A DNA stretch of 64,000 nucleotides from Balneola sp. EhC07 (lineage in GTDB: Bacteria; Bacteroidota; Rhodothermia; Balneolales; Balneolaceae): positions 62,001 to 126,000 of the forward strand of contig NZ_LXYG01000016.1 of assembly GCF_001650905.1 (NCBI RefSeq), written 5' to 3'. The notes under the pieces were generated by a model, which searched no databases, was not told where the DNA came from, and saw nothing but the letters and a program-made list of their open reading frames with translations. How positions within the stretch are numbered: position 1 is the first letter of the stretch; each line of letters starts with the position of its first letter. The position numbers and the translations under genes are program-made. Positions 1-64,000 of this stretch are shown piece by piece.

Positions 1-100
1 GTGGATCGTGATAATAAACCTCGAAAGTTTTGTCATTTTTTCGAAGGGGAATCATTTGATTGATTCTTTTCACTTGCTGATGATAATCTAAAACATACAT
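1..100 (-). CDS. Partial hypothetical protein (N-terminus only)
   Basis: An open frame on the minus strand begins with ATG at position 100 and runs off the left edge after 33 codons with no stop. The start is preceded by an AGGA-containing purine stretch about six bases upstream, which supports real translation. The visible residues are polar and basic (MYVLDYHQQVKRINQMIPLR...) with no signal peptide. I do not recognise a family from so short a piece. It lies in the same orientation as the DUF3179 operon, about 95 bases downstream of it, so it could be the operon's third gene or an independent one. Confidence 0.55.
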   Translation of the reverse strand, partial: MYVLDYHQQVKRINQMIPLRKNDKTFEVYYHDP

Positions 101-194
101 AGGATTTCCTTTTTTTATTTATATCAAAAAGGAGTCAAAAAGTTCCCTGCACAGAGCTAAGGAATTGAAGGCTTGAAAGATAGAATCGAGTTAT

Positions 195-1334
195 TTACTG
201 TCCCGGATCAATTCTCCCGCATCGCACAACTTCCGGATAGATACATGTACCAACATCATATATATCTGCCCAGGCAAACCAATAGCCTGTAAAAGATCGG
301 GTAGAATTTAAGCGTTCACCAAGTCGGGGTCCTGATACTGCACGTCCAAAAACATCCCACCTGTTTCCTTCATTGTCTTTCATAACGATCGGGAGAGAGT
401 CCTGAACAGCTTTAAAGGTAAGAGTAGAATCACCAATATTAGCATAAAAACTTTCAGCAAATTCCATCTTTTTATTTCCTGCAACCACAATATCATAATC
501 ATGATATCTCTCATTGATAACGGTTACGGTATCCGTAAAATGACTTGTGGAATACACTCGTACGGGAGTTTCTTCTTCTAATGAGTTGTTGAAAACTATT
601 CCATGAACCCTCTCTTTACTTGACAATCTTTGATCGATATTATTAGGGGGAAACACGAAATCTTTATCATTTGTGAGGTATCCCTTTCCATAAGCATAGT
701 CTCTGTAACCGTTAGTACTGCCGGAGTTTGGCCTGAGAATATCAGCTTCCGGAAACATCTTGATCCAGGTTGACCATTTGGTTTCAATTACATCGATCAT
801 TTGAGTTTCTTTGCCACTCATTGTTCCTTTAACGCTCTTCATGAACATTTGAGACCACCGATTGTCTGTTTCTCTGTCGTAAAGGATCAGGTTGTTTCTA
901 AAGAGAAGACCCGATACACCAAATTCAGTGGAAGTTCCTTCTATTTCAGCATTCCAAGCCATTCCGGTGCCGGTTAAAGGACAATAACTTAATACAAATG
1001 AAGTGTCACCGATCTTATCATTAACAATTTCATGCCAGTCCAGAACCTGATGTGGATATGCTCTTACTTCATTATCTATCAGGATGCCTACGACAAGCCG
1101 ATCATCCACTATAAAATCAATTTCTTCTTTAGGAACAAAAAGCGGGTCATCAATAGAGGGTATTCCATCCTTTCCAACGCCTCCGTCCCGGATCTCATCT
1201 TTAGGTAACAGCCATCCATCATTATCTACAACTTCGTCGCCATCATCTCCGCCTGATAACGAAGTATTTCCATTGCATGCACTAAGAGTTAAGAGTGATG
1301 GTATGAGAATGATATAAGTGAAAAATGCTTTCAT
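195..1334 (-). CDS. DUF3179 domain lipoprotein
   Basis: This is a 379-residue protein with a lipoprotein signal: a hydrophobic stretch ends in LSAC with the lipid-carrying cysteine at about residue 20, so it is probably membrane anchored facing the periplasm. A Gly/Asp-rich linker (about 27-60) is followed by a DUF3179 domain. Recognisable blocks are RAYPHQVLDWHEIVND, the SYCPLTGTGMAW segment with Cys118, and FGVSGLLFRNNLILYDR. The family has a conserved cysteine and no established biochemical role. The gene starts four bases after the stop of the upstream beta-barrel gene, so the two are almost certainly one operon. Family assignment is firm; function is unknown. Confidence 0.88.
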   Translation of the reverse strand: MKAFFTYIILIPSLLTLSACNGNTSLSGGDDGDEVVDNDGWLLPKDEIRDGGVGKDGIPSIDDPLFVPKEEIDFIVDDRLVVGILIDNEVRAYPHQVLDWHEIVNDKIGDTSFVLSYCPLTGTGMAWNAEIEGTSTEFGVSGLLFRNNLILYDRETDNRWSQMFMKSVKGTMSGKETQMIDVIETKWSTWIKMFPEADILRPNSGSTNGYRDYAYGKGYLTNDKDFVFPPNNIDQRLSSKERVHGIVFNNSLEEETPVRVYSTSHFTDTVTVINERYHDYDIVVAGNKKMEFAESFYANIGDSTLTFKAVQDSLPIVMKDNEGNRWDVFGRAVSGPRLGERLNSTRSFTGYWFAWADIYDVGTCIYPEVVRCGRIDPGQ

Positions 1335-1338
1335 AATT

Positions 1339-2301
1339 CTAAAAAATTATGCGTGGGTTAAAGCTATAAAAAAGTGAAATATCAGCGGCGTATGAAGTAG
1401 TTGATTGTGTTCCGTTCAGGTTTTGATAAATGGGAAATTGACCGTTTAGCTGCAAAGAAATTCTGCTATTCAACTTATATGAAATGCCGGGAATGATGTA
1501 CGCCCATTCACCACCCGTATTTGCTAAGCTTCGGTCATCAAGTTTGTGTGAAGTTGTATGCCTGTACTGAATCATAAAAGTGTATGAGAACTTCTTATAA
1601 AGTTCATTTCCCACTCCGAGAGTAGATACAAACTCATTGCCAAATTTATAGACATCTCCGGGTTGATCTGACCTGCTTGCCTCTCCTGTAATTTTATAAG
1701 AATTGGCCATAAAAGCGTTTAAAGATGTTTTAGGAGCAAATGTTTTTGATAAGTAAGACCACAAGAAACCATCCCAGGCTCCGGTTCCCGGCTGCATATC
1801 TGCATTTAACTGAATGCCGTTGGCTGTAAGATCAAAATCTCCAAACGGTGCTTTAAAACCTGTTCCAACCGCAAATTGATATTGGTTGTTATATGTATTC
1901 TGATGAACTACGTATTTAAGCATTATTAAAGCGTCGCCTACTCCATTCGTTGTTATTGTAGTAGGATTATTGTTTTGCAAGCCGGAGGTTCTTGTTTTGC
2001 TGATGAAGGAGAAAGTACCTGAAAGTGTAAACCTGTTCGTTAAGCCATAGTGTAATTCAAGCAAGCTGGATTTTGTATTTCTTTGAACGCTTTTTCTGTC
2101 CAGTTTTTGGGAGCCGTTGTATAATCCGTCGATCGCGTGATATTGATATTTTAAACCAACCAATAAATTTTTTTTAGCAGCTGAACTTATTGTTTGGGAG
2201 CTTAATAACGGAGCCCCTGCACACCCACAAGTTTGTGCTGTAACTTCATCAGCGCTCAGAAAAAATAATGCTACTATAAAGATCGAAAAATAACGCGTCA
2301 T
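1339..2301 (-). CDS. Predicted outer-membrane beta-barrel protein
   Basis: A 320-residue protein with a cleavable signal peptide (MTRYFSIFIVALFFLS...TAQ). The mature part starts with a Cys-Gly-Cys segment and then shows alternating hydrophobic/aromatic strands separated by turns, ending in a terminal Phe (FNPRIIF), as outer-membrane barrels do. Segments such as GLTNRFTLSGTFSFISK and GIQLNADMQPGTGAW resemble the transporter-like phenol-degradation (MetA-pathway) barrel group. It probably sits in the outer membrane, upstream of and co-transcribed with the DUF3179 lipoprotein. The substrate cannot be told. The N-terminal CxC is unusual for a barrel and could bind metal or form a disulfide; that is inference only. 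Confidence 0.7.
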   Translation of the reverse strand: MTRYFSIFIVALFFLSADEVTAQTCGCAGAPLLSSQTISSAAKKNLLVGLKYQYHAIDGLYNGSQKLDRKSVQRNTKSSLLELHYGLTNRFTLSGTFSFISKTRTSGLQNNNPTTITTNGVGDALIMLKYVVHQNTYNNQYQFAVGTGFKAPFGDFDLTANGIQLNADMQPGTGAWDGFLWSYLSKTFAPKTSLNAFMANSYKITGEASRSDQPGDVYKFGNEFVSTLGVGNELYKKFSYTFMIQYRHTTSHKLDDRSLANTGGEWAYIIPGISYKLNSRISLQLNGQFPIYQNLNGTQSTTSYAADISLFYSFNPRIIF

Positions 2302-2434
2302 AAAGTTCTGAACATGTTAAACAGTATATCAATACAATAAAAGGAGATCAGCTTTGCCTCACAAAAGTGTAACATATAAGCCAATAAGATCAGTATTGCG
2401 GAGAAAAGAGAAACCTGATAATAAAAAAGATAAG

Positions 2435-2508
2435 TCGGGGCGACAGGATTTGAACCTGCGACCCCTCGGCCCCCAGCCGAGTGCGCTACCGGACTACGCC
2501 ACGCCCCG
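2435..2508 (-). tRNA. tRNA-Pro (anticodon GGG)
   Basis: Read on the minus strand, the gene folds as a cloverleaf. A seven-base acceptor stem CGGGGCG pairs with CGCCCCG, the discriminator base is A, and an anticodon stem CTCGG/CCGAG encloses the loop CTGGGGG, giving anticodon GGG, which reads proline CCC. The T arm contains GGTTCAAATCC. The length is 74 bases and the CCA end is not encoded. The first 16 bases of the gene plus one upstream base are repeated exactly at 7791-7807, marking this tRNA as the attachment site of the element to its right. Confidence 0.97.
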
Positions 2509-2509
2509 A
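2493..2509. repeat. Attachment repeat, tRNA side
   Basis: Seventeen bases, ACTACGCCACGCCCCGA, covering the 5' acceptor strand and start of the D arm of tRNA-Pro plus one upstream base. They are identical to 7791-7807 in the same orientation. The matching stops at both edges (G versus C before, T versus A after), as expected of a recombination core. Confidence 0.85.
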
Positions 2510-2521
2510 TTTTGAAAGGCT

Positions 2522-2550
2522 AAAATACGGGCTTTGAAGGCGGTGTTCAA
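2522..2550 (-). promoter_or_regulatory. Predicted promoter of tRNA-Pro inside the element
   Basis: On the minus strand TTGAAC (2550-2545) and TATTTT (2527-2522) are separated by exactly 17 bases, and the tRNA 5' end follows 13 bases after the second box. Because this lies between the attachment core and the recombinase, the element appears to supply the promoter that now drives the tRNA. This is a pattern match without experimental support. Confidence 0.4.
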
Positions 2551-2612
2551 TCTTATTTTTTTGTTTTTCTCGTGCACAAAATGGTAGTGACTGCTATTAA
2601 ATTGCTATCGAG

Positions 2613-3728
2613 ATGTCATCACTTATTAAGCAGCACGGACTCTACTACGTACAATTCTACAACAGTAAAAGAAGGCCTAAGAGAAGGCGAGTGCCGCTAA
2701 AAACAAGAACTAAACAAACTGCACTAAAACTTCAGCGTAAACTTGAAGATGAATTTGCTATCGGAACTTTTGATCCTTGGCTGGATGATACGATTTACAT
2801 TGAAGGAGAGGAGATAAGCAAAGATTCTACTATCAAAGAAGCCTTGGATCATTATATCAAAGTAAAATCAAAGAAAGATTGGCGACCAAACACCGCAAAG
2901 AATGCTAAGTATGTGCTGGAAGATTTTGTAAGGAGGATGAGTAATGACCTTCCGGTCGGAGGAATTACAGAAGATCACTTCAACACTTTTCTTAATAGGA
3001 ATGACATCAAGTATGAAACTAAACGATCCCACAAAAAGAAACTTAAGACCTTTCTGATCTGGCTACATGAGAATAATCTGGCTAAGCTGAATTCAAAGAA
3101 ACTGCATGTGAATAATGATGGGGGTGAACAAGAAGAATCCATCAACTACTTCACTAAAGAAGACATTGAAAAGCTGACAAGCTATATCAGTGGCAAAGTG
3201 GCCAAAGATCTGCAAAAAGGTTTTCAGAAAAAGGAAACGAATGCTTTATGGCTGATCGATTTTATTCATTGGCAACGTTTATCCGGAATGAGACTTTCAG
3301 AAACATTGAACCTCAGAGCAAATGATATAAATACTGATACCTGGGAGATTACTATTGGAAATGCCCACTTCGTCACTAAGAGTAAAAAGAAGCAGGTACT
3401 TCCTATTCAAAGTGTAGAGCCATTGAAAGAAATAGCCCGAAGTAAGCTCGCTGAATGTAGATCTGAGGATGACAGGCTGTTTGGTCACTCTTGTAGAAGA
3501 CATACCAACCGACTGTTCAATCGATATTTAAAGAAAGCATTACCCAATAAAATCTACCTGAACATTCACAGCCTACGACACACATGCTGTATAGAATTAC
3601 TCCGCGCCGGAGTGCCTATTTACACAGTCCAGCGCTGGCTACGCCATGCAGACGTAAAGACCACTCAAAGATATGCGGATCTTCTGAATATGGATATTAG
3701 TGAACAGGTTGGCAGGGCTTTGAAATGA
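2613..3728 (+). CDS. int: Tyrosine recombinase / integrase
   Basis: A 371-residue phage-type integrase that would catalyse integration and excision at tRNA-Pro. An N-terminal DNA-binding part starts SSLIKQHGLYYVQFYNSKRRPKRRRVPL. A SAM-like core-binding domain spans about 75-165. The catalytic domain shows Arg in LSGMRLSETLNLR, a Lys-rich strand (TKSKKKQVLPI), HSLRH around 319-323, LRHAD around 343-347 and the nucleophile Tyr at about 354 (TTQRYADLL). All expected catalytic residues are present, so it looks intact. It begins about 100 bases from the 5' end of the tRNA, transcribed away from it. Length and architecture fit element integrases rather than XerC/D. Confidence 0.95.
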   Translation: MSSLIKQHGLYYVQFYNSKRRPKRRRVPLKTRTKQTALKLQRKLEDEFAIGTFDPWLDDTIYIEGEEISKDSTIKEALDHYIKVKSKKDWRPNTAKNAKYVLEDFVRRMSNDLPVGGITEDHFNTFLNRNDIKYETKRSHKKKLKTFLIWLHENNLAKLNSKKLHVNNDGGEQEESINYFTKEDIEKLTSYISGKVAKDLQKGFQKKETNALWLIDFIHWQRLSGMRLSETLNLRANDINTDTWEITIGNAHFVTKSKKKQVLPIQSVEPLKEIARSKLAECRSEDDRLFGHSCRRHTNRLFNRYLKKALPNKIYLNIHSLRHTCCIELLRAGVPIYTVQRWLRHADVKTTQRYADLLNMDISEQVGRALK

Positions 3729-3986
3729 AGTTATTCTTTGGTTTGCTTTTTAAAAGCATTCCCGAGAGCAAGTAGTATTATTCCTAACTTTTTTCTGTTT
3801 CAATGTTGATATTATTTTCCATTACTACTATACTCGAATAGTGCCATTAGGCAGGCCTGCTCGTCCGTGCAAAGATCTTATCAGCCCTCAACTGGATTAT
3901 ACAACCTTAATATAAGTTTGTTCTCTAGACCAAAATTACGGACGGTAACAACTAGATAGCAGACTTAGTAATTAAAGGAGTATAGC

Positions 3987-4436
3987 ATGTCACCTGTTGA
4001 ATATTTCAAGCTTCAAGCGAAGAAACTTTTCAAGGATTATAAAACTAAAAGCAAAAAGGTCGACCAAGATCTTGGAATTACATATTATTTCTACTCACCG
4101 ACTTATTACGATATCGACAGAATTTTCGGTGAGTATGATTGGGATGAAAAGAACTTTAGCCTAATGAAAGCTCAGCACCTCTTTGCACACATGCTCGGGT
4201 ACAGGAAGTGGGGAGAATTAATAAATTCATCGGATGCTGAGCTCGAACTTGCAAAGCTCTTGTGGGAAAACCAGCATAAAATTGGTTTGGAGGACTGGAG
4301 CATGTATCTCATACGGGCGGAGGCTAGGAATAATAAAAGATTCGAAGCTCGAGAAAGACTAGAAATCTTTAGACAAGTTTTTGTTGAGGTCGATGGACAT
4401 CGTAACCCATTTGGTGATTATAGACTAAAAATTTAA
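3987..4436 (+). CDS. Small accessory protein of unknown function
   Basis: A 149-residue protein with no signal peptide or membrane segment, probably cytosolic. It is preceded by a strong Shine-Dalgarno sequence (AAAGGAG, eight bases before ATG), unlike most genes in this window. The sequence is helical and charged; the central part (FSLMKAQHLFAHMLGYRKWGELINSSDAELELAKLL) resembles a small family I associate with phage, plasmid and island regions in diverse bacteria, but I cannot name a domain. It is the only cargo gene co-oriented with the integrase, separated from it by 258 bases that contain no other gene. A role in the element's maintenance or in host interaction is a guess. Confidence 0.75.
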   Translation: MSPVEYFKLQAKKLFKDYKTKSKKVDQDLGITYYFYSPTYYDIDRIFGEYDWDEKNFSLMKAQHLFAHMLGYRKWGELINSSDAELELAKLLWENQHKIGLEDWSMYLIRAEARNNKRFEARERLEIFRQVFVEVDGHRNPFGDYRLKI

Positions 4437-4523
4437 AACAAATAGATTCTAATTATCATATTGCTATTCCGTCACTTAGTCACTGGGATGGGCGAGACTG
4501 CCTGAAGGCATATTGAGCTTATA

Positions 4524-5102
4524 TTAATTAGTACTTAACCGAATCCCTGAATGGTAAACTTCTCTGATTCTAACAAAACCCAAATTCTCAGGTCGAATAC
4601 CTTCCAAGACTACATTTACATTATTCCAATATCCAGATTTCAAAGACTCACTCATTTTGAACTCGCGACTTTTTGCATTTTCATTATCAGGAGAACCAGT
4701 CTCGTCTACGCTTCCATATTCAATCTTCATATTTAGTCCATCAATTGCAGTATTTAAGATATTCCCCCACTTTAATGTTACTTGACTTCCATTTGCATAT
4801 GGCCGAACATTTTCCAAACTAACTGTTAATACACCTAGATCGGATTTAATTGTAGAGTAACCACTTGAACCAGGATTTAAATATGCAATCTTATCAAGGT
4901 TTTCAAAAAGCTCTCGGTTATATTTATCCCTATTAAGCTTCCAGACTTCGGAGTTTAAGTAGATTATTTGTTCTCCGAGTGTTGATAGAGAATCCTCTAG
5001 AATAGTTATTCGATTTTCGAATTTAGAAAACCGTTCTTGTGAATCACAAGAAATTGAAAATATTAAAATAAGAAAACCATAGAAAATAGTTTGAATTTTC
5101 AT
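4524..5102 (-). CDS. Predicted lipoprotein, possibly DUF3251/YajI-like
   Basis: A 192-residue protein with a lipoprotein signal ending in SISC (Cys at about 19). A heptad-rich coiled coil follows (about 25-65, FENRITILEDSLSTLGEQIIYLNSEV), then a beta-rich domain with VRPYANGSQVTLKWGN and a final ENLGFVRIREV. That pattern recalls DUF3251 (the E. coli YajI family), but this link is from memory and weak. The start is fixed by TAAGGAGG nine bases upstream, a full match to the 16S anti-Shine-Dalgarno end and one of the strongest ribosome sites here. It faces the plus-strand gene at 3987 and is encoded within the element. Confidence 0.7.
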   Translation of the reverse strand: MKIQTIFYGFLILIFSISCDSQERFSKFENRITILEDSLSTLGEQIIYLNSEVWKLNRDKYNRELFENLDKIAYLNPGSSGYSTIKSDLGVLTVSLENVRPYANGSQVTLKWGNILNTAIDGLNMKIEYGSVDETGSPDNENAKSREFKMSESLKSGYWNNVNVVLEGIRPENLGFVRIREVYHSGIRLSTN

Positions 5103-5253
5103 TGGAACGTACCTCCTTATATTTCTATGCCTGCTGACCTTGGGCTAAGCAGCACAGGTCTCAGTTTTTGTTGAAGTAACTGAATAATTTTATTGCACAC
5201 AAGTTTTCCAGCGAACCCTAAAGCCGAGTCGTGTTATAATTTTTAATATTATT

Positions 5254-5691
5254 CTATCTATGCCATGGAGGACTTTTTAAATATTTATCCTCATAAATTT
5301 GTTTCAACTGGCCCTCTACTTTAGTAGGGATATCTTTCTGATTATTATCCCATGTTACCCACCAGTAGATCTTAATCTTATCAATATTTTGCTTATTCAT
5401 TTGATTGGGAAAAGCTTTTTTGCGGCCTATTTTCCCAAATTTAGGATGATGACCATTTACTAAACGATCTTTCATCCCTCCAAGTCCTGATTTCCGAACC
5501 GACATCACGCCATTTCTAAACTGACCGCTTGAACCAATATAAAGTAGGATTTCATTATCGTCTTCAACTTGATAGATCAAATAAACTCCGTTCTGGTTTG
5601 TTGGCGCATTACATTTACTCTCCAATATTTCATTAGGACTAAAAGTGAATGAACCCTTATTGTTGTATCGTGCTAATATATTATCAAACAT
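5254..5691 (-). CDS. GIY-YIG-like protein
   Basis: A 145-residue protein whose middle looks like a GIY-YIG nuclease fold: GVY at 35-37 in NGVYLIYQV, YIG at 51-53 in LLYIGSSG, an Arg in MKDRLVNG near residue 76, and a Glu in TKVEGQLKQIY near 126 at the place of the catalytic metal-binding Glu. If active it would cut DNA or RNA. There is no added DNA-binding domain, so the substrate is unknown. The C-terminus (SPPWHR) is short. It lies just downstream of the DUF2235 hydrolase gene with 66 bases between them that hold one copy of a 35-bp repeated element. Homing-type or defence roles are both possible. Confidence 0.68.
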   Translation of the reverse strand: MFDNILARYNNKGSFTFSPNEILESKCNAPTNQNGVYLIYQVEDDNEILLYIGSSGQFRNGVMSVRKSGLGGMKDRLVNGHHPKFGKIGRKKAFPNQMNKQNIDKIKIYWWVTWDNNQKDIPTKVEGQLKQIYEDKYLKSPPWHR

Positions 5692-5704
5692 ACTTATCTT
5701 ATAC

Positions 5705-5739
5705 AGTAGAATTAATCACTTATAGTCAAAAGTAGTTAA
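5705..5739 (-). repeat. 35-bp repeated upstream element, copy A
   Basis: This 35-base stretch upstream of the GIY-YIG-like gene matches 6911-6945 at 30 of 35 positions, in the same orientation and in the same position relative to a minus-strand gene. The common core on the minus strand is TTGACTATAAGT, followed by TAATTCT. It may be a shared promoter or operator of the element's genes. Confidence 0.6.
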
Positions 5740-5757
5740 AATGATAGTTTAGAATTG

Positions 5758-6828
5758 CTAAGAGTCCAGAGGAGGAGTAATCACATAAGTGTGACTAGAC
5801 CTTCTCTCGTACCTTGTTTGTGGTGTAGTTTTATTCGAAGTTTTTTCAATTCTTTTAAGCACCGATTCATGAATCTTTGCATTGTTTGGGATTTTACGCA
5901 TATATTTTAAAAAAGAATATTTCCAGAAACCCTCTTTATGGGAAAGTCGTAGCTTTCCATGAGGGTTTGGCTTTAAATTTAATTTTTTCCAGTCAATTCT
6001 AAGTCCTTTGTTAACTGCATGACAAAGGATCCAATTTAATGCGATGTCCGATAACCCGGCATCTTCATAGCTTCCCCCTACATTACCGTGAACCCCTGCG
6101 AACCAAACCTGTTCAACTTCACCCTTCGCTCTCTTGATATCATCGCTATCCCACAATCGTGGATAGAAACACCAACGCTGTTCATCTATAGCAAGAGCAT
6201 GGTAGGCATGCATTACATTTTTTCTGAGCCTAACATCATGAAAACAAAACAATCCTAGCTTTCTTGCCACCCTATTCCAAGAGTCCATAATTAGGCCAAG
6301 TGAATTTACAGTGTCCCAAACACCTATCAGATGAATACATCCTGAAATTGAGAACCTCTTTTTAAATTCGATGGCTATATTGTGTGAGCGCAAGTTGAAC
6401 CTCCGGGAGCGCTTATAGACATCAAATACATAATCTACAACTCGATTAACTTCCCATTTCTTTCCACTATTTTCCCACTTATCTTTTTGCACTAATCCAC
6501 AAGAATTTAATAGACCCGCCAAGCTTCTTGCTGTACAAGCGCCTCGACTGAATCCAAAAAGGAATACCTGATCACCCTCTTTGTAATTTTCTAAAAGTTG
6601 CGCATAACCCTCCCTCACATTCTCGTTCAGTCCGACCCCTATACCACCACCCAGAAATTTATCAATCAAACCTTGAGTTCCAACACCTTTATCATACCAC
6701 TTGTGTTGTGAGCTATCATCGATGGTAGCTTCAAACAGCTTGCAAACATTTGTAGTCACAGCTGCATCTCCATCCCTCATAGCCGGATCGTTCCACGTCC
6801 CATCGAAGCATAAGACAATGTTTTTCAT
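5758..6828 (-). CDS. DUF2235 alpha/beta hydrolase (Tle1-type phospholipase fold)
   Basis: A 356-residue protein of the DUF2235 family, which includes type VI secretion phospholipase effectors. It starts KNIVLCFDGTWND, the family's opening motif. The nucleophile elbow is GFSRGA with Ser at about 94. An acidic residue lies in IGVWDTVNSLG and a histidine in GVHGNVGGSYEDAGLSD, completing the expected Ser-Asp-His triad. There is no signal peptide, and no T6SS gene lies nearby. The protein is a bare catalytic domain with a short C-terminal tail. It could be a lipid-degrading effector, an abortive-infection enzyme or a housekeeping hydrolase. It precedes the GIY-YIG-like gene and may share its regulation through the repeated upstream element. 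Confidence 0.88.
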   Translation of the reverse strand: MKNIVLCFDGTWNDPAMRDGDAAVTTNVCKLFEATIDDSSQHKWYDKGVGTQGLIDKFLGGGIGVGLNENVREGYAQLLENYKEGDQVFLFGFSRGACTARSLAGLLNSCGLVQKDKWENSGKKWEVNRVVDYVFDVYKRSRRFNLRSHNIAIEFKKRFSISGCIHLIGVWDTVNSLGLIMDSWNRVARKLGLFCFHDVRLRKNVMHAYHALAIDEQRWCFYPRLWDSDDIKRAKGEVEQVWFAGVHGNVGGSYEDAGLSDIALNWILCHAVNKGLRIDWKKLNLKPNPHGKLRLSHKEGFWKYSFLKYMRKIPNNAKIHESVLKRIEKTSNKTTPQTRYERRSSHTYVITPPLDS

Positions 6829-6910
6829 TTCTTAGTTTTTATTGAATCCAATTTTTAAGGACGGCTGTCTCATAAAGACTATCGTTAAATTAGCTGATTA
6901 CCCAAAAATA

Positions 6911-6945
6911 AGCAGAATTATTTACTTATAGTCAACAGTGGTTAA
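6911..6945 (-). repeat. 35-bp repeated upstream element, copy B
   Basis: Second copy of the element described at 5705-5739. It lies about 85 bases upstream of the DUF2235 hydrolase start. The TTGACTATAAGT core is identical in both copies, with five scattered substitutions in the flanks. The rest of the 247-base gap (6829-7075) holds no reading frame I can support. Confidence 0.6.
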
Positions 6946-7075
6946 GTGGTCAAATATGGGAAAACTTTTTTATGTGAGAAATAAAAACTGAATAGCCAGT
7001 CTACCCGAAATTATTTCCAAAGAACTTTTAGCAGAATTACGCCACTTGGCCACTATTCGGATTTGAAACAACGAC

Positions 7076-7648
7076 CTAATTCTTTATCGGTTTCCCATTT
7101 AATAAGACTGGTATAGCAGGAATCTTTCCGAGTGTATTCCCACTTGTGAAAATGTGGATATTTTTCAAAATATCTAATGCTTTTGGATCTCTAATTTCAC
7201 CTAATATTATTCCACCATTATTTGTTAAAGAAGTCAAGAGGCTTCTATATTTTGCTGTGATCTCATCCTTTTCTATTTGAAGTGAAATTGAACTTAAATC
7301 TTCCTTAAAAACTATTTTAAAGATGTATGAGCTATCAGCCTGTTTTTCATAGGTTATAGATTGAACGTTTTCTTCAAATATTGGTACCTGTACTGCATTT
7401 TTTCTTTTTATATCAAGAGCGTCATAAGCTTCAACATAGGTTGAATCTATCATATCTGGATTAGTCTCAGGATTATGAAAGAAACATAATCTATAGGTGA
7501 AAAGTGACCACCACACACCTCGATCTTGAGCTATCTTGTCATTACAATATTCAAAAGTCTTTTCAGCTATGGTAAGCTCTTCCTGAGCGTAAGAAATTTT
7601 GAAAGCCAATAAGCCAATTAATAGTATCCCAATAATATTTTTTCTCAT
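7076..7648 (-). CDS. Exported protein of unknown function
   Basis: A 190-residue protein with a clear signal peptide (KNIIGILLIGLLAFKISYAQ). The mature part is mixed alpha/beta: YCNDKIAQDRGVWWSLFTYRLCFFHNPETNPD near the start, a predicted beta section around 90-125, and NGGIILGEIRDPKALDILKNIHIFTSGN near the end. The two cysteines in the first third could form a disulfide in the periplasm. I recognise no domain. It is the last cargo gene before the right attachment site, about 142 bases from it, and is transcribed toward the hydrolase gene 247 bases away. Confidence 0.7.
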   Translation of the reverse strand: MRKNIIGILLIGLLAFKISYAQEELTIAEKTFEYCNDKIAQDRGVWWSLFTYRLCFFHNPETNPDMIDSTYVEAYDALDIKRKNAVQVPIFEENVQSITYEKQADSSYIFKIVFKEDLSSISLQIEKDEITAKYRSLLTSLTNNGGIILGEIRDPKALDILKNIHIFTSGNTLGKIPAIPVLLNGKPIKN

Positions 7649-7690
7649 AAGCTATTTATTTACTTTGCTAAATCTAAGGCAAAAAAAATA

Positions 7691-7723
7691 AATCTAAAAA
7701 AGAGAAAGCAACACCTTCTCTTT
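7691..7723 (-). terminator. Rho-independent terminator near the element's right end
   Basis: On the minus strand, arms AAAGAGAA and TTCTCTTT (8 bp, 7723-7699) enclose a nine-base loop and are followed by a T-rich run. A second perfect hairpin, GGAGCTT/AAGCTCC (7725-7741), lies just upstream. Together they would stop transcription entering the element from the chromosome at its right end. Confidence 0.6.
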
Positions 7724-7790
7724 CGGAGCTTACAAAGCTCCATTCAACTCAGCCTTTTTCCTTTTAGAAGTAGATTTGGCTTTCTTGACC

Positions 7791-7807
7791 ACTACGCCAC
7801 GCCCCGA
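7791..7807. repeat. Attachment repeat, epimerase side
   Basis: An exact 17-bp copy of 2493-2509 in the same orientation, 56 bases beyond the end of the epimerase gene. It is the displaced original 5' end of tRNA-Pro. It is too short to be a tRNA pseudogene by itself. Upstream of it on the minus strand, TATCTTTG (7833-7826) fits a Bacteroidota -7 box and may be the tRNA's original promoter. Confidence 0.8.
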
Positions 7808-7863
7808 ATCAGACAGATAAGGCTCCAAAGATACATAACGATTTATGCAAAACTCAATCAAGA

Positions 7864-8262
7864 TTATGACTTGGTTTGGCAAAGTTCGATCAAAACTCCG
7901 TGATTATCTTTGGGATGAACAAAAGCCACGAGCTTGTTATCGGCACCATCTTTGGGTTGCTCGTTAAGGACGGTAAATCCTTCTTGCCTGAGGCGATCCA
8001 GCTCCGAATGGATATCCTGCACTTCAAACGCAACGTGGTGAATACCTTCTCCCTTTTTCTCGATGTATTTATTGATGACCGAATCCGGCGCTGTGCCACC
8101 AAGCAATTCAACCTTTGATTCTCCGGTATTAAAAAAGGCTGTTTCTACCTTCTCACTATCAACGACTTCCCTTTTATCGCAGCTGCGATTTAAAATCTTC
8201 TCATAGGTTTTAACAGCTGATTCCAGGTCTTTTACAGCAATACCGATATGGTCTATATGCAT
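7864..8262 (-). CDS. mce: Methylmalonyl-CoA epimerase
   Basis: A 132-residue single VOC-fold protein that interconverts (R)- and (S)-methylmalonyl-CoA in propionate and odd-chain/branched-chain degradation. Family blocks are MHIDHIGIAVKDLESAV with the first metal His, GEGIHHVAFEVQDI with the next His, and GVLIELCQ with the terminal metal Glu. Its length equals that of characterised epimerases. No mutase gene lies in the window. It is the chromosomal gene next to the integrated element's right end and would be directly upstream of tRNA-Pro in the unoccupied chromosome. Confidence 0.93.
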   Translation of the reverse strand: MHIDHIGIAVKDLESAVKTYEKILNRSCDKREVVDSEKVETAFFNTGESKVELLGGTAPDSVINKYIEKKGEGIHHVAFEVQDIHSELDRLRQEGFTVLNEQPKDGADNKLVAFVHPKDNHGVLIELCQTKS

Positions 8263-8563
8263 AACTCAAACTTTTAATTTCATACAAAGTAGGTATTCGT
8301 CATTTTAATTTCGAGTGAAATTAAACAGAAAAAATTACTCAAGAGTTTTTAAGACAACGCTGCTTTTTTCGTTGATGCATTTCCTAAAATTCTAAAACCT
8401 GTACAACCCCAAGGAGTTACGTTTATTTTTTGTAGCTTTTTACCTGAAGATTTTATTTACTGTTAGTTCATTTCGTCAAATTCTTTTCGGGTTAAAAAGG
8501 CCAATTATTTAAGTAGCGCGGCTTTAGAACGATAAAGTGATCAATTGACATTGTTTACAAATT
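8263..8563. promoter_or_regulatory. Divergent intergenic region with a 9-bp inverted repeat
   Basis: This 301-base gap separates the divergent epimerase and histidine kinase genes and should hold both promoters. The one clear structure is a perfect inverted repeat TTTAATTTC-GAGT-GAAATTAAA at 8304-8325, about 40 bases upstream of the epimerase start, which could be a regulator site. I see no further gene, and no Shine-Dalgarno sequence before the kinase ATG. Confidence 0.4.
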
Positions 8564-10150
8564 ATGTGGAAACCAATACACCTGGATTTTATTCTTGGGA
8601 GGTACGAACCATTCGACAAGCGCGTAATCGTTGTTCTGATTGGCTGGATACTTTTGATTTCCGGAACCATCTGGTTTTCACTGAATAATTTACCTTCAGA
8701 CTGGATCGATCCCGGTGGGAATAAAAATGAACTTTTGAAAATTTTCATTCTTAACCCATCAATGATTATAGGTTTATTATTGCTGTTCTGGTTCGGTTTC
8801 GAATGGTCATTTATAGTTGTGTTCTTGTCAATGTTCATTATCGGAGTATTCAGTAGTCTGGATCCTTTTTGGGCTATATTATTCGGGCTGTCATTCACAT
8901 TCACTCTTTCAATTTATGCTATCGTTTATCACTGTTTGAATTTTTCTTATCAGTTAAGATCAGTGAGTAGTATCGTTTTATATGTGGGGACATCCTTTGT
9001 GGCATCTACCGCCAGCTCTCTTGGAACATTTATATGGAGCCTGGAGCATGATTTAAATGCATCAGAAACCATTTATATGTGGAATGGTTGGTGGTCAGGT
9101 TCTTTTCTTCAAACTGTTTTTATAATAGCTCCGATTTTATATATCTGTTCACCGGCTCTTGAAAGATGGAAAGAGAAAACCTTCGAATTTCCGGAAAAGA
9201 AAGAAGTTTCTACAAAATGGATCTACAGCACAGTTATTTTGATAACAGTTGTGATCTCGGTTTTTATCTTTTCAGGTGATTATCTCGCCAAAAAGAGGAT
9301 CGCAGAACAGGTACACACAATGAAAACCCTGACCAGTGAAGCAATTATAAGTTCGATAGAGTCATTCGGTATCATTACTTGGGTTTCTATTTGGATCGTA
9401 TTTTGTGTGGGGATTGGGGCTGTGTTTGTAATTACCAGCTGGAATACGGAATTAAAAAAGAAAGTAGAAGAGCGGACGGGATCTCTTACTATTGCTGAAG
9501 AACGTTTAAAAGAGTCTCTTTCTGAAAAGGAAACCTTGCTGAACGAGATCCATCACAGAGTGAAGAATAATCTCGCAGTTGTAATTGCACTACTTGATCT
9601 GCAGCGAATGAGGAATACTGATCCTGGAATCATAAAAGTACTTGATGATGCCAAATCCAGAATTAAGTCGATGGGTTTTGTGCACGAAACATTATACCAA
9701 ACGGAAGACTTTGCTAATGTTGAATTTTCAGAATATTTGGATCGGCTTTGTCATTCCCTTGAAGCAACTCTAAAAACTCCTGATAAAGAGATAAATATTG
9801 TTCATGATTGTGATAAAATAAGTCTTCCGATTCAAAAAGCTATTCCTTTAGGTTTGCTTATAAACGAAATAATAGTGAATTCTTATAAGCATGCATTTAA
9901 GGAATTGAATGAGGGGACTGTTAGTTTGAGCCTGAACAAAACAGGTGATGAGTACTTTTTGGAAATAAAAGATAACGGTGTGGGATTTTCCAATCTTGAA
10001 AAACCAGGCAAAGACTCCAAAAGTCTGGGTATGAAATTAATTAAAACCCTGACTAAGCAACTTCGGGGCAATCTGGATTTGCATTCGGAATATGGAGATA
10101 CGAGTTTTAGGCTTAAGTTTTCTTTGGAGAACCAACCTCAGGACGGTTAG
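8564..10150 (+). CDS. MASE1-like membrane sensor histidine kinase (HisKA_2 type)
   Basis: A 528-residue sensor kinase. Residues 20-200 contain about six to seven membrane segments and a WNGWWSGS...IIAP stretch like the MASE1 sensory domain. A periplasmic loop lies between segments at about 220-240 and 270-292. A short coiled linker then leads into a HisKA_2 domain with EIHHRVKNNLAVV (phosphorylated His about 331). The ATPase domain has the N box INEIIVNSYKHAF, DNGVGF and SLGMKLI. All catalytic boxes are intact. No receiver gene is adjacent, so its partner is elsewhere, possibly an EcfG/PhyR-like or single-domain regulator. The signal sensed is unknown. Confidence 0.88.
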   Translation: MWKPIHLDFILGRYEPFDKRVIVVLIGWILLISGTIWFSLNNLPSDWIDPGGNKNELLKIFILNPSMIIGLLLLFWFGFEWSFIVVFLSMFIIGVFSSLDPFWAILFGLSFTFTLSIYAIVYHCLNFSYQLRSVSSIVLYVGTSFVASTASSLGTFIWSLEHDLNASETIYMWNGWWSGSFLQTVFIIAPILYICSPALERWKEKTFEFPEKKEVSTKWIYSTVILITVVISVFIFSGDYLAKKRIAEQVHTMKTLTSEAIISSIESFGIITWVSIWIVFCVGIGAVFVITSWNTELKKKVEERTGSLTIAEERLKESLSEKETLLNEIHHRVKNNLAVVIALLDLQRMRNTDPGIIKVLDDAKSRIKSMGFVHETLYQTEDFANVEFSEYLDRLCHSLEATLKTPDKEINIVHDCDKISLPIQKAIPLGLLINEIIVNSYKHAFKELNEGTVSLSLNKTGDEYFLEIKDNGVGFSNLEKPGKDSKSLGMKLIKTLTKQLRGNLDLHSEYGDTSFRLKFSLENQPQDG

Positions 10151-10262
10151 GAAGATAATTCGAAGAAATCTCTGTTTGTAAACCATGTGCAAAATATGGA
10201 TTTTCATGATCATGATAGTGCTATGCAAGAAATCACTAAGAAATTCTCAATATCTTATCTAA

Positions 10263-11345
10263 ATGAAACACCACTCACCCGCACCTGCTTCAAAAGATAA
10301 ACATCCTTTTTGGCTGAAGTCCTCGGTTACTTTAATAGGATTATCACTTCTGTTTGTAATTTTGAGCTACGGAAAATTCATTCTGATGCCTCTGGCTTTT
10401 GCAGCCTTTATTTCGATGCTGTTAAATCCGATTGTCAACAAGCTGGAAAGCTGGAAGCTGGGAAGGGCTTTCAGCATTATCTTGACTTTATTGCTTGTTG
10501 TAATCGTATTCAGTGGAATTGTGACTTTGATCTCAGCACAATTCGTTCAATTTTCTGAGCGAATCCCGGAAGTAACTGATAGACTCAAATCTGTTACTGC
10601 TGAAGGTGTTCAATTCTTAGAAGAAACAGTAGGTATTTCGGAAGAAGAGCGAACCGATTACTTAGAACAAGGTCTCAGCAACCTGATCGATAAAAGCGGA
10701 CAATATCTGGGTTCTGTTGTAAGCGCAACCACCAGTGCTTTCACGCTGATGTCGCTGCTCCCCATATTCATTTTCTTTATGCTGTATTACAAAGAGATGT
10801 ACCAAACCTTTTTCAGGAAGTTGTTTGAACGTAAAGAAGGCAATTCTATGATCGATGGTGTGCTGGATAATGTACAGGAGGTCACCCAAAACTATCTGGT
10901 TGGCATGCTTACCGTAATAGGTATTCTGGCAGTGTTGAATACCACCGGTTTATTGTTGATCGGGTTAGAACATGCCATTTTCTTTGGAGTGTTTGCGTCA
11001 TTACTTGCCGTAATTCCTTATATCGGCATTATTATCGGAGCGTTGCCGCCGCTATTATTCGCATTTTTGTTGGGAGATTCTTTACTGACACCATTATTAG
11101 TGATTGCTGTTTTCGGAACGGTTCAGTTTCTGGAGGGCAACTTCATCACTCCAAGAATTGTGGGGTCCAAAGTGGCTATAAATCCTTTTATGGCAATGTT
11201 GGCGTTGATCATTGGTGGAGAACTATGGGGAATTTCCGGAATGATCCTTTTTGTGCCGCTGATTGGAATTCTTCGTGTGATCTTTGAGCAAATTGAAGAA
11301 CTGAAACCGTACGGGTATTTGCTGGGGAACAGAATTGAATACTAA
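10263..11345 (+). CDS. AI-2E family transporter (PerM/YdiK-like)
   Basis: A 360-residue inner-membrane protein with the layout of the AI-2E/PerM family. It has two N-terminal membrane segments (about 20-65), one ending in LNPIVNKLESW, then a soluble amphipathic region (about 95-150). Five or so segments follow in the C-terminal half, including the conserved FFGVFASLLAVIPYIGIIIGALPPLL and EGNFITPRIVGSKVAINPF blocks. Family members export small molecules or act as ion antiporters. The autoinducer name reflects one E. coli member and should not be taken as function here. It follows the histidine kinase by 112 bases in the same direction. Confidence 0.92.
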   Translation: MKHHSPAPASKDKHPFWLKSSVTLIGLSLLFVILSYGKFILMPLAFAAFISMLLNPIVNKLESWKLGRAFSIILTLLLVVIVFSGIVTLISAQFVQFSERIPEVTDRLKSVTAEGVQFLEETVGISEEERTDYLEQGLSNLIDKSGQYLGSVVSATTSAFTLMSLLPIFIFFMLYYKEMYQTFFRKLFERKEGNSMIDGVLDNVQEVTQNYLVGMLTVIGILAVLNTTGLLLIGLEHAIFFGVFASLLAVIPYIGIIIGALPPLLFAFLLGDSLLTPLLVIAVFGTVQFLEGNFITPRIVGSKVAINPFMAMLALIIGGELWGISGMILFVPLIGILRVIFEQIEELKPYGYLLGNRIEY

Positions 11346-11431
11346 CCCGTATGGCTTTGCTTATTATTAGATTTTAATTACAATGCCTCATCTTATTATT
11401 AAAAAAGAAAACTAACTCCGGGTTTATTATT

Positions 11432-12949
11432 ATGAAATCACCCTTTTATTCCAAGGCTGTTCCAGCCGTTTCGTTCTGTATAACTATTATTTTGGGTTTC
11501 GTTATTCAAACAAATGCTCAGGCACAAGATACCTGGCATTCTTCTACAAAAGATGAAGACAGACCGCTTTTCACGGAACACTTTGGTCCGGAGGAGTTTG
11601 CAGAAAGAAGAGCAAAGGTCTATGATGAAATCGGAGAAAGTTCTATAGCTGTGCTTCAGGGGGCACCAAGTCCTGAGGGGTATCATCACTTCAGACAGTA
11701 CAATGAGTTTTATTATTTGTCCGGAATGGAGTCTCCTGATGCATATCTGATTTTGGATGGAAGCAGCAGAACAGCCACGATATATTTGTACGATCGAAAA
11801 AGCGGGCGCGAATATGGAGAGGGAAAAATACTTTCATTTGAAGATGCAGAGCTAGTGAAAGAGTTATCCGGAATTGAGGCTGTTGGGTCTTATTCTACTT
11901 TAAAAGAGCATTTAAAATCTTACAACGACAACAAGCAGATAGAAAATATATATACTCCTTTCAGTCCGTACGAAGGTTTGGGAATGACCAGAGGCATGGC
12001 AAGACGCGCTTTGAATGATGTTAAAGAAAACCCTTTGGATACAAGACCTGCTAGACATGAGAATTTTATAAACGAACTAAAAAAGGCGTCATCTGATCTG
12101 GCTGTAAATGATCTAGACCCTGTTATTGATGAGCTGAGAAAGATCAAAAGCCCTAAGGAAATAGAGCTGATTAGAAGATCTACAAGATTGCAGGCAGAAG
12201 TGATCATGGAATCAATGAGGTCAACAGAAGTTGGAATTAAGCCTTATGAACTTGAAGGAGTTGCAAACTATATATACTGGACTCAGAATATTCAGGGACC
12301 TGCCTACTATGCTCTTATCCATTTTGGTCCGGACGCTTATATGAATCATTATCACGGAAGCGTTAGAGCCGCAAAAGATGGAGATATGATCTTAATGGAT
12401 TACGGTGCCTATGACAGATATTATTCCAGTGATCTGGGACGGATGTGGCCTGCAAACGGGATTTTTAATCCGGTTCAGAGAGAATTGTACACTTTCTATT
12501 TGAGAATTTATGAGGCTATTTTGAAGAATATAAAGATCGGTTTAACGCCACAGGAAGTAATGAAAAAAGCTGTGGTTGAAATGGATAATATTCTTGAAAC
12601 AACAACTTTTTCTAAACCGCTTTTTAAAACCCGTGCTACAGAATTTGTTAATTCATACAAAGAGAGATCTAAAAGCCCAAGAATGTCACTTGGGCATGGT
12701 GTTGGTATGTCGGTTCATGATGTAGGAGATTACAGTGCACCGTTAGAGGAAGGAATGGTTTTTGTTATAGAACCACAATTCAGAGTGCCTGAAGAAAAGA
12801 TATACATCAGGCTTGAAGATATGATAGTGGTTACAAAAAATGGCGTAGAGGTAATAAGCGACTACCTACCACGAGATATTGAAAGCATCGAAAAGATCAT
12901 GCAAGAAGAAGGATTATTACAGAAGTTTCCTGTTTCAATCGACAATTAA
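11432..12949 (+). CDS. Secreted Xaa-Pro aminopeptidase-like M24 peptidase
   Basis: A 505-residue protein with a signal sequence (about 1-31, ending NAQAQ), so it acts in the periplasm or outside. It has an N-terminal aminopeptidase P domain (about 50-210, starting FTEHFGPEEFAERRAKV). The C-terminal pita-bread domain shows all five metal ligands: Asp in LMDYGAYD, Asp in SSDLGRMW, His in LGHGVGMSVHDVGD, Glu in VIEPQF and Glu in RLEDMIVV. It should remove N-terminal residues ahead of proline in imported peptides. It sits in a run of exported peptidases (S1 at 14827, M14 at 15748) that suggests protein scavenging. Confidence 0.93.
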   Translation: MKSPFYSKAVPAVSFCITIILGFVIQTNAQAQDTWHSSTKDEDRPLFTEHFGPEEFAERRAKVYDEIGESSIAVLQGAPSPEGYHHFRQYNEFYYLSGMESPDAYLILDGSSRTATIYLYDRKSGREYGEGKILSFEDAELVKELSGIEAVGSYSTLKEHLKSYNDNKQIENIYTPFSPYEGLGMTRGMARRALNDVKENPLDTRPARHENFINELKKASSDLAVNDLDPVIDELRKIKSPKEIELIRRSTRLQAEVIMESMRSTEVGIKPYELEGVANYIYWTQNIQGPAYYALIHFGPDAYMNHYHGSVRAAKDGDMILMDYGAYDRYYSSDLGRMWPANGIFNPVQRELYTFYLRIYEAILKNIKIGLTPQEVMKKAVVEMDNILETTTFSKPLFKTRATEFVNSYKERSKSPRMSLGHGVGMSVHDVGDYSAPLEEGMVFVIEPQFRVPEEKIYIRLEDMIVVTKNGVEVISDYLPRDIESIEKIMQEEGLLQKFPVSIDN

Positions 12950-12985
12950 TAACTGCCACGGTTAGAAAAATAAATCAATAGTGGT

Positions 12986-14743
12986 TTATTTCGCCTGGAA
13001 AAAATTCAGTACTTCTTCAGCGCTTTTTGTATTCAGGACACGTTCTTTTTCGTATTTACCTTTGCGGGCAATTCGGGTTCCATATTTCATCAGGTCGATG
13101 CCATCAATAGTGTGAGCATCGGGATTTACAGAAGTCATCAACCCAACTTCTTTGGCTTTGTTTCCGAACTTCCAGTCTAAGTCTAATCGTCGGGGATTGG
13201 CATTGATCTCGATAGCAGTGTTATGCTCTGCTGCCAAGGCAACCAATTCGTTCAGGTCGATCTTACTTTCTTCTCTTTTAAGAAGTAATCGTCCGGTTGG
13301 ATGACCGATCATTCGTGTGTATGGATTTTTGATCGCATTTCTAAACCGCTCCATCATTTTCTTTTCGGGCATTTCTAACGATTGATGAACGGAAGCGATT
13401 ATAAAATCAAATCCTTCCAGAATATCATCTTCATAATCCAGACTTCCATCGGCCAGAATATCAGATTCGATTCCTTTAAAGATCACAAAGTTTGTCCCTG
13501 ACGATTTAAACCCTTCGTTCAATGCATCAATTTCATCCCATTGTTGCTTTACTTCATCCGGTTTTAATCCACCGGCGTAAGCTGCTGTTTGGGAGTGATC
13601 AGTAATTCCTAAATATTCATAACCTCTTTCTATACAGGCTTCCGCCATTTCTTTGATGGAAAACTTCCCATCACTCCAGGTACTGTGAGCATGGATTACT
13701 CCACGAATATCATCGTCCGTTACAAGGTCGATCTCTTTATGAGTTTCAAAGATCTCAAATTCACCACGATCTTCACGTAATTCCGGAGGCACAAAATTCA
13801 GATCTAATAATTTATAGATATCCGATTCGGTTTTGAATTCCTGAGGAGCCTCCCAATTGGTTTCACCGTCTTCTTTGAGCTTATATAAACCATATTCATT
13901 CAAACTCATCCCTTTATTTCTGGCACGAGATCGCAGCTCTACATTATGTTCCTTACTTCCGGTGAAGTACATCAAAGCAGCGGCAAAGTTTTCCGGTTTA
14001 ACGATCCGAAGATCAACCTGTCGCCCATCTGTAGTTCGAACAGAGCTTTTGGTATCTCCTTTTCCAAGTATCTCTGTTACTCTTCCGTGATTGGTGAATA
14101 CTTCGAATAATCCCGGGATATGCTTTTCATCCGCGGCAATCAGAATATCAATATCCCCGATGGTTTCTTTGGACCGACGCAGCGACCCAGCCACTTCAAT
14201 TTGTTGAACTCCTTCCAGATCTTTTAAGCTGGCAAAAATATCATCAGCAATTTTTTGAGCTTCATCCAGTCGGCATCGCTCATCATATTTTTCCATCCAT
14301 TCGATAGACTTCTGAATTTTCTCTGCTGATTTTCCACCTAATCCCGGTAGTTTTGCAAGTTCACCGTTATTGATCAGTTCCTTCAATTCTTCAATTTCAG
14401 TAATGCCAAAGGTCTCATGAATTTTGAGGATGTTCTTTGGACCCAATCCTGAAATTTCAGTCCATTTCAAAAGTCCCGGCGGAATCTTTTCACGAAAAGC
14501 TTCCAGTACCGGCATTTTTCCAGTTTCATCGTAAGCGTAAATATCTTCAGCAATGGATTTTCCGATTCCTTTAATATCAGTCAGGTTCTTATTGTTGATG
14601 TACTCGTTGATATCTTCGCTCATTCCATCCACAGTGAGAGCAGCTTTGTCAAAGGCGATGGCCTTAAAGCGATTCTCTCCTGCCAATTGCATGAGTTGGA
14701 AAACTTCTCTGAGTTTGGAGGCGATGTCTTGATTGCTGGGCAT
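12986..14743 (-). CDS. polX: DNA polymerase/3'-5' exonuclease PolX
   Basis: A family X polymerase fused to a PHP domain, used in base-excision and gap repair. From the N-terminus there are helix-hairpin-helix 8-kDa repeats (ISGLGPKNILKIHETFG, LPGLGGKSAEKI), the palm with the metal motif GDIDILIAA and later RQVDLRIV, and a PHP domain starting GVIHAHSTWSDGKFS with further metal residues in ITDHSQ, HPTGRLL and NPDAHTID. I prefer the ATG at 14743, since family proteins start right at the equivalent of SNQDIASKLREV; an upstream GTG at 14773 would add ten residues. About 585 residues, full length. It stands alone between convergent and divergent peptidase genes. Confidence 0.95.
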   Translation of the reverse strand: MPSNQDIASKLREVFQLMQLAGENRFKAIAFDKAALTVDGMSEDINEYINNKNLTDIKGIGKSIAEDIYAYDETGKMPVLEAFREKIPPGLLKWTEISGLGPKNILKIHETFGITEIEELKELINNGELAKLPGLGGKSAEKIQKSIEWMEKYDERCRLDEAQKIADDIFASLKDLEGVQQIEVAGSLRRSKETIGDIDILIAADEKHIPGLFEVFTNHGRVTEILGKGDTKSSVRTTDGRQVDLRIVKPENFAAALMYFTGSKEHNVELRSRARNKGMSLNEYGLYKLKEDGETNWEAPQEFKTESDIYKLLDLNFVPPELREDRGEFEIFETHKEIDLVTDDDIRGVIHAHSTWSDGKFSIKEMAEACIERGYEYLGITDHSQTAAYAGGLKPDEVKQQWDEIDALNEGFKSSGTNFVIFKGIESDILADGSLDYEDDILEGFDFIIASVHQSLEMPEKKMMERFRNAIKNPYTRMIGHPTGRLLLKREESKIDLNELVALAAEHNTAIEINANPRRLDLDWKFGNKAKEVGLMTSVNPDAHTIDGIDLMKYGTRIARKGKYEKERVLNTKSAEEVLNFFQAK

Positions 14744-14826
14744 ATCTTTCAATTTCTTTTGCCACGGAAGCACAAAAACACAAAATTTGTTTTATAGCTT
14801 TTGCGATATGGCGTTTTAGTGACTGA

Positions 14827-15600
14827 CTATTGGTTCAGATCAATATCGTTGTTTTTTAATTCGGTCTCAATCCAATCTGTAAATTCAGAAACTCTTGTGT
14901 AGAATTCATACACATTATACACGCCTTCCGGTTTTCCCATTCCTCTGCCATTTTGATGTGAGCTTACACCAATTATATATGCCTGTTCGCTATCAAACCA
15001 GAGAGCCGGTCCTCCGCTATCACCCGGTCCGCTGATCCCTTCTAACGGCAATGCATCTTCTGAATCAGGAGCATCAAACGTAAACCGAATAAAACCGTCG
15101 TCTCGAGCTCCATCTACTCTGTTCTGAGCAGCGCGCATTTTCCGGTCTTTGTTGATCGAGCCTTCAACCATTCCTTTATCGCCGGTGCCTGCCCATCCTG
15201 TTCCTGCAAAAATGATCTCCTTGCCAACTTCGTCATTATTGTAATAGAGTTTTGCCAGCTCAACACCGGGAACATCTTCTTCCAGAATAATGATGGCGAT
15301 GTCGTTGGCAATGCTTCTGCTCATATCGAATTCCGGATGATTAATGATCTTTTTAATATCGTATTTAATTCCATCAACGGTCACATCATCTCCAATTTGT
15401 GGAACAGAAGCAACATGAGCTGCAGTAATGATCACATTCGGAAGAATGAAAGTTCCGCATCCTGCATTAAGCCTGATCGCAGAGCCGGCATAATTTTCAG
15501 CTAAAGCAATGTATTCGGATTCGTCTACATCATGTCGCATTATTATTTCAGGGCTAAATCCCGAAAAGAAGAAAAAGATAAGGGCTGATCGTAAAAGCAT
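14827..15600 (-). CDS. Secreted trypsin-like serine protease (S1)
   Basis: A 257-residue chymotrypsin-fold protease with an N-terminal signal (RSALIFFFFSGFSP). The triad is visible: His62 in IITAAHVAS, Asp in ANDIAIIILEED and Ser in SGPGDSGGPALWF. There is no PDZ domain, so it is not a DegP-type protease. It probably acts outside the cell or in the periplasm on protein substrates. A conserved Cys (GCGTF) sits near the start of the mature domain. It is divergent from the M14 peptidase gene, sharing a 147-base promoter region with it, and lies 83 bases downstream of the PolX start in the same direction. Confidence 0.9.
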   Translation of the reverse strand: MLLRSALIFFFFSGFSPEIIMRHDVDESEYIALAENYAGSAIRLNAGCGTFILPNVIITAAHVASVPQIGDDVTVDGIKYDIKKIINHPEFDMSRSIANDIAIIILEEDVPGVELAKLYYNNDEVGKEIIFAGTGWAGTGDKGMVEGSINKDRKMRAAQNRVDGARDDGFIRFTFDAPDSEDALPLEGISGPGDSGGPALWFDSEQAYIIGVSSHQNGRGMGKPEGVYNVYEFYTRVSEFTDWIETELKNNDIDLNQ

Positions 15601-15747
15601 AATTACTGATTGTATTAAGATTTCCGTAAAAGTTATTCAAAAGAGTTGTTCAAAGGAAAAGTAAACTGTAAAATCCATCTTAAATAAAATTTAACTGCAA
15701 AATTGGTTAGCTCACTGCAAATTCTCACTAAATTTAAATTTACAGAC

Positions 15748-18252
15748 ATGAACCGAATTCTAAAATCCTTCATATTTCTATTAATTTTATCTACCTCTGC
15801 ATTTGCACAGCTACGATCTCCTGCAGAATTTTTGGGATACGAGCTTGGAGAACAATGGACCCCACATCATAAAGTTTATGCATATTTTCAGCATGTGGCT
15901 GAGAATTCTGATATGGTCGAAATCGAAAAATATGGCGAAACCTACGAAGGAAGAGAGCTTATAATAGTAACCGTTTCTTCTGTTGAAAATCAGAATCGCT
16001 CTGAGGAGATAAGAACAAATAATTTGAAACGAGTTGGCTTTTTGGATGGAGAACCATCAGCCGATAAAACACCCATAGTTTGGTTAAGCTACAACGTTCA
16101 TGGGAATGAAACATCATCCAGCGAAGCAGCTTTAAATACGATCTATAAGTTGATCACAGAAAAGAGTAACTGGCTGAATGATGTAATGGTTGTGATGGAC
16201 CCGATGATCAATCCTGATGGAAGAGACCGATATGTATACTGGAATAAATCTGTTACAGGCAAAGAACCCAATGTAAATCCGGAATCCCGTGAGCATAGCG
16301 AGCCGTGGCCGGGAGGGAGAACCAATCACTACTATTTTGATCTGAACAGAGATTGGGCTTGGCAAACACAGGTAGAAACTCAGTACAGAATTCAAACTTA
16401 TCTTTCCTGGATGCCTCATGTACATGTAGATTTTCATGAGCAGGGTTTCAACAGTCCGTATTATTTTGCTCCTGCTGCCAGACCATATCATACCGCTATT
16501 ACCGATTGGCAAAGTGAGTATCAAACGATGATCGGTAAAAATCATGCAAAATATTTTGATCAGGAAAACTGGCTGTATTTCACTAAAGAGTTTTTTGATT
16601 TGTTCTACCCTAGTTACGGTGATACCTGGCCAACATTTAACGGCGCTATTGGAATGACCTACGAACAAGCGGGCCATAGCAGAGGTGGGCTTGGAGTTAG
16701 AACAGCTGAAGGAGATACGTTAAGACTTTGGGACAGATTGACTCATCATTCAACCACAGGTCTTTCTACCGTGGAGATTACTGCTCAAAACAAGGAAAGA
16801 GTTGTAGATGAATTTTCGAACTATTTTCAGCAAACAAGAGAAAATGGTGCAGGGGAATACAAGACATTCATAGTTAAGAAATCCAGCAATCCTGATAAAG
16901 TTGCGAGTTTACTGCAATATTTGATCAAGCAAAATATCCAGTTTGGAGAAGCAGCAAGTAACTCCCGAATGGAGGGTTATGATTATTCAACAGGTGAAAC
17001 AGGCAGAGTAAATATCGAAGAAGGTGATTATGTAATAAGTACTTTTCAGCCTCAGGGAACTTTGGTAAGAGTTTTATTCGAGCCAAAACCTGAATTGGAA
17101 GATTCTCTAACCTATGACATCACAGCTTGGGAAACTCATTATGCTTATGGACTGGAAGGTTTTGCTGTTAAAGGAAATGTTAACCAACAGCCTGTTTCCA
17201 GCAGAACAACAGGAATGGTGTCGGCAAATGTGAATAAACCATACGCATATCTGGCCAAGTGGAATTCTTTAAATGATCTGAAATATTTGGCAGCGCTTCT
17301 TAAAAAAGGAATAAACGCTCGCTATGCTGAACAACCTTTTACGATGAATGGAAATAAGTATGAAGCAGGAACGCTTGTTATTACAAGAAACGGCAATGAA
17401 AAATTGGGCGATGATTTTGATGAGATCGTAAAGAAAACAGCAGATGAACTTGGCCGATTTATAACTCCTGTTGCCACCGGATTTGTAAACTCAGGAAAAG
17501 ACTTCGGATCATCTTCAGTAAAGTTTTTAACCGCTCCGAAAGTTGGTTTAATAGCGGGTGAAGGAACAAGCTCAAATATGGTAGGTCATATCTGGCATTA
17601 TTTTGATCAACAGATCGATTACCCGGTAAATCTTATCAACAGAGATGATATTGGATATATAGACTGGCATGAATATGACGTTATGATCATGCCTTCAGGA
17701 TCTTACGGAAGAACTTTCGATGAAGACGGACTCAATGATCTGAAGGAGTGGATAAGAGGGGGAGGAACCTTGATCGCAGTTGAAGGAGCAAACGGGTTTT
17801 TAGCCGGTAAAGATGGATTCAATCTTAAAAGAAAATCTTCAGACAACGATGACGATAAGAAAGACGAAGATCCGAATGATAAATTGAAAAAGTATGGTGA
17901 ATCAGGCAGGGCATCCGCATCTCGTCTAAACGCAGGTTCCATTTTTGAATTAACCATGGATAATACACACCCTTTAGCTTTTGGGTATGGCGAAACCTAT
18001 ATGTCGCTAAAACTTGGTTCTGCAGGTTATGAGTATTTAGAAAATGGCTGGAATGTAGGAGCGGCCAAAGCCGGTGCTGTAAGGAGTGGTTTTGTAGGGG
18101 CCGATGCAAAAGAAAATCTTGAAAACACGCTTTCATTCGGAGTGCAGAACATGGGCAGTGGAAAAGTGGTCTATATGATAGATAATCCACTTTACAGAGG
18201 TTTTTGGCATAATGGTAAGCTGTTATTTGGTAACGCTTTGTTTTTTAATTAA
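15748..18252 (+). CDS. Secreted M14 zinc carboxypeptidase
   Basis: An 834-residue exported metallopeptidase. I chose the ATG at 15748 because it begins a clean signal peptide (NRILKSFIFLLILSTSAFAQ); a TTG 45 bases earlier would hide it. The M14 domain (about 20-370) shows NVHGNETSSSEAA with the zinc His and Glu, HVHVDFHEQG with the second zinc His, and MTYEQAGHSRGG with the catalytic Glu. The C-terminal half contains a class I amidotransferase-like (ThuA-like) fold (VGLIAGEGTSSNMVGHIWHYFD...) and a charged Asp/Lys linker near 690. The very large size matches the M14 proteins common in Bacteroidota. It likely digests external peptides. Confidence 0.93.
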   Translation: MNRILKSFIFLLILSTSAFAQLRSPAEFLGYELGEQWTPHHKVYAYFQHVAENSDMVEIEKYGETYEGRELIIVTVSSVENQNRSEEIRTNNLKRVGFLDGEPSADKTPIVWLSYNVHGNETSSSEAALNTIYKLITEKSNWLNDVMVVMDPMINPDGRDRYVYWNKSVTGKEPNVNPESREHSEPWPGGRTNHYYFDLNRDWAWQTQVETQYRIQTYLSWMPHVHVDFHEQGFNSPYYFAPAARPYHTAITDWQSEYQTMIGKNHAKYFDQENWLYFTKEFFDLFYPSYGDTWPTFNGAIGMTYEQAGHSRGGLGVRTAEGDTLRLWDRLTHHSTTGLSTVEITAQNKERVVDEFSNYFQQTRENGAGEYKTFIVKKSSNPDKVASLLQYLIKQNIQFGEAASNSRMEGYDYSTGETGRVNIEEGDYVISTFQPQGTLVRVLFEPKPELEDSLTYDITAWETHYAYGLEGFAVKGNVNQQPVSSRTTGMVSANVNKPYAYLAKWNSLNDLKYLAALLKKGINARYAEQPFTMNGNKYEAGTLVITRNGNEKLGDDFDEIVKKTADELGRFITPVATGFVNSGKDFGSSSVKFLTAPKVGLIAGEGTSSNMVGHIWHYFDQQIDYPVNLINRDDIGYIDWHEYDVMIMPSGSYGRTFDEDGLNDLKEWIRGGGTLIAVEGANGFLAGKDGFNLKRKSSDNDDDKKDEDPNDKLKKYGESGRASASRLNAGSIFELTMDNTHPLAFGYGETYMSLKLGSAGYEYLENGWNVGAAKAGAVRSGFVGADAKENLENTLSFGVQNMGSGKVVYMIDNPLYRGFWHNGKLLFGNALFFN

Positions 18253-18287
18253 TAACAATATATTACCTGCTAAATCAACTATCAGGA

Positions 18288-19541
18288 ATTCTTACTAAGC
18301 TTATACATATTGGTTTTTGTTTACTGACAATTTTATTTGCCGGTTGTGGAGATATTTTTGAGAATTGTACAGAGCTAAATAACGATTTTAACTATATAGT
18401 ACTGGTTAATTCGGAGACCTCTAAGTTTGAGATTAAAGATCTAGACGAAGAAAATAAGACTGTTTCTTATGGTATAGACGATTATACAACCGAACAACTT
18501 TCGAACGATAAATTACTCCTGAAATCTGCAGAAAGAAGTTACATTTTAGATTTGAAGTCTTTAGAAATAAGCGAATCACTTGAGCCAGATCGGTATAATT
18601 CTGAAGAGATTTTAGTGAGCCCGAACTCATCCATGAATGATTTGCTGATAACTAATTCGAATTATGGCACCTTTAGTTATTCAGATTCCATTTCATTTCC
18701 TGTCAATGCGTTAGAGTCAAGTATATTAGGGATGGGAGAATCAGGGCAACTAAATAAACCTGTTTTATCATTAAAGGCATTCAGAGATGACAAGAATAAA
18801 GTTGTAATACCTAAGTTAAGATTTCCTGTTAAATCGTTTCTTAATAATAAGGAGGGTATAATTGCTTTTCTGGATGAAGAAATAAAGATTGTTTCAGCAG
18901 ATAGTGCTGAGAATAACTTCTACGTGAATAGCTTTTATTTTAGTAGAAAAATAGTGCTAATGGATGAGCACACTTCTGAAGTTAAAGAAGTCTTGATCGA
19001 GCTTGGTGATAATTCTCAACAATATGACAATATTGATAATCTCTTTTTTTCAGCAAATCAGGAAAGGTTAGTGTTTCAAGAGCAAAACAATGTGGTTGTT
19101 GTGAATTTGGTAACAGGAGAAATGAAAACTATTGAAAACAGACGTGCTCCAACCGTTTCTCCGAATGGAATTCTTTTCTCTTACTATGGCAATAACGGAC
19201 TCTCATTATATAATTCGGACACTAACATTGAGGAAGACCTGCAAATCTATTCTGCATATAATAGTTATTCATTAAAAAATAAATCTGACTTTTCAGCTAA
19301 TTCAGATAAGCTTTTATATCCAATTATAGAATGGGATAATGAGATTCAAAGGCTAAAGTTTGAGGAATTGAGCCTGAGTGGAGAAGAAGAGGGTAAAGTT
19401 GAAACTATATTCGATCTTGAAAAAATATTTTCTACTAAAAATAAAGACAGAACATACATTACTGTAAGTCGACCAGCTTATATTAACGATTCTGAATTTA
19501 TATTTTTAGTTAATTACAAAGAGGCAAGGTATTGTGATTAA
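18288..19541 (+). CDS. Predicted lipoprotein with beta-propeller-like repeats, non-ATG start
   Basis: The open frame runs from 18249 with no ATG, GTG or TTG until 18552, yet codes for an obvious lipoprotein signal (LTKLIHIGFCLLTILFAGCG). I place the start at the ATT codon 18288, which gives 417 residues with the lipid Cys near residue 20. The mature part is a series of short beta blades (SVSPNGILFSYYGNNGLSLYNSDT, FSANSDKLLYPIIEW) like WD40/TolB propellers. It ends ARYCD and overlaps the next lipoprotein gene by eight bases. The true start could also be CTG 18267, or an ATG may have been lost by mutation. Function is unknown. Confidence 0.65.
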   Translation: MLTKLIHIGFCLLTILFAGCGDIFENCTELNNDFNYIVLVNSETSKFEIKDLDEENKTVSYGIDDYTTEQLSNDKLLLKSAERSYILDLKSLEISESLEPDRYNSEEILVSPNSSMNDLLITNSNYGTFSYSDSISFPVNALESSILGMGESGQLNKPVLSLKAFRDDKNKVVIPKLRFPVKSFLNNKEGIIAFLDEEIKIVSADSAENNFYVNSFYFSRKIVLMDEHTSEVKEVLIELGDNSQQYDNIDNLFFSANQERLVFQEQNNVVVVNLVTGEMKTIENRRAPTVSPNGILFSYYGNNGLSLYNSDTNIEEDLQIYSAYNSYSLKNKSDFSANSDKLLYPIIEWDNEIQRLKFEELSLSGEEEGKVETIFDLEKIFSTKNKDRTYITVSRPAYINDSEFIFLVNYKEARYCD

Positions 19542-20742
19542 CAGCAGAGCAGCTCTTATAATATTTATTTCGGTTTCACTTTTGTTTGTGTACTCATGCG
19601 GCTGTCCTGATTATGAAGATTACGGAACCGAATCAATTGTTTTAGAACTTAAAATTGATGTGTCTAATTCATATTGGAATGAAATCCTGAAAACTTCTGA
19701 TCATAATCATTATTACTCAAGAGATAATTCCACAGATTTAGATTACGAATCAAAAAATGGATTGATAATTAATAACAATTGGGTTTTTGATCTCAATTCT
19801 AAAAACATCTTTGAAATTCCTGAGACATATCAAGAATGTGAAACAATGAATAGTAAAAGAGCTTTGCTCTGCACTATTACTGAGCCTCTTGAAGTAAGCA
19901 ATTCATATTCTGACACTGATGTAACAGCTCAGGAGGGGCTTTCATTATTGGTTGAGATAAAACTTGATGAAAGCGCTTATAGTTTTAAGCCCGTTTCTAT
20001 TGATACCTTAGAAGTTCGATCTGCAAATTTTATTAGTAAAAACAGATATAAGATTTCAAGAATTTATAAACCCTCTTCAGAACAAGAAACCGTATTTTTC
20101 CAGGTCAGCCATCAAACCCGAGAAGTGGTGACGGATTCCTCAGAGGCTGTTATAAATGACTTTGTTTTCTATCAGGAAATAGAACAATATAAACGCACAG
20201 ATAGTAACGTTACCTTAATTGCAAGTTATGGTTCTGTTGAAAGCACAATAGAAGGTCTTGATTTTGATCATTCAAACTCATCGAACGTTTTTGTGTATTC
20301 AAAAAATGATACGATCTATTTTGTACAAGAAGATGGGAATACCGAGAAAATTGCAGAAGGAACATTGCCTGAAATATTTGAAAACGATGGGTATATACTC
20401 TTCAAAAACATAGATGGCGGAGTTTCATTTTTTGAGTTACAATCTAAAAAAGTTGAAAATTTAAGTGATAATAACTCAATAAATTCACTGGCCATCGATG
20501 AAAATAATGATCTGCTTTTTTATGTCAACCAAGATTATGATTTGATCTCTTATGACTATCAAACTCAATCAAAAACCATATTGGCGTCATTGAAATCATA
20601 CATTCTTGAAAGAGAAAAAAGTGAAGGCAGCGGATATTATTATGATTTAATTAATCCTAAAGTTTTTCTGGATAATGAAAACCCTGAACTCATTAGAGTT
20701 ATTTCCAAAGGTAGTTATTCGATTTTTATCGCGTGTGGATAA
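19534..20742 (+). CDS. Predicted lipoprotein, beta-propeller-like, partner of the preceding gene
   Basis: A 402-residue protein starting at GTG 19534, eight bases inside the previous gene, which argues for translational coupling. The signal is INSRAALIIFISVSLLFVYSCG, with the lipobox Cys at about 22 and a second Cys two residues later. The rest is beta-rich with repeated short strands (VFVYSKNDTIYFVQEDGNTEKIAEGTLPEIFENDGYILFKN, LLFYVNQDYDLISYDYQTQ), resembling DUF5050/TolB-type propellers. It looks like a divergent sibling of the gene before it. The pair probably forms one surface or periplasmic unit. It ends five bases from the convergent TPR lipoprotein gene. Confidence 0.8.
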   Translation: MINSRAALIIFISVSLLFVYSCGCPDYEDYGTESIVLELKIDVSNSYWNEILKTSDHNHYYSRDNSTDLDYESKNGLIINNNWVFDLNSKNIFEIPETYQECETMNSKRALLCTITEPLEVSNSYSDTDVTAQEGLSLLVEIKLDESAYSFKPVSIDTLEVRSANFISKNRYKISRIYKPSSEQETVFFQVSHQTREVVTDSSEAVINDFVFYQEIEQYKRTDSNVTLIASYGSVESTIEGLDFDHSNSSNVFVYSKNDTIYFVQEDGNTEKIAEGTLPEIFENDGYILFKNIDGGVSFFELQSKKVENLSDNNSINSLAIDENNDLLFYVNQDYDLISYDYQTQSKTILASLKSYILEREKSEGSGYYYDLINPKVFLDNENPELIRVISKGSYSIFIACG

Positions 20743-20747
20743 ATACC

Positions 20748-21671
20748 CTATTCTCCCGCAAGCTCCGCTTCACTTGCTATAAACCCGAATGCAGACCAGT
20801 TCCCGGCGTCATAAACATTCTGCCAGATTTCCATTGCTCTGTCTTTTCTGCCATTGATATAATGCCAGTTCCCAATTCCGTAACCGGCAGTTGCGTTGCT
20901 TAAAGCATCTGTTTCTGTATCCAATAAAGCATTGGGATCAAACTCACCTTTAAACACTAAAAGCAGTTTATGGTAACTGTCGTTTTCAATGATGTTCATC
21001 TCTGAACGGACAGGGTCAATAACTTTTCCGGCAAACTCGTCTTGCCCGTCTCTTCTCAGGCTCATGTAATACCAATAAAGGGCAGCTATCATCATATCAT
21101 CATTGGTGCTTGCATTGATGCATTCTACATATGCTTTTTGGGCTTTTTCGAAATCATTGGTTAAGTAATAAGCCAGTCCTAAATGGTACCAAATGTTGGT
21201 ATGTAAACTACTTGTCGGGCTGTTCATTTCATTAGGAAGACCGTCTTGCTCAACAACATCTTCAGTTCCTTTGATGAGTTCAGCAGCTTTTTCCAAATCT
21301 TTGATTGCGTCATCAAAAGCACGAAGAGAGATATAGCGATGTCCTCGGTGTCGATATAAGGCAGGATTCTTAGAATCTTGCTCAATTCTTTTGGATAACA
21401 GATCAACAGCTTTTCTGTATTCTCCATTATATCCTAAATATCGGGCTTCCCAGATCACAGCTTCGGTTTCAGCGTCTCTTGATCTTTCCAGTAGTATCAA
21501 AGAGTCGATTCGTTCAGCGAGTTCCTGTTGTAACATAGAGGAGTTAGTTTCTAATGTGTCTCCTAATAATGAAACGGTTTGTACTCCTTCAGGAAGGGCT
21601 GTGAATTTCTGAGTAGGGGTTGAACAAGCCAGAAGAAACCCTGTAAAAATTATAACTGATAAGTATTTCAT
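20748..21671 (-). CDS. TPR-repeat lipoprotein
   Basis: A 307-residue lipoprotein (signal KYLSVIIFTGFLLACS, lipid Cys at 16). The body contains tetratricopeptide repeats, most clearly ARYLGYNGEYRKAVDLLSKRIEQDSKNPALYRHRGHRYISLRAFDDAIKDLEKAAEL and HLGLAYYLTNDFEKAQKAYVECINAS, with a final pair around 255-300. TPR lipoproteins act as scaffolds for envelope complexes; the partner is not evident. It is encoded 79 bases downstream of the TolC-family gene on the same strand but that gap is larger than within the efflux operon, so co-transcription is uncertain. Confidence 0.88.
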   Translation of the reverse strand: MKYLSVIIFTGFLLACSTPTQKFTALPEGVQTVSLLGDTLETNSSMLQQELAERIDSLILLERSRDAETEAVIWEARYLGYNGEYRKAVDLLSKRIEQDSKNPALYRHRGHRYISLRAFDDAIKDLEKAAELIKGTEDVVEQDGLPNEMNSPTSSLHTNIWYHLGLAYYLTNDFEKAQKAYVECINASTNDDMMIAALYWYYMSLRRDGQDEFAGKVIDPVRSEMNIIENDSYHKLLLVFKGEFDPNALLDTETDALSNATAGYGIGNWHYINGRKDRAMEIWQNVYDAGNWSAFGFIASEAELAGE

Positions 21672-21750
21672 AAATCAGATTTGGTAGTTAGTTAATCCCT
21701 AAATGTAGGGAATACTAAAGAAGTACTAAAACCTGAATCGTAATTTATAC

Positions 21751-23223
21751 TTATAAATCTATTTCATGATAGATAGGAGAGTCCTGAGCAAAATCATATA
21801 AGGTCAATCGGCGAAGATTATAGTATCCTGTCCAGTAATTTCTTAATGCCTGAATATAGTTTCTTCGGGCACTGTCTTTTTCATTTTGAGCGATAAAAAG
21901 ATTCGTGATGTCAATTTTTCCAATCAAATATCTGTTTTTTGAGACCTCATAACGACGTTCTGCAATGTTATCCGATATTTCAGCCAGCTCAACCTGACCT
22001 TTAAGCAACTCAAATTCCCGAACGGTACTTCTAACGCTTAGCTCAAACTGTAATCGTTGATATTCAATATTGTTTGCAGTAGCCAGTTGTTGATTGCGGG
22101 CAGACTTTATCTGGGCAACATTTTTACCCCAGTTAAAGATCGGGATTTGAAAACCAACATTAAAAAACTGTCTGTTGTCAGGGTTTGTGTATAAATCTTC
22201 AAACTCAGTTGAGGTCTGGTTTAATCCATAATCCGCTCTCAAAGTGGCTGAAAATCCAGCACTTTTCTTTGCCTGATCGTAAGCTTGATTTGCCTGTATT
22301 TCGTCTAGTCGAAATTGAAGAGATTGGCTATTATTTTCTAAGGCAAGTTCTAACGCTTTATCAAAGTCTAGATTTATATCGGGCGCAGTTCTAGGGGCTT
22401 TTACTTCAAGTGTTACGTTGTTATCTATACCAAGAAGAGCTTTGAAGTTTTCTGCAACTCGTTGATAGTTCAACTTCGCATTCGTTAACGAAGTTTCGGC
22501 GTTTCTATATGCAAGTTCTGTTTGAAGAAGGTCATTTTCAGCAAGGCTTCCCACTTCATACCTGCCTTTAGAAATGTTGTAGATAGAATCATTAACTGTA
22601 ACATTGAACTCTGCAATTTCAACATTGATCTTAGAGATCAATACGTCAAAAAAGCTTTGAGTTACCGTAAAAGAAAGATCTTCGAGATCTTCTACAAATT
22701 GCTTTTCAGCAATCTTGAAGCGAAGGGGTTCAATCTTGTTCCTCCATTTCAGGTTATTGAACTGAAAAAGAGGTTGAGTATAACTTGCTATTAAAGGAGT
22801 ACTCTGCCATGCATATGTATTCTCGCCATTGAAGATTCCAAGGCGAGTTATGCCGGTTGAAAGGGAAAGATTTCCTCCGGTTGGCAAAATATTTTGACTG
22901 GCTGAAAAATTTATAGAAGCTTCGGACTGTGTTCTTCTGGAAAAAACAACTGTACCATCATCCTGTACATTTGCAAAGATTTGATTACTGAAATTAGGGG
23001 CATCTCCGGAAAGTGTAAATCCCGGCAATAGATCAGCTCTGAATGATTTATATCTCCATTTTGAAGCAATTAAACTAAAGGTTGCAGCTCTGGAAAGAGG
23101 ACTGTTGTCTTTTGCTATCTCTATACTTTCTTCGAGAGACAAGGTTCTGGTAGTTTGGCCAAATAGTTGAGTCGTTCCGAATATAATCAGAGCTAAAAAT
23201 GGAAGGAAAAATCTTTTATTCAT
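21751..23223 (-). CDS. TolC-family outer-membrane efflux protein
   Basis: A 490-residue outer-membrane channel component. Signal peptide NKRFFLPFLALIIFGTTQLFGQ is followed by the family's opening SLEESIEIAKDNSPLSRAA. The long paired helices and two repeated halves typical of TolC are visible (RYEVGSLAENDLLQTELAYRNAETSLTNAKLNYQ in the first half and RYLIGKIDITNLFIAQNEKDSARRNYIQALRNYWTGYYNLRRLTLYDF in the second). It completes the export path of the adaptor and permease encoded just upstream. Its start overlaps the permease stop by eight bases, showing tight coupling. Confidence 0.95.
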   Translation of the reverse strand: MNKRFFLPFLALIIFGTTQLFGQTTRTLSLEESIEIAKDNSPLSRAATFSLIASKWRYKSFRADLLPGFTLSGDAPNFSNQIFANVQDDGTVVFSRRTQSEASINFSASQNILPTGGNLSLSTGITRLGIFNGENTYAWQSTPLIASYTQPLFQFNNLKWRNKIEPLRFKIAEKQFVEDLEDLSFTVTQSFFDVLISKINVEIAEFNVTVNDSIYNISKGRYEVGSLAENDLLQTELAYRNAETSLTNAKLNYQRVAENFKALLGIDNNVTLEVKAPRTAPDINLDFDKALELALENNSQSLQFRLDEIQANQAYDQAKKSAGFSATLRADYGLNQTSTEFEDLYTNPDNRQFFNVGFQIPIFNWGKNVAQIKSARNQQLATANNIEYQRLQFELSVRSTVREFELLKGQVELAEISDNIAERRYEVSKNRYLIGKIDITNLFIAQNEKDSARRNYIQALRNYWTGYYNLRRLTLYDFAQDSPIYHEIDL

Positions 23224-24574
23224 GTCTTAATGCGTGTACTGGATCTTGTTGAGCGGCACGTTTAGCAGGGAAAAATCCGAAGACAACTCCGATTAAAAGT
23301 GCTACACCAAATGAGATGAAAATTGAAATAGGGGTAACTATGGTGGCGATATCAGCAGTGGCTTCAATAGCAAAGCTGAACAACATTCCGAGAATAATAC
23401 CCAAAATACCACCGGTAATGCTTATGGTTAAAGCTTCTGTCAAAAACTGCAGTTCAATATCTTTCTTTTGTGCTCCAACGGCCATTCGAACTCCAATTTC
23501 ACGGTAACGTTCAACAACAGAGGCCAGCATGATATTCATAATGCCAATTCCACCCACGATCAAAGAAATAGACGCAATAGATGAAAGAACAATATTAAAA
23601 ATTCGTTTGGTTCTTTGTTCTTGTTGAAGCAGTTGTTCAGGAACAATGATCTCAAAGTCCACAACGTCATTGTGCCGACGTTTTAACATTCTGGAAAGCA
23701 CTTCTGCTATAGGAACACTGTATTTAGTGTCACTCACTCTAACTATTAGCTTATCAAGCTGATTATAATTTCCATCGCCACCTTTATTGGAACCACCGGA
23801 AGAAACCATCATTCCGCCACCAAAAAAAACAGTTGAGCTTCCGCCGCTTAGATCTTTCTTTGTGAGAAGAGCACGGTTTTTAAAACGAAGAAGCACTGTG
23901 GTTGCCGGAGCAAAAATATCCAGATTGTAATTTCTGATTCCCAAACTTTCGATGTTTTCAGTAGTCAACTCTCTCTTTTTTAGTACCCCAACAACGGTTA
24001 ACCAAAGGTGACCAACTTTAATTTTTTTACCAATTGGATCTTGTCCGGCAAAAAACTTAGCACGAACGTCATAGCCAATAATGCAAACGGGAGATGAGTT
24101 TTCTATTTGAGCATCTGAAAAATTAGAGCCGTCAATTATTTCGAAGTTATTGATATCAAAGTAATCATCATTCACACCAACCAACTTACCGGTTCTCATT
24201 CTGGCATTTCGAATAAAATTGGTTTCGTAAACGATCTCTGGGCTTACAAACTCAATTTCAGGTAAAACTTCCTGGATGCTCCTGAGGTCTTCCAGTGTTA
24301 ACCCTGGTGAAAATCTTTTAGCATTTTCTGTAGCGTTTTCTTCATCAACCTGACCTTCTTCTTGTTCAATTACCGGTTGAATGATCACATTATTTGTACC
24401 AAGCAATTGCATTTGAGAAAGCACTTCTTGCTGCGCTCCTGTACCTATCGCTAACATTGCGATCACAGATCCAACACCAAAGATTATTCCCAGTGAAGTA
24501 AGAAAAGCACGCAGCTTATTTCTGCGAATTGCCTCTATGGCTATATCAAAATTATAAAGGATTTTTTGAAGCAC
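23216..24574 (-). CDS. MacB/FtsX-type ABC transporter permease
   Basis: A 452-residue inner-membrane protein of the MacB permease family. One membrane segment lies near the start (NKLRAFLTSLGIIFGVGSVIAMLAIGTGAQQEV), followed by a large periplasmic MacB-PCD domain (about 45-325) with a Gly/Ser insertion (FGGGMMVSSGGSNKGGDGN). The FtsX domain has three more segments and the conserved ERYREIGVRMAVGAQKKDIELQFLTEALTIS block. There is no ATPase domain, and no separate ATPase gene lies in the operon. Such tripartite pumps export peptides, lipids or drugs. The ATPase must be provided from elsewhere in the genome. Confidence 0.95.
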   Translation of the reverse strand: MLQKILYNFDIAIEAIRRNKLRAFLTSLGIIFGVGSVIAMLAIGTGAQQEVLSQMQLLGTNNVIIQPVIEQEEGQVDEENATENAKRFSPGLTLEDLRSIQEVLPEIEFVSPEIVYETNFIRNARMRTGKLVGVNDDYFDINNFEIIDGSNFSDAQIENSSPVCIIGYDVRAKFFAGQDPIGKKIKVGHLWLTVVGVLKKRELTTENIESLGIRNYNLDIFAPATTVLLRFKNRALLTKKDLSGGSSTVFFGGGMMVSSGGSNKGGDGNYNQLDKLIVRVSDTKYSVPIAEVLSRMLKRRHNDVVDFEIIVPEQLLQQEQRTKRIFNIVLSSIASISLIVGGIGIMNIMLASVVERYREIGVRMAVGAQKKDIELQFLTEALTISITGGILGIILGMLFSFAIEATADIATIVTPISIFISFGVALLIGVVFGFFPAKRAAQQDPVHALRHE

Positions 24575-24586
24575 GTTGAGTGGCTT

Positions 24587-25849
24587 TTAATTGTTGGATG
24601 TGATTTCGTCTTGCAGATAGGTCTTGTTAACTCCCGAAGTATCTTCAGGCATTGACAGATACAAGCGATCATCCATTGAAACACCTTTATGAATCACGGC
24701 TTCATTTTCGTTTATAAGCCCCAGCTCAACTTGTTGCATTCTAAAGCCAAGTCCGTCTTTAAGAAAAACAAAACTTAGTGAATCCTGTGCATGAATGGTC
24801 TCTAAAGGGATTGAAATTGCATCGTTTATTTTATCAACCTGGATTTCATTACTGGTTGTCATGGCCGGGCGCAGCAAACTGTCCGTTCCTGCAATTTCAA
24901 TAATAACTTCGTACACTTTTGAATCTGAGTTCGGGCGTTGTTCTCCGATATTGGCTACACTTGTAACGGTTCCGTCAAGGACTTTTCCCTGTACGGCATC
25001 AAGTCCAACAATTACTTTCTGGCCTTCTTTTACTTTCTGGATATCAATTTCATTTACATAAGTAAGAGATTCCATAACGGTAAAATCAGGAAGTTCAGCC
25101 ACAATAGGGTTCCATGCACTTACTTCTTCACCAACTGTAATTTTACTTCCGTTCCAATTTCTTTTATAGATAAGCATTCCTTTATCCGGAGCATAAACAG
25201 TAAACTCAGTCATTAGAGCCCGGATCTTATTTAACTCATTTTGTTTTTTGGAAAGCTCAGCCTCAATTTCACTTATCTTGGCTACAGCCTGTTTAACTTT
25301 AGTCTGATAGTTTTTCTTTTCCTGAGCTAAAGTCCTTTTTGCTTTATCTAACTCTATCACTGCCTGGCGTTGAACTGCAGGCGATTCAAACTTAGACTGG
25401 TCAACAGCTATTTGACGTTCTTCCAATGCATATTCAAGATTAATGAGATTGTCTCGCGCTTGTGAGAGCGTAAGTGTACTATCTAATTGAGCTTGGGTTA
25501 CCTGAGATTGTGCCTGTTGAACTTCGAGTTGAGCGTCCTGCATCTTGGCCAGAATTGGTGAGCGATCTAATTCAGCTACAAAATCTCCTTCCTTTACAAT
25601 TGAACCTTCAGGTATCAGGCGCTGTATTTTCATATTATTAATACGAAAATCTCTAACCCCTTGAGGTCCTTTAATTTCAGTAGAATTTTTTGCTCTTAAT
25701 TCTCCGGTACTTATAACCTCAACAACAAATTCTCCTTGACGAGGAGAAGTGTAAAGTTCAGTAGTTTCATCTTTGTTGCCTCCAAAAACCACCCATAAAA
25801 TAACTACGGAAAGCACGAGAGCAATTGGCAGAATAAATTTCTTTTGCAT
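24587..25849 (-). CDS. Periplasmic adaptor (HlyD/MacA-type) of the efflux operon
   Basis: A 420-residue membrane-fusion protein with an N-terminal anchor (KKFILPIALVLSVVILWVVFGG). It has a split barrel-sandwich (lipoyl-like) domain around IPEGSIVKEGDFVAELD and ELPDFTVMESLTYVNEIDIQKVKEGQKVIVGLD. Between these lies a long alpha-helical hairpin (about 95-215, rich in Gln/Lys heptads), and the end carries beta-barrel and membrane-proximal domains. It would bridge the inner-membrane permease to the TolC channel. It is the first gene of the three-gene operon, with 12 bases to the permease. The substrate is unknown. Confidence 0.95.
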   Translation of the reverse strand: MQKKFILPIALVLSVVILWVVFGGNKDETTELYTSPRQGEFVVEVISTGELRAKNSTEIKGPQGVRDFRINNMKIQRLIPEGSIVKEGDFVAELDRSPILAKMQDAQLEVQQAQSQVTQAQLDSTLTLSQARDNLINLEYALEERQIAVDQSKFESPAVQRQAVIELDKAKRTLAQEKKNYQTKVKQAVAKISEIEAELSKKQNELNKIRALMTEFTVYAPDKGMLIYKRNWNGSKITVGEEVSAWNPIVAELPDFTVMESLTYVNEIDIQKVKEGQKVIVGLDAVQGKVLDGTVTSVANIGEQRPNSDSKVYEVIIEIAGTDSLLRPAMTTSNEIQVDKINDAISIPLETIHAQDSLSFVFLKDGLGFRMQQVELGLINENEAVIHKGVSMDDRLYLSMPEDTSGVNKTYLQDEITSNN

Positions 25850-25951
25850 AATAATGTGTATTAGAATTTCCCTAATAATACGAATTTAGAGTTAGACGAA
25901 CCTACTAATAGAATAGTTTTACAACTGGAGATCTTTTACAGGAATTATCAA

Positions 25952-28189
25952 TCAGTCTTCCTGAAACTCATCTTGTTGGTATAAGACTTCTCCATAGGAA
26001 ATTTCTTCGCCTGCCAATACAAGAATAGTAGTAGGCAATCCTTTAAGTCGTTTTTGAATATCTCCATAATAGCTCAGGAAGTTTTCGTCGGGTTCTGCCA
26101 TACCCATAAAAATCAGATCGGTTTCTTTTGAAGACTCGTGAAGGATCTCGTCAAATGATCTTCCATTCGAAACGATAACCTGAGCTTTAGCTCCGGTCCG
26201 AAGCTTTTTACTGATCTCAGTAAGATTTTTTTGAGCATCGGCCGCTCCTTTTTCTGAGCTCACCACCATTTTAAGATAAACTTCAGCATCATACCAGCTT
26301 CTGCTGCTTTGCAACAGGTAACCCAAGATCATCATCAAACCACCGTTGCCTTTTAAACCGCCCCACCAGATATCAATTCTCTTTTTCTTGCCAAATCCTT
26401 TGTGTTTATCGTCGTGTACAATAAGTACGTTTCTTTGAAGACGATGAAAAGTTGAGATCATTTGACAGTAATCTTTTCGAATAGCCTCATTTTCGCTGTC
26501 ACCAAGAATGATCGTATTGGGAACCAACGCTCCAAGTCCGTACGCTTCAACTAAACGCTCTCCTCCTTTAAACGGGTCATCTGCGGTAAGGACTTTCACT
26601 AATCCCTGAATTCCTCTTTTAGCAAGAAATTCACGAATATTATCCTCAATTATATTCTGATGATCTACAGAAAACTTATCATTTGTAATTACTGTTGATA
26701 CGGTTAACAAACCACGATTGTGAGTTATTGAGGAAGCCAGGTCTATCAAATGCCATCTTTTAGTTGGAGCTCCGGAAAGCACCAAAGGGTTTGGGCGCCA
26801 CGTTTTTGAATCTTCTTCCACACGTATTCTAAGTAAACCTGCGCGGGTAATGGCCATCCAGATACCACGACGCACATCCCCCCAGGTGGATTGCAGTTCT
26901 CTTCGCTCAAGCCAGAAGTAAATTGCTAACACAAAAATAAAAGCTATGATCGTAGCAGTGGCATTGATCAGAAACATCACGGCAATACAACCAATCGCAC
27001 CAACTATAGAAAAGATCCAATGAACTTTAAACTTTGGTCTGAAGGATGGACTTCCAAGAATGCGCTCTATTCCTGCTGTAATATTTAAGACACCATAAGT
27101 AGTAAGGAAAAACATGGTAAGAACAGGAGCAATGAGATCAAGATCACCGAAATAAACGGCTGCCAAAGCTAAACCTAAAGTTACAATGGTTCCCATTCTC
27201 GGGGCGTCATCATCGCCGGAACCTTGTCCGAGGAAATTCATCCATTTTGGTAAAACGCGATCCCGGGCTAAAGCCTGAAGCACTCTGGGCGCGCCTAATA
27301 TACTTCCAAGAGCGCTGGAAAGTGTAGCCCCCCAAACACCGATCAAAATAGCATCGCCCCAATACGAGATCTGGCGCATGATCAAAGGATTTTCAATCAA
27401 AGTTAAAGCGTCTGCTCTGTTTGCTAAAATGATGGGAAGTCCCATATAGATCAGATAACCAACTCCAACCGCAGCAAATGTCCCCATAGGAATTGACTTT
27501 CCCGGTTCTTTCAGATCACCGCTCATATTTACCCCTGCCATGATCCCGGTTACAGCCGGAAAAAACACAGCAAAGACTACCCAAAAAGGTTCTGAGTTTC
27601 TCTCGGCAGCACCCCAAAGTTCAATTTCTGTTGGTTCTATGGGTTTACCAAATAAGAGAGAAAGCAATGAAATGCCAATTCCGAACATAATAAAATACTG
27701 TGCCCGGATAGCTGTTTTGGCAGATACCAAAGCCAGAACCGTAACTAAAATTGTAGTGGCAATGCCTACTAATTTAAAATTCAGGCTCGGAAAAACCTGA
27801 ACAACACTTTCCGCAAACCCAACAGTGTAAAGAGCTACAGATAATGCCTGAGCTATATAAAGTGGAATTCCAATTGCCCCACCGGATTCGATCCCTAAAG
27901 AACGACTGATCATATAGTAAGCGCCTCCACCTCTGACACGTTGATCCGTAGCAATGGAAGCAATGGAAAGAGCTGTCAAAAAAGTAATAGCGGTGGAAAG
28001 TGTAACTATTATAAGTGTTCCGATGAGCCCAACATTACCAACTACCCAGCCAAAGCGCAGGTACATGATCACGCCTAAGATGGTAAGAATAGACGGAGTA
28101 AAAACACCACCAAACGTTCCAAGACCTTCTTTAGAACTTTCTATTACACTTTCAGCTTTTGGAACATTATTGATAAATGGAATTTTCAT
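25952..28189 (-). CDS. SLC12-like cation-chloride cotransporter family protein
   Basis: A 745-residue membrane protein of the APC superfamily. It opens GTFGGVFTPSILTILGVIMYLRFGWVVGNVG, the hallmark of cation-chloride cotransporters, then shows about twelve membrane segments (to residue 425) including VRGGGAYYMISRSLG and FAVFFPAVTGIMAGVNMSGDLKEP. The C-terminal cytosolic part (about 440-745) resembles the SLC12 C-domain and carries WWGGLKGNGGLMMILGYLL and a universal-stress-like end. Bacterial relatives are poorly characterised; transport of ions or amino acids is possible. It follows panD by 53 bases on the same strand and may be read with panCD. Confidence 0.9.
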   Translation of the reverse strand: MKIPFINNVPKAESVIESSKEGLGTFGGVFTPSILTILGVIMYLRFGWVVGNVGLIGTLIIVTLSTAITFLTALSIASIATDQRVRGGGAYYMISRSLGIESGGAIGIPLYIAQALSVALYTVGFAESVVQVFPSLNFKLVGIATTILVTVLALVSAKTAIRAQYFIMFGIGISLLSLLFGKPIEPTEIELWGAAERNSEPFWVVFAVFFPAVTGIMAGVNMSGDLKEPGKSIPMGTFAAVGVGYLIYMGLPIILANRADALTLIENPLIMRQISYWGDAILIGVWGATLSSALGSILGAPRVLQALARDRVLPKWMNFLGQGSGDDDAPRMGTIVTLGLALAAVYFGDLDLIAPVLTMFFLTTYGVLNITAGIERILGSPSFRPKFKVHWIFSIVGAIGCIAVMFLINATATIIAFIFVLAIYFWLERRELQSTWGDVRRGIWMAITRAGLLRIRVEEDSKTWRPNPLVLSGAPTKRWHLIDLASSITHNRGLLTVSTVITNDKFSVDHQNIIEDNIREFLAKRGIQGLVKVLTADDPFKGGERLVEAYGLGALVPNTIILGDSENEAIRKDYCQMISTFHRLQRNVLIVHDDKHKGFGKKKRIDIWWGGLKGNGGLMMILGYLLQSSRSWYDAEVYLKMVVSSEKGAADAQKNLTEISKKLRTGAKAQVIVSNGRSFDEILHESSKETDLIFMGMAEPDENFLSYYGDIQKRLKGLPTTILVLAGEEISYGEVLYQQDEFQED

Positions 28190-28242
28190 TTATCAACTGT
28201 GACTGAATTGCGAATATTGAGCTGAGGAGTAAAGATCACTTT

Positions 28243-28662
28243 CTATTGGAGTGTATTATCCAGCATTCCGGATTCCAGATCATATTCTGAAGCATATTTG
28301 GTTTCATCTATGATCTTTTTAGGATCGTTGTTTTCATCAACAATAACCACGGTTGGTTTGTGAGATTTTGCTTCTTCCGGAGTCATGTTTGCATAACTGA
28401 TTACAATAATTCTGTCGTTAACCTGTGTTAGACGGGCTGCTGCTCCGTTCATACAGCAAATACGACTGCCCCGCTCTCCGGGAATAGTGTATGTTTCCAG
28501 ACGAGAGCCATTAGTGATATTAAGAACCTGTACTTTTTCGTACGGTAGAAGATTGGCGGCGTCCAAAAGGTCCTGATCAATGGTAATGCTTCCCTCATAC
28601 ATAAGGTTAGCTTCTGTAACTACCATTTGATGTAATTTCGATTTAAACATGGTTATTTGCAT
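28243..28662 (-). CDS. panD: Aspartate 1-decarboxylase
   Basis: A 139-residue proenzyme that makes beta-alanine for pantothenate. The self-cleavage site Gly-Ser is in [17 protein letters not shown], where Ser becomes the pyruvoyl group, and the downstream blocks [10 protein letters not shown] and [16 protein letters not shown] match the family. Start ATG 28662 is supported by GAGG eight bases upstream; a second Met four codons in is less likely. It begins ten bases after the panC stop, so PanC and PanD, which meet at the same product, are made from one transcript. The C-terminus (about 20 extra residues) is longer than in E. coli. Confidence 0.97.
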
Positions 28663-28672
28663 TCTTATAACC

Positions 28673-29524
28673 TCAGATTTCCAATATTAAGTTGTCGATC
28701 AATCTGGTTTTCCCCAAATAAGCAGCGATTGCTAAAACGTACTTATTTTCAGTGGAAAGTTTGTCAACGGGTTGTAAAGTGTCTAATGAATACACGGAAA
28801 GGTAATCATTCTCAAAGCCTTTTGCTTCCAGCTCTTCTTGTTGATGCGAGATCAATAAAGCCGGTTCCATTACTCCATTCTCTATTTGTTGAGCAACATA
28901 AGTTAAAGCTCTGTATAAACTCGGTGCAAGAGCTCTTTCTTCTTGAGATAAATATGCATTCCTGCTGCTCAGTGCCAAACCATCCTCTGCCCGGCCGATT
29001 GGAGCCATCAATAGTTCAACAGGATGATTAAACTCTTTTACCATTTGTTCGATGATGCGAAACTGCTGATAGTCTTTTTGTCCAAATACAGCTATATCAG
29101 GATTTACAATATTGAAAAGTTTGTTCACCACCAGTGCTATTCCCTGAAAATAACCGGGGCGGCTGCCACCATCTAAATGAACATTCAGTTCTTCAATATC
29201 AATACTGAAATATTTTTTTCCTGAACCGTACATGGTTTCCGTGTCAGGCATAAAAACAACATCCACGTTTTCTTCTTTGCAAAGCTTCAGATCAGCCTCT
29301 ATAGTTCGTGGGTAAGTTCCAAAATCTTCGTGAGGAGCAAATTGTTCAGGGTTCACATAAATAGAAACAACGATCGCATCAGCATGTTTATGTGCCATCC
29401 TGATCAGCGAAAGGTGACCATCATGTAGCGCTCCCATAGTAGGAACAAAAGCTACTTTCTTGCCCTTTGATTTCAGGTTATTAACCTGCTCCCGAATTTC
29501 TTGTATGGATTCTGCTGTTTTCAT
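28673..29524 (-). CDS. panC: Pantoate-beta-alanine ligase
   Basis: A 283-residue enzyme that joins pantoate and beta-alanine with ATP to give pantothenate, on the way to coenzyme A. The nucleotide-binding HIGH-type motif is in [17 protein letters not shown] (about 28-44), with [36 protein letters not shown] and the KMSKS-like [15 protein letters not shown] later. All family blocks are present and the length is standard. It heads the panCD pair. Its ATG lies only nine bases after a strong GC-rich hairpin and overlaps the stop of a three-codon ATG frame (ATGA), an unusual leader. No Shine-Dalgarno sequence is visible. Confidence 0.97.
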
Positions 29525-29533
29525 TTGAACATA

Positions 29534-29561
29534 AAACGAGACGCGATTAAGCGTCTCGTTT
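29534..29561 (-). terminator. Strong hairpin between the E2 gene and panC
   Basis: A perfect 11-bp inverted repeat (AAACGAGACGC/GCGTCTCGTTT) with a six-base loop, followed on the minus strand by TTTT. It fits a Rho-independent terminator for the dihydrolipoamide acyltransferase gene. It ends only nine bases before panC, so it could also act as an attenuator in the panC leader. A weaker hairpin (CGAAGAATC/GATTCTTCG, 29587-29626) precedes it. Confidence 0.7.
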
Positions 29562-29644
29562 AATTAAAGGTCATTTAGAGCGATAGCGAAGAATCTGCAC
29601 AATTAATAAACGGTGAAGATTCTTCGTAAATACCCTCAGGTTTA

Positions 29645-31426
29645 TTAAACCGCACGATCCATATCAAATCCTTGAAGAATTTGTTTAATTCGGTTCAGGA
29701 ATGCTCCACCATGTGCTCCGTCAATAATTCTGTGATCGTAACTCATTGACAGGTACATCATTTGTCTGATCGCAATTACATCGCCGTTTTCAGTTTCCAG
29801 AACAACCGGTTTTTTCTCAATTGCACCTGTACCAATAATGGCAACCTGCGGCTGATTGATGATCGGAGTTCCCATGATATTACCCACACTTCCGTAGTTA
29901 GTTAAAGTGATAGTTCCTCCAACAAGATCGTCCGGACTTAATTTTTTACTTCTGGCTTTGGTTGCAACTTCATTTACGGCTTCAGCAAGTCCAACCAAAT
30001 TCTTTTGTTGTGCTTTTTTCATTACAGGAACGATCAATCCACCTTCGCCGCCTTCTCCAAGAGCAACAGCCAAACCAAAGTTAATGTCCTTTTTAACATG
30101 GATCTCATCTCCATTAACAGAACTGTTAATTAATGGGAATTCCAACATCGCTTTGATGATCGCTTCAACAAAAAGAGGAGTGAACGTGAGTTTGTGTCCT
30201 GTTTTCTTTTGGAAAGCATTCTTATTGGCGTTTCTCCACTTCACCATGTTGGTAACATCTACCTCAGCAAAAGTAGTTACGTGGGCAGAAGTCTGAACTG
30301 ATTTCACCATATGCTCCGCGATCATCTTACGCATGCGGTCCATTTTGATGATCTCAACTTCACCTGACGGAGACTTGATATCCAATTGACCGGCAGAAAT
30401 AGATCCGTCGTTTGACTTAGAAGTGCTGCTTGGTTTACTTAGCCCTGCAGAGCTTTGAGAAGTTTTCGGTGCTGATACCTTACCGTTCTTTTTATCTTCT
30501 ACATATCCAAGAATGTCTTTCTTGGAAACTCTTCCGCCCTGACCAGAGCCGTCAATGCTTTCCAGTTCTTCTTGACTAATTCCTTCTTCTTTAGCAATAG
30601 AGCGAACAAGTGGGGAGAAAAATCTTCCGTCACTTCCCATTCTTTGTGGTTCTGATCCTCCGGAAGAATCACTTGATCCATTACTTTGCATCAATTGATC
30701 CGGAGTAGTAGCTGCAATTTCTTCTTTAGATAATTTCTTTTCTTCTTTTTTTGCTGATGAAGAACCGGAATCGGATTTCGGAGCCGATGATCCTGCACTT
30801 GCTCCTTTACCGGTCGAAATGATTGCAATCGGTTGTCCCACTTCGATGGTGTCATTTTCCTCTGCTAAAATTTCTACAAGTGTTCCGGCAGCAGGTGAAG
30901 GAACTTCGCTGTCTACTTTGTCAGTAGATATCTCTAAAAGTGTTTCATCTTCTTCAACTTCATCGCCAACTGATTTATTCCAACCAATTACTGTAGCTTC
31001 AACAACAGACTCACCCATTTGAGGCATCATTACTTCGATACGCTCTCCGCCATCATCTCCACCACCGGCGTTTGATTCTTCGGCAGCAGGTGCGCTTTCT
31101 TTTTCTTCCGCTTCAGGCTCTTCTTCTTTAGTTTCTTCCTTTGCCTCTGGTTCAGGAGATGAATTTGTGTCTCCAACAGCATCGGCATCGGTCTCGATAA
31201 TGGCAATAGGTTTACCAACTTCGATGGTGTCGCCTTCTTCAACTAAGATCTCAACAAGTGTTCCGGCTTCAGGTGATGGAACTTCACTGTCTACCTTATC
31301 AGTAGCAATTTCGAGCAGTATTTCGTCAACTTCTACAGTATCACCTACAGACTTGCTCCACTCAATTACTGTTCCTTCCATTACCGATTCGCCCATCTGG
31401 GGCATTACTACTTCTACCTTAGCCAT
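29645..31426 (-). CDS. 2-oxoacid dehydrogenase E2 with two lipoyl domains
   Basis: A 593-residue dihydrolipoamide acyltransferase, core of a pyruvate, 2-oxoglutarate or branched-chain oxoacid dehydrogenase complex. Two lipoyl domains (about 1-80 and 130-210) each carry the modified Lys in ATDKVDSEVPSP or STDKVDSEVPSP, separated by Glu- and Ser-rich flexible linkers. A peripheral subunit-binding domain lies around 267-305 (SPLVRSIAKEEGI). The catalytic domain ends with the active site SYDHRIIDGAHG (His-x3-Asp-Gly) near 567. The sequence style is closest to Bacteroidota branched-chain-type E2 proteins, but the exact substrate is uncertain because no E1 or E3 gene is adjacent. Confidence 0.95.
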   Translation of the reverse strand: MAKVEVVMPQMGESVMEGTVIEWSKSVGDTVEVDEILLEIATDKVDSEVPSPEAGTLVEILVEEGDTIEVGKPIAIIETDADAVGDTNSSPEPEAKEETKEEEPEAEEKESAPAAEESNAGGGDDGGERIEVMMPQMGESVVEATVIGWNKSVGDEVEEDETLLEISTDKVDSEVPSPAAGTLVEILAEENDTIEVGQPIAIISTGKGASAGSSAPKSDSGSSSAKKEEKKLSKEEIAATTPDQLMQSNGSSDSSGGSEPQRMGSDGRFFSPLVRSIAKEEGISQEELESIDGSGQGGRVSKKDILGYVEDKKNGKVSAPKTSQSSAGLSKPSSTSKSNDGSISAGQLDIKSPSGEVEIIKMDRMRKMIAEHMVKSVQTSAHVTTFAEVDVTNMVKWRNANKNAFQKKTGHKLTFTPLFVEAIIKAMLEFPLINSSVNGDEIHVKKDINFGLAVALGEGGEGGLIVPVMKKAQQKNLVGLAEAVNEVATKARSKKLSPDDLVGGTITLTNYGSVGNIMGTPIINQPQVAIIGTGAIEKKPVVLETENGDVIAIRQMMYLSMSYDHRIIDGAHGGAFLNRIKQILQGFDMDRAV

Positions 31427-31605
31427 AAAAATCTTTTAATTTGATGCCTTAACGGCGGTTTTAGCTGTTTTTGCAAAGGACTGTAAAGTTCTACATTATT
31501 CTAATTACTTCAAAATGGAGATAGTTCCTTTTATTGTTAAAAAAGCGCTTTTATGATTTTAAATTTTATACATGATAAGTTGAGTTTCTTTTTTAGTTTG
31601 TAGTA

Positions 31606-32691
31606 ATGAAAAACAGACGTAGGTCACAGAACTTTTTATTGGTATTGGTAAGCTTGGTCATAAGCCTGTTTGTAGCAGAGTTAGCTGTGCGCATAATTCT
31701 TCCACAGGATAAAATGGTAACCTGGTTAGAAATGCACCCTGATGGGTTTATGATGAATCAAACTGGTGGAAAAGCCTTTCAGGAATTTGGAGAAATAAAA
31801 ATTGATTACAGGTTTACTGAAAACAGGCTCAGGGACGTATCAATAAATAATGAAGGGTCTAAAAAAATTCTTGCTCTGGGAGATTCATTTACTTTTGGAT
31901 TATTACTTCAGGAAGAGAGTTCTTATATCAATCTGCTTAATGAGCATCTTAAAAATGCGGGTTCAGATTCTGTTGAAATTTTGAACGGAGGTGTTGGAGG
32001 AGCAGGATTAGCCGATTGGCCTGCCTGGTTGGAATATAACGGAGCGAATATTGATCCTGATGTGATCTTATACTTCATGAATATTCACGATTTGGAAAGA
32101 GCTCTTTCTAAAAATATTTATGTGCTTAAAAAAGATTCTTTGATAAAGAGTCAACGCTGGAAACCAAGCGAGGCGATGCAAAGTCTGGGTAAGCAAGGTT
32201 GGTACAGATATTTGCAAGGAAAGTCGGAGCTGTTCAATATTGTAGTTAAGCTGCTTTGGAGGAACATTTATTTTGAGGATCTGACAAATGATTTTGATAC
32301 AGAGTCTTCATCAGTTTTAATACCCGAAATGGAAGACTTTTCATTGGAATCGGAATATTCCCTGAGTTTGGGTAAAGCTATTTTCGAAAAGATGGATGAG
32401 TGGTGCGTTTCGAATAATTGTGAACTATTGATTACAACAACCGGGTTTTTCCCGAGTGCAGATACTGCAGTATCTGCCCACACATTGAGATTATATAATG
32501 CTCTTAAAGAAGGGTCGGCAGAGTTATCTGATAAAGTGAGATTTTTCGATCCATCAGAATGTGTGAGCTCGGAAATAAACTCAGATTACAACTCTATAAA
32601 GATTCCCGGAGATTCTCATCCGAATGAACAAGGTGCTAAATTAATAGCTGATTGCATTTGGATCGAGCTCAAAAATTATATCACAGATTAA
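31606..32691 (+). CDS. Membrane-anchored SGNH/GDSL hydrolase family protein
   Basis: A 361-residue protein with one N-terminal membrane anchor (NFLLVLVSLVISLFVAELAVRIIL) and an extracytoplasmic SGNH domain. Block I, GDSFTFGLLL, holds the nucleophile Ser near residue 94. Block V is GDSHPNEQGAKLIADC, with the catalytic Asp-x-x-His near the C-terminus. The Gly/Asn blocks are around NGGVGGAG and the YFMNIHD segment. Relatives include esterases and polysaccharide O-acetyl-modifying enzymes, so a role in surface glycan deacetylation is plausible but unproven. Its stop overlaps the convergent PLP-enzyme gene by four bases. Confidence 0.8.
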   Translation: MKNRRRSQNFLLVLVSLVISLFVAELAVRIILPQDKMVTWLEMHPDGFMMNQTGGKAFQEFGEIKIDYRFTENRLRDVSINNEGSKKILALGDSFTFGLLLQEESSYINLLNEHLKNAGSDSVEILNGGVGGAGLADWPAWLEYNGANIDPDVILYFMNIHDLERALSKNIYVLKKDSLIKSQRWKPSEAMQSLGKQGWYRYLQGKSELFNIVVKLLWRNIYFEDLTNDFDTESSSVLIPEMEDFSLESEYSLSLGKAIFEKMDEWCVSNNCELLITTTGFFPSADTAVSAHTLRLYNALKEGSAELSDKVRFFDPSECVSSEINSDYNSIKIPGDSHPNEQGAKLIADCIWIELKNYITD

Positions 32692-33818
32692 TCTAAAGCC
32701 TGTCTCAAATCTTCAATGAGATCATCCGGGTGCTCTAAACCAACGCTTAGTCTTATTAAATTTTTCGGAGAATGAGATTGCTCCCCTTCACTGGAACGTC
32801 TGTGTTCCCAAGTGCTCTCAATTCCGCCAAGGCTGGTAGCTCTTGTTATCAGTTTGGAGGAAGCAACTGCTTTAAGCGATTCTTGTTCTGTTCCGTCAAA
32901 AAGAAACGAGATCATTCCACCAAATCCACTCATTTGAGCCCGAGCGATTTCATAACCCTGGTGAGATTCTAATCCCGGATAATAGACTTCTTTTACTTTT
33001 GGATGATCGGAGAGGAATTCGGCGAGTTTTTGAGCATTTTCATTATGGGCACGCATTCGATACGGAAAACTTCTGATACTTCTGCAAAGCAACCAGCAAT
33101 CTCTTGCAGAAGGTACAGCACCCTGCCCTTGTTGAATACTTCGAATTCGATCAAACATTTCATCCTGCTTCGCTGAAATAATAGCACCACCTAAAATATC
33201 GCTGTGTCCGGCTAAGTATTTTGTAGTGGAGTGCATCACCAAGTCAGCACCAAACTCAATTGGATTCAGATTTAAAGGAGATGGCCAGGTATTATCTACA
33301 CATACTTTTGCGTTGATGGTTTTTGCCAAAGCACACACTTTTTCAAGATCGGTAATGTGCATTAACGGATTGGATGGAGTTTCTGCGTAGATCAGTTTTG
33401 TGTTCGGACGAATATTATTCTGAACATGCTCCAGATCTCTCATATCAGTGAATGTAAACTCCAGATTCCACCGCTTACCAAAAGTATTCAACGTTTTTCG
33501 GGTTCCATGATACACATCTTCCGGAACGATGATATGAGAGCCTTCTTCCATTGCCTGAAATACACTTCCGATAGCTGCCATTCCGGACGAAAATGCTGCA
33601 CAAGCTTCGCCTCCTTCTAATTCTGCGAGGACTTTTTCCAGTTGCAGGCGGTTTGGGTTGCTGTGTCTGGTATATAAATAATCTCCATCCTGATGTCCGG
33701 TTTCAGCATGTTCAAAATTCGTGGAAACTTCTATAGGAGGAACTACGGATCTTGATCCTGAAGAGTGATCCAGCGATCCGTGAATGGCTATAGTTTCTAT
33801 GTTTTTGTTCTTTCTCAT
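32688..33818 (-). CDS. Cys/Met-metabolism PLP enzyme (cystathionine gamma-synthase/lyase family)
   Basis: A 376-residue fold-type I PLP enzyme. The Schiff-base Lys is in MHSTTKYLAGHSDILGG (near 203), the PLP-stacking region is SGMAAIGSVFQAM, the cofactor phosphate contacts lie in YTRHSNPNRLQLEKVLA, and SLGGIESTWEHR plus IRLSVGLEHPDDLIEDL form the substrate end. These features do not separate cystathionine gamma-synthase, gamma-lyase and methionine gamma-lyase. The start ATG overlaps the stop of the PIN-toxin gene by four bases, so the toxin pair and this metabolic gene are likely co-transcribed, which is unusual. Confidence 0.93.
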   Translation of the reverse strand: MRKNKNIETIAIHGSLDHSSGSRSVVPPIEVSTNFEHAETGHQDGDYLYTRHSNPNRLQLEKVLAELEGGEACAAFSSGMAAIGSVFQAMEEGSHIIVPEDVYHGTRKTLNTFGKRWNLEFTFTDMRDLEHVQNNIRPNTKLIYAETPSNPLMHITDLEKVCALAKTINAKVCVDNTWPSPLNLNPIEFGADLVMHSTTKYLAGHSDILGGAIISAKQDEMFDRIRSIQQGQGAVPSARDCWLLCRSIRSFPYRMRAHNENAQKLAEFLSDHPKVKEVYYPGLESHQGYEIARAQMSGFGGMISFLFDGTEQESLKAVASSKLITRATSLGGIESTWEHRRSSEGEQSHSPKNLIRLSVGLEHPDDLIEDLRQALD

Positions 33819-34177
33819 CGTTTATACAACACAAAATCGAAATTATCTATTTTTCTAAAGTCTTCATCTGCTGTGAAAAAGGTATAGCCATATTCTAAAG
33901 ATGTTGCTGCAATTATTGCGTCAAGTAACTTTAAATTAAATTTTCGGCGTAATTCAATGGCTCTATTCTTAAGCTGATCTGTAAATCCAATAATTGTAAC
34001 TGCATTCAAATATTCCTTAAGAAGTATTTCTTCTTGAACAGTAATTTTAGAATATGAAAGAAGTTCCATTTCTGAAAAAACTGATACATGTATATGATTC
34101 TTGTCTAAATAATTCGAAAGAGTTTGATCACCGTTTGCATGATAAATAATAATATTTGTATCAACGAGCAGTTTCAA
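33815..34177 (-). CDS. vapC: PIN-domain toxin (VapC-like)
   Basis: A 120-residue PIN ribonuclease. The acidic metal ligands are Asp in LLVDTNIIIY (about 6), Glu in FSEMELLSY (about 38), Asp in LLDAIIAATS (about 91) and Asp in FFTADEDFRKI (about 110). These toxins cut RNA, often initiator tRNA. It overlaps the upstream small gene by 17 bases, the usual antitoxin-toxin arrangement. The downstream overlap with the PLP-enzyme gene suggests one transcript. Nothing suggests inactivation. Confidence 0.9.
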   Translation of the reverse strand: MKLLVDTNIIIYHANGDQTLSNYLDKNHIHVSVFSEMELLSYSKITVQEEILLKEYLNAVTIIGFTDQLKNRAIELRRKFNLKLLDAIIAATSLEYGYTFFTADEDFRKIDNFDFVLYKR

Positions 34178-34343
34178 TGCGATCTTTTCTAACTTCCCTT
34201 TGGTACTCTATTCCGTCAATATCCCAGTTTATTACTCCACAATATTTTTTTGCATCAAATTCATTTTCAGATGAGTGCTTTTTTTTGATTAGCCTTTTCT
34301 TTGAAGATTTTACCGAATCTGATTTCTTTATTATTTGAACCAT
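34161..34343 (-). CDS. Antitoxin of the PIN-domain module
   Basis: A 60-residue, strongly basic protein (SVKSSKKRLIKKKHSSENEFDAKKYCGVINWDIDGIEYQREVRKDRIE) immediately upstream of and overlapping the VapC-like toxin. The C-terminal half, DAKKYCGVINWDIDGIEYQREVRKDR, resembles the toxin-wrapping tails that pair with PIN toxins in Bacteroidota. No ribbon-helix-helix or AbrB N-terminus can be recognised, so how it binds DNA, if it does, is unclear. Assigned mainly by position and size. Confidence 0.75.
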   Translation of the reverse strand: MVQIIKKSDSVKSSKKRLIKKKHSSENEFDAKKYCGVINWDIDGIEYQREVRKDRIETAR

Positions 34344-34384
34344 GATCTTTCGCTTAATTAGTAGAATAATATACTAAACTATCG

Positions 34385-35617
34385 TCAATTTTCTCTTATT
34401 GCCCAAATACGTTGTAATGCCGGCGGGTGCGAATAATTCAAGAATACATAAAAAGGATGTGGAGTTAAATTAGAAAGGTTGTCTTTTGATAGCTTTTTCA
34501 GAGTGGCGATCATATCCTCAGGTTTGCCGGTTGTGGTAGCTGCAAATTCATCCGCTTCGTATTCGTGTTTTCTTGAGGATATCTGCATAAATATGGATAA
34601 GATCATATCAATCGGGGCGTACAGCATTCCGAAGAAAATGAGCCCGGCGTACACAGACATCTCAGCCATATAAAAAGCATCAAATAATCCTTCGGCTTGC
34701 AAGAAAATGGAAAGTACAAACAGCATAGCTCCCGTTTGAACTACACTTGTGATCATTCCCTTGATGATATGTTTCTTTTTATAATGACCAATTTCATGAG
34801 CAAGTACAGCAACTAACTCGTCATTGGTGTGATTTTCGATCAAGGTATCGTACAGAGCAATACGCTTATTTTTTCCGAACCCGGTAAAGAAAGCATTGGA
34901 TTTACTTGAACGTTTTGAACCATCTATCACAAACAAACCTTGCAGCGGGAAGTCAACTTTATCGGTGTATTCTTCGATAGCTGTTCGTAGCTCTCCTTCT
35001 TCAAGTGGAGTAAATTTGTTAAACAACGGCATGATCCAGGTTGGCGCCACATATTGCATCACCAAAGAGAAAAGAGTGATGGCGATCCATGCATACAGCC
35101 AGGCCAGATCACCTGTGTACATAAAGAAGGCAAGAATTCCGGCAAGCAATGGCATACCAATCAATAGCCCAAGCCCTAATCCTTTTACGAGATCCAAAAC
35201 AAAGGTTTTTGGTGTTGTTTTGTTGAACCCGAATCGTTCTTCGATCACAAAAGTAGAATAAATACTGAATGGAAGAGAGATCACTGACTTGGCAACCATC
35301 AATACTGCGATGTAAAGTAATCCCGTAACCAGTTCTCCAAAACCCCACGCTCGTACAATTTCATCAAGCCAATTAAATCCACCTGAAAACCAAAAGCCTA
35401 GAAGCACAACAAGATCAAAACCACCTGTTATAAACCCGAACCGAGTTTGGGTTTTGGTGTATTCTTGAGACTTGGCATAGGTTTCTTCGTCATAAACACC
35501 CTCAAATTCATCCGGTAATTCTTTGGATAATGATTTCAGATTCAGATAATTGGAAATCAGATCGAGTACAAAATCCACCGCAATGGTAGCGAGGATTATT
35601 ATGGCGTAAATGTTCAT
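34385..35617 (-). CDS. Ste24/HtpX-like M48 metalloprotease
   Basis: A 410-residue multi-membrane zinc protease of the CAAX-endopeptidase (Ste24) family. The zinc site is LAHEIGHYKKKH (His-Glu-x-x-His near 275-279), with the third ligand in HEYEADEFAATTTG. The N-terminal CAAX_protease domain spans about 1-205 with five membrane segments, and FFTGFGKNKRIALYDTLIE marks the catalytic domain. Bacteria lack prenylated CAAX proteins, so the probable role is membrane protein quality control. Length matches yeast/human Ste24 rather than the shorter HtpX. It stands alone, just downstream of the RraB-like gene. Confidence 0.93.
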   Translation of the reverse strand: MNIYAIIILATIAVDFVLDLISNYLNLKSLSKELPDEFEGVYDEETYAKSQEYTKTQTRFGFITGGFDLVVLLGFWFSGGFNWLDEIVRAWGFGELVTGLLYIAVLMVAKSVISLPFSIYSTFVIEERFGFNKTTPKTFVLDLVKGLGLGLLIGMPLLAGILAFFMYTGDLAWLYAWIAITLFSLVMQYVAPTWIMPLFNKFTPLEEGELRTAIEEYTDKVDFPLQGLFVIDGSKRSSKSNAFFTGFGKNKRIALYDTLIENHTNDELVAVLAHEIGHYKKKHIIKGMITSVVQTGAMLFVLSIFLQAEGLFDAFYMAEMSVYAGLIFFGMLYAPIDMILSIFMQISSRKHEYEADEFAATTTGKPEDMIATLKKLSKDNLSNLTPHPFYVFLNYSHPPALQRIWAIREN

Positions 35618-35656
35618 TCAGTTGGATTATTTTGGAAAGCATCAAAAATAGGGAAA

Positions 35657-35989
35657 TCAAACTTCAGTTCCCCATCCATCATAATTTCCATTGTTCTTTT
35701 CAGCAAGTTTCTCCAGCCAATCTCCAATGTCTTCTAATCTTTCAGAGGAAACAATCATATTTTTAGAAGCATTACAACACCACTTATTATCAAAAGGTGA
35801 TTTATTTACGAATGTTTCAAACTGAAGGTTTATTAGTTCAACCTCAGCATTTACCGCATCAATTTCGGTGGGGAAATACATAAAAAAGTCTACATGACGC
35901 TTTCTGTCAAGATCACCACCAAGCTTAGTGATCTTTTGAATAACAGATTTGTCAATTCCTTTTGGGCGTTTCATATAGCATGAAATCAA
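35657..35989 (-). CDS. RraB-like protein (ribonuclease E inhibitor fold)
   Basis: A 110-residue protein matching the RraB family: a ferredoxin-like domain with a GGDLDRKRHVDFFMYFPTEIDAVNAE segment, a conserved tail WLEKLAEKNNGNYDGWGTEV with the family's YDGWG end, and an acidic-to-basic charge pattern. In E. coli RraB modulates RNase E. In this phylum the family occurs widely with unknown partners. It is 39 bases upstream of the Ste24 protease and 71 bases divergent from the MazEF pair. Function here is inferred from fold only. Confidence 0.8.
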   Translation of the reverse strand: MISCYMKRPKGIDKSVIQKITKLGGDLDRKRHVDFFMYFPTEIDAVNAEVELINLQFETFVNKSPFDNKWCCNASKNMIVSSERLEDIGDWLEKLAEKNNGNYDGWGTEV

Positions 35990-36060
35990 AAATTCAGGAT
36001 AAATTCAAAATTTTTGTCATGTAATTACATTGTAAGTATATTCTGAAAAACATTTCAGCT

Positions 36061-36318
36061 ATGAAAACAAAGTTAATAAAGATTGGAAACTCGCAAGGAG
36101 TCAGGATTCCAAAGCCTATAATAGAAGAGAGTGGGCTTAAAGGAGAGATTGAACTTTTGCTCAGAGATAATGAGGTTGTGCTTCGCTCTGTGCAGGAACC
36201 AAGAGTGGGATGGGATACTTCTTTTAAAGAAATGGCAGATAATAATGATGATGAACTTCTGGATAAGAAGGATACAGAGAAAAGTAATGACTGGGACGAA
36301 ACCGAATGGGAATGGTAA
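36061..36318 (+). CDS. mazE: MazE-like antitoxin
   Basis: An 85-residue AbrB/MazE swapped-hairpin protein: MKTKLIKIGNSQGVRIPKPIIEE is a textbook MazE DNA-binding start, and the acidic C-terminus (NDDELLDKKDTEKSNDWDETEWEW) is the disordered toxin-neutralising tail. It overlaps the toxin gene by up to 13 bases, so the two are coupled, and MazE normally represses the shared promoter. Upstream 71 bases to the divergent RraB-like gene would hold the operator. Confidence 0.93.
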   Translation: MKTKLIKIGNSQGVRIPKPIIEESGLKGEIELLLRDNEVVLRSVQEPRVGWDTSFKEMADNNDDELLDKKDTEKSNDWDETEWEW

Positions 36319-36647
36319 AGAAGCAAGATATTTCCAGGTTTGATACCTATTTGATCTCTCTTGACCCAACCAAAGGTTCAGAGATCAAGAAAACCCGGCC
36401 TTGTCTGGTAATCTCTCCGGATGAAATGAATAGAAATATTAGAACAGTAATTATAGCTCCGCTTACATCAGTCATTCGAAAATATCCCTCCCGTGTAAAC
36501 CTGACATTTCAAAAAAAGAAAGGACAAATAGTCTTAGATCAGATAAGAACAGTAGACAAGCAAAGGTTGATAAAAAAACTAGGATCAGCAAACACCTCCA
36601 CTCAAGCCAAAGTTCTTGACGTTTTAAGAGAAATGGTTGCAGAGTAG
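36312..36647 (+). CDS. mazF: MazF-like mRNA interferase toxin
   Basis: A toxin of about 111 residues that cleaves mRNA at specific short sites. The PemK/MazF fold is seen in RFDTYLISLDPTKGSEIKKTRPCLVISPDEMN, VIIAPLTSVIRKYPSRVNL and GQIVLDQIRTVDKQRLIKKLG. I chose ATG 36312 (MVKKQDISRFD, a common family start), although ATG 36306 in the same frame is also possible. The Arg and Thr/Ser of the active site are intact. With the antitoxin it forms a complete toxin-antitoxin pair, the second in three kilobases. Confidence 0.93.
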   Translation: MVKKQDISRFDTYLISLDPTKGSEIKKTRPCLVISPDEMNRNIRTVIIAPLTSVIRKYPSRVNLTFQKKKGQIVLDQIRTVDKQRLIKKLGSANTSTQAKVLDVLREMVAE

Positions 36648-36724
36648 GTTTTAGAAACAATAAGGCAGAAAGAAGGCAGTATTTTTATTTATCTTACTTC
36701 TTTAATACTCTGATTCTATTATTT

Positions 36725-37441
36725 ATGCCCTCCACGCCAAAAAAATTCAAGTCGTCTCCCAAGCGCTATCACCCAAAAGGTTTAACCATTTTATATGAAG
36801 ATCATGATATACTTGTGATCGATAAATCAAGTGGTTTGTTAACAATGGGGAATGAGAAAGAATCGGTAAATACCGCTCATTATTTGTTGAATGATTATGT
36901 GAAGAAGGGAAACAGTAAGTCGAAGAAGAGAGTTTACATCGTTCACCGATTGGACAGAGATACATCCGGTGTTTTAATTTTCGCTAAATCAGAACAAACT
37001 AAAAGATTTCTGCAAGACAACTGGGCTGATTTTACAAAGACATATCATACTGTCGTTGTGGGAACGCTGTCAAAAAAGGAAGATACTCTCAGTTCGTATT
37101 TAGTAGAAAACAGCATACATAAAGTATACTCAACAAATAATCCTGATGAAGGAAAGCTGGCAAAGACGAAATATAAAGTTCTTAAGGAAAACTCTGATTT
37201 CAGTTTGCTGGAAATAGAGTTGCTTACGGGAAGGAAAAACCAAATTCGGGTTCATCTCGCTGATAAAGGTTGTCCGATCGCCGGTGATTATGTGTACGGT
37301 CAAAAAACCAAAGGTGTAAGAAGGTTGCTACTACACGCCTCCAAACTTTCTTGTACACATCCTGAAACGAAGCAAAAGATGAGTTTTGAAGCTCCTTTGC
37401 CGAAAGAGTTTGAACGATTGATGAAATATAATCAGTTCTAA
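36725..37441 (+). CDS. RluA-family pseudouridine synthase
   Basis: A 238-residue RNA-modifying enzyme. The catalytic Asp is in VHRLDRDTSGVLIFAKS (D77), followed by the standard ALTGRKNQIRVHLA-like motif (LLTGRKNQIRVHLADKGCPIAGDYVYG). There is no S4 domain, so it resembles RluA/TruC-size members that modify rRNA or tRNA. The substrate cannot be deduced from sequence alone. The N-terminus is basic (STPKKFKSSPKRYHPKG), probably RNA binding. It follows MazF by 77 bases and is likely a separate unit. Confidence 0.93.
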   Translation: MPSTPKKFKSSPKRYHPKGLTILYEDHDILVIDKSSGLLTMGNEKESVNTAHYLLNDYVKKGNSKSKKRVYIVHRLDRDTSGVLIFAKSEQTKRFLQDNWADFTKTYHTVVVGTLSKKEDTLSSYLVENSIHKVYSTNNPDEGKLAKTKYKVLKENSDFSLLEIELLTGRKNQIRVHLADKGCPIAGDYVYGQKTKGVRRLLLHASKLSCTHPETKQKMSFEAPLPKEFERLMKYNQF

Positions 37442-37527
37442 GGATATTTTAAGGTGGTTGAAGTGATAAAATTAGTTTAATATTAAACTATTTAATATAT
37501 TTGTATTGTTTTAAACAAAGAGGCAAT

Positions 37528-38457
37528 ATGAAACACAATAAAGGCTTACATCACATTTCAGTTTTAGCAGGAGATCCTGCAGAGAACTACGACTTTTATG
37601 TCAAAAAATTGGGAATGAGAATGGTTAAAAGGTCCGTCAATCAGGACGACCCATCTACCTATCATCTGTTTTATGGAAATGAAGCGGCTAATCCCGGGTC
37701 GAGTATAACTTTCTTTCCGTGGCCCCGAGCTCACAAAGGAATTCCCGGAAGCGGTGAATCTGTAAATGTAGCTTTCCAAGTGCCGGAAGGAACAGAAGAC
37801 TTTTGGAAAGAAAGATTGAATGCTGAGAATATTGAACACTCAGATATCTTTGAGGTGTTCGGAAATCCGGCAATTCGTTTTCAGGATCCGGATGGACTGG
37901 AACTGGATCTGATTTTCTCCGATCAACCCAAAGAAATAGTGAGCGCTTTTGAGACCACTGTTCCAACAGAGTCATCGATACAAGGCTTTTGGTCAACACG
38001 ACTGAAAGTAGCTAATCCTGATGCTACAGCAGATATACTAAAAGATATTTTCAAATTTGAAGAGAAGGAATCAGAAGAGAAACTGACCAGATTTGCTACA
38101 GATGCCCAAATAGGAAGCAATGTGATCATAGAAGAATCGGATGATGAGCAAGGAAAAGGCGGACGGGGAATCGTGCATCATGTTGCTTTTCGTGCTAAAG
38201 ATGAAGAAGAATTGGCTGAACTCAGAGAAAAGGTGGTGGAGAAAGGATTACATCCAAGTCCGATTATAGACCGTCACTGGTTTAAGTCTGTTTACTTTCG
38301 TGAGCCAAGTGGAGTTTTGTTCGAAATCGCATCCGATGGTCCGGGATATGATGTTGATGAAGATTTTGAAGAACTCGGCGAAACGTTGATCCTTCCACCT
38401 TGGTTAGAGCCAAGAAGAAAAATTATCGAAGATAATCTACCTGATTTGGGCATTTAA
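37528..38457 (+). CDS. Ring-cleaving dioxygenase-like VOC protein (MhqO-type)
   Basis: A 309-residue protein with two VOC (glyoxalase) domains. I use ATG 37528 (KHNKGLHHISVLAGDP), which has AGAGG upstream and matches family N-termini; a TTG nine codons earlier is unlikely. Domain 1 holds LHHISVLAGD and FEVFGNPAIRFQDPDGLELDL; domain 2 holds GIVHHVAFRA and VLFEIASDGPGYDVDEDFEELGE, giving the metal His/His/Glu set. In Bacillus, MhqO works with the hydrolase MhqD in resistance to hydroquinones and electrophiles. The next gene here, 11 bases on, is an MhqD-like hydrolase, which supports this role. Confidence 0.9.
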   Translation: MKHNKGLHHISVLAGDPAENYDFYVKKLGMRMVKRSVNQDDPSTYHLFYGNEAANPGSSITFFPWPRAHKGIPGSGESVNVAFQVPEGTEDFWKERLNAENIEHSDIFEVFGNPAIRFQDPDGLELDLIFSDQPKEIVSAFETTVPTESSIQGFWSTRLKVANPDATADILKDIFKFEEKESEEKLTRFATDAQIGSNVIIEESDDEQGKGGRGIVHHVAFRAKDEEELAELREKVVEKGLHPSPIIDRHWFKSVYFREPSGVLFEIASDGPGYDVDEDFEELGETLILPPWLEPRRKIIEDNLPDLGI

Positions 38458-38468
38458 AAGCTAGTGTA

Positions 38469-39152
38469 ATGAAATTATTCAGAGTTGATAAAGAAAACCC
38501 GTTTAAAGGACCTCATCAGGACCAGAAAACTGCTTCAGGTGGAGTTGATCTTAGCGACGCAAAGTTTGCCATGATCATGATTCATGGACGTGGTGCAAGT
38601 GCAGAAAGTATTATCGGGCTTGGCAATGAATTTGAGAAGAATGATAAAATTACTTTTATGGCGCCTCAGGCAAGTGGGTTTACCTGGTATCCGTATTCAT
38701 TCCTTGCCCCGACAGAGAAAAATCAACCGGGATTAAATTCAGGCTTGCAAGCTATTTCTAATTTAATACTACAAATAGAAAAAGAAGGAATTTCAAAAGA
38801 AAACATCTTCCTTCTCGGATTTTCTCAGGGAGCTTGTCTTGCTACAGAATTTGTTGCCAGACATCCGGGAAAATACGCCGGAGTAATTGGATTAAGCGGA
38901 GGTCTGATTGGCGATAATATTGATCCGTCAGTTTATTCCGGAGATTTGGAGGGAACGCCGGTATTTCTTGGTTGCAGCAATATAGATCCTCATATCCCAA
39001 AAGAAAGAGTAGATGAAACAGAGGCAGTGTTTGAAAAATTGGGAGGAAATGTCACAAAAAAGATATATCCGGGGATGGGGCACCTTGTCAACGAGGACGA
39101 GATTCAGCATATTCAGCAGTTGCTGAATTCAAAATTAAAGATTCAAGATTAA
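38469..39152 (+). CDS. Phospholipase/carboxylesterase-type hydrolase (MhqD-like)
   Basis: A 227-residue alpha/beta hydrolase of the carboxylesterase/YpfH group. It has the oxyanion start MIHGRGASAES, the nucleophile in LLGFSQGACLATE, an Asp in NIDPHIPKERV and a His in PGMGHLVNEDE. Coupled by position to the dioxygenase-like gene before it, as in the mhqOD pair, it may hydrolyse ring-cleavage products or ester adducts formed by quinones. There is no signal peptide. Its stop codon lies inside a long AT-rich inverted repeat (39141-39184). Confidence 0.9.
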   Translation: MKLFRVDKENPFKGPHQDQKTASGGVDLSDAKFAMIMIHGRGASAESIIGLGNEFEKNDKITFMAPQASGFTWYPYSFLAPTEKNQPGLNSGLQAISNLILQIEKEGISKENIFLLGFSQGACLATEFVARHPGKYAGVIGLSGGLIGDNIDPSVYSGDLEGTPVFLGCSNIDPHIPKERVDETEAVFEKLGGNVTKKIYPGMGHLVNEDEIQHIQQLLNSKLKIQD

Positions 39153-39184
39153 AAATTTGCTCTGACTAATTTTTAATCTTGAAT
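39141..39184. repeat. AT-rich 17-bp inverted repeat
   Basis: Perfect arms ATTCAAGATTAAAAATT (39141-39157) and its complement (39168-39184) with a 10-base loop. The left arm contains the stop codon of the MhqD-like gene. It may serve as a weak transcript end or mRNA-stabilising hairpin. A related hairpin lies at 42953-42993. Confidence 0.65.
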
Positions 39185-39206
39185 TTTAAATCTCTAATTA
39201 TTTTTA

Positions 39207-40784
39207 ATGGAAATTCTCTGGCTTGGTCTTGCCTATGTTTTAGGTATGGTTGTTAAACAACTAAAACTGCCTCCTTTAATCGGATACTTGATAGCAGGTG
39301 TGGTACTGTCAGCCTTTGGTGTGTCAGACGAAAATGGCATGCTGCACACGATCGGGCATTATGGCGTTATTTTTCTTCTGTTCACGGTTGGATTACATCT
39401 AAGGATAAAAAATATTATCCGCCCGGAAGTGTTTGGTGCGGGAACTATTCACCTTGTGATAAGCGCAGGGATCTTTTTGGTAATTGCAATGGCTTTCGGT
39501 TTTTCTGCTATTGAAGGTTTGATCATTGGGATACTCCTCGGATTTTCAAGTACAGTTTTAGCCGCAAAAACACTGGAAGCTCGTGGTGAACTGAATGCTT
39601 TTCATGCTCGTGTTTCGATTGGTATTTTAATCGTTCAGGACTTGGTAGCAATTACAGTTTTAGCTTTAACCGGAGGTGGAATTCCATCTGTTTGGAGTTT
39701 TGGACTGCTTTTATTGCCGCTTCTTAGACCACTTCTCTTCAAATTACTTACATCAAGCGGACATGAAGATCTTCAGCTACTTTATGGACTCTTGCTTGCC
39801 ATGGGGGGCGCCGCTCTGTTTGAAGTACTTGGCCTTTCCAGCGAATTGGGAGCACTTGTAGCCGGGGCGTTACTTTCAGGAACTCATGAATCGGATGAGC
39901 TTTCCGAAAAGTTATGGGGACTTAAAGAAGCATTTCTGGTTGGTTTCTTTTTAGAAGTGGGGTTGGCAGGCTTGCCGAACATGAACGACCTTCTGTTTGC
40001 CGGGGCTTTATTTGCTGTTCTCCCGATCAAAGCAGTTTTGTTTTTCTTTCTGCTGATACTGTTCAAGCTTCGTTCAAGAAATTCATTTATGGTGACTTTA
40101 ACATTGACTTCCTTCAGTGAGTTTACGCTGATCGCAGGTATGGTGGCGGCATCATCCGGCTTTATTCCGGAATCCACGATCATAGTTTTCGCACTACTGA
40201 TAGCGGTTTCATACACAGTGAATGCTCCATTATCAGCTAAATCGAACAGCTTATGGAAAAGATTTGAGCATAAACTCATTCCGCTAGAAAGAAATGTCAA
40301 ACATCCGGGACAGCAGGTAGTCAGTTTAGGAGGTGCTGAATATTTGGTAGTTGGAATGGGGCAGGCGGGATCTTCAGCTTACGATTATTTAAAGGAAAGA
40401 GAATACAGAGTAACAGGAATGGATTCTGATCCTGCTCAGATCGAATATAATCTGGGAAAAAAACGTCGGGTAGTTTATGGAGATGCTCAGGATGCGGAGT
40501 TGTGGGAAAACATAGATCTATCAAGTGTCAAGGCAATTATGCTTGCAATGCCTTATGCTGATACAAAAATTCAGGCAACTAAAATGCTCCGTGAAAATAA
40601 ATTTACCGAAGATATTTATGCGCTTACTATGAGGGATGAAGAGCATCAAGCGCTTAAAGAAGCCGGAGCAAATGCAGTTTGTTTACCTCTGATACAAGCC
40701 GGAAGAAAACTTGCTGAAATAAGCATAAGTGATGAAGTTGACGGTTCAATGTCGCTGAATTTTGAAATGAATTCTTTTGAGTGA
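39207..40784 (+). CDS. CPA2-family cation:proton antiporter with RCK/TrkA-N domain
   Basis: A 525-residue monovalent cation/proton antiporter (KefB/YbaL type). About twelve membrane segments fill residues 1-345, beginning ILWLGLAYVLGMVVKQLKLPPLIGYLIAGVVL and including GLIIGILLGFSSTVLAAK. The cytosolic end (about 372-500) is a TrkA-N Rossmann domain, YLVVGMGQAGSSAYDYLKEREYRVTGMDSDPAQI...GDAQD, that binds NAD(H) or nucleotides, so transport is likely gated by redox or nucleotide state. It is the first gene of a compact cluster: its end overlaps the DsbA-like gene by eight bases. Confidence 0.95.
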   Translation: MEILWLGLAYVLGMVVKQLKLPPLIGYLIAGVVLSAFGVSDENGMLHTIGHYGVIFLLFTVGLHLRIKNIIRPEVFGAGTIHLVISAGIFLVIAMAFGFSAIEGLIIGILLGFSSTVLAAKTLEARGELNAFHARVSIGILIVQDLVAITVLALTGGGIPSVWSFGLLLLPLLRPLLFKLLTSSGHEDLQLLYGLLLAMGGAALFEVLGLSSELGALVAGALLSGTHESDELSEKLWGLKEAFLVGFFLEVGLAGLPNMNDLLFAGALFAVLPIKAVLFFFLLILFKLRSRNSFMVTLTLTSFSEFTLIAGMVAASSGFIPESTIIVFALLIAVSYTVNAPLSAKSNSLWKRFEHKLIPLERNVKHPGQQVVSLGGAEYLVVGMGQAGSSAYDYLKEREYRVTGMDSDPAQIEYNLGKKRRVVYGDAQDAELWENIDLSSVKAIMLAMPYADTKIQATKMLRENKFTEDIYALTMRDEEHQALKEAGANAVCLPLIQAGRKLAEISISDEVDGSMSLNFEMNSFE

Positions 40785-41301
40785 TTACAGCTTAAATATC
40801 AGAAATGAAGAATACCCGAAAGGAAATCTTTCTTCACAGAATATCCTGATCGAATACGGAGATTATGAATGTCCGTACAGTCGGTTGGGATACAGATATG
40901 TTCAAAAATTCTTGAAAGAAGAGGCAGACCTGAAATTCATATTCCGACACTTTCCGATCAAGAAAAAGCACCCCCATGCTGAAATGTGTGCTGAAGCAGC
41001 TTTATGTGCCGGTGATCAGGGAAAATTCTGGGAAATGCATGATCTTATGTTTGCAGATAATCAGAATCTGAGCAGAGAAAGATTGGAAGAGTTTGCTCAG
41101 GAACTCGATCTGGATAGAAGAAAGTTTCATGTAGATCTGGATTCACACATTTTTTTGAGTTGGGTTCAGCAAGATTTCAGAAGCGGCGTTAAAAACGGCG
41201 TAAATGATACTCCCACTTTTTTTATGAACGAAACCAAGTATGAAGGCAAACTAGCTTACAAAGAGTTATTGGCTTTTATCACGAATCATAAATTAAGCTG
41301 A
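40777..41301 (+). CDS. DsbA-family thioredoxin-fold protein (cytosolic, CPYS site)
   Basis: A 174-residue DsbA-like protein starting at TTG 40777 inside the antiporter gene. It has the thioredoxin fold with an insert helical domain: EYGDYECPYSRLGYRYVQKFL near residue 30 and the cis-Pro loop GVNDTPTFFMN near 150. The active site is CPYS, with only the first cysteine, so it cannot form the usual disulfide and may act by mono-thiol chemistry, glutathione-S-transferase-like or as a sensor. No signal peptide, so it is cytosolic. Similar proteins are found fused to NhaA-type antiporters, matching its place behind an antiporter gene. Confidence 0.9.
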   Translation: MSDYSLNIRNEEYPKGNLSSQNILIEYGDYECPYSRLGYRYVQKFLKEEADLKFIFRHFPIKKKHPHAEMCAEAALCAGDQGKFWEMHDLMFADNQNLSRERLEEFAQELDLDRRKFHVDLDSHIFLSWVQQDFRSGVKNGVNDTPTFFMNETKYEGKLAYKELLAFITNHKLS

Positions 41302-41302
41302 T

Positions 41303-41554
41303 ATGTCTTGCGAACATGAAAATATGATCAAAATTACAGAGACCACTACTCATGAATGCGAAACTTGTGTTCAGCAAGAAGATGAATGGGTTCATTTGCG
41401 AATGTGCATGACTTGCGGTTATGTGGGTTGTTGCGATTCTTCAAAGAACAAGCATGCCAGAAAACACTATATGAGAAATGATCATCCGATAATCAGATCA
41501 GTTGAATCCGGCGAAGATTGGAGATATTGTTACATCGATAAGGAAATACTATGA
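41303..41554 (+). CDS. Bacterial UBP-type zinc finger protein
   Basis: An 83-residue protein formed by one ZnF-UBP domain. The metal ligands run through CEH at 3-5, CETC (19-22), CMTC (35-38) with GYVGCC, and the histidines KHARKHYMRNDHP. The domain is best known from eukaryotic ubiquitin proteases and HDAC6, where it binds free ubiquitin C-termini; bacteria have no ubiquitin, so here it must bind another ligand, perhaps a C-terminal peptide or the neighbouring kinase. It overlaps the kinase gene by four bases (ATGA), a sign of tight coupling. Confidence 0.92.
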   Translation: MSCEHENMIKITETTTHECETCVQQEDEWVHLRMCMTCGYVGCCDSSKNKHARKHYMRNDHPIIRSVESGEDWRYCYIDKEIL

Positions 41555-42951
41555 GTACATTAAAAGAATTCGCAGTTCAAAAATTACACAGCTTCCCACA
41601 GTTCGAAAATGTGCCCGTAGATCAACTTGACTGGCTGGTAGAAAACTCGAGAATCTGTACCTATATGACTGATGAAAGGATCATGGAGCCGGGTACAGAA
41701 ATTGATAAGATGTTCATTATACTGGATGGTAGAATAAGAATTCAGCTTCCAAGAGGAAGTTCGTTTACAAGTATAGGTGATTTTGTGACCGGAGATATTT
41801 CCGGACGTCTTCCATTTTCCAGAATGCAATCTACTTTGGCTCATTTAGTTGTAATGGAAGACACTACCATTCTTGAAACTCATGAAGATCTCTTTGTGGA
41901 GATCACCAAAAGATATGAGCTGATCGAAGCTTTTGTTCACAGTTTATCAGATAGAATTCGAAGCTTCACCTCTCAACAGCAGCAAAATGAAAAGCTGGTA
42001 GCACTGGGGAAACTTTCTGCGGGATTAGCTCATGAATTGAATAACCCGGCTTCTGCCATGGTTCGTGGAGCCACTGAGCTCAAAAAAAGATTGTCCCAAA
42101 CGCCGGATAAACTCAAAGCCGTGATGAATATCAAGCTTACCAACGATCAAGTAGATGCCGTGAATGACTTGGTGTTTAAAAAAGCTGGAAGTGGATCTTC
42201 AAATCAGCAATCCTTAATGGAACGAACGGCGCTTGAAGATGAACTAACAGACTGGATGGAAGATCATGGAGTAGAAGAGGGCTTTGAATATTCCGAGACA
42301 TTCGCTGAGTTTTGCTTTAATACTGAAGATCTTGAATTTGTTTCTGCTCATGTTGAAGACGAATATTTATCTGTGGTTTTAGGCTGGATCGAGGATGTTC
42401 TTACTACGGAGAAAATGGTGGAAGAGATCGAAGACTCTGCCCGACGAATTTCCGATCTGGTTTCTTCAGTTAAGACTTATTCTCATATGGATAGGGGAAC
42501 AGACAAAGAAGTGGTGGAGCTTAAGAAAGTTCTAAAGAGTACAATTACAATGCTTAATCACAAAGCAAAGCAGAAAAAAGTAGAGATAGAACTAAATATC
42601 CCCTCTGGTTTATCTGAATTCTATGGATATGTAAGCGAACTAAACCAGGTATGGACGAACTTGCTGGACAATGCAATCGATGCTGTGCCGCAAGAAGGTA
42701 AGATCGAAGTAAAAGCTGTAGAGAAGAATAAAAATCTGTATCTGTTTTTTAAAGATAACGGTAGTGGAATTCCGGAGGATGTGTTGCCAAAAATATTCGA
42801 TCCTTTTTTTACAACTAAAGACGTTGGTGAAGGAACAGGATTAGGCTTAGATGTGGTTCATAAAATAATTGAAAAACACGGAGCCTCAATTGATGTAGAA
42901 TCAAAACCGGGAGATACAACATTTGAACTCTGTTTTCCATTAAATAATTAA
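41551..42951 (+). CDS. Cyclic-nucleotide-binding sensor histidine kinase
   Basis: A 466-residue soluble kinase. Residues 10-135 form a cNMP-binding (CRP-like) beta roll: FENVPVDQLDWLVENSRI, GTEIDKMFIILDGRIRIQLP and ISGRLPFSRMQSTLAHLVVMEDTTILE. The HisKA domain has LGKLSAGLAHELNNPASAMVRG with phospho-His161, and the ATPase domain has NLLDNAIDAVP, DNGSGIPEDVLPKIFDPFFTTK and GTGLGLDVVHKII. No membrane segment is present, so the signal is intracellular. Its likely partner is the receiver-containing fusion 74 bases downstream. The cNMP pocket's Arg/Glu pair (PFSR) differs from classic CRP, so the ligand may be another molecule. Confidence 0.93.
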   Translation: MSTLKEFAVQKLHSFPQFENVPVDQLDWLVENSRICTYMTDERIMEPGTEIDKMFIILDGRIRIQLPRGSSFTSIGDFVTGDISGRLPFSRMQSTLAHLVVMEDTTILETHEDLFVEITKRYELIEAFVHSLSDRIRSFTSQQQQNEKLVALGKLSAGLAHELNNPASAMVRGATELKKRLSQTPDKLKAVMNIKLTNDQVDAVNDLVFKKAGSGSSNQQSLMERTALEDELTDWMEDHGVEEGFEYSETFAEFCFNTEDLEFVSAHVEDEYLSVVLGWIEDVLTTEKMVEEIEDSARRISDLVSSVKTYSHMDRGTDKEVVELKKVLKSTITMLNHKAKQKKVEIELNIPSGLSEFYGYVSELNQVWTNLLDNAIDAVPQEGKIEVKAVEKNKNLYLFFKDNGSGIPEDVLPKIFDPFFTTKDVGEGTGLGLDVVHKIIEKHGASIDVESKPGDTTFELCFPLNN

Positions 42952-42952
42952 G

Positions 42953-42993
42953 TTAAGAATGAAAAATTCAAAATTGTTTCTTTTCATTCTTAA
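42953..42993. repeat. AT-rich 13-bp inverted repeat between kinase and reductase-fusion genes
   Basis: Arms TTAAGAATGAAAA (42953-42965) and its complement (42981-42993) lie directly after the kinase stop. The sequence style, runs of AATT, ATTC and AAAAT, resembles the hairpin at 39141-39184, hinting at a short repeated family used as 3' structures. Confidence 0.55.
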
Positions 42994-43025
42994 TTTTTCA
43001 TTTTGAATTCCATAATTCCGAAGGA

Positions 43026-44693
43026 ATGAAGAAACCCATAATTTTTACGATCGATGATGATGCTCAGGTGCTTAGAGCCATTACAAGAGATCTGCGCAGC
43101 AATTACAGAAAGGATTATAGGGTAATGAGCACTCAATCTCCGAAAGAAGCATTGTCAAGCCTACCTGAACTAAAAAAGCAAGGCGAAACGGTTGCGCTAT
43201 TTCTATCAGACCAACGAATGCCCGATATGATTGGGGTAGATTTTCTGGAAAAAGCGAAAGGGTATTTCCCGGAAGCAAAGAGAGTTCTGCTAACGGCCTA
43301 TTCTGATACAGACGCCGCAATTCGGGCAATTAATGAAGTTCAGCTGGATTACTATCTACTAAAACCTTGGGATCCGCCTGAAGAAAAATTGTACCCGGTT
43401 TTGGATGATCTGCTGGATGAATGGCAAGCTAATTTCCGTCCGGATTTTACCGGGATCAGATTAGTCGGGTATCAGTATTCACCAAAATCCCATACAGTTA
43501 AAGACTATCTTTCCGGAAATCTGATTCCTTACCGTTGGTTAGATATTGAGGAAAATGCAAAAGCCGCTGAATTATTAGAAGAGAATCAAATTGACCAAAA
43601 AGATCTGCCCGCAATATTTTTTGAAGATGGTGAATTCCTTATTGATCCAAGCCCGATTCAGATTGCTAACAAGCTTGGGAAAAATCCATCTGCTTCAAAA
43701 AATGTATATGATGTAGTGATTGTAGGTGCCGGTCCGGCAGGATTAGCGGCGGCGGTTTATGGTGGCTCGGAAGGATTAAAAACATTGCTCATTGAAAAGA
43801 GAGCTCCCGGAGGTCAGGCAGGAACAAGTTCTCGAATCGAGAATTATCTTGGTTTTCCAAAAGGATTAAGTGGTTCTGATTTGGCAAGACGCGCGATCAC
43901 ACAAGCCACAAGATTCGGAGTCGAGTTTTTATCTCCTCAAGAAGTGATCGATATCAAGCTGAACGATCAATATAAAACGGTTTGCTTGGCGGATGGAAGT
44001 GAGATCAATGCAAAAGCCGTAATTGTAACTACAGGCGTAAATTACAGAAAACTGGAAAGCAAAGGGATTTCAGATTTTACCGGAGCGGGAATTTACTACG
44101 GCGCTGCAATGACTGAAGCACACGCGTTTAAAGACAAACAAGTCTACATCGTTGGAGGAGGTAATTCAGCCGGTCAAGCAGCCATGTATCTGTCTACATT
44201 TGCAAAAAAAGTGTACATCACAATTCGGAAAGATTCACTCGTTTCAAGTATGTCATCTTATTTGATCGATCAGATAAACAGGACCGAAAACATAGAGCTT
44301 CTTGGAAACAGAGAAATTGTAGAGGCTTCCGGAAATGGTCATCTACAAGGACTGAAACTCCTGAATAACGTGGATGAATCAGAATCTGAAGTAGAAGCAG
44401 ACGGTTTATTTATCTTTATCGGTGCAAAGCCTTACACCGACTGGATCCATGATAATGTGATCAAAAATGAAAGAGGTTTTATAGAGACCGGAAGAGATCT
44501 TCAGCGATATGATGACTATTCCAAAGTCTGGAAATTGGAAAGACAGCCCTATTTATTGGAATCATGCGCGCCCGGAATTTTTGCTGCGGGGGATGTCCGT
44601 GCCGGAGCTATGAACAGAGTTGCATCGGCAGTGGGCGAAGGCTCCATGGCTATAAAATATGTTCATGAATATTTAGCGGATTCGAATTTGTGA
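43026..44693 (+). CDS. Receiver/thioredoxin-like/thioredoxin-reductase-like fusion protein
   Basis: A 555-residue three-part protein. The receiver domain (1-130) has Asp10-Asp11-Asp12, phospho-Asp62 in FLSDQRMP and Lys113 in LKPWD. A thioredoxin-like segment (about 142-215, IRLVGYQYSPKSHTVKDYL...PAIFFEDGEFL) lacks a CxxC. The FAD/NAD(P)H reductase part has GAGPAG at 234-239 and GGGNSAGQ at 377-384, and ends AAGDVRAGAMNRVASAVGEGSMA. At the position of the reductase CxxC the sequence is YYGAAMTEA, with no cysteines, so disulfide reduction of thioredoxin is unlikely. It may sense NAD(P)H and relay to the kinase. Homologues with this fusion occur in several phyla with unknown function. Confidence 0.95.
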   Translation: MKKPIIFTIDDDAQVLRAITRDLRSNYRKDYRVMSTQSPKEALSSLPELKKQGETVALFLSDQRMPDMIGVDFLEKAKGYFPEAKRVLLTAYSDTDAAIRAINEVQLDYYLLKPWDPPEEKLYPVLDDLLDEWQANFRPDFTGIRLVGYQYSPKSHTVKDYLSGNLIPYRWLDIEENAKAAELLEENQIDQKDLPAIFFEDGEFLIDPSPIQIANKLGKNPSASKNVYDVVIVGAGPAGLAAAVYGGSEGLKTLLIEKRAPGGQAGTSSRIENYLGFPKGLSGSDLARRAITQATRFGVEFLSPQEVIDIKLNDQYKTVCLADGSEINAKAVIVTTGVNYRKLESKGISDFTGAGIYYGAAMTEAHAFKDKQVYIVGGGNSAGQAAMYLSTFAKKVYITIRKDSLVSSMSSYLIDQINRTENIELLGNREIVEASGNGHLQGLKLLNNVDESESEVEADGLFIFIGAKPYTDWIHDNVIKNERGFIETGRDLQRYDDYSKVWKLERQPYLLESCAPGIFAAGDVRAGAMNRVASAVGEGSMAIKYVHEYLADSNL

Positions 44694-44695
44694 TT

Positions 44696-45067
44696 ATGGT
44701 AAATATGAGATTGAATAAAAGTCTGATCTTAAGTTTATTAATTGCATTTGTATTGACAAATCAGGTGTATTGTCAAGAAGAAGATCAGAAAGAACAAGCA
44801 TTTAAAAAAGTACAAAGTCTTGTAGAGTTTAAAGATACGGTTTCAAAGATCGACTCATTAAAACAATCAGGTCATAAAATAGATGTTAGCGTTGTAGCCA
44901 TTTGGGAATCTATTTTACCTGAGGATTCTACAAGTTCTATCGCACTATACTATCTCAACGAGGTTTTATTTAACAAGATTGAAAATCCTATTTATCTAAT
45001 TAAGTTCGATAAAATAAAGAATGAGATTGTCTCCGTTGAAGGGGTAGGTCAGATCAGTATCGAATAA
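44696..45067 (+). CDS. Exported protein of unknown function
   Basis: A protein of about 123 residues with an N-terminal signal (RLNKSLILSLLIAFVLTNQVYCQ). The mature part is small, acidic and mixed alpha/beta (EQAFKKVQSLVEFKDTVSKIDSLKQSG, ENPIYLIKFDKIKNEIVSVEGVGQISIE). It starts at the ATG directly after the stop of the reductase-fusion gene; an ATG three codons further on, or a GTG overlapping that stop, are alternative starts. It may be read with the redox cluster, but I do not recognise a family and see no clear link. It is the last intact gene before the transposase relic. Confidence 0.65.
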   Translation: MVNMRLNKSLILSLLIAFVLTNQVYCQEEDQKEQAFKKVQSLVEFKDTVSKIDSLKQSGHKIDVSVVAIWESILPEDSTSSIALYYLNEVLFNKIENPIYLIKFDKIKNEIVSVEGVGQISIE

Positions 45068-45112
45068 ATTTGACCTTTTTGCGATTGCAACCTGTTCTCC
45101 ATTAAGTATATA

Positions 45113-45682
45113 GTGTCAGAAAAATTCAAGAGAAAATATCGTAATGAAACCACTCGATTAAAGTCCTGAAATTATGGTTGGAATGGGGCTTATTTCGTAA
45201 CAATTTGTGCGAAGAACAGAGAACGATATTTTGGAGAGTTAGAGAATGACGAAATGTTCCGATCTGAAATTGGAAAAATCGCAAACCAATGTTGGAAAGA
45301 GATCCCGGATCATTTTCCATTTGTGAAATTAGGAGAATTTGTGATTATGCCGAACCATGTGCATGGTATTATAATAATCGATAAAAAAGACGATGGCAGG
45401 TTTTCAAACCCCCACGTAGGGACGCAAAATTTTGCGTCCCTACGTGCACCGAAACCAAGGCAAAAATCTCAGAATAAATTTGGTCCTCAATCTAAAAACT
45501 TGGGTTCAATAGTCAGAGGGTTTAAGATCGGAGTTACAAAGAAGGCGAGAAAGATCAGAACTGATTTCCAATGGCAAGCAAGATACTACGATCATATAAT
45601 CCGAGATCATGAGTCCTTTAATAACATCTCTGAATATATTCGAAATAATCCCTCTCAATGGAAAGAAGATAGGTTTTATTAA
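45113..45682 (+). pseudogene. REP-associated tyrosine transposase (Y1/RAYT) with an internal stop
   Basis: Reading from GTG 45113, the frame codes for a Y1 transposase (HUH family) N-terminus, SEKFKRKYRNETTRLKS, then meets TGA at 45167-45169 where family members usually carry a Trp. It continues in the same frame through NYGWNGAYFVTICAKNRERYFGE, the metal-binding EFVIMPNHVHGII and the catalytic-Tyr helix RYYDHIIRDHESFNNISEYIRNNPSQW to 45682. An ATG at 45254 would give only the last 142 residues. A 34-bp palindrome lies inside the frame. The rest is well kept, so the stop may be recent or read through. Confidence 0.8.
45413..45446. repeat. Perfect 34-bp palindrome within the transposase frame
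   Basis: Arms CACGTAGGGACGCAAAA and its exact complement meet with no loop. The core GTAGGGACGCAAAATTTTGC-type motif is, to my memory, a widespread REP-like sequence next to Y1 transposases in many phyla. Here it lies in the coding frame between the HUH motif and the catalytic-Tyr helix and adds in-frame codons without breaking translation. Confidence 0.9.
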
Positions 45683-45689
45683 AAATCGA

Positions 45690-46289
45690 TTATTTTAGTG
45701 AATTCAGTTGTTTCTCCAACTCTCTTCCCTTCAAATCCTTTGCTATCACAAAACCGGAAGAATCAATCAAAAAAGTAGTAGGGGTAGAATAAACACCGTA
45801 TTTGGTGGCAACCGGAGAATCCACTCCTTTCAGATCAGAAACTTGTGGCCATGAAATACCGTCTTTCTTAACTGCTTTTTCCCAGTTCGTTTTACTTCGA
45901 TCCAGAGAAACGGCGAGGATTTCAAACTCCTTATTTTTGTAATCAGGATAGACCTCTTTGAGGTGTTTATTTTCGGCTCTACACGTCGGACACCAGGTTG
46001 CCCAAAAAGTGAGTAGAACAGTCTTCCCTTCAAAATCAGACAACGAAATTTGCTCTCCATCTAAATCCGGAAGAGTAAAATTTGGTGCTTTGCTGCCGAC
46101 AGTTATCTTCTCGTAATTAGCTACAAGCTCATCCTTTTTCCCATCAATCGTTTGATGTTCCAGCGTACCATTAAACACAGAGTAAACGGTGAAAAACAGA
46201 GGTTGCTCAGGGCTTCTGAAATAGAAAGGAAAAGCGATAGCGTAAATCACTATTAGTGTTGTAGGAACCCACCACCATTTAAATTTCAT
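45690..46289 (-). CDS. TlpA/ResA-like thiol-disulfide oxidoreductase
   Basis: A 199-residue membrane-anchored thioredoxin. One N-terminal segment (WWWVPTTLIVIYAIAFPFYF) holds it in the inner membrane, and the thioredoxin domain (about 65-199) faces the periplasm. The active site is FWATWCPTCRAENKHL (CPTC, near 108-111), and the cis-Pro loop is VYSTPTTFLIDSSG. Proteins of this type reduce apocytochrome c or other exported disulfides. It is convergent with the transposase relic, with a seven-base gap, and 56 bases downstream of the TIGR03545 gene's end but on the same strand. Confidence 0.93.
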   Translation of the reverse strand: MKFKWWWVPTTLIVIYAIAFPFYFRSPEQPLFFTVYSVFNGTLEHQTIDGKKDELVANYEKITVGSKAPNFTLPDLDGEQISLSDFEGKTVLLTFWATWCPTCRAENKHLKEVYPDYKNKEFEILAVSLDRSKTNWEKAVKKDGISWPQVSDLKGVDSPVATKYGVYSTPTTFLIDSSGFVIAKDLKGRELEKQLNSLK

Positions 46290-46345
46290 GTTTTCAAAGA
46301 TGTTATAATCTAATATTCAAAAAAGCTTCACAAAAGCTTGAAAAG

Positions 46346-48181
46346 TCACTCCCAATCTATTCCAATTCTATCTTTGATATTGTTTTTCAAAGAATCTTCG
46401 AGTTCTTTCTTTTTCTTTTCTAATTCTTCCTTCTTCTCTTCAACTTTTTTGATCTCTTCATTTACCCGGTTTTCAAGCTTTTCATATTCTTTTCGAATCT
46501 CTGCTTCTTTTTCATTTTTAAAAGCCAGAAGTTGCTCTTTTCGATTACCGATCTCACTTCTTACTCTGGATTCTATTTTTTGACGTGCACGATCAACTTC
46601 TTTGCTAACGGTACTTTTAAGTGCGTTTACAAATAGATCGTCTACATTAGAACGAACTTTTACTTTTAGTGGTCCGTCAAGATTATCCACTAAAGCAGTA
46701 ACATTTATTTGATCTGTGCTGGAAACTGCGTCCCGAATCAGTTGTTGAATTCTGTCTTTGGAAGGGTTTTGTCCGAAATCAAAAGCAATGCCTTTAGCTT
46801 TATAACCAATCTCACTATCAAATCTTTTGTCAATGATGCTTACAGAAGCCGAAACTTCGCCGGTTCCTGTTTTTAAGGGGTAAGGAAGTAATTCAGATGG
46901 AGAAATTTTAGAACCTTTTAACCCAAACCCATCATAAGTAAAGTTGATGGTTTCACGTGGCTCATCACCTAAATAATTGAATTCTCCGGTGAGGGTCATT
47001 GAACGATTTGAATCGTCTTTTCCTCCAAGATCAAACCTGATAGGCTCTTTTGTTTTCTTTTGATCACTGCTGATGTTTGTGATCTGTCCGGCAAGTTGAA
47101 TAGCCGTTTTTGTTTCTCCGGAAAGATCTATGTTCTGTATCCAAAGTTTTGGCCAATCATATTTGTCACTGAACTTATAGTCTTTTCCTTCATAGCGTTC
47201 AATTTTGTCTTTATCCTCACCAACCAAACGGCTTCCATATTTTCGGGCTATTGCCACATACTCCAGATAACCTGAATAATCAGCAAGCAGGTTTTCACCG
47301 AAAAGGGACTGAGCAATATTACCGGGATCAATAGTGGGGAGTTTGGCCATATTCATAGCTCGTTGGAAATCAGCTTGAATCCAATTATCAATTCTGCCAA
47401 CACTGAACTTTGAATCTCCGAAATCTTCTTGAAAATCATTTTTTAAATTCTGTGCACGAGTTTTGAGGGAGTCTACTTGTTTTACCAGTTTCTGAACATT
47501 CTTTATGGCTTCAATCGCTTTCTTAGGGTCTTTTATTTTCTTTACATCAATTGCGTTGATGGTTTTTTCGATATCAGCTATTTCTTTATTGATCTTTGTA
47601 TTTGCAAAGGTGCTATCCCACTTTTGGTAATTTTTTGAAAGTCCGTTTCTCAGCGAATCAATCTTGTCAGGAGCTTGCAGATTCAACTTCGACATCAAAC
47701 TGTCTACATTAATATTCGTTTTAATATTGGTGAACTCCATATTGGCATTTCGGGAAATTTCTGAGGTCACATCACCAATAACCTGAGCAACAAAACTTGG
47801 CTCAGCATTTTTTTCGTCTTCCGGAATTTCAAAATAGCCGTCTGTTTCTCTTTCGGTATCCATTTTAAAATCTTTAAAGATAATATCCTCAACAATCACT
47901 CTTTCCCACCAGGTTGGCCAGAAAAGAAAATCCAGTTCCATCTCCCCTGTTTCAAAGCTATTGCTCATGGTGTTTTCGGGATTGGTAACCTGAAGTCTGT
48001 TCCAACGAATTTTAAGGTCAATTAAATCGATATCGAAACCATCAATTTCAACCAATGCCCCATTAGAGATACTCGCCTGATATTCAATTTCTGATTCAAT
48101 AATTGGGTCAATACTGATCCAGCTTATCAAAAAACCTAATGCGGTAATAATTGCCAGAAAAATTAGTCCTTTAATTCTCAT
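46346..48181 (-). CDS. TIGR03545-family protein (AsmA-like envelope protein)
   Basis: A 611-residue protein with one N-terminal membrane segment (IKGLIFLAIITALGFLISWIS), a long periplasmic part and a charged coiled-coil C-terminus. The N-terminal IEIDGFDIDLIDLKIRWNRLQVTNPE-type strands resemble AsmA domains, with LEFEFWPTWWERVIVEDIIFKDFKMDTER. The end (about 535-605) is almost continuous Glu/Lys heptads. It matches the family I know as TIGR03545, found alongside TIGR03546, as here (two-base gap). AsmA-like proteins move lipids between membranes, so such a role is possible. No experimental function is known to me. Confidence 0.85.
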   Translation of the reverse strand: MRIKGLIFLAIITALGFLISWISIDPIIESEIEYQASISNGALVEIDGFDIDLIDLKIRWNRLQVTNPENTMSNSFETGEMELDFLFWPTWWERVIVEDIIFKDFKMDTERETDGYFEIPEDEKNAEPSFVAQVIGDVTSEISRNANMEFTNIKTNINVDSLMSKLNLQAPDKIDSLRNGLSKNYQKWDSTFANTKINKEIADIEKTINAIDVKKIKDPKKAIEAIKNVQKLVKQVDSLKTRAQNLKNDFQEDFGDSKFSVGRIDNWIQADFQRAMNMAKLPTIDPGNIAQSLFGENLLADYSGYLEYVAIARKYGSRLVGEDKDKIERYEGKDYKFSDKYDWPKLWIQNIDLSGETKTAIQLAGQITNISSDQKKTKEPIRFDLGGKDDSNRSMTLTGEFNYLGDEPRETINFTYDGFGLKGSKISPSELLPYPLKTGTGEVSASVSIIDKRFDSEIGYKAKGIAFDFGQNPSKDRIQQLIRDAVSSTDQINVTALVDNLDGPLKVKVRSNVDDLFVNALKSTVSKEVDRARQKIESRVRSEIGNRKEQLLAFKNEKEAEIRKEYEKLENRVNEEIKKVEEKKEELEKKKKELEDSLKNNIKDRIGIDWE

Positions 48182-48183
48182 AA

Positions 48184-48708
48184 TTATCCTCTTACCCTTG
48201 CAACAGTTTGATATACTGAATAAAGTTTTGTGCCTTTCAAAGCTTTTGCAAACTTAGTTTTCATTACTTTTTCATGTATGTGTTTTCTGTATTGAAGAAC
48301 TCCAACTTTTGTTAGCGGAAACATAGGAACACATAAAACTAAGGCGCTGATAAAGCTTCCGATCACAACCGTATTATAAAACTTGGTAATTGCCCAAAGC
48401 TCATTGTTATACATTGAAGTCCAGGTATCCTGCAAACCATCATTTTCGAGTATCCAGATTCCAAAGCTGTGAAATAAAGGATCAGCCAAATAAGCGATAC
48501 CGCTGAAGATCAGAAAAGCCAGTATCGCCATTCCAATATTTACTTTTAGAATAATGATCAAAACCAATATTAAAAGGTTGTGAACTGATAAGACAGGGGT
48601 AAGCCCGATGATCATTCCAAGAATAAAACCACCTGCCAGTTGATTAGGTGAGGCCTCAGAAGAAAGTGCTTTAAGAAGTTTTGCAACATATTTCAGTATT
48701 AGGAACAT
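48184..48708 (-). CDS. TIGR03546-family membrane protein (DUF2062-related)
   Basis: A 174-residue membrane protein with three or four segments and the motif SPNQLAGGFILGMIIGLTPVLSVHNLLILVLIIILKVNIGMAIL, typical of TIGR03546/DUF2062 proteins. A Phe/Pro-rich turn (LAYLADPLFHSFG) leads to a final segment (VVIGSFISALVLCVPMFP). The basic C-terminus (YRKHIHEKVMKTKFAKALKG) is cytosolic. It is the first gene of a two-gene operon with the TIGR03545 protein and probably forms its membrane partner. Confidence 0.88.
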   Translation of the reverse strand: MFLILKYVAKLLKALSSEASPNQLAGGFILGMIIGLTPVLSVHNLLILVLIIILKVNIGMAILAFLIFSGIAYLADPLFHSFGIWILENDGLQDTWTSMYNNELWAITKFYNTVVIGSFISALVLCVPMFPLTKVGVLQYRKHIHEKVMKTKFAKALKGTKLYSVYQTVARVRG

Positions 48709-48814
48709 ACTATACTAATGAATTTTAATGGTATTCGTTCCAATATAAACGAATTTGACTAGTTAGATAAATGAATTCGTGTTAAATTCATAGAAAATTA
48801 AAACCGTTCGAATA

Positions 48815-50173
48815 ATGAGATATATATATTTAGTTGCGATTTTATTGCTTGCACTAACTTCGTGTAAAGAGAATAAAAGCAATAATAATGATATTCCTTT
48901 TCCATGTGAAGGAGGTTTGTCTGATAACCAATATGTTTGTGAAAACATTGATCTTTTTGCAGTTGTCACTCCACAAGAATTACAAGGGCTGGATAAAAAT
49001 TCAACTCCCACAGTTAATTTGAATGATATTTGGGGCTGGACAGATTCACAAACCGGAAAAGAATACGCCTTAGTCGGGTTGACAAATGGAGTATCGTTCG
49101 TTGATGTTTCAGATCCATCTGCTCCGGTAGTGATTGGTAAACTAAATGAAAGCAATATTTCAGCTAAATATAAAACACTGACAGACCCAAATTATGAAGC
49201 TTGCAAAGTAGGTATTGGCGATACTGAAAAATCAAAATCTTTGACAGAAGGTTCTGTCTGGAGAGATCATAAAGTTTTTGATGATCATTTATTTATTGGG
49301 AGTGACAATCAGTCTCACGGAGTTCAGGTTTTTGATCTGACTAAATTAAGAACATACAGCGGTTCATTTCTGGAATTTGACCATGATGCTCTTTATTCAG
49401 GCTTAGCAAATTCACACAATATTGTCATAAACGAAGAAACAGGTTTCGCATATGCTGTTGGAGCGACGAATGCGGACACTTGTAATACAGCCGGTTTACA
49501 TATTATTGATATTAATGACCCTTCCAATCCAACATTTGCGGGATGTTATGAAGATACAACCCCACCTCGTCGACGATCAAATTCAGCCTATATTCATGAC
49601 GCACAGTGTGTGATCTACGATGGTCCGGATTCCGATTATGCCGGAAAGGAAATTTGTTTCAATGCCGCAGAGAGATCTTTAGTGATTGCTGATGTAACAG
49701 ACAAAAATGATTTGAAAACTATCTCTTTTGCTACGCAGCCAAATATGTATTACGCACATCAGGGATGGTTGACTGAAGACCAGAACTACTTTTTAATGAA
49801 TGATGAACTGGATGAATATAACTTAGGCCGAACAACTAAAACTTACATATTTGATGTAAGAGATCTAGACAATCCGGTTTTTGTAGATTATTATGAGCAT
49901 AACACTCAATCTATCGATCATAATCTGTATGTGAAAAACGATTTTGTATACGCTTCAAATTATGTTTCCGGTCTGCGCATTCTAAGCATGGATAATCTTG
50001 CAAGTGCACAACTCACCCAGGTTGGGTTTTTTGATTCAGAGCCTAATTCATTTGACGAACCAAACCGGGAGTTTGAAGGAGTTTGGAGCAGTTATCCTTA
50101 TTTTAACAGTGGAATAGTTGTGATGAGTGACATAAATCGCGGATTATTTATACTAAAAGCTAATTTAGATTAA
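48815..50173 (+). CDS. LVIVD-repeat lipoprotein (choice-of-anchor B family)
   Basis: A 452-residue lipoprotein (RYIYLVAILLLALTSC, lipid Cys at 17). The mature part is a beta-propeller with LVIVD-type repeats: VGLTNGVSFVDVSDPSAPVVIGKL, GLHIIDINDPSNPTFAGCYED, RSLVIADVTDKNDLKT, KTYIFDVRDLDNPVFVDYYEHN and GLRILSMDNL. Conserved HDAQCVIY and AHQGWLTEDQNYFLMNDE blocks identify the choice-of-anchor B group. It is probably a surface or periplasmic protein of unknown ligand. It ends before a hairpin (50210-50242) that may end its transcript. Confidence 0.92.
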   Translation: MRYIYLVAILLLALTSCKENKSNNNDIPFPCEGGLSDNQYVCENIDLFAVVTPQELQGLDKNSTPTVNLNDIWGWTDSQTGKEYALVGLTNGVSFVDVSDPSAPVVIGKLNESNISAKYKTLTDPNYEACKVGIGDTEKSKSLTEGSVWRDHKVFDDHLFIGSDNQSHGVQVFDLTKLRTYSGSFLEFDHDALYSGLANSHNIVINEETGFAYAVGATNADTCNTAGLHIIDINDPSNPTFAGCYEDTTPPRRRSNSAYIHDAQCVIYDGPDSDYAGKEICFNAAERSLVIADVTDKNDLKTISFATQPNMYYAHQGWLTEDQNYFLMNDELDEYNLGRTTKTYIFDVRDLDNPVFVDYYEHNTQSIDHNLYVKNDFVYASNYVSGLRILSMDNLASAQLTQVGFFDSEPNSFDEPNREFEGVWSSYPYFNSGIVVMSDINRGLFILKANLD

Positions 50174-50209
50174 ATTATTTCCGGTTTTATTTTTTGTAAA
50201 CCCAGATAA

Positions 50210-50242
50210 CCCTTGGTCTTATCGAAGCATGAAGATCAAGGG
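50210..50242 (+). terminator. Hairpin after the LVIVD-repeat gene
   Basis: An 11-bp stem (CCCTTGGTCTT with AAGATCAAGGG, one G-T pair) and an 11-base loop, 37 bases past the stop. There is no T run directly after it, so the terminator call is tentative. Confidence 0.45.
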
Positions 50243-50350
50243 GGCATTTCTTTGAGTTAGGCGCTATTTTCCGTACCTTTTTTCCGTTTTTTACAGTAAG
50301 AGTACGTTCAAAATAAAACGAACTAATTATACTCCCACTTAAATATTTTT

Positions 50351-51577
50351 ATGGATTTATTTGACAAGCTAGAGGGCAGACCAAGTCCCTTAGGGCCATT
50401 TACATCAGAAGGCTACGGATATTATACTTTTCCAAAATTAGAAGGTCCTCTTGGACCGGAAATGCAATTCAACGGTAAGGACATGATCGTTTGGAGCATT
50501 AATGATTATCTGGGAGTAGGCAGTAATTCCGAAATAAAGAAAATTGATGCGGAAGCAACTGCTAAATATTCTTTGAGTTCACCAATGGGAGCCCGTTTGA
50601 TGACAGGGAACTCAACTCAACACGAATTGCTTGAACAAGAACTGGCAGAGTTTTCACATAAGCCTGCAGCTCAATTATTGAATTTCGGTTATCAGGGAAT
50701 CATGAGTGTAATTCATGCACTAACCGACCGTAATGATTTTTTGATCTACGATGAACTGAGTCATGCTTGTATTGTTGATGGAAAACAGCTATCGATGGCA
50801 GATAAGTCAGTTTTCAAACACAATGATATTGAGAGCTTCAAAAAGCAACTTTACAGAGCCGCTTCCAGAAAAAAGGACAATTCATCTATCCTTGTTGTGA
50901 CTGAAGGAGTTTTCGGGATGACCGGCGATCTTGGAATACTTAATGAGATCATTGAGTTAAAGAAGGAAGTCCCTTTCAGATTGTTGGTTGATGATGCGCA
51001 TGGTTTTGGAACTCTCGGAGCTGATGGTTCAGGAACCGGGACACAATTAGGTTGCCAGGATGGAATTGATATTTACTTCGGAACATTTGCAAAAGCTGTT
51101 GCACTAATTGGGGCTTTTGTTTCTTCAGAGCCTCGTGTAATTGAGTTTTTGAAGGCAAATGTAAGAAGTCAGGTGTTTGCTAAGTCACTTCCAATGCCTA
51201 TAGTTGTAACTGCCAGAGAGCGTTTAAAAATGATCCAAAAAAACCCTCAGTGGAGAGAAAAACTTTGGGAAAACACGATCAAATTGAGAGAAGGGCTTCA
51301 AAAGATCGGCTATACTGTATTGCCTTCAGAAAGCCCTGTAACGCCGGTACTAACGCAAGGTAGTACTGATCTTTGCCAAGATATTATGCGCAAGCTAAGA
51401 GAAGAGCATGGAGTGTTTGTAAGCGGAGTTGCTTATCCTGTTGTGCCAAGAGGAACCGTATTAATTCGTCTGATTCCTACTGCAGCCCACAATGATAAGC
51501 ATATAGAAAAAACATTAGAGGCTTTTGACTCTATCAAAGACTTCGTTTTTGCAGCCGCCGCAGAAATTGCCAGTTAA
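50351..51577 (+). CDS. Alpha-oxoamine synthase (serine palmitoyltransferase-like)
   Basis: A 408-residue fold-type I PLP enzyme that condenses an amino acid with an acyl-CoA. The PLP Lys is in GTFAKAVALIGAFV (near 245), the PLP-stacking His in DELSHACIVDG, and RLLVDDAHGFGTLGADGSGTG is the cofactor loop. The stretch ALTDRNDFLIYDELSHACIVDGKQL is close to Bacteroides sphingolipid-forming SPT. In this phylum such enzymes make sphingolipids (serine) or sulfonolipids (cysteate); 2-amino-3-oxobutyrate ligase is a less likely alternative. No other sphingolipid gene is adjacent. It ends before a very strong terminator. Confidence 0.85.
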   Translation: MDLFDKLEGRPSPLGPFTSEGYGYYTFPKLEGPLGPEMQFNGKDMIVWSINDYLGVGSNSEIKKIDAEATAKYSLSSPMGARLMTGNSTQHELLEQELAEFSHKPAAQLLNFGYQGIMSVIHALTDRNDFLIYDELSHACIVDGKQLSMADKSVFKHNDIESFKKQLYRAASRKKDNSSILVVTEGVFGMTGDLGILNEIIELKKEVPFRLLVDDAHGFGTLGADGSGTGTQLGCQDGIDIYFGTFAKAVALIGAFVSSEPRVIEFLKANVRSQVFAKSLPMPIVVTARERLKMIQKNPQWREKLWENTIKLREGLQKIGYTVLPSESPVTPVLTQGSTDLCQDIMRKLREEHGVFVSGVAYPVVPRGTVLIRLIPTAAHNDKHIEKTLEAFDSIKDFVFAAAAEIAS

Positions 51578-51626
51578 ATTTAAAACGGGCCTCATCAGCT
51601 ATGAGGTTCATTTTATTTATTCATTT

Positions 51627-51658
51627 CCGAATTCTTAACTGTAAAGAATTCGGTTTTT
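51627..51658 (+). terminator. Strong Rho-independent terminator
   Basis: A perfect 10-bp stem CCGAATTCTT/AAGAATTCGG with a seven-base loop, followed directly by TTTTT. It lies 50 bases after the alpha-oxoamine synthase stop. A shorter hairpin (CCTCAT/ATGAGG, 51590-51606) precedes it. Confidence 0.85.
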
Positions 51659-51696
51659 GAATTATCTTTAAGTTTTATTGACTAAAAATTATTCTA

Positions 51697-52104
51697 GTGT
51701 TACAACGTCCACAAACAATCTTTCTAGTTCTATCAGCCTTATCAAGCCTTGCGGTTTACTTTACGCCGGTATATGACAAAGCAATGCAAGATCCTCAGCT
51801 CTGGATCGGCTATGGATTAGCTACCGGGCTTGTTATTGCTATTATTCTCTCCATTTTTTCCATTTTTAAATATTCTGATCGTAAAATTCAGATCAAATGG
51901 ACTAAAGTGGCAATGCTGTTCCAACTTGCAGGAATTGGTTTCGCAGTTGGAATCTTATTTTCTCTGGGAGGAATTGGTACGTATTTATGGGACGAAGCTC
52001 TGGGTTCAGGCCTGGCTATGCTTGGGCTGTGTTTTCAAGGGCTGGCGATTCGTTTCATTAAAAAAGATCTTGAATTAGTTCGTTCAATCGACCGCATAAG
52101 ATGA
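51697..52104 (+). CDS. DUF4293 membrane protein
   Basis: A 135-residue protein with four membrane segments, starting at GTG 51697 with the family opening LQRPQTIFLVLSALSSLAVYF. DUF4293 is confined to Bacteroidota-type bacteria and has no known function; the final segment and the basic tail (RFIKKDLELVRSIDRIR) match. Its stop overlaps the start of the EamA transporter gene by four bases (ATGA), so they are translated together. Confidence 0.88.
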   Translation: MLQRPQTIFLVLSALSSLAVYFTPVYDKAMQDPQLWIGYGLATGLVIAIILSIFSIFKYSDRKIQIKWTKVAMLFQLAGIGFAVGILFSLGGIGTYLWDEALGSGLAMLGLCFQGLAIRFIKKDLELVRSIDRIR

Positions 52105-53018
52105 CCTCAGTAAGTTCAGAAGAGACTTATTCTCCCCTTAAAGTTTATGGGGCACTCTTCATCGGTTTAGCGGCATTTAGTTTAGCCCCGATCTTAGTGC
52201 GATTTGCAGCAAACTATTCAGGAGTATTGCTGGCTACGATCAGAACGATTTTAGCAGTATTAATACTAGCTCCTATCTACATATCGTACAAACTTAAAAA
52301 AGAAGTCAGGCCTGTTGAATCACGCAAAGAACATGTTTTAGTTGCCGTTGCAGGTTTAGCGTTAGGTTTGCATTTCATTGCATGGATCAATTCCATTTAT
52401 TACACATCAGTTTCGTCAGCTTCTGTTTTAGTTTGTATTCACCCAATTATTCTGATAATTGCCGAGCGCACCTTAATGAAAACCTCATTTCGACCAATAG
52501 TTTGGACGGGTGTTATCATATCTTTTATAGGAACTCTGTTGCTTGGTTATTTTGATCTGGATGCTTCAAACACATTTCCGCAAGCCGGTTTAGGGAATAC
52601 GTTAGCAGTTACAGCTGCTGCGATATTTGCATTATACTTTTTGATAGGAAGAAAGATTAGGCAGAAAAGAACCTGGATAGGTTATGTATTTCCTGTTTAC
52701 GCTTACGCGGCAATTACATGCACATTTTTTTTGCTAGTAACTGAAGGAATGCCATCGCAAATTGATGGTCGGTTATTTTTGATCGGGCTTGCATTAGCAG
52801 TTGGTCCTCAGATATTTGGCCACGGATCGTTGAATTATGCAGTTAAATATGTTTCAGCTACATTATTATCTACATTGATACTTGCAGAGCCCATCTTAGC
52901 CTCAATTATAGCCTACTTTTTATTTCAGGAACTTCCATTGCCACTTTCGATTTTAGCAATGACGATCATTTTGGTAGGAATAGGTCTTACCTGGAAAAGA
53001 AGAAGCAAAGCTGCTTAA
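52101..53018 (+). CDS. DMT-family (EamA) transporter
   Basis: A 305-residue inner-membrane permease made of two EamA repeats of five segments each. Repeat 1 begins LFIGLAAFSLAPILVRFAANYSGVLLATIRTILAVLILAP, and repeat 2 ends LSTLILAEPILASIIAYFLFQELPLPLSILAMTIILVGIGLTWKRR. These are metabolite exporters of varied substrate; the substrate is not predictable. Coupled to DUF4293. It ends at a shared bidirectional terminator facing the CheY-like gene. Confidence 0.93.
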   Translation: MTSVSSEETYSPLKVYGALFIGLAAFSLAPILVRFAANYSGVLLATIRTILAVLILAPIYISYKLKKEVRPVESRKEHVLVAVAGLALGLHFIAWINSIYYTSVSSASVLVCIHPIILIIAERTLMKTSFRPIVWTGVIISFIGTLLLGYFDLDASNTFPQAGLGNTLAVTAAAIFALYFLIGRKIRQKRTWIGYVFPVYAYAAITCTFFLLVTEGMPSQIDGRLFLIGLALAVGPQIFGHGSLNYAVKYVSATLLSTLILAEPILASIIAYFLFQELPLPLSILAMTIILVGIGLTWKRRSKAA

Positions 53019-53043
53019 GAACTAACAGGCTTCGGTTAGTTTT
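53019..53043. terminator. Bidirectional terminator between convergent genes
   Basis: A stem AACTAAC/GTTAGTT (53020-53041) with an eight-base loop lies exactly between the EamA stop codon (53016-53018) and the CheY-like stop codon (53036-53038), with weak A/T flanks on both sides. Confidence 0.55.
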
Positions 53044-53398
53044 CGAAAAGACGCAGAGTTTGTTTTAGTTCATCAACTCTAACCGGTTTAGGTAAAGGGT
53101 GAACGTTTTTCAGGTTAGAAGCCATTTTAAGATGTTCATATGTGGTGTCTCCTGACAATATCAGAAAGGGCGTTTCATTATTTTCTTTACGGAGTGCTTC
53201 TACTACATCTAATCCTTTCATTGTTCCCAGCAGGTTCTGGTCACTTACTACAAAATCAGGTTCTAAAGCTTTTATTTTTTCTAAACCATCTTCTCCTGTT
53301 ACAGAAGTTTCGATAACATCGTAACCGAGTGTTTGTAACATTTTTTTCTGGACTATCGTGAGCAAATGGTCGTCTTCTAAAAGAATTACTTTTTTCAT
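53036..53398 (-). CDS. Single-domain response regulator (CheY-like)
   Basis: A 120-residue receiver domain and nothing else. The acidic pair is in LLEDDHLL, the phospho-Asp in DFVVSDQNLLG (near 54), Thr/Ser in FLILSGDTTY and Lys in LPKPVRVDEL. It would carry a phosphoryl signal to another protein or serve as a phosphate sink; the partner kinase is not adjacent. The Asp-Gln (DQN) after the phospho-site is the form seen in many stand-alone receivers. It is convergent with the transporter gene. Confidence 0.9.
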   Translation of the reverse strand: MKKVILLEDDHLLTIVQKKMLQTLGYDVIETSVTGEDGLEKIKALEPDFVVSDQNLLGTMKGLDVVEALRKENNETPFLILSGDTTYEHLKMASNLKNVHPLPKPVRVDELKQTLRLFEN

Positions 53399-53545
53399 GG
53401 GAAAGCTTGTTTTAATATCCTGTGCCTTTGAAACCTAATGTATTATCGGAAAAGATTAAGAAATCTTAACGTAAATAGTAAGTTTTTTTCTTCTGCTTTA
53501 TAAATATGAGTTTTTCCGTTGCTTAGATGGGAACGTATTTATTTC

Positions 53546-54334
53546 TTATTTGAAATAGGCTTCTGCAATTGAAACAAACTGCTTGGGCTTATCAAGAAAA
53601 GCATAATGACCGGCATCTTCTATAACCACCAGAGCTGAATTTTTAATTCCTTGTTCAATTCTTTCACCCTGATAAATAGGAGTTGCTTCATCATTCCGGC
53701 CCCAAAGCAAAAGTATGTCATGTGGAATAAGAGGTAAGCATTTTTCCAGATATTCAGTAACCGATTTTACAAAGGTTTCCCTCATCACTCCGGAAAGTTG
53801 ATTGTATTCACCAGAGCCAAGGCTTTTCCATAAGGAAGTTTGCCGGAGCTTTACAAGAGCGGGTTCTCGGTAAGATTTCGGAAGAATGCTGAACGGGAGT
53901 TTTAATAATTTGGCGAGATACTTCCTGAAATAAAACTTTAGCGAACGTTTGGGCTTCATGCCGGCTCCACCGGTAATCAGAACTTTTTGGATACGCTCGC
54001 GACCAAATTTTCTAGAACAAAGCTTTAAAGTAATTCTTCCACCAAATGAATGTACAAGCAGATCAACAGGCTCTTCAAATTTGTTGCTAATGAACGATTC
54101 AACAGCATCGGCATAATCATCAATACTCCATGAAGTATTTGGTTCAGGTGAGTCCCCGAATCCCGGAAGGTCTAAAACATAGGAAGTTCTGATATGCGCT
54201 AAAGATCTTGCAAGAGGCATCATCACGCGTCGGCTACTCCCCCAGCCATGTAACACTACAAGAGGTTTTCCTTTGCCAATCACTTCATAACTGATAGGCA
54301 GGTCTTTATAAATATATGTTTCCGCATTTGCCAT
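53546..54334 (-). CDS. Alpha/beta hydrolase
   Basis: A hydrolase of about 262 residues. The triad is visible: nucleophile in LLVHSFGGRITLKL, Asp in LLWGRNDEATPIYQGERIE and His in EDAGHYAFLDKP. The oxyanion loop is VVLHGWGSSRRVMMP. I favour the ATG at 54334 (ANAETYIYKDLPISYEVIGKG); an in-frame ATG at 54355 adds seven poorly folding residues. No signal peptide. Family includes esterases and C-C hydrolases such as MenH, but the substrate is unknown. It is divergent from the ComEA-like gene with about 96 bases between. Confidence 0.9.
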   Translation of the reverse strand: MANAETYIYKDLPISYEVIGKGKPLVVLHGWGSSRRVMMPLARSLAHIRTSYVLDLPGFGDSPEPNTSWSIDDYADAVESFISNKFEEPVDLLVHSFGGRITLKLCSRKFGRERIQKVLITGGAGMKPKRSLKFYFRKYLAKLLKLPFSILPKSYREPALVKLRQTSLWKSLGSGEYNQLSGVMRETFVKSVTEYLEKCLPLIPHDILLLWGRNDEATPIYQGERIEQGIKNSALVVIEDAGHYAFLDKPKQFVSIAEAYFK

Positions 54335-54430
54335 ACTAGGAGGTAAACATCTCACTTAACAGGATCGAATACAAGTTGACTTGCTGATAATTTGTTCCCT
54401 TATTTACTTCAGATTATAGTAACTATAACT

Positions 54431-54898
54431 ATGAAAAAATTTAAAAGAGATATCTTTTTTTGGATCGAGAGACTCCAGATCACTCGTAAAGAACGAATTG
54501 TAATATCATGTCTAATGGTTTTGGTGATTATGATGTTTACGATTTCGGGTTTAATGACAAAAAAATATAACTCAAGTTCAGAAAATTACGCAGCTATCTT
54601 GAAAGAATTTGAAGAAAAGTCAGCCGCTATTGAGGAGAGAAAAAAATTGGCTGTCAATGATTCTGTAATTGAAAATGAAGAAAAGGGAACAAATACTGTT
54701 ACTTTAAAGATCAATATAAACACCGCTGATATTACTGAACTTCAAAAGCTGAAAGGAATAGGCTCAACTTATGCACAACGAATTGTTGATTACCGTCAAG
54801 AAAACGGCGAATTTAAAAGCATCGAAGAGCTCTTAAATATTAAAGGGATTGGAGAGAAACGTTTAGAAGACATCAAAACGTTTATAACACTAAAGTGA
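54431..54898 (+). CDS. ComEA-like membrane-anchored helix-hairpin-helix protein
   Basis: A 155-residue protein. The ATG at 54431 gives a basic cytosolic start (KKFKRDIFFWIERLQITRKERIV) and one membrane segment (ISCLMVLVIMMFTISGLM); a TTG 39 bases earlier is not needed. After a coiled linker come two HhH motifs, INTADITELQKLKGIGSTYAQRIVDYRQENGEFKSIEELLNIKGIGEKRLEDI, typical of ComEA, the DNA receptor for natural transformation. Other HhH proteins of this size also exist. It is followed by porX by 15 bases, so it may be read with it. Confidence 0.87.
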   Translation: MKKFKRDIFFWIERLQITRKERIVISCLMVLVIMMFTISGLMTKKYNSSSENYAAILKEFEEKSAAIEERKKLAVNDSVIENEEKGTNTVTLKININTADITELQKLKGIGSTYAQRIVDYRQENGEFKSIEELLNIKGIGEKRLEDIKTFITLK

Positions 54899-54913
54899 AT
54901 TATTAAGGAATGT

Positions 54914-56455
54914 ATGCCGGATATTTTATGGGTAGATGACCAGATCGATCAACTTCGTTCACACATTATTTTTCTAGAGAAAAAAGGGTTTAATATCGAA
55001 CCTGTTACAAACGGTGAAGATGCGATTGCAATGATAAAAGAGCAGATATTTGATATAGTATTTCTTGATGAGCAAATGCCCGGAATGGACGGTATAGAGA
55101 CGCTCGAGCAGTTAAAGAACATAAACCCTCAGCTTCCGGTTGTTATGATCACAAAAAGTGAAGAAGAGTCTATAATGGAAGATGCTATTGGAGGTAAGAT
55201 CTCTGATTACCTTATTAAACCGGTAAACCCAAATCAGATTCTTCTTACAACAAAAAGAATTTTAGAACGATCAAGATTGCAAAATGAAAAATCTGCTCAA
55301 ACTTACCTGAAACAGTTTGGGGAGATCTCTTCAAGAATTCATCCTAATACAGGATGGCAGGAATGGATAGAGATTTTTAAAGAGCTCTCAAAATGGAAAA
55401 TAGATCTTGAAACCGGGGACGAAAACTTAGTTCATGTTTTGGAAGACCAAATTCAGGAAGCGAATAAGGAATTCGGAAAATTTATCGAAAATGAATACCA
55501 GTCATGGCTGACATCAAAAGACGGTTCTCCTGTATTGTCTCCTTCAATTATTGAAAAATATGTGCAGCCCCATCTTGAGAAGGGAGAAAAAACAATGTTC
55601 TTTATCATTGATTGTATGAGATATGATCAGTGGTTGACTTTTGAAGCCGTACTTTCAAAGTATTATAATATCGAAACGGATTTTTATTATTCGATCCTGC
55701 CTACAGCAACCCCATATTCAAGAAACGCAATTTTTGCAGGTTTATACCCTTCAGATATAGAACGGTTGTACCCGGAATTATGGCAACAAGGACAGGATGA
55801 GACGTCATTGAATCGCCATGAAGAAGAATTACTTAAACGACAATTAGATCGCTTGGGTATTGACTTAAAATTCAAATATGAAAAAGTTTTAAATGCAGAG
55901 GAGGGGAAGCGAATTGCGGATAAAATGCAGAATTATAAGCAGTCAAAATTTGCAGCGTTTGTCTATAATTTTGTTGACACCCTTGTTCATTCTCGATCAG
56001 ATTCTGACGTGATCAAAGAATTAGCACCTGATGAAGCAGCTTTTCGATCTATTACAGAAGCTTGGTTTCTTCATTCAAATTTATTACAAATGTTTAAAAC
56101 ACTGTCAGAAGAAGATGTTACCGTGGTTATTACAACAGATCATGGTTCAGTGCGCGCTTTACGGGACACAAAAGTGTATGGAGACAGGGATACTGCAAAG
56201 AACCTGAGATATAAATATGGAAGAAACCTGAAAGCGGATGAGAGAAATGCGGTTTTCTTTATGGAAAACCCTCTGGATTATAAACTACCTGAGGTAACAG
56301 GAGTTAATAATTACATCATTGCTAAAGAAGATTACTTTTTTGTGTATCCAACAAATTACAATAAATATCAGAACCGTTATAAGGATACTTTTCAACATGG
56401 TGGCGCCTCAATGGAGGAAATGATCTTGCCGGTTGCAACGATGAAGCCAAAGTAG
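54914..56455 (+). CDS. porX: PorX-type response regulator with PglZ/alkaline-phosphatase-like domain
   Basis: A 513-residue protein: receiver domain (1-125) with Asp8-Asp9, phospho-Asp52 in [13 protein letters not shown] and Lys102 in LIKPVNP. A helical linker follows, and then a PglZ domain with [44 protein letters not shown] and [16 protein letters not shown] carrying the metal residues. In Porphyromonas and relatives PorX regulates the type IX secretion system, with a phosphodiesterase activity on oligonucleotides. Finding it fully conserved indicates a T9SS in this organism. The kinase PorY is not here. tsaE follows after a single base. Confidence 0.95.
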
Positions 56456-56456
56456 A

Positions 56457-56876
56457 ATGAAATTCAAAAGTAGTTCGGTAAAAGAGACCATCGAATTTGG
56501 AAGAAAGTTCGCAGAAGAACTGAAAGCCGGAGATGTTGTATGTCTGGAGGGTGATCTGGGAGCAGGAAAAACACATTTTGTAAAAGGTATTGCATCCGGA
56601 TTAGGAATAGATCAGGAAAAAGTAAACTCACCAACATTTACTCTTATAAATGAATACTTTGGAGAAATACCCATCTTTCATTTTGATTGCTATCGTCTCA
56701 AAACAATTCAGGAAGCTTTAGAAATTGGCATCGAGGAATATTTATACGGGGAAGGCGTTTCCGTTATCGAGTGGCCTTCAAAGATAAAAGAATTAATTCC
56801 TGAATACGCTATTCAAATAGAGATAAAACATGAAGGAACCTCAGAAAGAAGCATTTTAATTTCAGATCGTAGCTAA
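56457..56876 (+). CDS. tsaE: tRNA threonylcarbamoyladenosine biosynthesis ATPase TsaE
   Basis: A 139-residue P-loop ATPase (GDLGAGKTHFVKGIA, about 37-51) essential for forming t6A in ANN-decoding tRNAs with TsaB, TsaC and TsaD. NSPTFTLINEYFG and HFDCYRL are the family blocks and VIEWPSKIKELIP closes the nucleotide site. It starts one base after the porX stop, an arrangement repeated across Bacteroidota, and its end is 18 bases before the next gene. Confidence 0.97.
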   Translation: MKFKSSSVKETIEFGRKFAEELKAGDVVCLEGDLGAGKTHFVKGIASGLGIDQEKVNSPTFTLINEYFGEIPIFHFDCYRLKTIQEALEIGIEEYLYGEGVSVIEWPSKIKELIPEYAIQIEIKHEGTSERSILISDRS

Positions 56877-56894
56877 AGTGCCGTAAATTTAATT

Positions 56895-57182
56895 ATGTCA
56901 TCTACTAAAAAGCGAAGGCTTTCATATCGTTTAGATTTATTGCCGGTGATACTTCCCTATCACTTACGGGCAAAGAACGACCTGAAGAAAGGTGATCTTG
57001 TATATTACGGACCAAGCCCCGAATACTATGGAATCGGTGAAGTTGTTCAGCTCGAAGAAAAAGTGTGTGTAGTAGATTTTCGAGGAACCGGACTAATGGG
57101 GATTCATAAAGATGAACTTCGATCCAGCTACCTTATCCCGATTCATAAACTCAATCTCTCCAGAGTTTTAAAAGGCCAATAA
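56895..57182 (+). CDS. Small protein of unknown function
   Basis: A 95-residue, basic, beta-rich protein (RRLSYRLDLLPVILPYHLRAKNDLKKGDLVYYGPSPEYYGIGEVVQLEEKVCVVDFRGTGLMGIHKDELRSSYLIPIH). The GDLVYY...GIGEVV...VDF pattern suggests a single SH3- or KOW-like barrel, but I cannot name a family. Its stop touches the start of pnuC with no gap, and it follows tsaE by 18 bases, so porX, tsaE, this gene and pnuC are probably one transcript. Possibly nucleic-acid or ribosome associated; that is inference. Confidence 0.8.
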   Translation: MSSTKKRRLSYRLDLLPVILPYHLRAKNDLKKGDLVYYGPSPEYYGIGEVVQLEEKVCVVDFRGTGLMGIHKDELRSSYLIPIHKLNLSRVLKGQ

Positions 57183-57800
57183 ATGCAACCAATTATAGAT
57201 GGGATAGTTAATGGGATATATCAAACTTCCGGTTTAGAGTGGGTTGCGGTAATTTGTGGAGTAGCCAGTGTAATTTATTCCATGAGAGAAAATATACTGG
57301 TCTACCCTACCGGAATTATCAGCGTTCTTATCTATGTGTATCTGGCATTTGAATACAAGTTATACGCCGATATGGGAGTTAATGGATATTACTTCGTTAT
57401 GAGTGTGTATGGCTGGTACTACTGGACAAATACCGATGGTAACAAAGATCAGGTTCCTGTAACCATCAATTCCTTAAGAGAGAACTTTTATTCAGTGGGA
57501 ATTCTGGGAGGAAGTTTTGGGATATTGGTTTTTGTACTTATCAACTTTACCGATAGTGATGTTCCTTTTTGGGACGCAACCACTACTGCATTTGCTATAC
57601 TTGGGATGTGGTTAATGGCACGTAAGAAACTTGAAAACTGGATAGCCTGGATCATTACAGACCTGATCTCAATACCGCTATACTTTCATAAAGGATTGGT
57701 ATTAACGAGTTTCCAATTCCTGATATTCACTGTTTTGGCAACAATGGGCTACTTTGCGTGGAAGAAGTCATTGGAAGAAAATCGTTTTAAATCTGTGTAA
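57183..57800 (+). CDS. pnuC: Nicotinamide riboside transporter PnuC
   Basis: A 205-residue membrane protein with seven to eight segments and the PnuC blocks: ICGVASVIYSMRENILVYPTGIISVLIYVYLAF, MGVNGYYFVMSVYGWYYW and ENWIAWIITDLISIPLYFHKGLVLTSFQFLIF with the conserved Trp/Asn residues of the substrate pore. It facilitates uptake of the NAD precursor nicotinamide riboside. No NadR-like kinase lies next to it. It ends before a strong terminator. Confidence 0.93.
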   Translation: MQPIIDGIVNGIYQTSGLEWVAVICGVASVIYSMRENILVYPTGIISVLIYVYLAFEYKLYADMGVNGYYFVMSVYGWYYWTNTDGNKDQVPVTINSLRENFYSVGILGGSFGILVFVLINFTDSDVPFWDATTTAFAILGMWLMARKKLENWIAWIITDLISIPLYFHKGLVLTSFQFLIFTVLATMGYFAWKKSLEENRFKSV

Positions 57801-57810
57801 ATAATAAAAA

Positions 57811-57834
57811 AAGGGAAGCCGTCTGACTTCCCTT
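57811..57834. terminator. Bidirectional terminator
   Basis: An 8-bp stem AAGGGAAG/CTTCCCTT with an eight-base loop between the converging pnuC and coiled-coil genes. The T tract is strong on the minus strand (TTTTTTTATTAT) and weak on the plus strand. Confidence 0.8.
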
Positions 57835-57874
57835 CTTAGAATCTGTGCTGATCACAGTTATAAAAATCTATTGC

Positions 57875-58609
57875 TTAAATAGAAAGCTGCTCTTTTGCTT
57901 TATCAAAGAATGATTGATCAACGACTATACGGCCGCTGTTCTCATCAATAATTACTTTATTCATTCTGCGAACTTCTACCTGAGTTTGTGGAGGAAGAGC
58001 CATGCCGAATGCGGCGCCTCTGTCCATAGCTACAACAGCGATACCATTGTTAAGACCATTTCTCAATCGGTTGTAGTTACGCAGGTAGCGCGCGTCTACT
58101 TCTTTTTCTACTTTCTTTCTTTCCTTAAGAAGTTGAGCTTCTTCGTCTTCAGTAGATTTAGTAACAGACTCAAGACTGCTGCTCTTTTCTTCGAGTTCAG
58201 CTTTTGCAGCGTCAAGTTCAGCTTTAGCCTCTTCGATTTCAGGACCTATCGCTTCTTGTCTTTTGTCGATTTCCTCAATACGAGAAGTAGCATTTTCTAC
58301 TACCTGCTTCTGAGCTTCAATTTCTTTTGTTAAAGCGTCATACTCTCTATTGTTACGAACAGCAAGCTGCTGATCTTCGTATTTTTTTGTTTTCTCCTCA
58401 GAGCTTGCTAATTCAAGCTTAAGGTTATCATATTCTACAATAAGATCTTTCTCTTCTTGCTCAAGTTTTGACAGACGAGCCTCTTTACGGGCAATATCTG
58501 TTTCAATATCAAGAATCTCTTCAGGAAGATCGCCTCTCAACTGTTTAAGCTCATCGATGCGGCTATCTATATATTGTAAATTTGCTAGTTGTTGAAGTGC
58601 TTCTTTCAT
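57875..58609 (-). CDS. CT398/DUF164-type coiled-coil protein with degenerate zinc ribbon
   Basis: A protein of about 244 residues. I use ATG 58609 (KEALQQLANLQYIDSRIDEL), the usual family start; an ATG at 58660 would overlap the Nif3 gene. Residues 1-175 are a long antiparallel coiled coil rich in Glu/Lys/Ala. The family's C-terminal zinc ribbon normally has two CxxC pairs (CGGC...LPPQ...CENCGRIL). Here the same positions read GAAFGMALPPQTQ and DENSGRIVVD, so all four cysteines are gone while the fold's other residues remain. It starts 10 bases after the Nif3 stop and probably works with that protein. Confidence 0.85.
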   Translation of the reverse strand: MKEALQQLANLQYIDSRIDELKQLRGDLPEEILDIETDIARKEARLSKLEQEEKDLIVEYDNLKLELASSEEKTKKYEDQQLAVRNNREYDALTKEIEAQKQVVENATSRIEEIDKRQEAIGPEIEEAKAELDAAKAELEEKSSSLESVTKSTEDEEAQLLKERKKVEKEVDARYLRNYNRLRNGLNNGIAVVAMDRGAAFGMALPPQTQVEVRRMNKVIIDENSGRIVVDQSFFDKAKEQLSI

Positions 58610-58619
58610 GGATTGCTTT

Positions 58620-59681
58620 TCAGCTTTGTTGAATGGATTTTGGTTTGGAGTCCGATACATAGGTTTGCATCGGGTTGGTTACTACATTAGTAACAGTTAC
58701 AGAAAGGTTGTCGAAAGCTTCGGATAATTCTTTTCTTAAAGCTTCGGCAACCGGAAATTCGCTCTCATAATGCCCTACATCTACTAATAGAAAATTCTCT
58801 TGCTCTGTAAAATAATCGTGGTATTTAATATCGGCAGTAACAAAGGCATCGGCACCACTTTTAATGGCTTTTTCTTTCAGAAAAACTCCTGCTCCGCCAC
58901 AAACTGCCACCGTCTTAATTCGGTTTACATCTCCTGAAAAACGAATGGCTTTTACGTCAAGGGCTTGAGATACTAAGTGCAGGAATTCATTTTTACCTAA
59001 ACCATCTTCAGGGTATTGACCAATTACTCCCATTCCAAAGTTATTTGAAGTGGAAACAAGATCCGTTATCTGAAGCGCGCCTTCTTTAAGTAAACCTTCT
59101 TTCTTAAGTCCTTTTCTGAGCGCGGGTAAGTGATGTTTATCAATGATTGCTTCAAAACATCTGAGATCACTTTCTCTACTCTCTACGCTATAATGATGCA
59201 CATCTTCAGCTGAATAATAATTCAATAACTGAACCATGGAATCACTGTTCTCCACGGAGCTTACAAGACTTATTTTTTTGCTGATGGAGTAATTCTTTGT
59301 AAGAAAACTCAGATCATCTAAACCCAGCATATTTGCTAAAACAAAAGAGACGCCATCTAATGCAGCGTCCAGATTTGTGTGAGCAACTAATAAACCAATG
59401 TCATTTTTTATCAGCTTATAAATGATCCGTCCTTGTTCATCAGTAGGATTGATCTTTCCGATCTTGCTGAATATAAGTGGGTGATGCGCTACAATGAGCT
59501 CACAATCATTTTGGATCGCTTCGGCTACAATTGCATCTGTTATATCTAAACAAGTAAGAACATTTGTAACTTCGGCATCAGGGTCTCCCACAAGAAGTCC
59601 GACATTATCGTAATCCATTTTAGTTCCGGGAGGAGCCCACTGATTTAAAAAGGTGGATATGTGTCGGATTTTTGTAGCCAT
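58620..59681 (-). CDS. Nif3-like dinuclear metal centre protein
   Basis: A 353-residue NIF3/DUF34 family protein, with metal-binding residues in IVAHHPLIFSKIGKI (His pair), LLVAHTNLDAA, and the C-terminal VDVGHYESEFPVAEALR. The N-terminal half starts IRHISTFLNQWAPPGTKMDYDNVGLLVGDPDAEV. A PII-like insert (about 130-235, CFEAIIDKHHLPALRKGL) makes it the longer form. The fold is old and universal but its reaction is unsettled (GTP cyclohydrolase-2-like or metal trafficking have been proposed). It lies directly upstream of the zinc-ribbon-family partner, an arrangement common in bacteria. Confidence 0.95.
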   Translation of the reverse strand: MATKIRHISTFLNQWAPPGTKMDYDNVGLLVGDPDAEVTNVLTCLDITDAIVAEAIQNDCELIVAHHPLIFSKIGKINPTDEQGRIIYKLIKNDIGLLVAHTNLDAALDGVSFVLANMLGLDDLSFLTKNYSISKKISLVSSVENSDSMVQLLNYYSAEDVHHYSVESRESDLRCFEAIIDKHHLPALRKGLKKEGLLKEGALQITDLVSTSNNFGMGVIGQYPEDGLGKNEFLHLVSQALDVKAIRFSGDVNRIKTVAVCGGAGVFLKEKAIKSGADAFVTADIKYHDYFTEQENFLLVDVGHYESEFPVAEALRKELSEAFDNLSVTVTNVVTNPMQTYVSDSKPKSIQQS

Positions 59682-59874
59682 TTATCTTTTACCTTTTGAA
59701 ATGTTTAAGATAAATTGACCTGACGGGAACGCTATGAATTTGTAGAAAGTCAGTTTGTACAATAGAAGTTGATTTAGGCTTTCTTTGAGCTCCCAAAAAT
59801 AAGGGTAATTATTGAATGATAAAAGCCTTTATTGATGTTATTAATGTAAAATTAATACTAAACCACTGATTTGA

Positions 59875-60573
59875 ATGGAAAAATCACAAATTTGTGAAAA
59901 TATTGAGAAAGTAAAAGGCAAAATTGAGAGCACTTGTAAGAAAATCGGGAGGGATAGCAGCGGGGTTATGCTGGTTGCAGTAAGCAAAACCAAACCGGTT
60001 TCTTATATACAGGAAGCATTGAATTGCGGACAAGTTGAGTTCGGGGAAAACAGAATGCAGGAACTGGAAGACAAGATTCCTGAGTTTGATGGAAAGAAGA
60101 TTTCCTGGCACATGATCGGAAACCTTCAGACTAACAAAATTAAACTCATCGCAGATAAAGTGAACTGGGTTCATTCCATTGAAAAGTTGAAATATCTAAA
60201 AGAGTTTGAAAAGCGTTCTAATGGAAATAAAATTAACGCTCTTATTCAGGTAAACATCAGTGGAGAAAAACAAAAAGGAGGAGTTGAACCGGAAGATCTT
60301 GCTCAGATTTTGGAATCCGCTACAAATTTTGAAAATGTAACTGTATGTGGGTTAATGGGAATGGCTACTTTTACAGATGATCCTGAAGATGTGCGCCATG
60401 AATTCAAGTTGCTGAAAAACCTTTTTGATGAGCATCAGGAATTTAACTCAGGAAGTGTTAAACTCAGAGAGCTCTCTATGGGGATGAGCAACGATATGGA
60501 AGTTGCGATCGAAGAAGGAGCAACCATGGTTCGGGTAGGAAGCGAAATATTCGGTGCACGAAACTATGATTAA
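59875..60573 (+). CDS. YggS/PLPBP-family pyridoxal-phosphate homeostasis protein
   Basis: A 232-residue fold-type III PLP protein. The cofactor Lys is in MLVAVSKTKPVSYIQEAL (near 37), with GENRMQELEDKIPEF, WHMIGNLQTNKIK, ALIQVNISGEKQKGGVEPED and the phosphate-binding end LSMGMSNDMEVAIEEGATMVRVGSEIFGAR. It carries PLP and keeps the pool in balance; it is not a catalytic racemase. It is first in a plus-strand run of cell-envelope or growth-related genes that continues with small membrane proteins and the DivIVA-like gene. Confidence 0.96.
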   Translation: MEKSQICENIEKVKGKIESTCKKIGRDSSGVMLVAVSKTKPVSYIQEALNCGQVEFGENRMQELEDKIPEFDGKKISWHMIGNLQTNKIKLIADKVNWVHSIEKLKYLKEFEKRSNGNKINALIQVNISGEKQKGGVEPEDLAQILESATNFENVTVCGLMGMATFTDDPEDVRHEFKLLKNLFDEHQEFNSGSVKLRELSMGMSNDMEVAIEEGATMVRVGSEIFGARNYD

Positions 60574-60619
60574 CCATTCCCGTAGTCGGCATTGTACTAT
60601 TAATTAAACACAGGGCATT

Positions 60620-60922
60620 ATGTTATTTGGATTACCATGGTGGGCAATTATACCGCTAGTTGCTATAATTGGAGGTTTTATAACGAAATATCGGGAACAG
60701 GAACTGAAACACGAAGAGAAAAGGATGGCTAGTACGAAGGAGATACATGAGCTTCGGAAAATTATTCAAAATCTTAAAGCTAGAATAGAAAAATTAGAAG
60801 GATCAGTGTCTTCATCTGGTTCAGATGTGAAAAAAAATGTACCTCTAGATGATATAGAGATAAAAGATGAGTACTATTCAGATGGAAATGACGACTCAAC
60901 TAGAAACAGGGTACAAAACTAG
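60620..60922 (+). CDS. Small membrane/coiled-coil protein (PspB-like layout)
   Basis: A 100-residue protein: one N-terminal membrane segment (LFGLPWWAIIPLVAIIGGFIT), then a coiled coil (REQELKHEEKRMASTKEIHELRKIIQNLKARIEKLEG) and an acidic, Ser/Asp-rich tail. The layout is like phage-shock PspB, but sequence identity is not obvious. It probably lies in the inner membrane with a cytosolic coiled coil. The next gene, 10 bases on, has the same plan and may be a paralogue, so the two could form a hetero-oligomer. Function is unknown. Confidence 0.78.
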   Translation: MLFGLPWWAIIPLVAIIGGFITKYREQELKHEEKRMASTKEIHELRKIIQNLKARIEKLEGSVSSSGSDVKKNVPLDDIEIKDEYYSDGNDDSTRNRVQN

Positions 60923-60932
60923 GAGATAGGTT

Positions 60933-61277
60933 ATGCCTGAAGAGATTTTTATTATAATTCTTACAGCAATAATTTCGGGTACTGGATTTGTTACATATAT
61001 CGCAAAGAAAACCTTTGAGATAAACAAGATCAAAGCAATGAAAGATAAATCAAGTGGAGAGATCAATCCCCAATTTTTTAAAGCATTAGGGGACTTCAAG
61101 AAAAGCACAGAACGCAGAATTGCCAATCTGGAATCTATAGTGGCTGATCTGGAAGAAGAGAAAATAAGAATTCCCGAGGCTTCGAATGCGGGAGAGATCG
61201 AGATCGAAGAAAAAGAAGTTCGCTCTTCTGATGAAAAAGAAGATGATTCTAATCTGAGGAACATGTTAAACGAATAA
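60933..61277 (+). CDS. Small membrane/coiled-coil protein, sibling of the preceding gene
   Basis: A 114-residue protein with a membrane segment at the start (IFIIILTAIISGTGFVTYIA), a basic stop-transfer region (KKTFEINKIKAMKDK), and a short coiled coil (FKKSTERRIANLESIVADLEEEKIRI). The C-terminal third is very acidic (GEIEIEEKEVRSSDEKEDD). It repeats the plan of the preceding gene. The DivIVA-like gene starts 46 bases later. I suggest the three act at the membrane together; no known family is recognised. Confidence 0.78.
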   Translation: MPEEIFIIILTAIISGTGFVTYIAKKTFEINKIKAMKDKSSGEINPQFFKALGDFKKSTERRIANLESIVADLEEEKIRIPEASNAGEIEIEEKEVRSSDEKEDDSNLRNMLNE

Positions 61278-61323
61278 GTGTTATTTTATTAACTGATAAG
61301 ATTACTCTCAAAATATTCGTGCA

Positions 61324-61968
61324 ATGAAACTTACCCCTCTTGAAATTAAACAACAGCAGTTCGAGAAAACCCTCCGCGGTTTTGATGTTGCTGATGTTCA
61401 ATCTTTTCTGACGCTGGTTTCGAACGAGGTTGAGCATTTGCTTAACAAAAACAAAGAACTTGAAAATCAGATCGATAAGCTAAATGATCGTGTTCGCCAT
61501 TATGAACGTGTGGAAGAAGCACTTCATGAAACGCTGCAAACCACCAAGGAATCAGTAGCTCAAAAACTGGATGGAGCAAAAGCAGAAGCTCAGAACAAGA
61601 TCGATAAAGCAGAGATGCAGGCTGAAGGCATTTTGAAGGAAGCCAACCATCAAAGGCAACAAATTCGCCAAAACATTCAGCGGTTATTAGAAAAAAGAGA
61701 AGAGATTATCGCAGGAATGAATTCTTATCTTGAGAACTCTCAGGAATCATTATCAAAATTTGGTAAAGATGAGTTGGGTATCTTTAATTTGCCCAAAGAA
61801 GATTTGCAGGCGGGACAGGATCCAGCTGAAGAAAGAAAACCTCGTTTTGAACTCGATGAAGAGGAGCCTGACACTGAAGAGACGAAGAGTAAAAAAGAAG
61901 AGGAAATAGATCTCTCCTTACCTCCCGGTACAGAGCATCTTGATGATATCCTCGACGAAATAGACTAA
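61324..61968 (+). CDS. DivIVA-domain protein
   Basis: A 214-residue protein opening KLTPLEIKQQQFEKTLRGFDVADVQSFLTLVSNEVEHLL, the DivIVA/GpsB N-terminal domain with its KxF(..)RGFD-type signature. A long coiled coil follows to about 150 (ENQIDKLNDRVRHYERVEEALHETLQTTK) and then an acidic tail (EEPDTEETKSKKEEEIDLSLPPGTEHLDDILDEID). DivIVA proteins mark curved membranes and place cell-wall or division machinery; they are well known in Gram-positives and less so here. It lies between the small membrane proteins and purine nucleoside phosphorylase (17 bases downstream). Confidence 0.93.
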   Translation: MKLTPLEIKQQQFEKTLRGFDVADVQSFLTLVSNEVEHLLNKNKELENQIDKLNDRVRHYERVEEALHETLQTTKESVAQKLDGAKAEAQNKIDKAEMQAEGILKEANHQRQQIRQNIQRLLEKREEIIAGMNSYLENSQESLSKFGKDELGIFNLPKEDLQAGQDPAEERKPRFELDEEEPDTEETKSKKEEEIDLSLPPGTEHLDDILDEID

Positions 61969-61985
61969 CAATATTTTAACTGACT

Positions 61986-62822
61986 ATGGCATTAGACACC
62001 GTTGAACAATTTCGTTCAAAAAGAGACGAAGCGCTAAATTTTATAGAATCAAAAACAGATTTCCAACCGGAGTATCTGTTGATACTGGGAACCGGTTTAG
62101 GTCAGCTGGGCGAAGAGATAGATGTTCAGGATTCTATCAGCTATTCAGATATTCCTCACTTTCCGGTTTCTACAGTTGAAAGTCATGCAGGAAGATTACT
62201 TTTCGGAATATTGGGAGGAAAGAAAGTGGTAGCCATGCAAGGGCGTTTTCACTTCTATGAAGGTTATACCATGCAACAAATTGCATTCCCGGTAAGGGTT
62301 GCCAAAGCTCTTGGTGCTCATAGTCTTTTTGTAAGTAATGCCTGCGGCGGAATGAACCCGAATTTTGAAGCCGGAGACATAATGTTGATCACCGATCACA
62401 TTAACTTTTTAGGTGATAATCCATTGATCGGACCAAATGACGATGAACTGGGTCCTCGATTCCCGGATATGAGTGATCCTTATACAAGCAGATTAAGAGA
62501 AATTGCTCAGAATGTTGCTCTCGATAATTCTTTAAAAATGCATCAGGGAATCTATTTGGCTATTTCAGGGCCAATGCTCGAAACCAGAGCTGAATACAGA
62601 TATATGAGACAGCTGGGAGCCGATGTTGTAGGGATGAGCACTGTCCCGGAGGTAATAGCCGCAGTTCACATGGGAATGGATGTGCTAGGAATTTCAGTAA
62701 TTACTGATGAATGCTTCCCCGATTCACTGAAGCCTGTAGTGCTTGAAGAGATATTTGCAGCGGCTGCACAGGCCGAACCTAAAATGACACAAGTAATAAT
62801 CGGAGTATTAGAACGACTTTAG
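61986..62822 (+). CDS. Purine-nucleoside phosphorylase (trimeric type I)
   Basis: A 278-residue enzyme that splits inosine and guanosine into base and ribose-1-phosphate for salvage. The phosphate and base sites are visible: LILGTGLGQLGEEI, FPVSTVESHAGRLLFG, VVAMQGRFHFYEGY, LFVSNACGGMNPNFEAGDIMLITDHINFLGDNPLIG and SGPMLETRAEYRYMRQLGADVVGMSTVPEVIAAVHMGM, with the GMSTVPE block typical of the human-type (PNP-I) family, not the hexameric DeoD type. It is intact and full length. It closes the plus-strand run from YggS. Confidence 0.96.
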   Translation: MALDTVEQFRSKRDEALNFIESKTDFQPEYLLILGTGLGQLGEEIDVQDSISYSDIPHFPVSTVESHAGRLLFGILGGKKVVAMQGRFHFYEGYTMQQIAFPVRVAKALGAHSLFVSNACGGMNPNFEAGDIMLITDHINFLGDNPLIGPNDDELGPRFPDMSDPYTSRLREIAQNVALDNSLKMHQGIYLAISGPMLETRAEYRYMRQLGADVVGMSTVPEVIAAVHMGMDVLGISVITDECFPDSLKPVVLEEIFAAAAQAEPKMTQVIIGVLERL

Positions 62823-62923
62823 CCAATTTTTTATCCACAAAATGCGTTACTTTTCCACGTACCCTTGCGTGAATGGATAAAATTTCTTTTCTATGAACAA
62901 CCCACACATTTGCGAGAAAATAT

Positions 62924-63694
62924 ATGAGCATGGATGGATTTAACGGCGAACTTTGGAATGAATTTCAATGGGAAGCCCATCTTAATGAAGTAGAGAAAAA
63001 AAGCGAGCAACTCAGAAAGTTTATTGAGTCTGATGTAAAAGGAAATGTGCCAAGATGGATCACTCTTCTAAAAGAAAGCCTGAGTGAAGATGATGCTTTT
63101 GAAGCATACGTGGAAGAAGAACTGTTGATGGACGAAGCTTACTTCCCCGAAGATGAAGATGACTGGGAAGACGAAGATGAATTTGATGATGAAGACTTTT
63201 TGTTTGGCCTTGATGAATTCGACGAATTTCCGGACGCTGAAGAAGATGATGACTTTGATGCAGGAGAAGAGTGGAAAAGCTTAAGCGAAGACTTTGCTCT
63301 TTCCGATAACGGTTCGTTAGACAATCTCGGATTATTCAGAGATGCACGTTTCTACGCCATTGATATTTTAAAATGGGCAGAATCAGTTCCTCCGAAAAAT
63401 CAGGATAACATATTTCTGGAGTTTGTAGGCGATAGCTTAAAAATTGCTGCAAAATTAGCCGGTGGATACTCTTTTGGATTTGAACAAGAGTTTTTAGGAG
63501 CAAATATCGCATATACAAAAAAATCACTTAGGTTCGCTAACCAATCATTAGAAATGATGCGAAAACTCAAAACTAAGTCCTTTTTTAATAAGCAAAGTTA
63601 CGCAGAATTTAACGGTCGCTTATTTGAATTAAGAAATGATATCGGTGTGTATGTACAAGACCTAAGAGACCGTTTCAATAACTCTGTTGATTGA
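62924..63694 (+). CDS. Highly acidic protein of unknown function
   Basis: A 256-residue protein with no signal or membrane segment. Between about 65 and 115 nearly half the residues are Asp or Glu (EEELLMDEAYFPEDEDDWEDEDEF...), an uninterrupted acidic tract. Both flanks are helical: DGFNGELWNEFQWEAHLNEVEKKSEQL and, after the tract, LGLFRDARFYAIDILKWAESVPPKNQDNIFLEFVGDSLKIAAKLAGGYSFGFEQEFLGANIAYTKKSLRFANQSLEM. I recognise no family. Acidic tracts suggest a metal- or basic-protein-binding role or a histone-like mimic; this is inference. It has its own upstream region of about 100 bases. Confidence 0.85.
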   Translation: MSMDGFNGELWNEFQWEAHLNEVEKKSEQLRKFIESDVKGNVPRWITLLKESLSEDDAFEAYVEEELLMDEAYFPEDEDDWEDEDEFDDEDFLFGLDEFDEFPDAEEDDDFDAGEEWKSLSEDFALSDNGSLDNLGLFRDARFYAIDILKWAESVPPKNQDNIFLEFVGDSLKIAAKLAGGYSFGFEQEFLGANIAYTKKSLRFANQSLEMMRKLKTKSFFNKQSYAEFNGRLFELRNDIGVYVQDLRDRFNNSVD

Positions 63695-63809
63695 TTTAGA
63701 GTTCAGCCGATCCTTTTAACGAGATTTTGAATACGTTCATCGAATAAAATTTATCCCGGTTTCATAGTTTCTTTTCTTTGTTTTGTAATCAAAAACAAAT
63801 CACGCAATT

Positions 63810-64000
63810 ATGAAATCGTTAGTAAGAAATACCATTTACCTGTCTTGTATTCTGATTCTTTTCTCAGGGTGTTTTCTTCAATCTTTACACCCTTTAATTA
63901 CCAAAGAAAAGGCGGAACTAATAGATGGTTTGGAAGGAAGATGGGAAACGGAAGATTCCCGATGGACATTTTTCAGAGACTCAAAAAACATAAAGAACAT
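63810..64000 (+). CDS. Partial lipoprotein (N-terminus only)
   Basis: The frame starts at ATG 63810 and runs off the right edge after 63 codons. It begins KSLVRNTIYLSCILILFSGC, a lipoprotein signal with the lipid Cys at about 20, followed by FLQSLHPLITKEKAELIDGLEGRWETEDSRWTFF, like the small CxxxSLHPLYT-type lipoproteins common in Bacteroidota. Nothing can be said about its function. There is a 115-base gap before it. Confidence 0.8.
   Translation, partial: MKSLVRNTIYLSCILILFSGCFLQSLHPLITKEKAELIDGLEGRWETEDSRWTFFRDSKNIKN

Follow-up and report, generated by a model that had tools for sequence, protein, structure and literature searches.

A conserved antiporter, UBP zinc finger and two-component gene cluster in Balneola with a thiol-less receiver-flavoprotein: a possible redox-responsive control module

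Why should a cation/proton antiporter stand in one run of genes with a UBP-type zinc finger, a soluble histidine kinase and a receiver-flavoprotein fusion, and what might such a set control? In the window analysed here, a 64,000-nucleotide stretch of Balneola sp. EhC07, positions 39207-44693 hold five plus-strand open reading frames arranged head to tail, joined in order by an 8-base overlap, a 1-base gap, a 4-base overlap and a 74-base gap. A preliminary description had given these five genes their identities and had counted three joins as overlaps or gaps of one to eight bases, and open reading frame coordinates and Pfam matches agree with it on both points. The wider cluster, missed in that description, begins two genes before the antiporter, at 37528. 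The cluster is real and conserved, and varies on an earlier prediction. With a little less than even confidence, we take its role to be the control of a K+ (cation)/H+ antiporter in response to redox state or electrophiles, in connection with the detoxification of quinones or aromatic compounds.

Homologues of these genes are co-located rather than scattered. Among 58 Balneolaceae genomes, all 17 UBP genes adjoin the antiporter gene, directly downstream of it, and UBP and the REC-fusion are found together in 14 of the 18 genomes having either (Fisher p 1.3e-9, kinship ignored). Twelve genomes from other families of the same class encode antiporter, RCK domain and UBP finger as one polypeptide, which lies directly beside kinase and REC-fusion in L225, L228, L229, L234 and L235; L234 has dioxygenase and esterase as well as antiporter-UBP, kinase and fusion. 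The domain scan was run on the antiporter-UBP proteins of L046, L225, L226, L228, L234 and L235. The same joined protein occurs on a plasmid of Deinococcus ficus, in a second phylum. Moreover, kinase and REC-reductase genes are also found as a pair in Bacteroidota, Actinomycetota, Cyanobacteriota, Deinococcota and Pseudomonadota, with fusion and kinase on the same strand in 75 of 80 genome loci, and a fusion-kinase-UBP arrangement is present in Streptomyces and Tsukamurella. Thus the five genes belong to a conserved module as first proposed, but they are not a single fixed unit. Close relatives G038 and G127 lack the UBP gene and keep the remaining genes, so UBP is not strictly required; some genomes have the dioxygenase-esterase-antiporter block but no kinase module, and hence the block may serve a separate quinone function. 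The cluster consists of two blocks, MhqO-esterase-antiporter and kinase-fusion (with or without UBP), and UBP links them.

Beyond Balneolaceae and the class to which they belong, an antiporter is absent from the vicinity of most kinase-fusion(-UBP) loci, so that the antiporter is not the general output of the pair. It is possible, if rather doubtful, that kinase and REC-flavoprotein, with or without UBP, form a general redox two-component module with protein interaction or small-molecule reduction as output, and with antiporter and quinone genes as mere passengers, specific to the lineage of Balneolaceae and relatives. Loci with the pair and no antiporter do occur in Bacteroidota, Cyanobacteriota, Deinococcota, Actinomycetota and Burkholderiales, and all-against-all clustering of neighbours of at least 130 aa put no further gene family beside it in most loci. 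However, antiporter and UBP have been physically fused repeatedly, also in the second phylum and in some cases beside kinase and REC-fusion, which makes passenger status of the antiporter hard to uphold. The remaining large clusters of neighbours seem to consist of shadow frames on the antisense strand.

The first gene of the wider cluster (37528-38457, plus strand, 309 aa) encodes an MhqO-like ring-cleaving dioxygenase of the glyoxalase fold, with matches to MhqO (3oaj, E=4.7e-71) and to 2,6-dichloro-p-hydroquinone 1,2-dioxygenase (4huz, E=1.7e-34), and in Balneolaceae it adjoins esterase and antiporter. The second (38469-39152, plus strand), in MhqD-like position, encodes a phospholipase/carboxylesterase (Abhydrolase_2, 4e-25; PDB 4h0c, E=6.9e-54). 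Dioxygenase followed by esterase is the mhqED order of quinone resistance, and in S. aureus quinones induce mhqED, which encodes such a dioxygenase and esterase (PMC6798810). The Firmicutes mhqRED/mhqNOD quinone resistance operons share this order, dioxygenase then carboxylesterase; unlike in those operons, the esterase here falls far under the MhqD model (NF047577, 17.5 against 325 bits), as a general Abhydrolase_2 member, and antiporter and two-component genes come next. The upstream pair and the quinone induction of mhqED would also suit a mainly enzymatic cluster, in which a phosphorylation-tuned NAD(P)H:quinone reductase supplies hydroquinones to the MhqO-like dioxygenase and the antiporter acts in parallel for pH and K+ protection. 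We consider this rather unlikely. Fold matches of fusion residues 224-555 do include 8c16 and 6gar, which are TrxR-fold ferredoxin/flavodoxin-NADP reductases, a group known to have no CxxC. On the other hand, in loci read from beyond the class the kinase-fusion pair has no linked dioxygenase or esterase, and a plain enzyme would need neither a receiver nor a UBP finger.

The antiporter itself (39207-40784, plus strand, 525 aa) is of KefC/RosB-type CPA2 architecture, and has both the CPA2 membrane domain and the RCK domain of Kef-type proteins (Na_H_Exchanger, 1.9e-36; TrkA_N, 7.2e-19; KefC structure 8bxg, E=4.7e-22). Glutathione is bound in KefC by Q412 and R416 (PMC10224563), and full KefC activity requires KefF, a flavin quinone oxidoreductase (PMC11150392; PMC10224563). 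In alignment to KefC, the two residues correspond to S389 and D393, and KefC-like glutathione gating of this antiporter is ruled out by their loss. Its C-terminus extends about 30 residues past TrkA_N, with no Kef C-terminal domain, and the UBP finger occupies the place where KefC would have this extra part. Similar to KefC-KefF, a CPA2 transporter with an RCK domain lies beside a predicted NAD(P)H-binding flavoprotein, with a putative link to electrophile stress. The differences are that the present operon has no KefF-type FMN protein, no Kef C-terminal domain and no glutathione residues, and that it has a UBP finger and a predicted phospho-relay instead.

The UBP finger (41303-41554, plus strand, 83 aa) scores well above the curated cut-off of zf-UBP (PF02148; 7.2e-13, 49 against 22.7 bits), and its closest solved relative is 2ida (E=1.5e-22). 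Across 26 aligned sequences, the core Cys/His columns, which are the zinc ligands, are invariant or nearly so, and Trp73 and the aromatic residue at 75 of the pocket are retained. These features could suggest that UBP recognises a ubiquitin-like tag or a free protein C-terminus and that the module is a protein-tagging relay, which we regard as very improbable. HDAC6 holds the ubiquitin tail with an arginine, R1155, which has no counterpart in the bacterial finger: all 26 sequences have CC-D-x-S instead of CGR, with no Arg at or beside the pocket site, so that ubiquitin-type tail recognition is disfavoured. In addition, the gene neighbourhoods read contain no conjugation genes.

The soluble histidine kinase (41551-42951, plus strand) combines a divergent cyclic-nucleotide-binding fold with DHp and HATPase parts (cNMP_binding, 2.8e-7; HATPase_c, 1.8e-26; HisKA, 6e-6, just below cut-off), and its AF2 model has a pLDDT of 84. 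Among 99 sequences, His161 of the DHp domain is invariant or nearly so, and H, N and G boxes are near invariant. The PF00027 score is 30.8 bits against a cut-off of 27.5. The phosphate-binding cassette of PF00027 reads GE..A..R(S/T)A; the family consensus at this position is [IV][TS]GxLP[FY]SR and not the canonical motif, which disfavours canonical cAMP binding.

The last gene (43026-44693, plus strand) encodes a fusion of a receiver domain (residues 1-125; Response_reg, 8.4e-14), a glutaredoxin-like domain (145-216; Glutaredoxin-like, 0.003; NCBIfam mycoredoxin, 1.2e-7) and a thioredoxin-reductase-like flavoprotein (224-555; Pyr_redox_2, 7.8e-37). The fusion does carry GAGPAG (residues 234-239), GGGNSAGQ and Asp62 and does lack CxxC, all as claimed; the glutaredoxin-like nature of the middle domain, with CPxC changed to SPKS, had been missed. 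The receiver residues Asp10-12/62, Thr90 and Lys113, which like the conserved kinase residues would be required for phosphotransfer, are invariant or nearly so in about 100 sequences, and FAD/NAD(P)H motifs are intact among fusion relatives, GxGxxG being invariant and GGGNSA nearly so. By contrast with these kept sites, the reductase CxxC is replaced by a YGAA- or YGSA-like sequence in 104 of 104 fusions and in relatives from a further comparison, and the glutaredoxin-like site is mostly SPxS among about 104 relatives. Residues 224-555 of the AF2 model match 5mh4 with Z 32.8 over 300 residues; as the fold search covered this part only, REC and glutaredoxin-like domains rest on profile matches, secondary structure and alignment. 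The AF2 alignments held window and genome rows only, with plasmid sequences left out. The fusion resembles AhpF and thioredoxin reductase in having a thioredoxin-fold domain followed by a TrxR-fold flavoprotein, an arrangement that gave the top full-length fold match, and differs from them in the absence of both CxxC sites and in its N-terminal receiver. Since thiol sites are lost across relatives, the earlier expectation that the fusion differs from ordinary thioredoxin reductase stands at the sequence level, and the reading as a normal disulfide reductase of thioredoxin or AhpF type, to which a receiver was added, has almost nothing left to recommend it, even with its TrxR fold and TIGR01292 match, which at 248.2 bits is itself under the cut-off of 343.45.

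According to our preferred reading, control of the antiporter, the kinase would phosphorylate Asp62 of the fusion, acting through its divergent cyclic-nucleotide-type pocket. The fusion would bind FAD and NAD(P)H and, because CxxC is missing, would pass no electrons to disulfides; it might either reduce a small acceptor such as quinone, or just report NAD(P)H/flavin state. UBP may be an adaptor which docks on the RCK domain, in place of the glutathione-binding C-terminal domain of KefC, and through which the phosphorylated flavoprotein signals to the antiporter. Concomitantly, MhqO-like dioxygenase and esterase would clear hydroquinones and their products. The logic would be that of KefC with the flavin quinone reductase KefF, though the parts are unrelated. 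Somewhat more speculative is the idea of an antiporter class gated by a phosphorylatable, thiol-less flavoprotein via a UBP docking adaptor with no ubiquitin role. Evolution could then have arrived twice at K+ efflux gated by electrophiles or quinones, here and, in parallel, in KefC-KefF.

The module was first called undescribed, which goes too far. In 2011, Burroughs, Iyer and Aravind (Mol BioSyst 7:2261) reportedly used comparative genomics to predict a ZF-UBP cyclic-nucleotide redox signalling system in bacteria, which likewise ties a bacterial UBP finger to cyclic-nucleotide-domain signalling and redox proteins. Compared with that outline, and judged by sequence, what appears new is the loss of thiol sites from a fusion that keeps its motifs for receiver function, FAD and NAD(P)H, the upstream MhqO-like dioxygenase and esterase, the antiporter without KefC glutathione residues and with UBP at the KefC C-terminal place, and the UBP finger without the ubiquitin-tail arginine. 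In the literature covered, searches found no experimental work on a function of the gene set. Response regulators with thioredoxin-reductase output have also been catalogued, for Mycobacterium and Heimdallarchaeota (PMC5847659), and likewise join REC to a TrxR-like domain. Compared by description only, the present fusion would be set apart from them by a thiol-less glutaredoxin domain between the two parts, and by its partner kinase and UBP/antiporter context.

These results can help to find a role, unrelated to ubiquitin, for bacterial UBP fingers, which are known from several phyla with no established job and now gain a candidate partner in the antiporter RCK domain. They also define a large receiver-flavoprotein family in which cofactor sites are kept and redox thiols lost, which may point to a phosphorylation-controlled role in sensing NAD(P)H/flavin or in reducing quinones.

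The remaining gene (40777-41301, plus strand, TTG start) encodes a cytoplasmic DsbA-like protein (Thioredoxin_4, 5.7e-22; DSBA, 2e-14), an optional member of the cluster. The monothiol CPYS site first described for it is confirmed, and CPYS or CPFS is found in all 12 Balneolaceae copies. In G220 and G276, UBP, kinase and fusion have a separate antiporter as their neighbour, one that ends in a monothiol glutaredoxin-like domain (CPLT).

The five genes lie on the + strand where the preliminary description placed them: a KefC/RosB-type CPA2 antiporter with an RCK domain (39207-40784), a DsbA-like protein (40777-41301), a bacterial UBP-type zinc finger (41303-41554), a soluble histidine kinase with a cyclic-nucleotide-type (CNB) domain (41551-42951) and a fusion of receiver (REC), glutaredoxin-like and thioredoxin-reductase-like parts (43026-44693). 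ORF reading gave joins of -8, +1, -4 and +74 bases, and the proposed identities match Pfam naming for all five. The window is part of contig C16 in a 3.62-Mb genome; its closest named relatives are Balneola sp. genomes, with fusion proteins up to 98% identical among the best 80 of at least 588 fusion relatives. Upstream of the antiporter are two further + strand genes, the closer one separated from it by 54 bases: an MhqO-like dioxygenase (37528-38457; best solved relative MhqO 3oaj, E = 4.7e-71, also hydroquinone dioxygenase 4huz, E = 1.7e-34) and a phospholipase/carboxylesterase (38469-39152; solved relative 4h0c, E = 6.9e-54). The same gene order, dioxygenase then esterase, is found in mhqE-mhqD, for which methylhydroquinone is a strong inducer in Staphylococcus aureus (PMC6798810). 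Small adjoining genes at 36061-36647 resemble, by eye, toxin-antitoxin pairs of the MazE/MazF type; the - strand carries a PIN-domain (VapC-like) gene at 33815-34177, and an ORF at 45254-45682 is similar to a REP-associated tyrosine transposase (MPNHVHGI motif).

Recurrent co-location agrees with the earlier view of the five genes as one module. Scanning a genome collection with a fusion profile gave at least 588 confirmed relatives, and the best 80, nearly all from Bacteroidota, were kept; in these 80 loci the kinase is on the same strand as the fusion in 75 and within 300 bases in 70, and a UBP gene is present in 32. In plasmid records, the pair of fusion and kinase is also found in Nostoc, Gloeothece, Caballeronia and Deinococcus, while Streptomyces and Tsukamurella carry operons of fusion, kinase and UBP. 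Near some kinase-fusion pairs a small recurrent neighbour family (at L112:9373-10311, eight further loci and L043) resembles bestrophin-type channels on visual inspection, and Nostoc edaphicum has an annotated bestrophin between fusion and kinase. Across 58 Balneolaceae genomes, UBP is directly downstream of the antiporter at 17 of 17 places; UBP and REC-fusion occur together in 14 genomes and each alone in two (Fisher p 1.3e-9, a statistic that ignores relatedness of genomes).

Partial sets also occur. Dioxygenase-esterase-antiporter loci (L182, L192, L194, L195, L199, L201, L203) showed no UBP, kinase or fusion within 1.5 kb past the antiporter. At L193 and L198, UBP adjoins the antiporter and the same flank contains no kinase; REC-fusion is absent from both genomes. 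Two close relatives, G038 (L056/L062) and G127 (L185), keep kinase, fusion and the other genes and lack UBP between the DsbA-like gene and the kinase; in G038 the stretch is missing at the DNA level. The window therefore holds two blocks, with UBP as the link between them.

Elsewhere in the class Rhodothermia, UBP and antiporter are fused. In 12 genomes outside Balneolaceae, UBP is part of a longer open frame (684-848 aa), and all 12 frames (L046 and eleven others) also match the antiporter; Pfam finds Na_H_Exchanger, TrkA_N and zf-UBP in six (L046, L225, L226, L228, L234, L235), with TrkA_C in two of these. An internal stop in G207, G262, G245 and G308 belonged to the initial match and was not borne out by the full loci, in each of which one uninterrupted frame runs to its own stop. 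Several of these frames adjoin kinase and REC-fusion, and L234 unites dioxygenase, esterase, antiporter-UBP, kinase and fusion. Plasmid pDFI2 of Deinococcus ficus encodes another such single polypeptide.

In the fused relatives the UBP finger is C-terminal to the RCK domain, the position that the glutathione-binding domain takes in Kef. The antiporter is KefC-like yet short (RosB-like), with Ser389 and Asp393 replacing the KefC glutathione residues Q412 and R416 (roles from PMC10224563). Kef requires the flavin quinone oxidoreductase KefF, which docks on the RCK domain through an interface containing zinc (PMC11150392, PMC10224563). By analogy we infer a gating mechanism for the antiporter that would be modelled on Kef-KefF. 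The closest solved structure to the UBP finger is bacterial 2ida, and zinc ligands and Trp73 are kept. In HDAC6 an arginine holds the ubiquitin C-terminus (PMC10424181); its counterpart is absent from the 26 UBP fingers compared, which have CCDxS there, in a register uncertain by one residue.

His161, N box and G box of the kinase are invariant or nearly so, and its model (pLDDT 84.3) has a core matching ZraS and HK853. The CNB domain passes the Pfam threshold, although its ligand loop, [IV][TS]GxLP[FY]SR with SR about 90% conserved, differs from the cAMP cassette.

Among 104 fusion relatives, receiver Asp10-12, Asp62, Thr90 and Lys113 and the FAD and NAD(P)H motifs are invariant or nearly so. 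The absence of CxxC, already noticed in the window's fusion, extends to these relatives: a YGAA-type sequence replaces the reductase CxxC and none occurs elsewhere, the single exception, L058, being a different protein with CATC. The middle domain matches mycoredoxin/glutaredoxin (Pfam, NCBIfam), with CPxC replaced by S152-P-x-S155-H156 (conservation 98, 85, 85 and 91%, respectively). An AlphaFold2 model (pLDDT 85.9) has fold matches to thioredoxin reductases (Z 32.8, spanning 300 residues) and to ferredoxin/flavodoxin-NADP reductases (Z 25-26). With fold and cofactor motifs present and CxxC absent, the fusion therefore fails the defining catalytic feature of the thioredoxin reductase family. 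REC-less and cNMP-domain relatives likewise miss this CxxC. On Deinococcus plasmids (L142, L144), a sister architecture has a cyclic-nucleotide domain in place of the receiver before the CxxC-less reductase.

A 2011 abstract by Burroughs, Iyer and Aravind reportedly places bacterial ZF-UBP domains in a redox signalling system that depends on cyclic nucleotides. REC-thioredoxin reductase regulators have also been noted, as 'Mycobacterium-like' (PMC5847659). Calling the gene set undescribed was therefore too strong, but three points may be new: the gating model for the antiporter, the finding that both thiol sites are lost, and the connection to MhqO.

The DsbA-like protein of Balneolaceae is monothiol, with CPYS or CPFS in 12 of 12 copies. 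A parallel is found at L237:7219-9774 (G220) and L238:6791-9262 (G276), where the antiporter ends in a monothiol glutaredoxin-like domain with WCPLTT (CPLT) and is adjoined by separate UBP, kinase and REC-fusion genes. A REC-less glutaredoxin-reductase relative (L239:4064-5383, contig C6 of G181) lies near a second antiporter-DsbA-UBP set of that genome.
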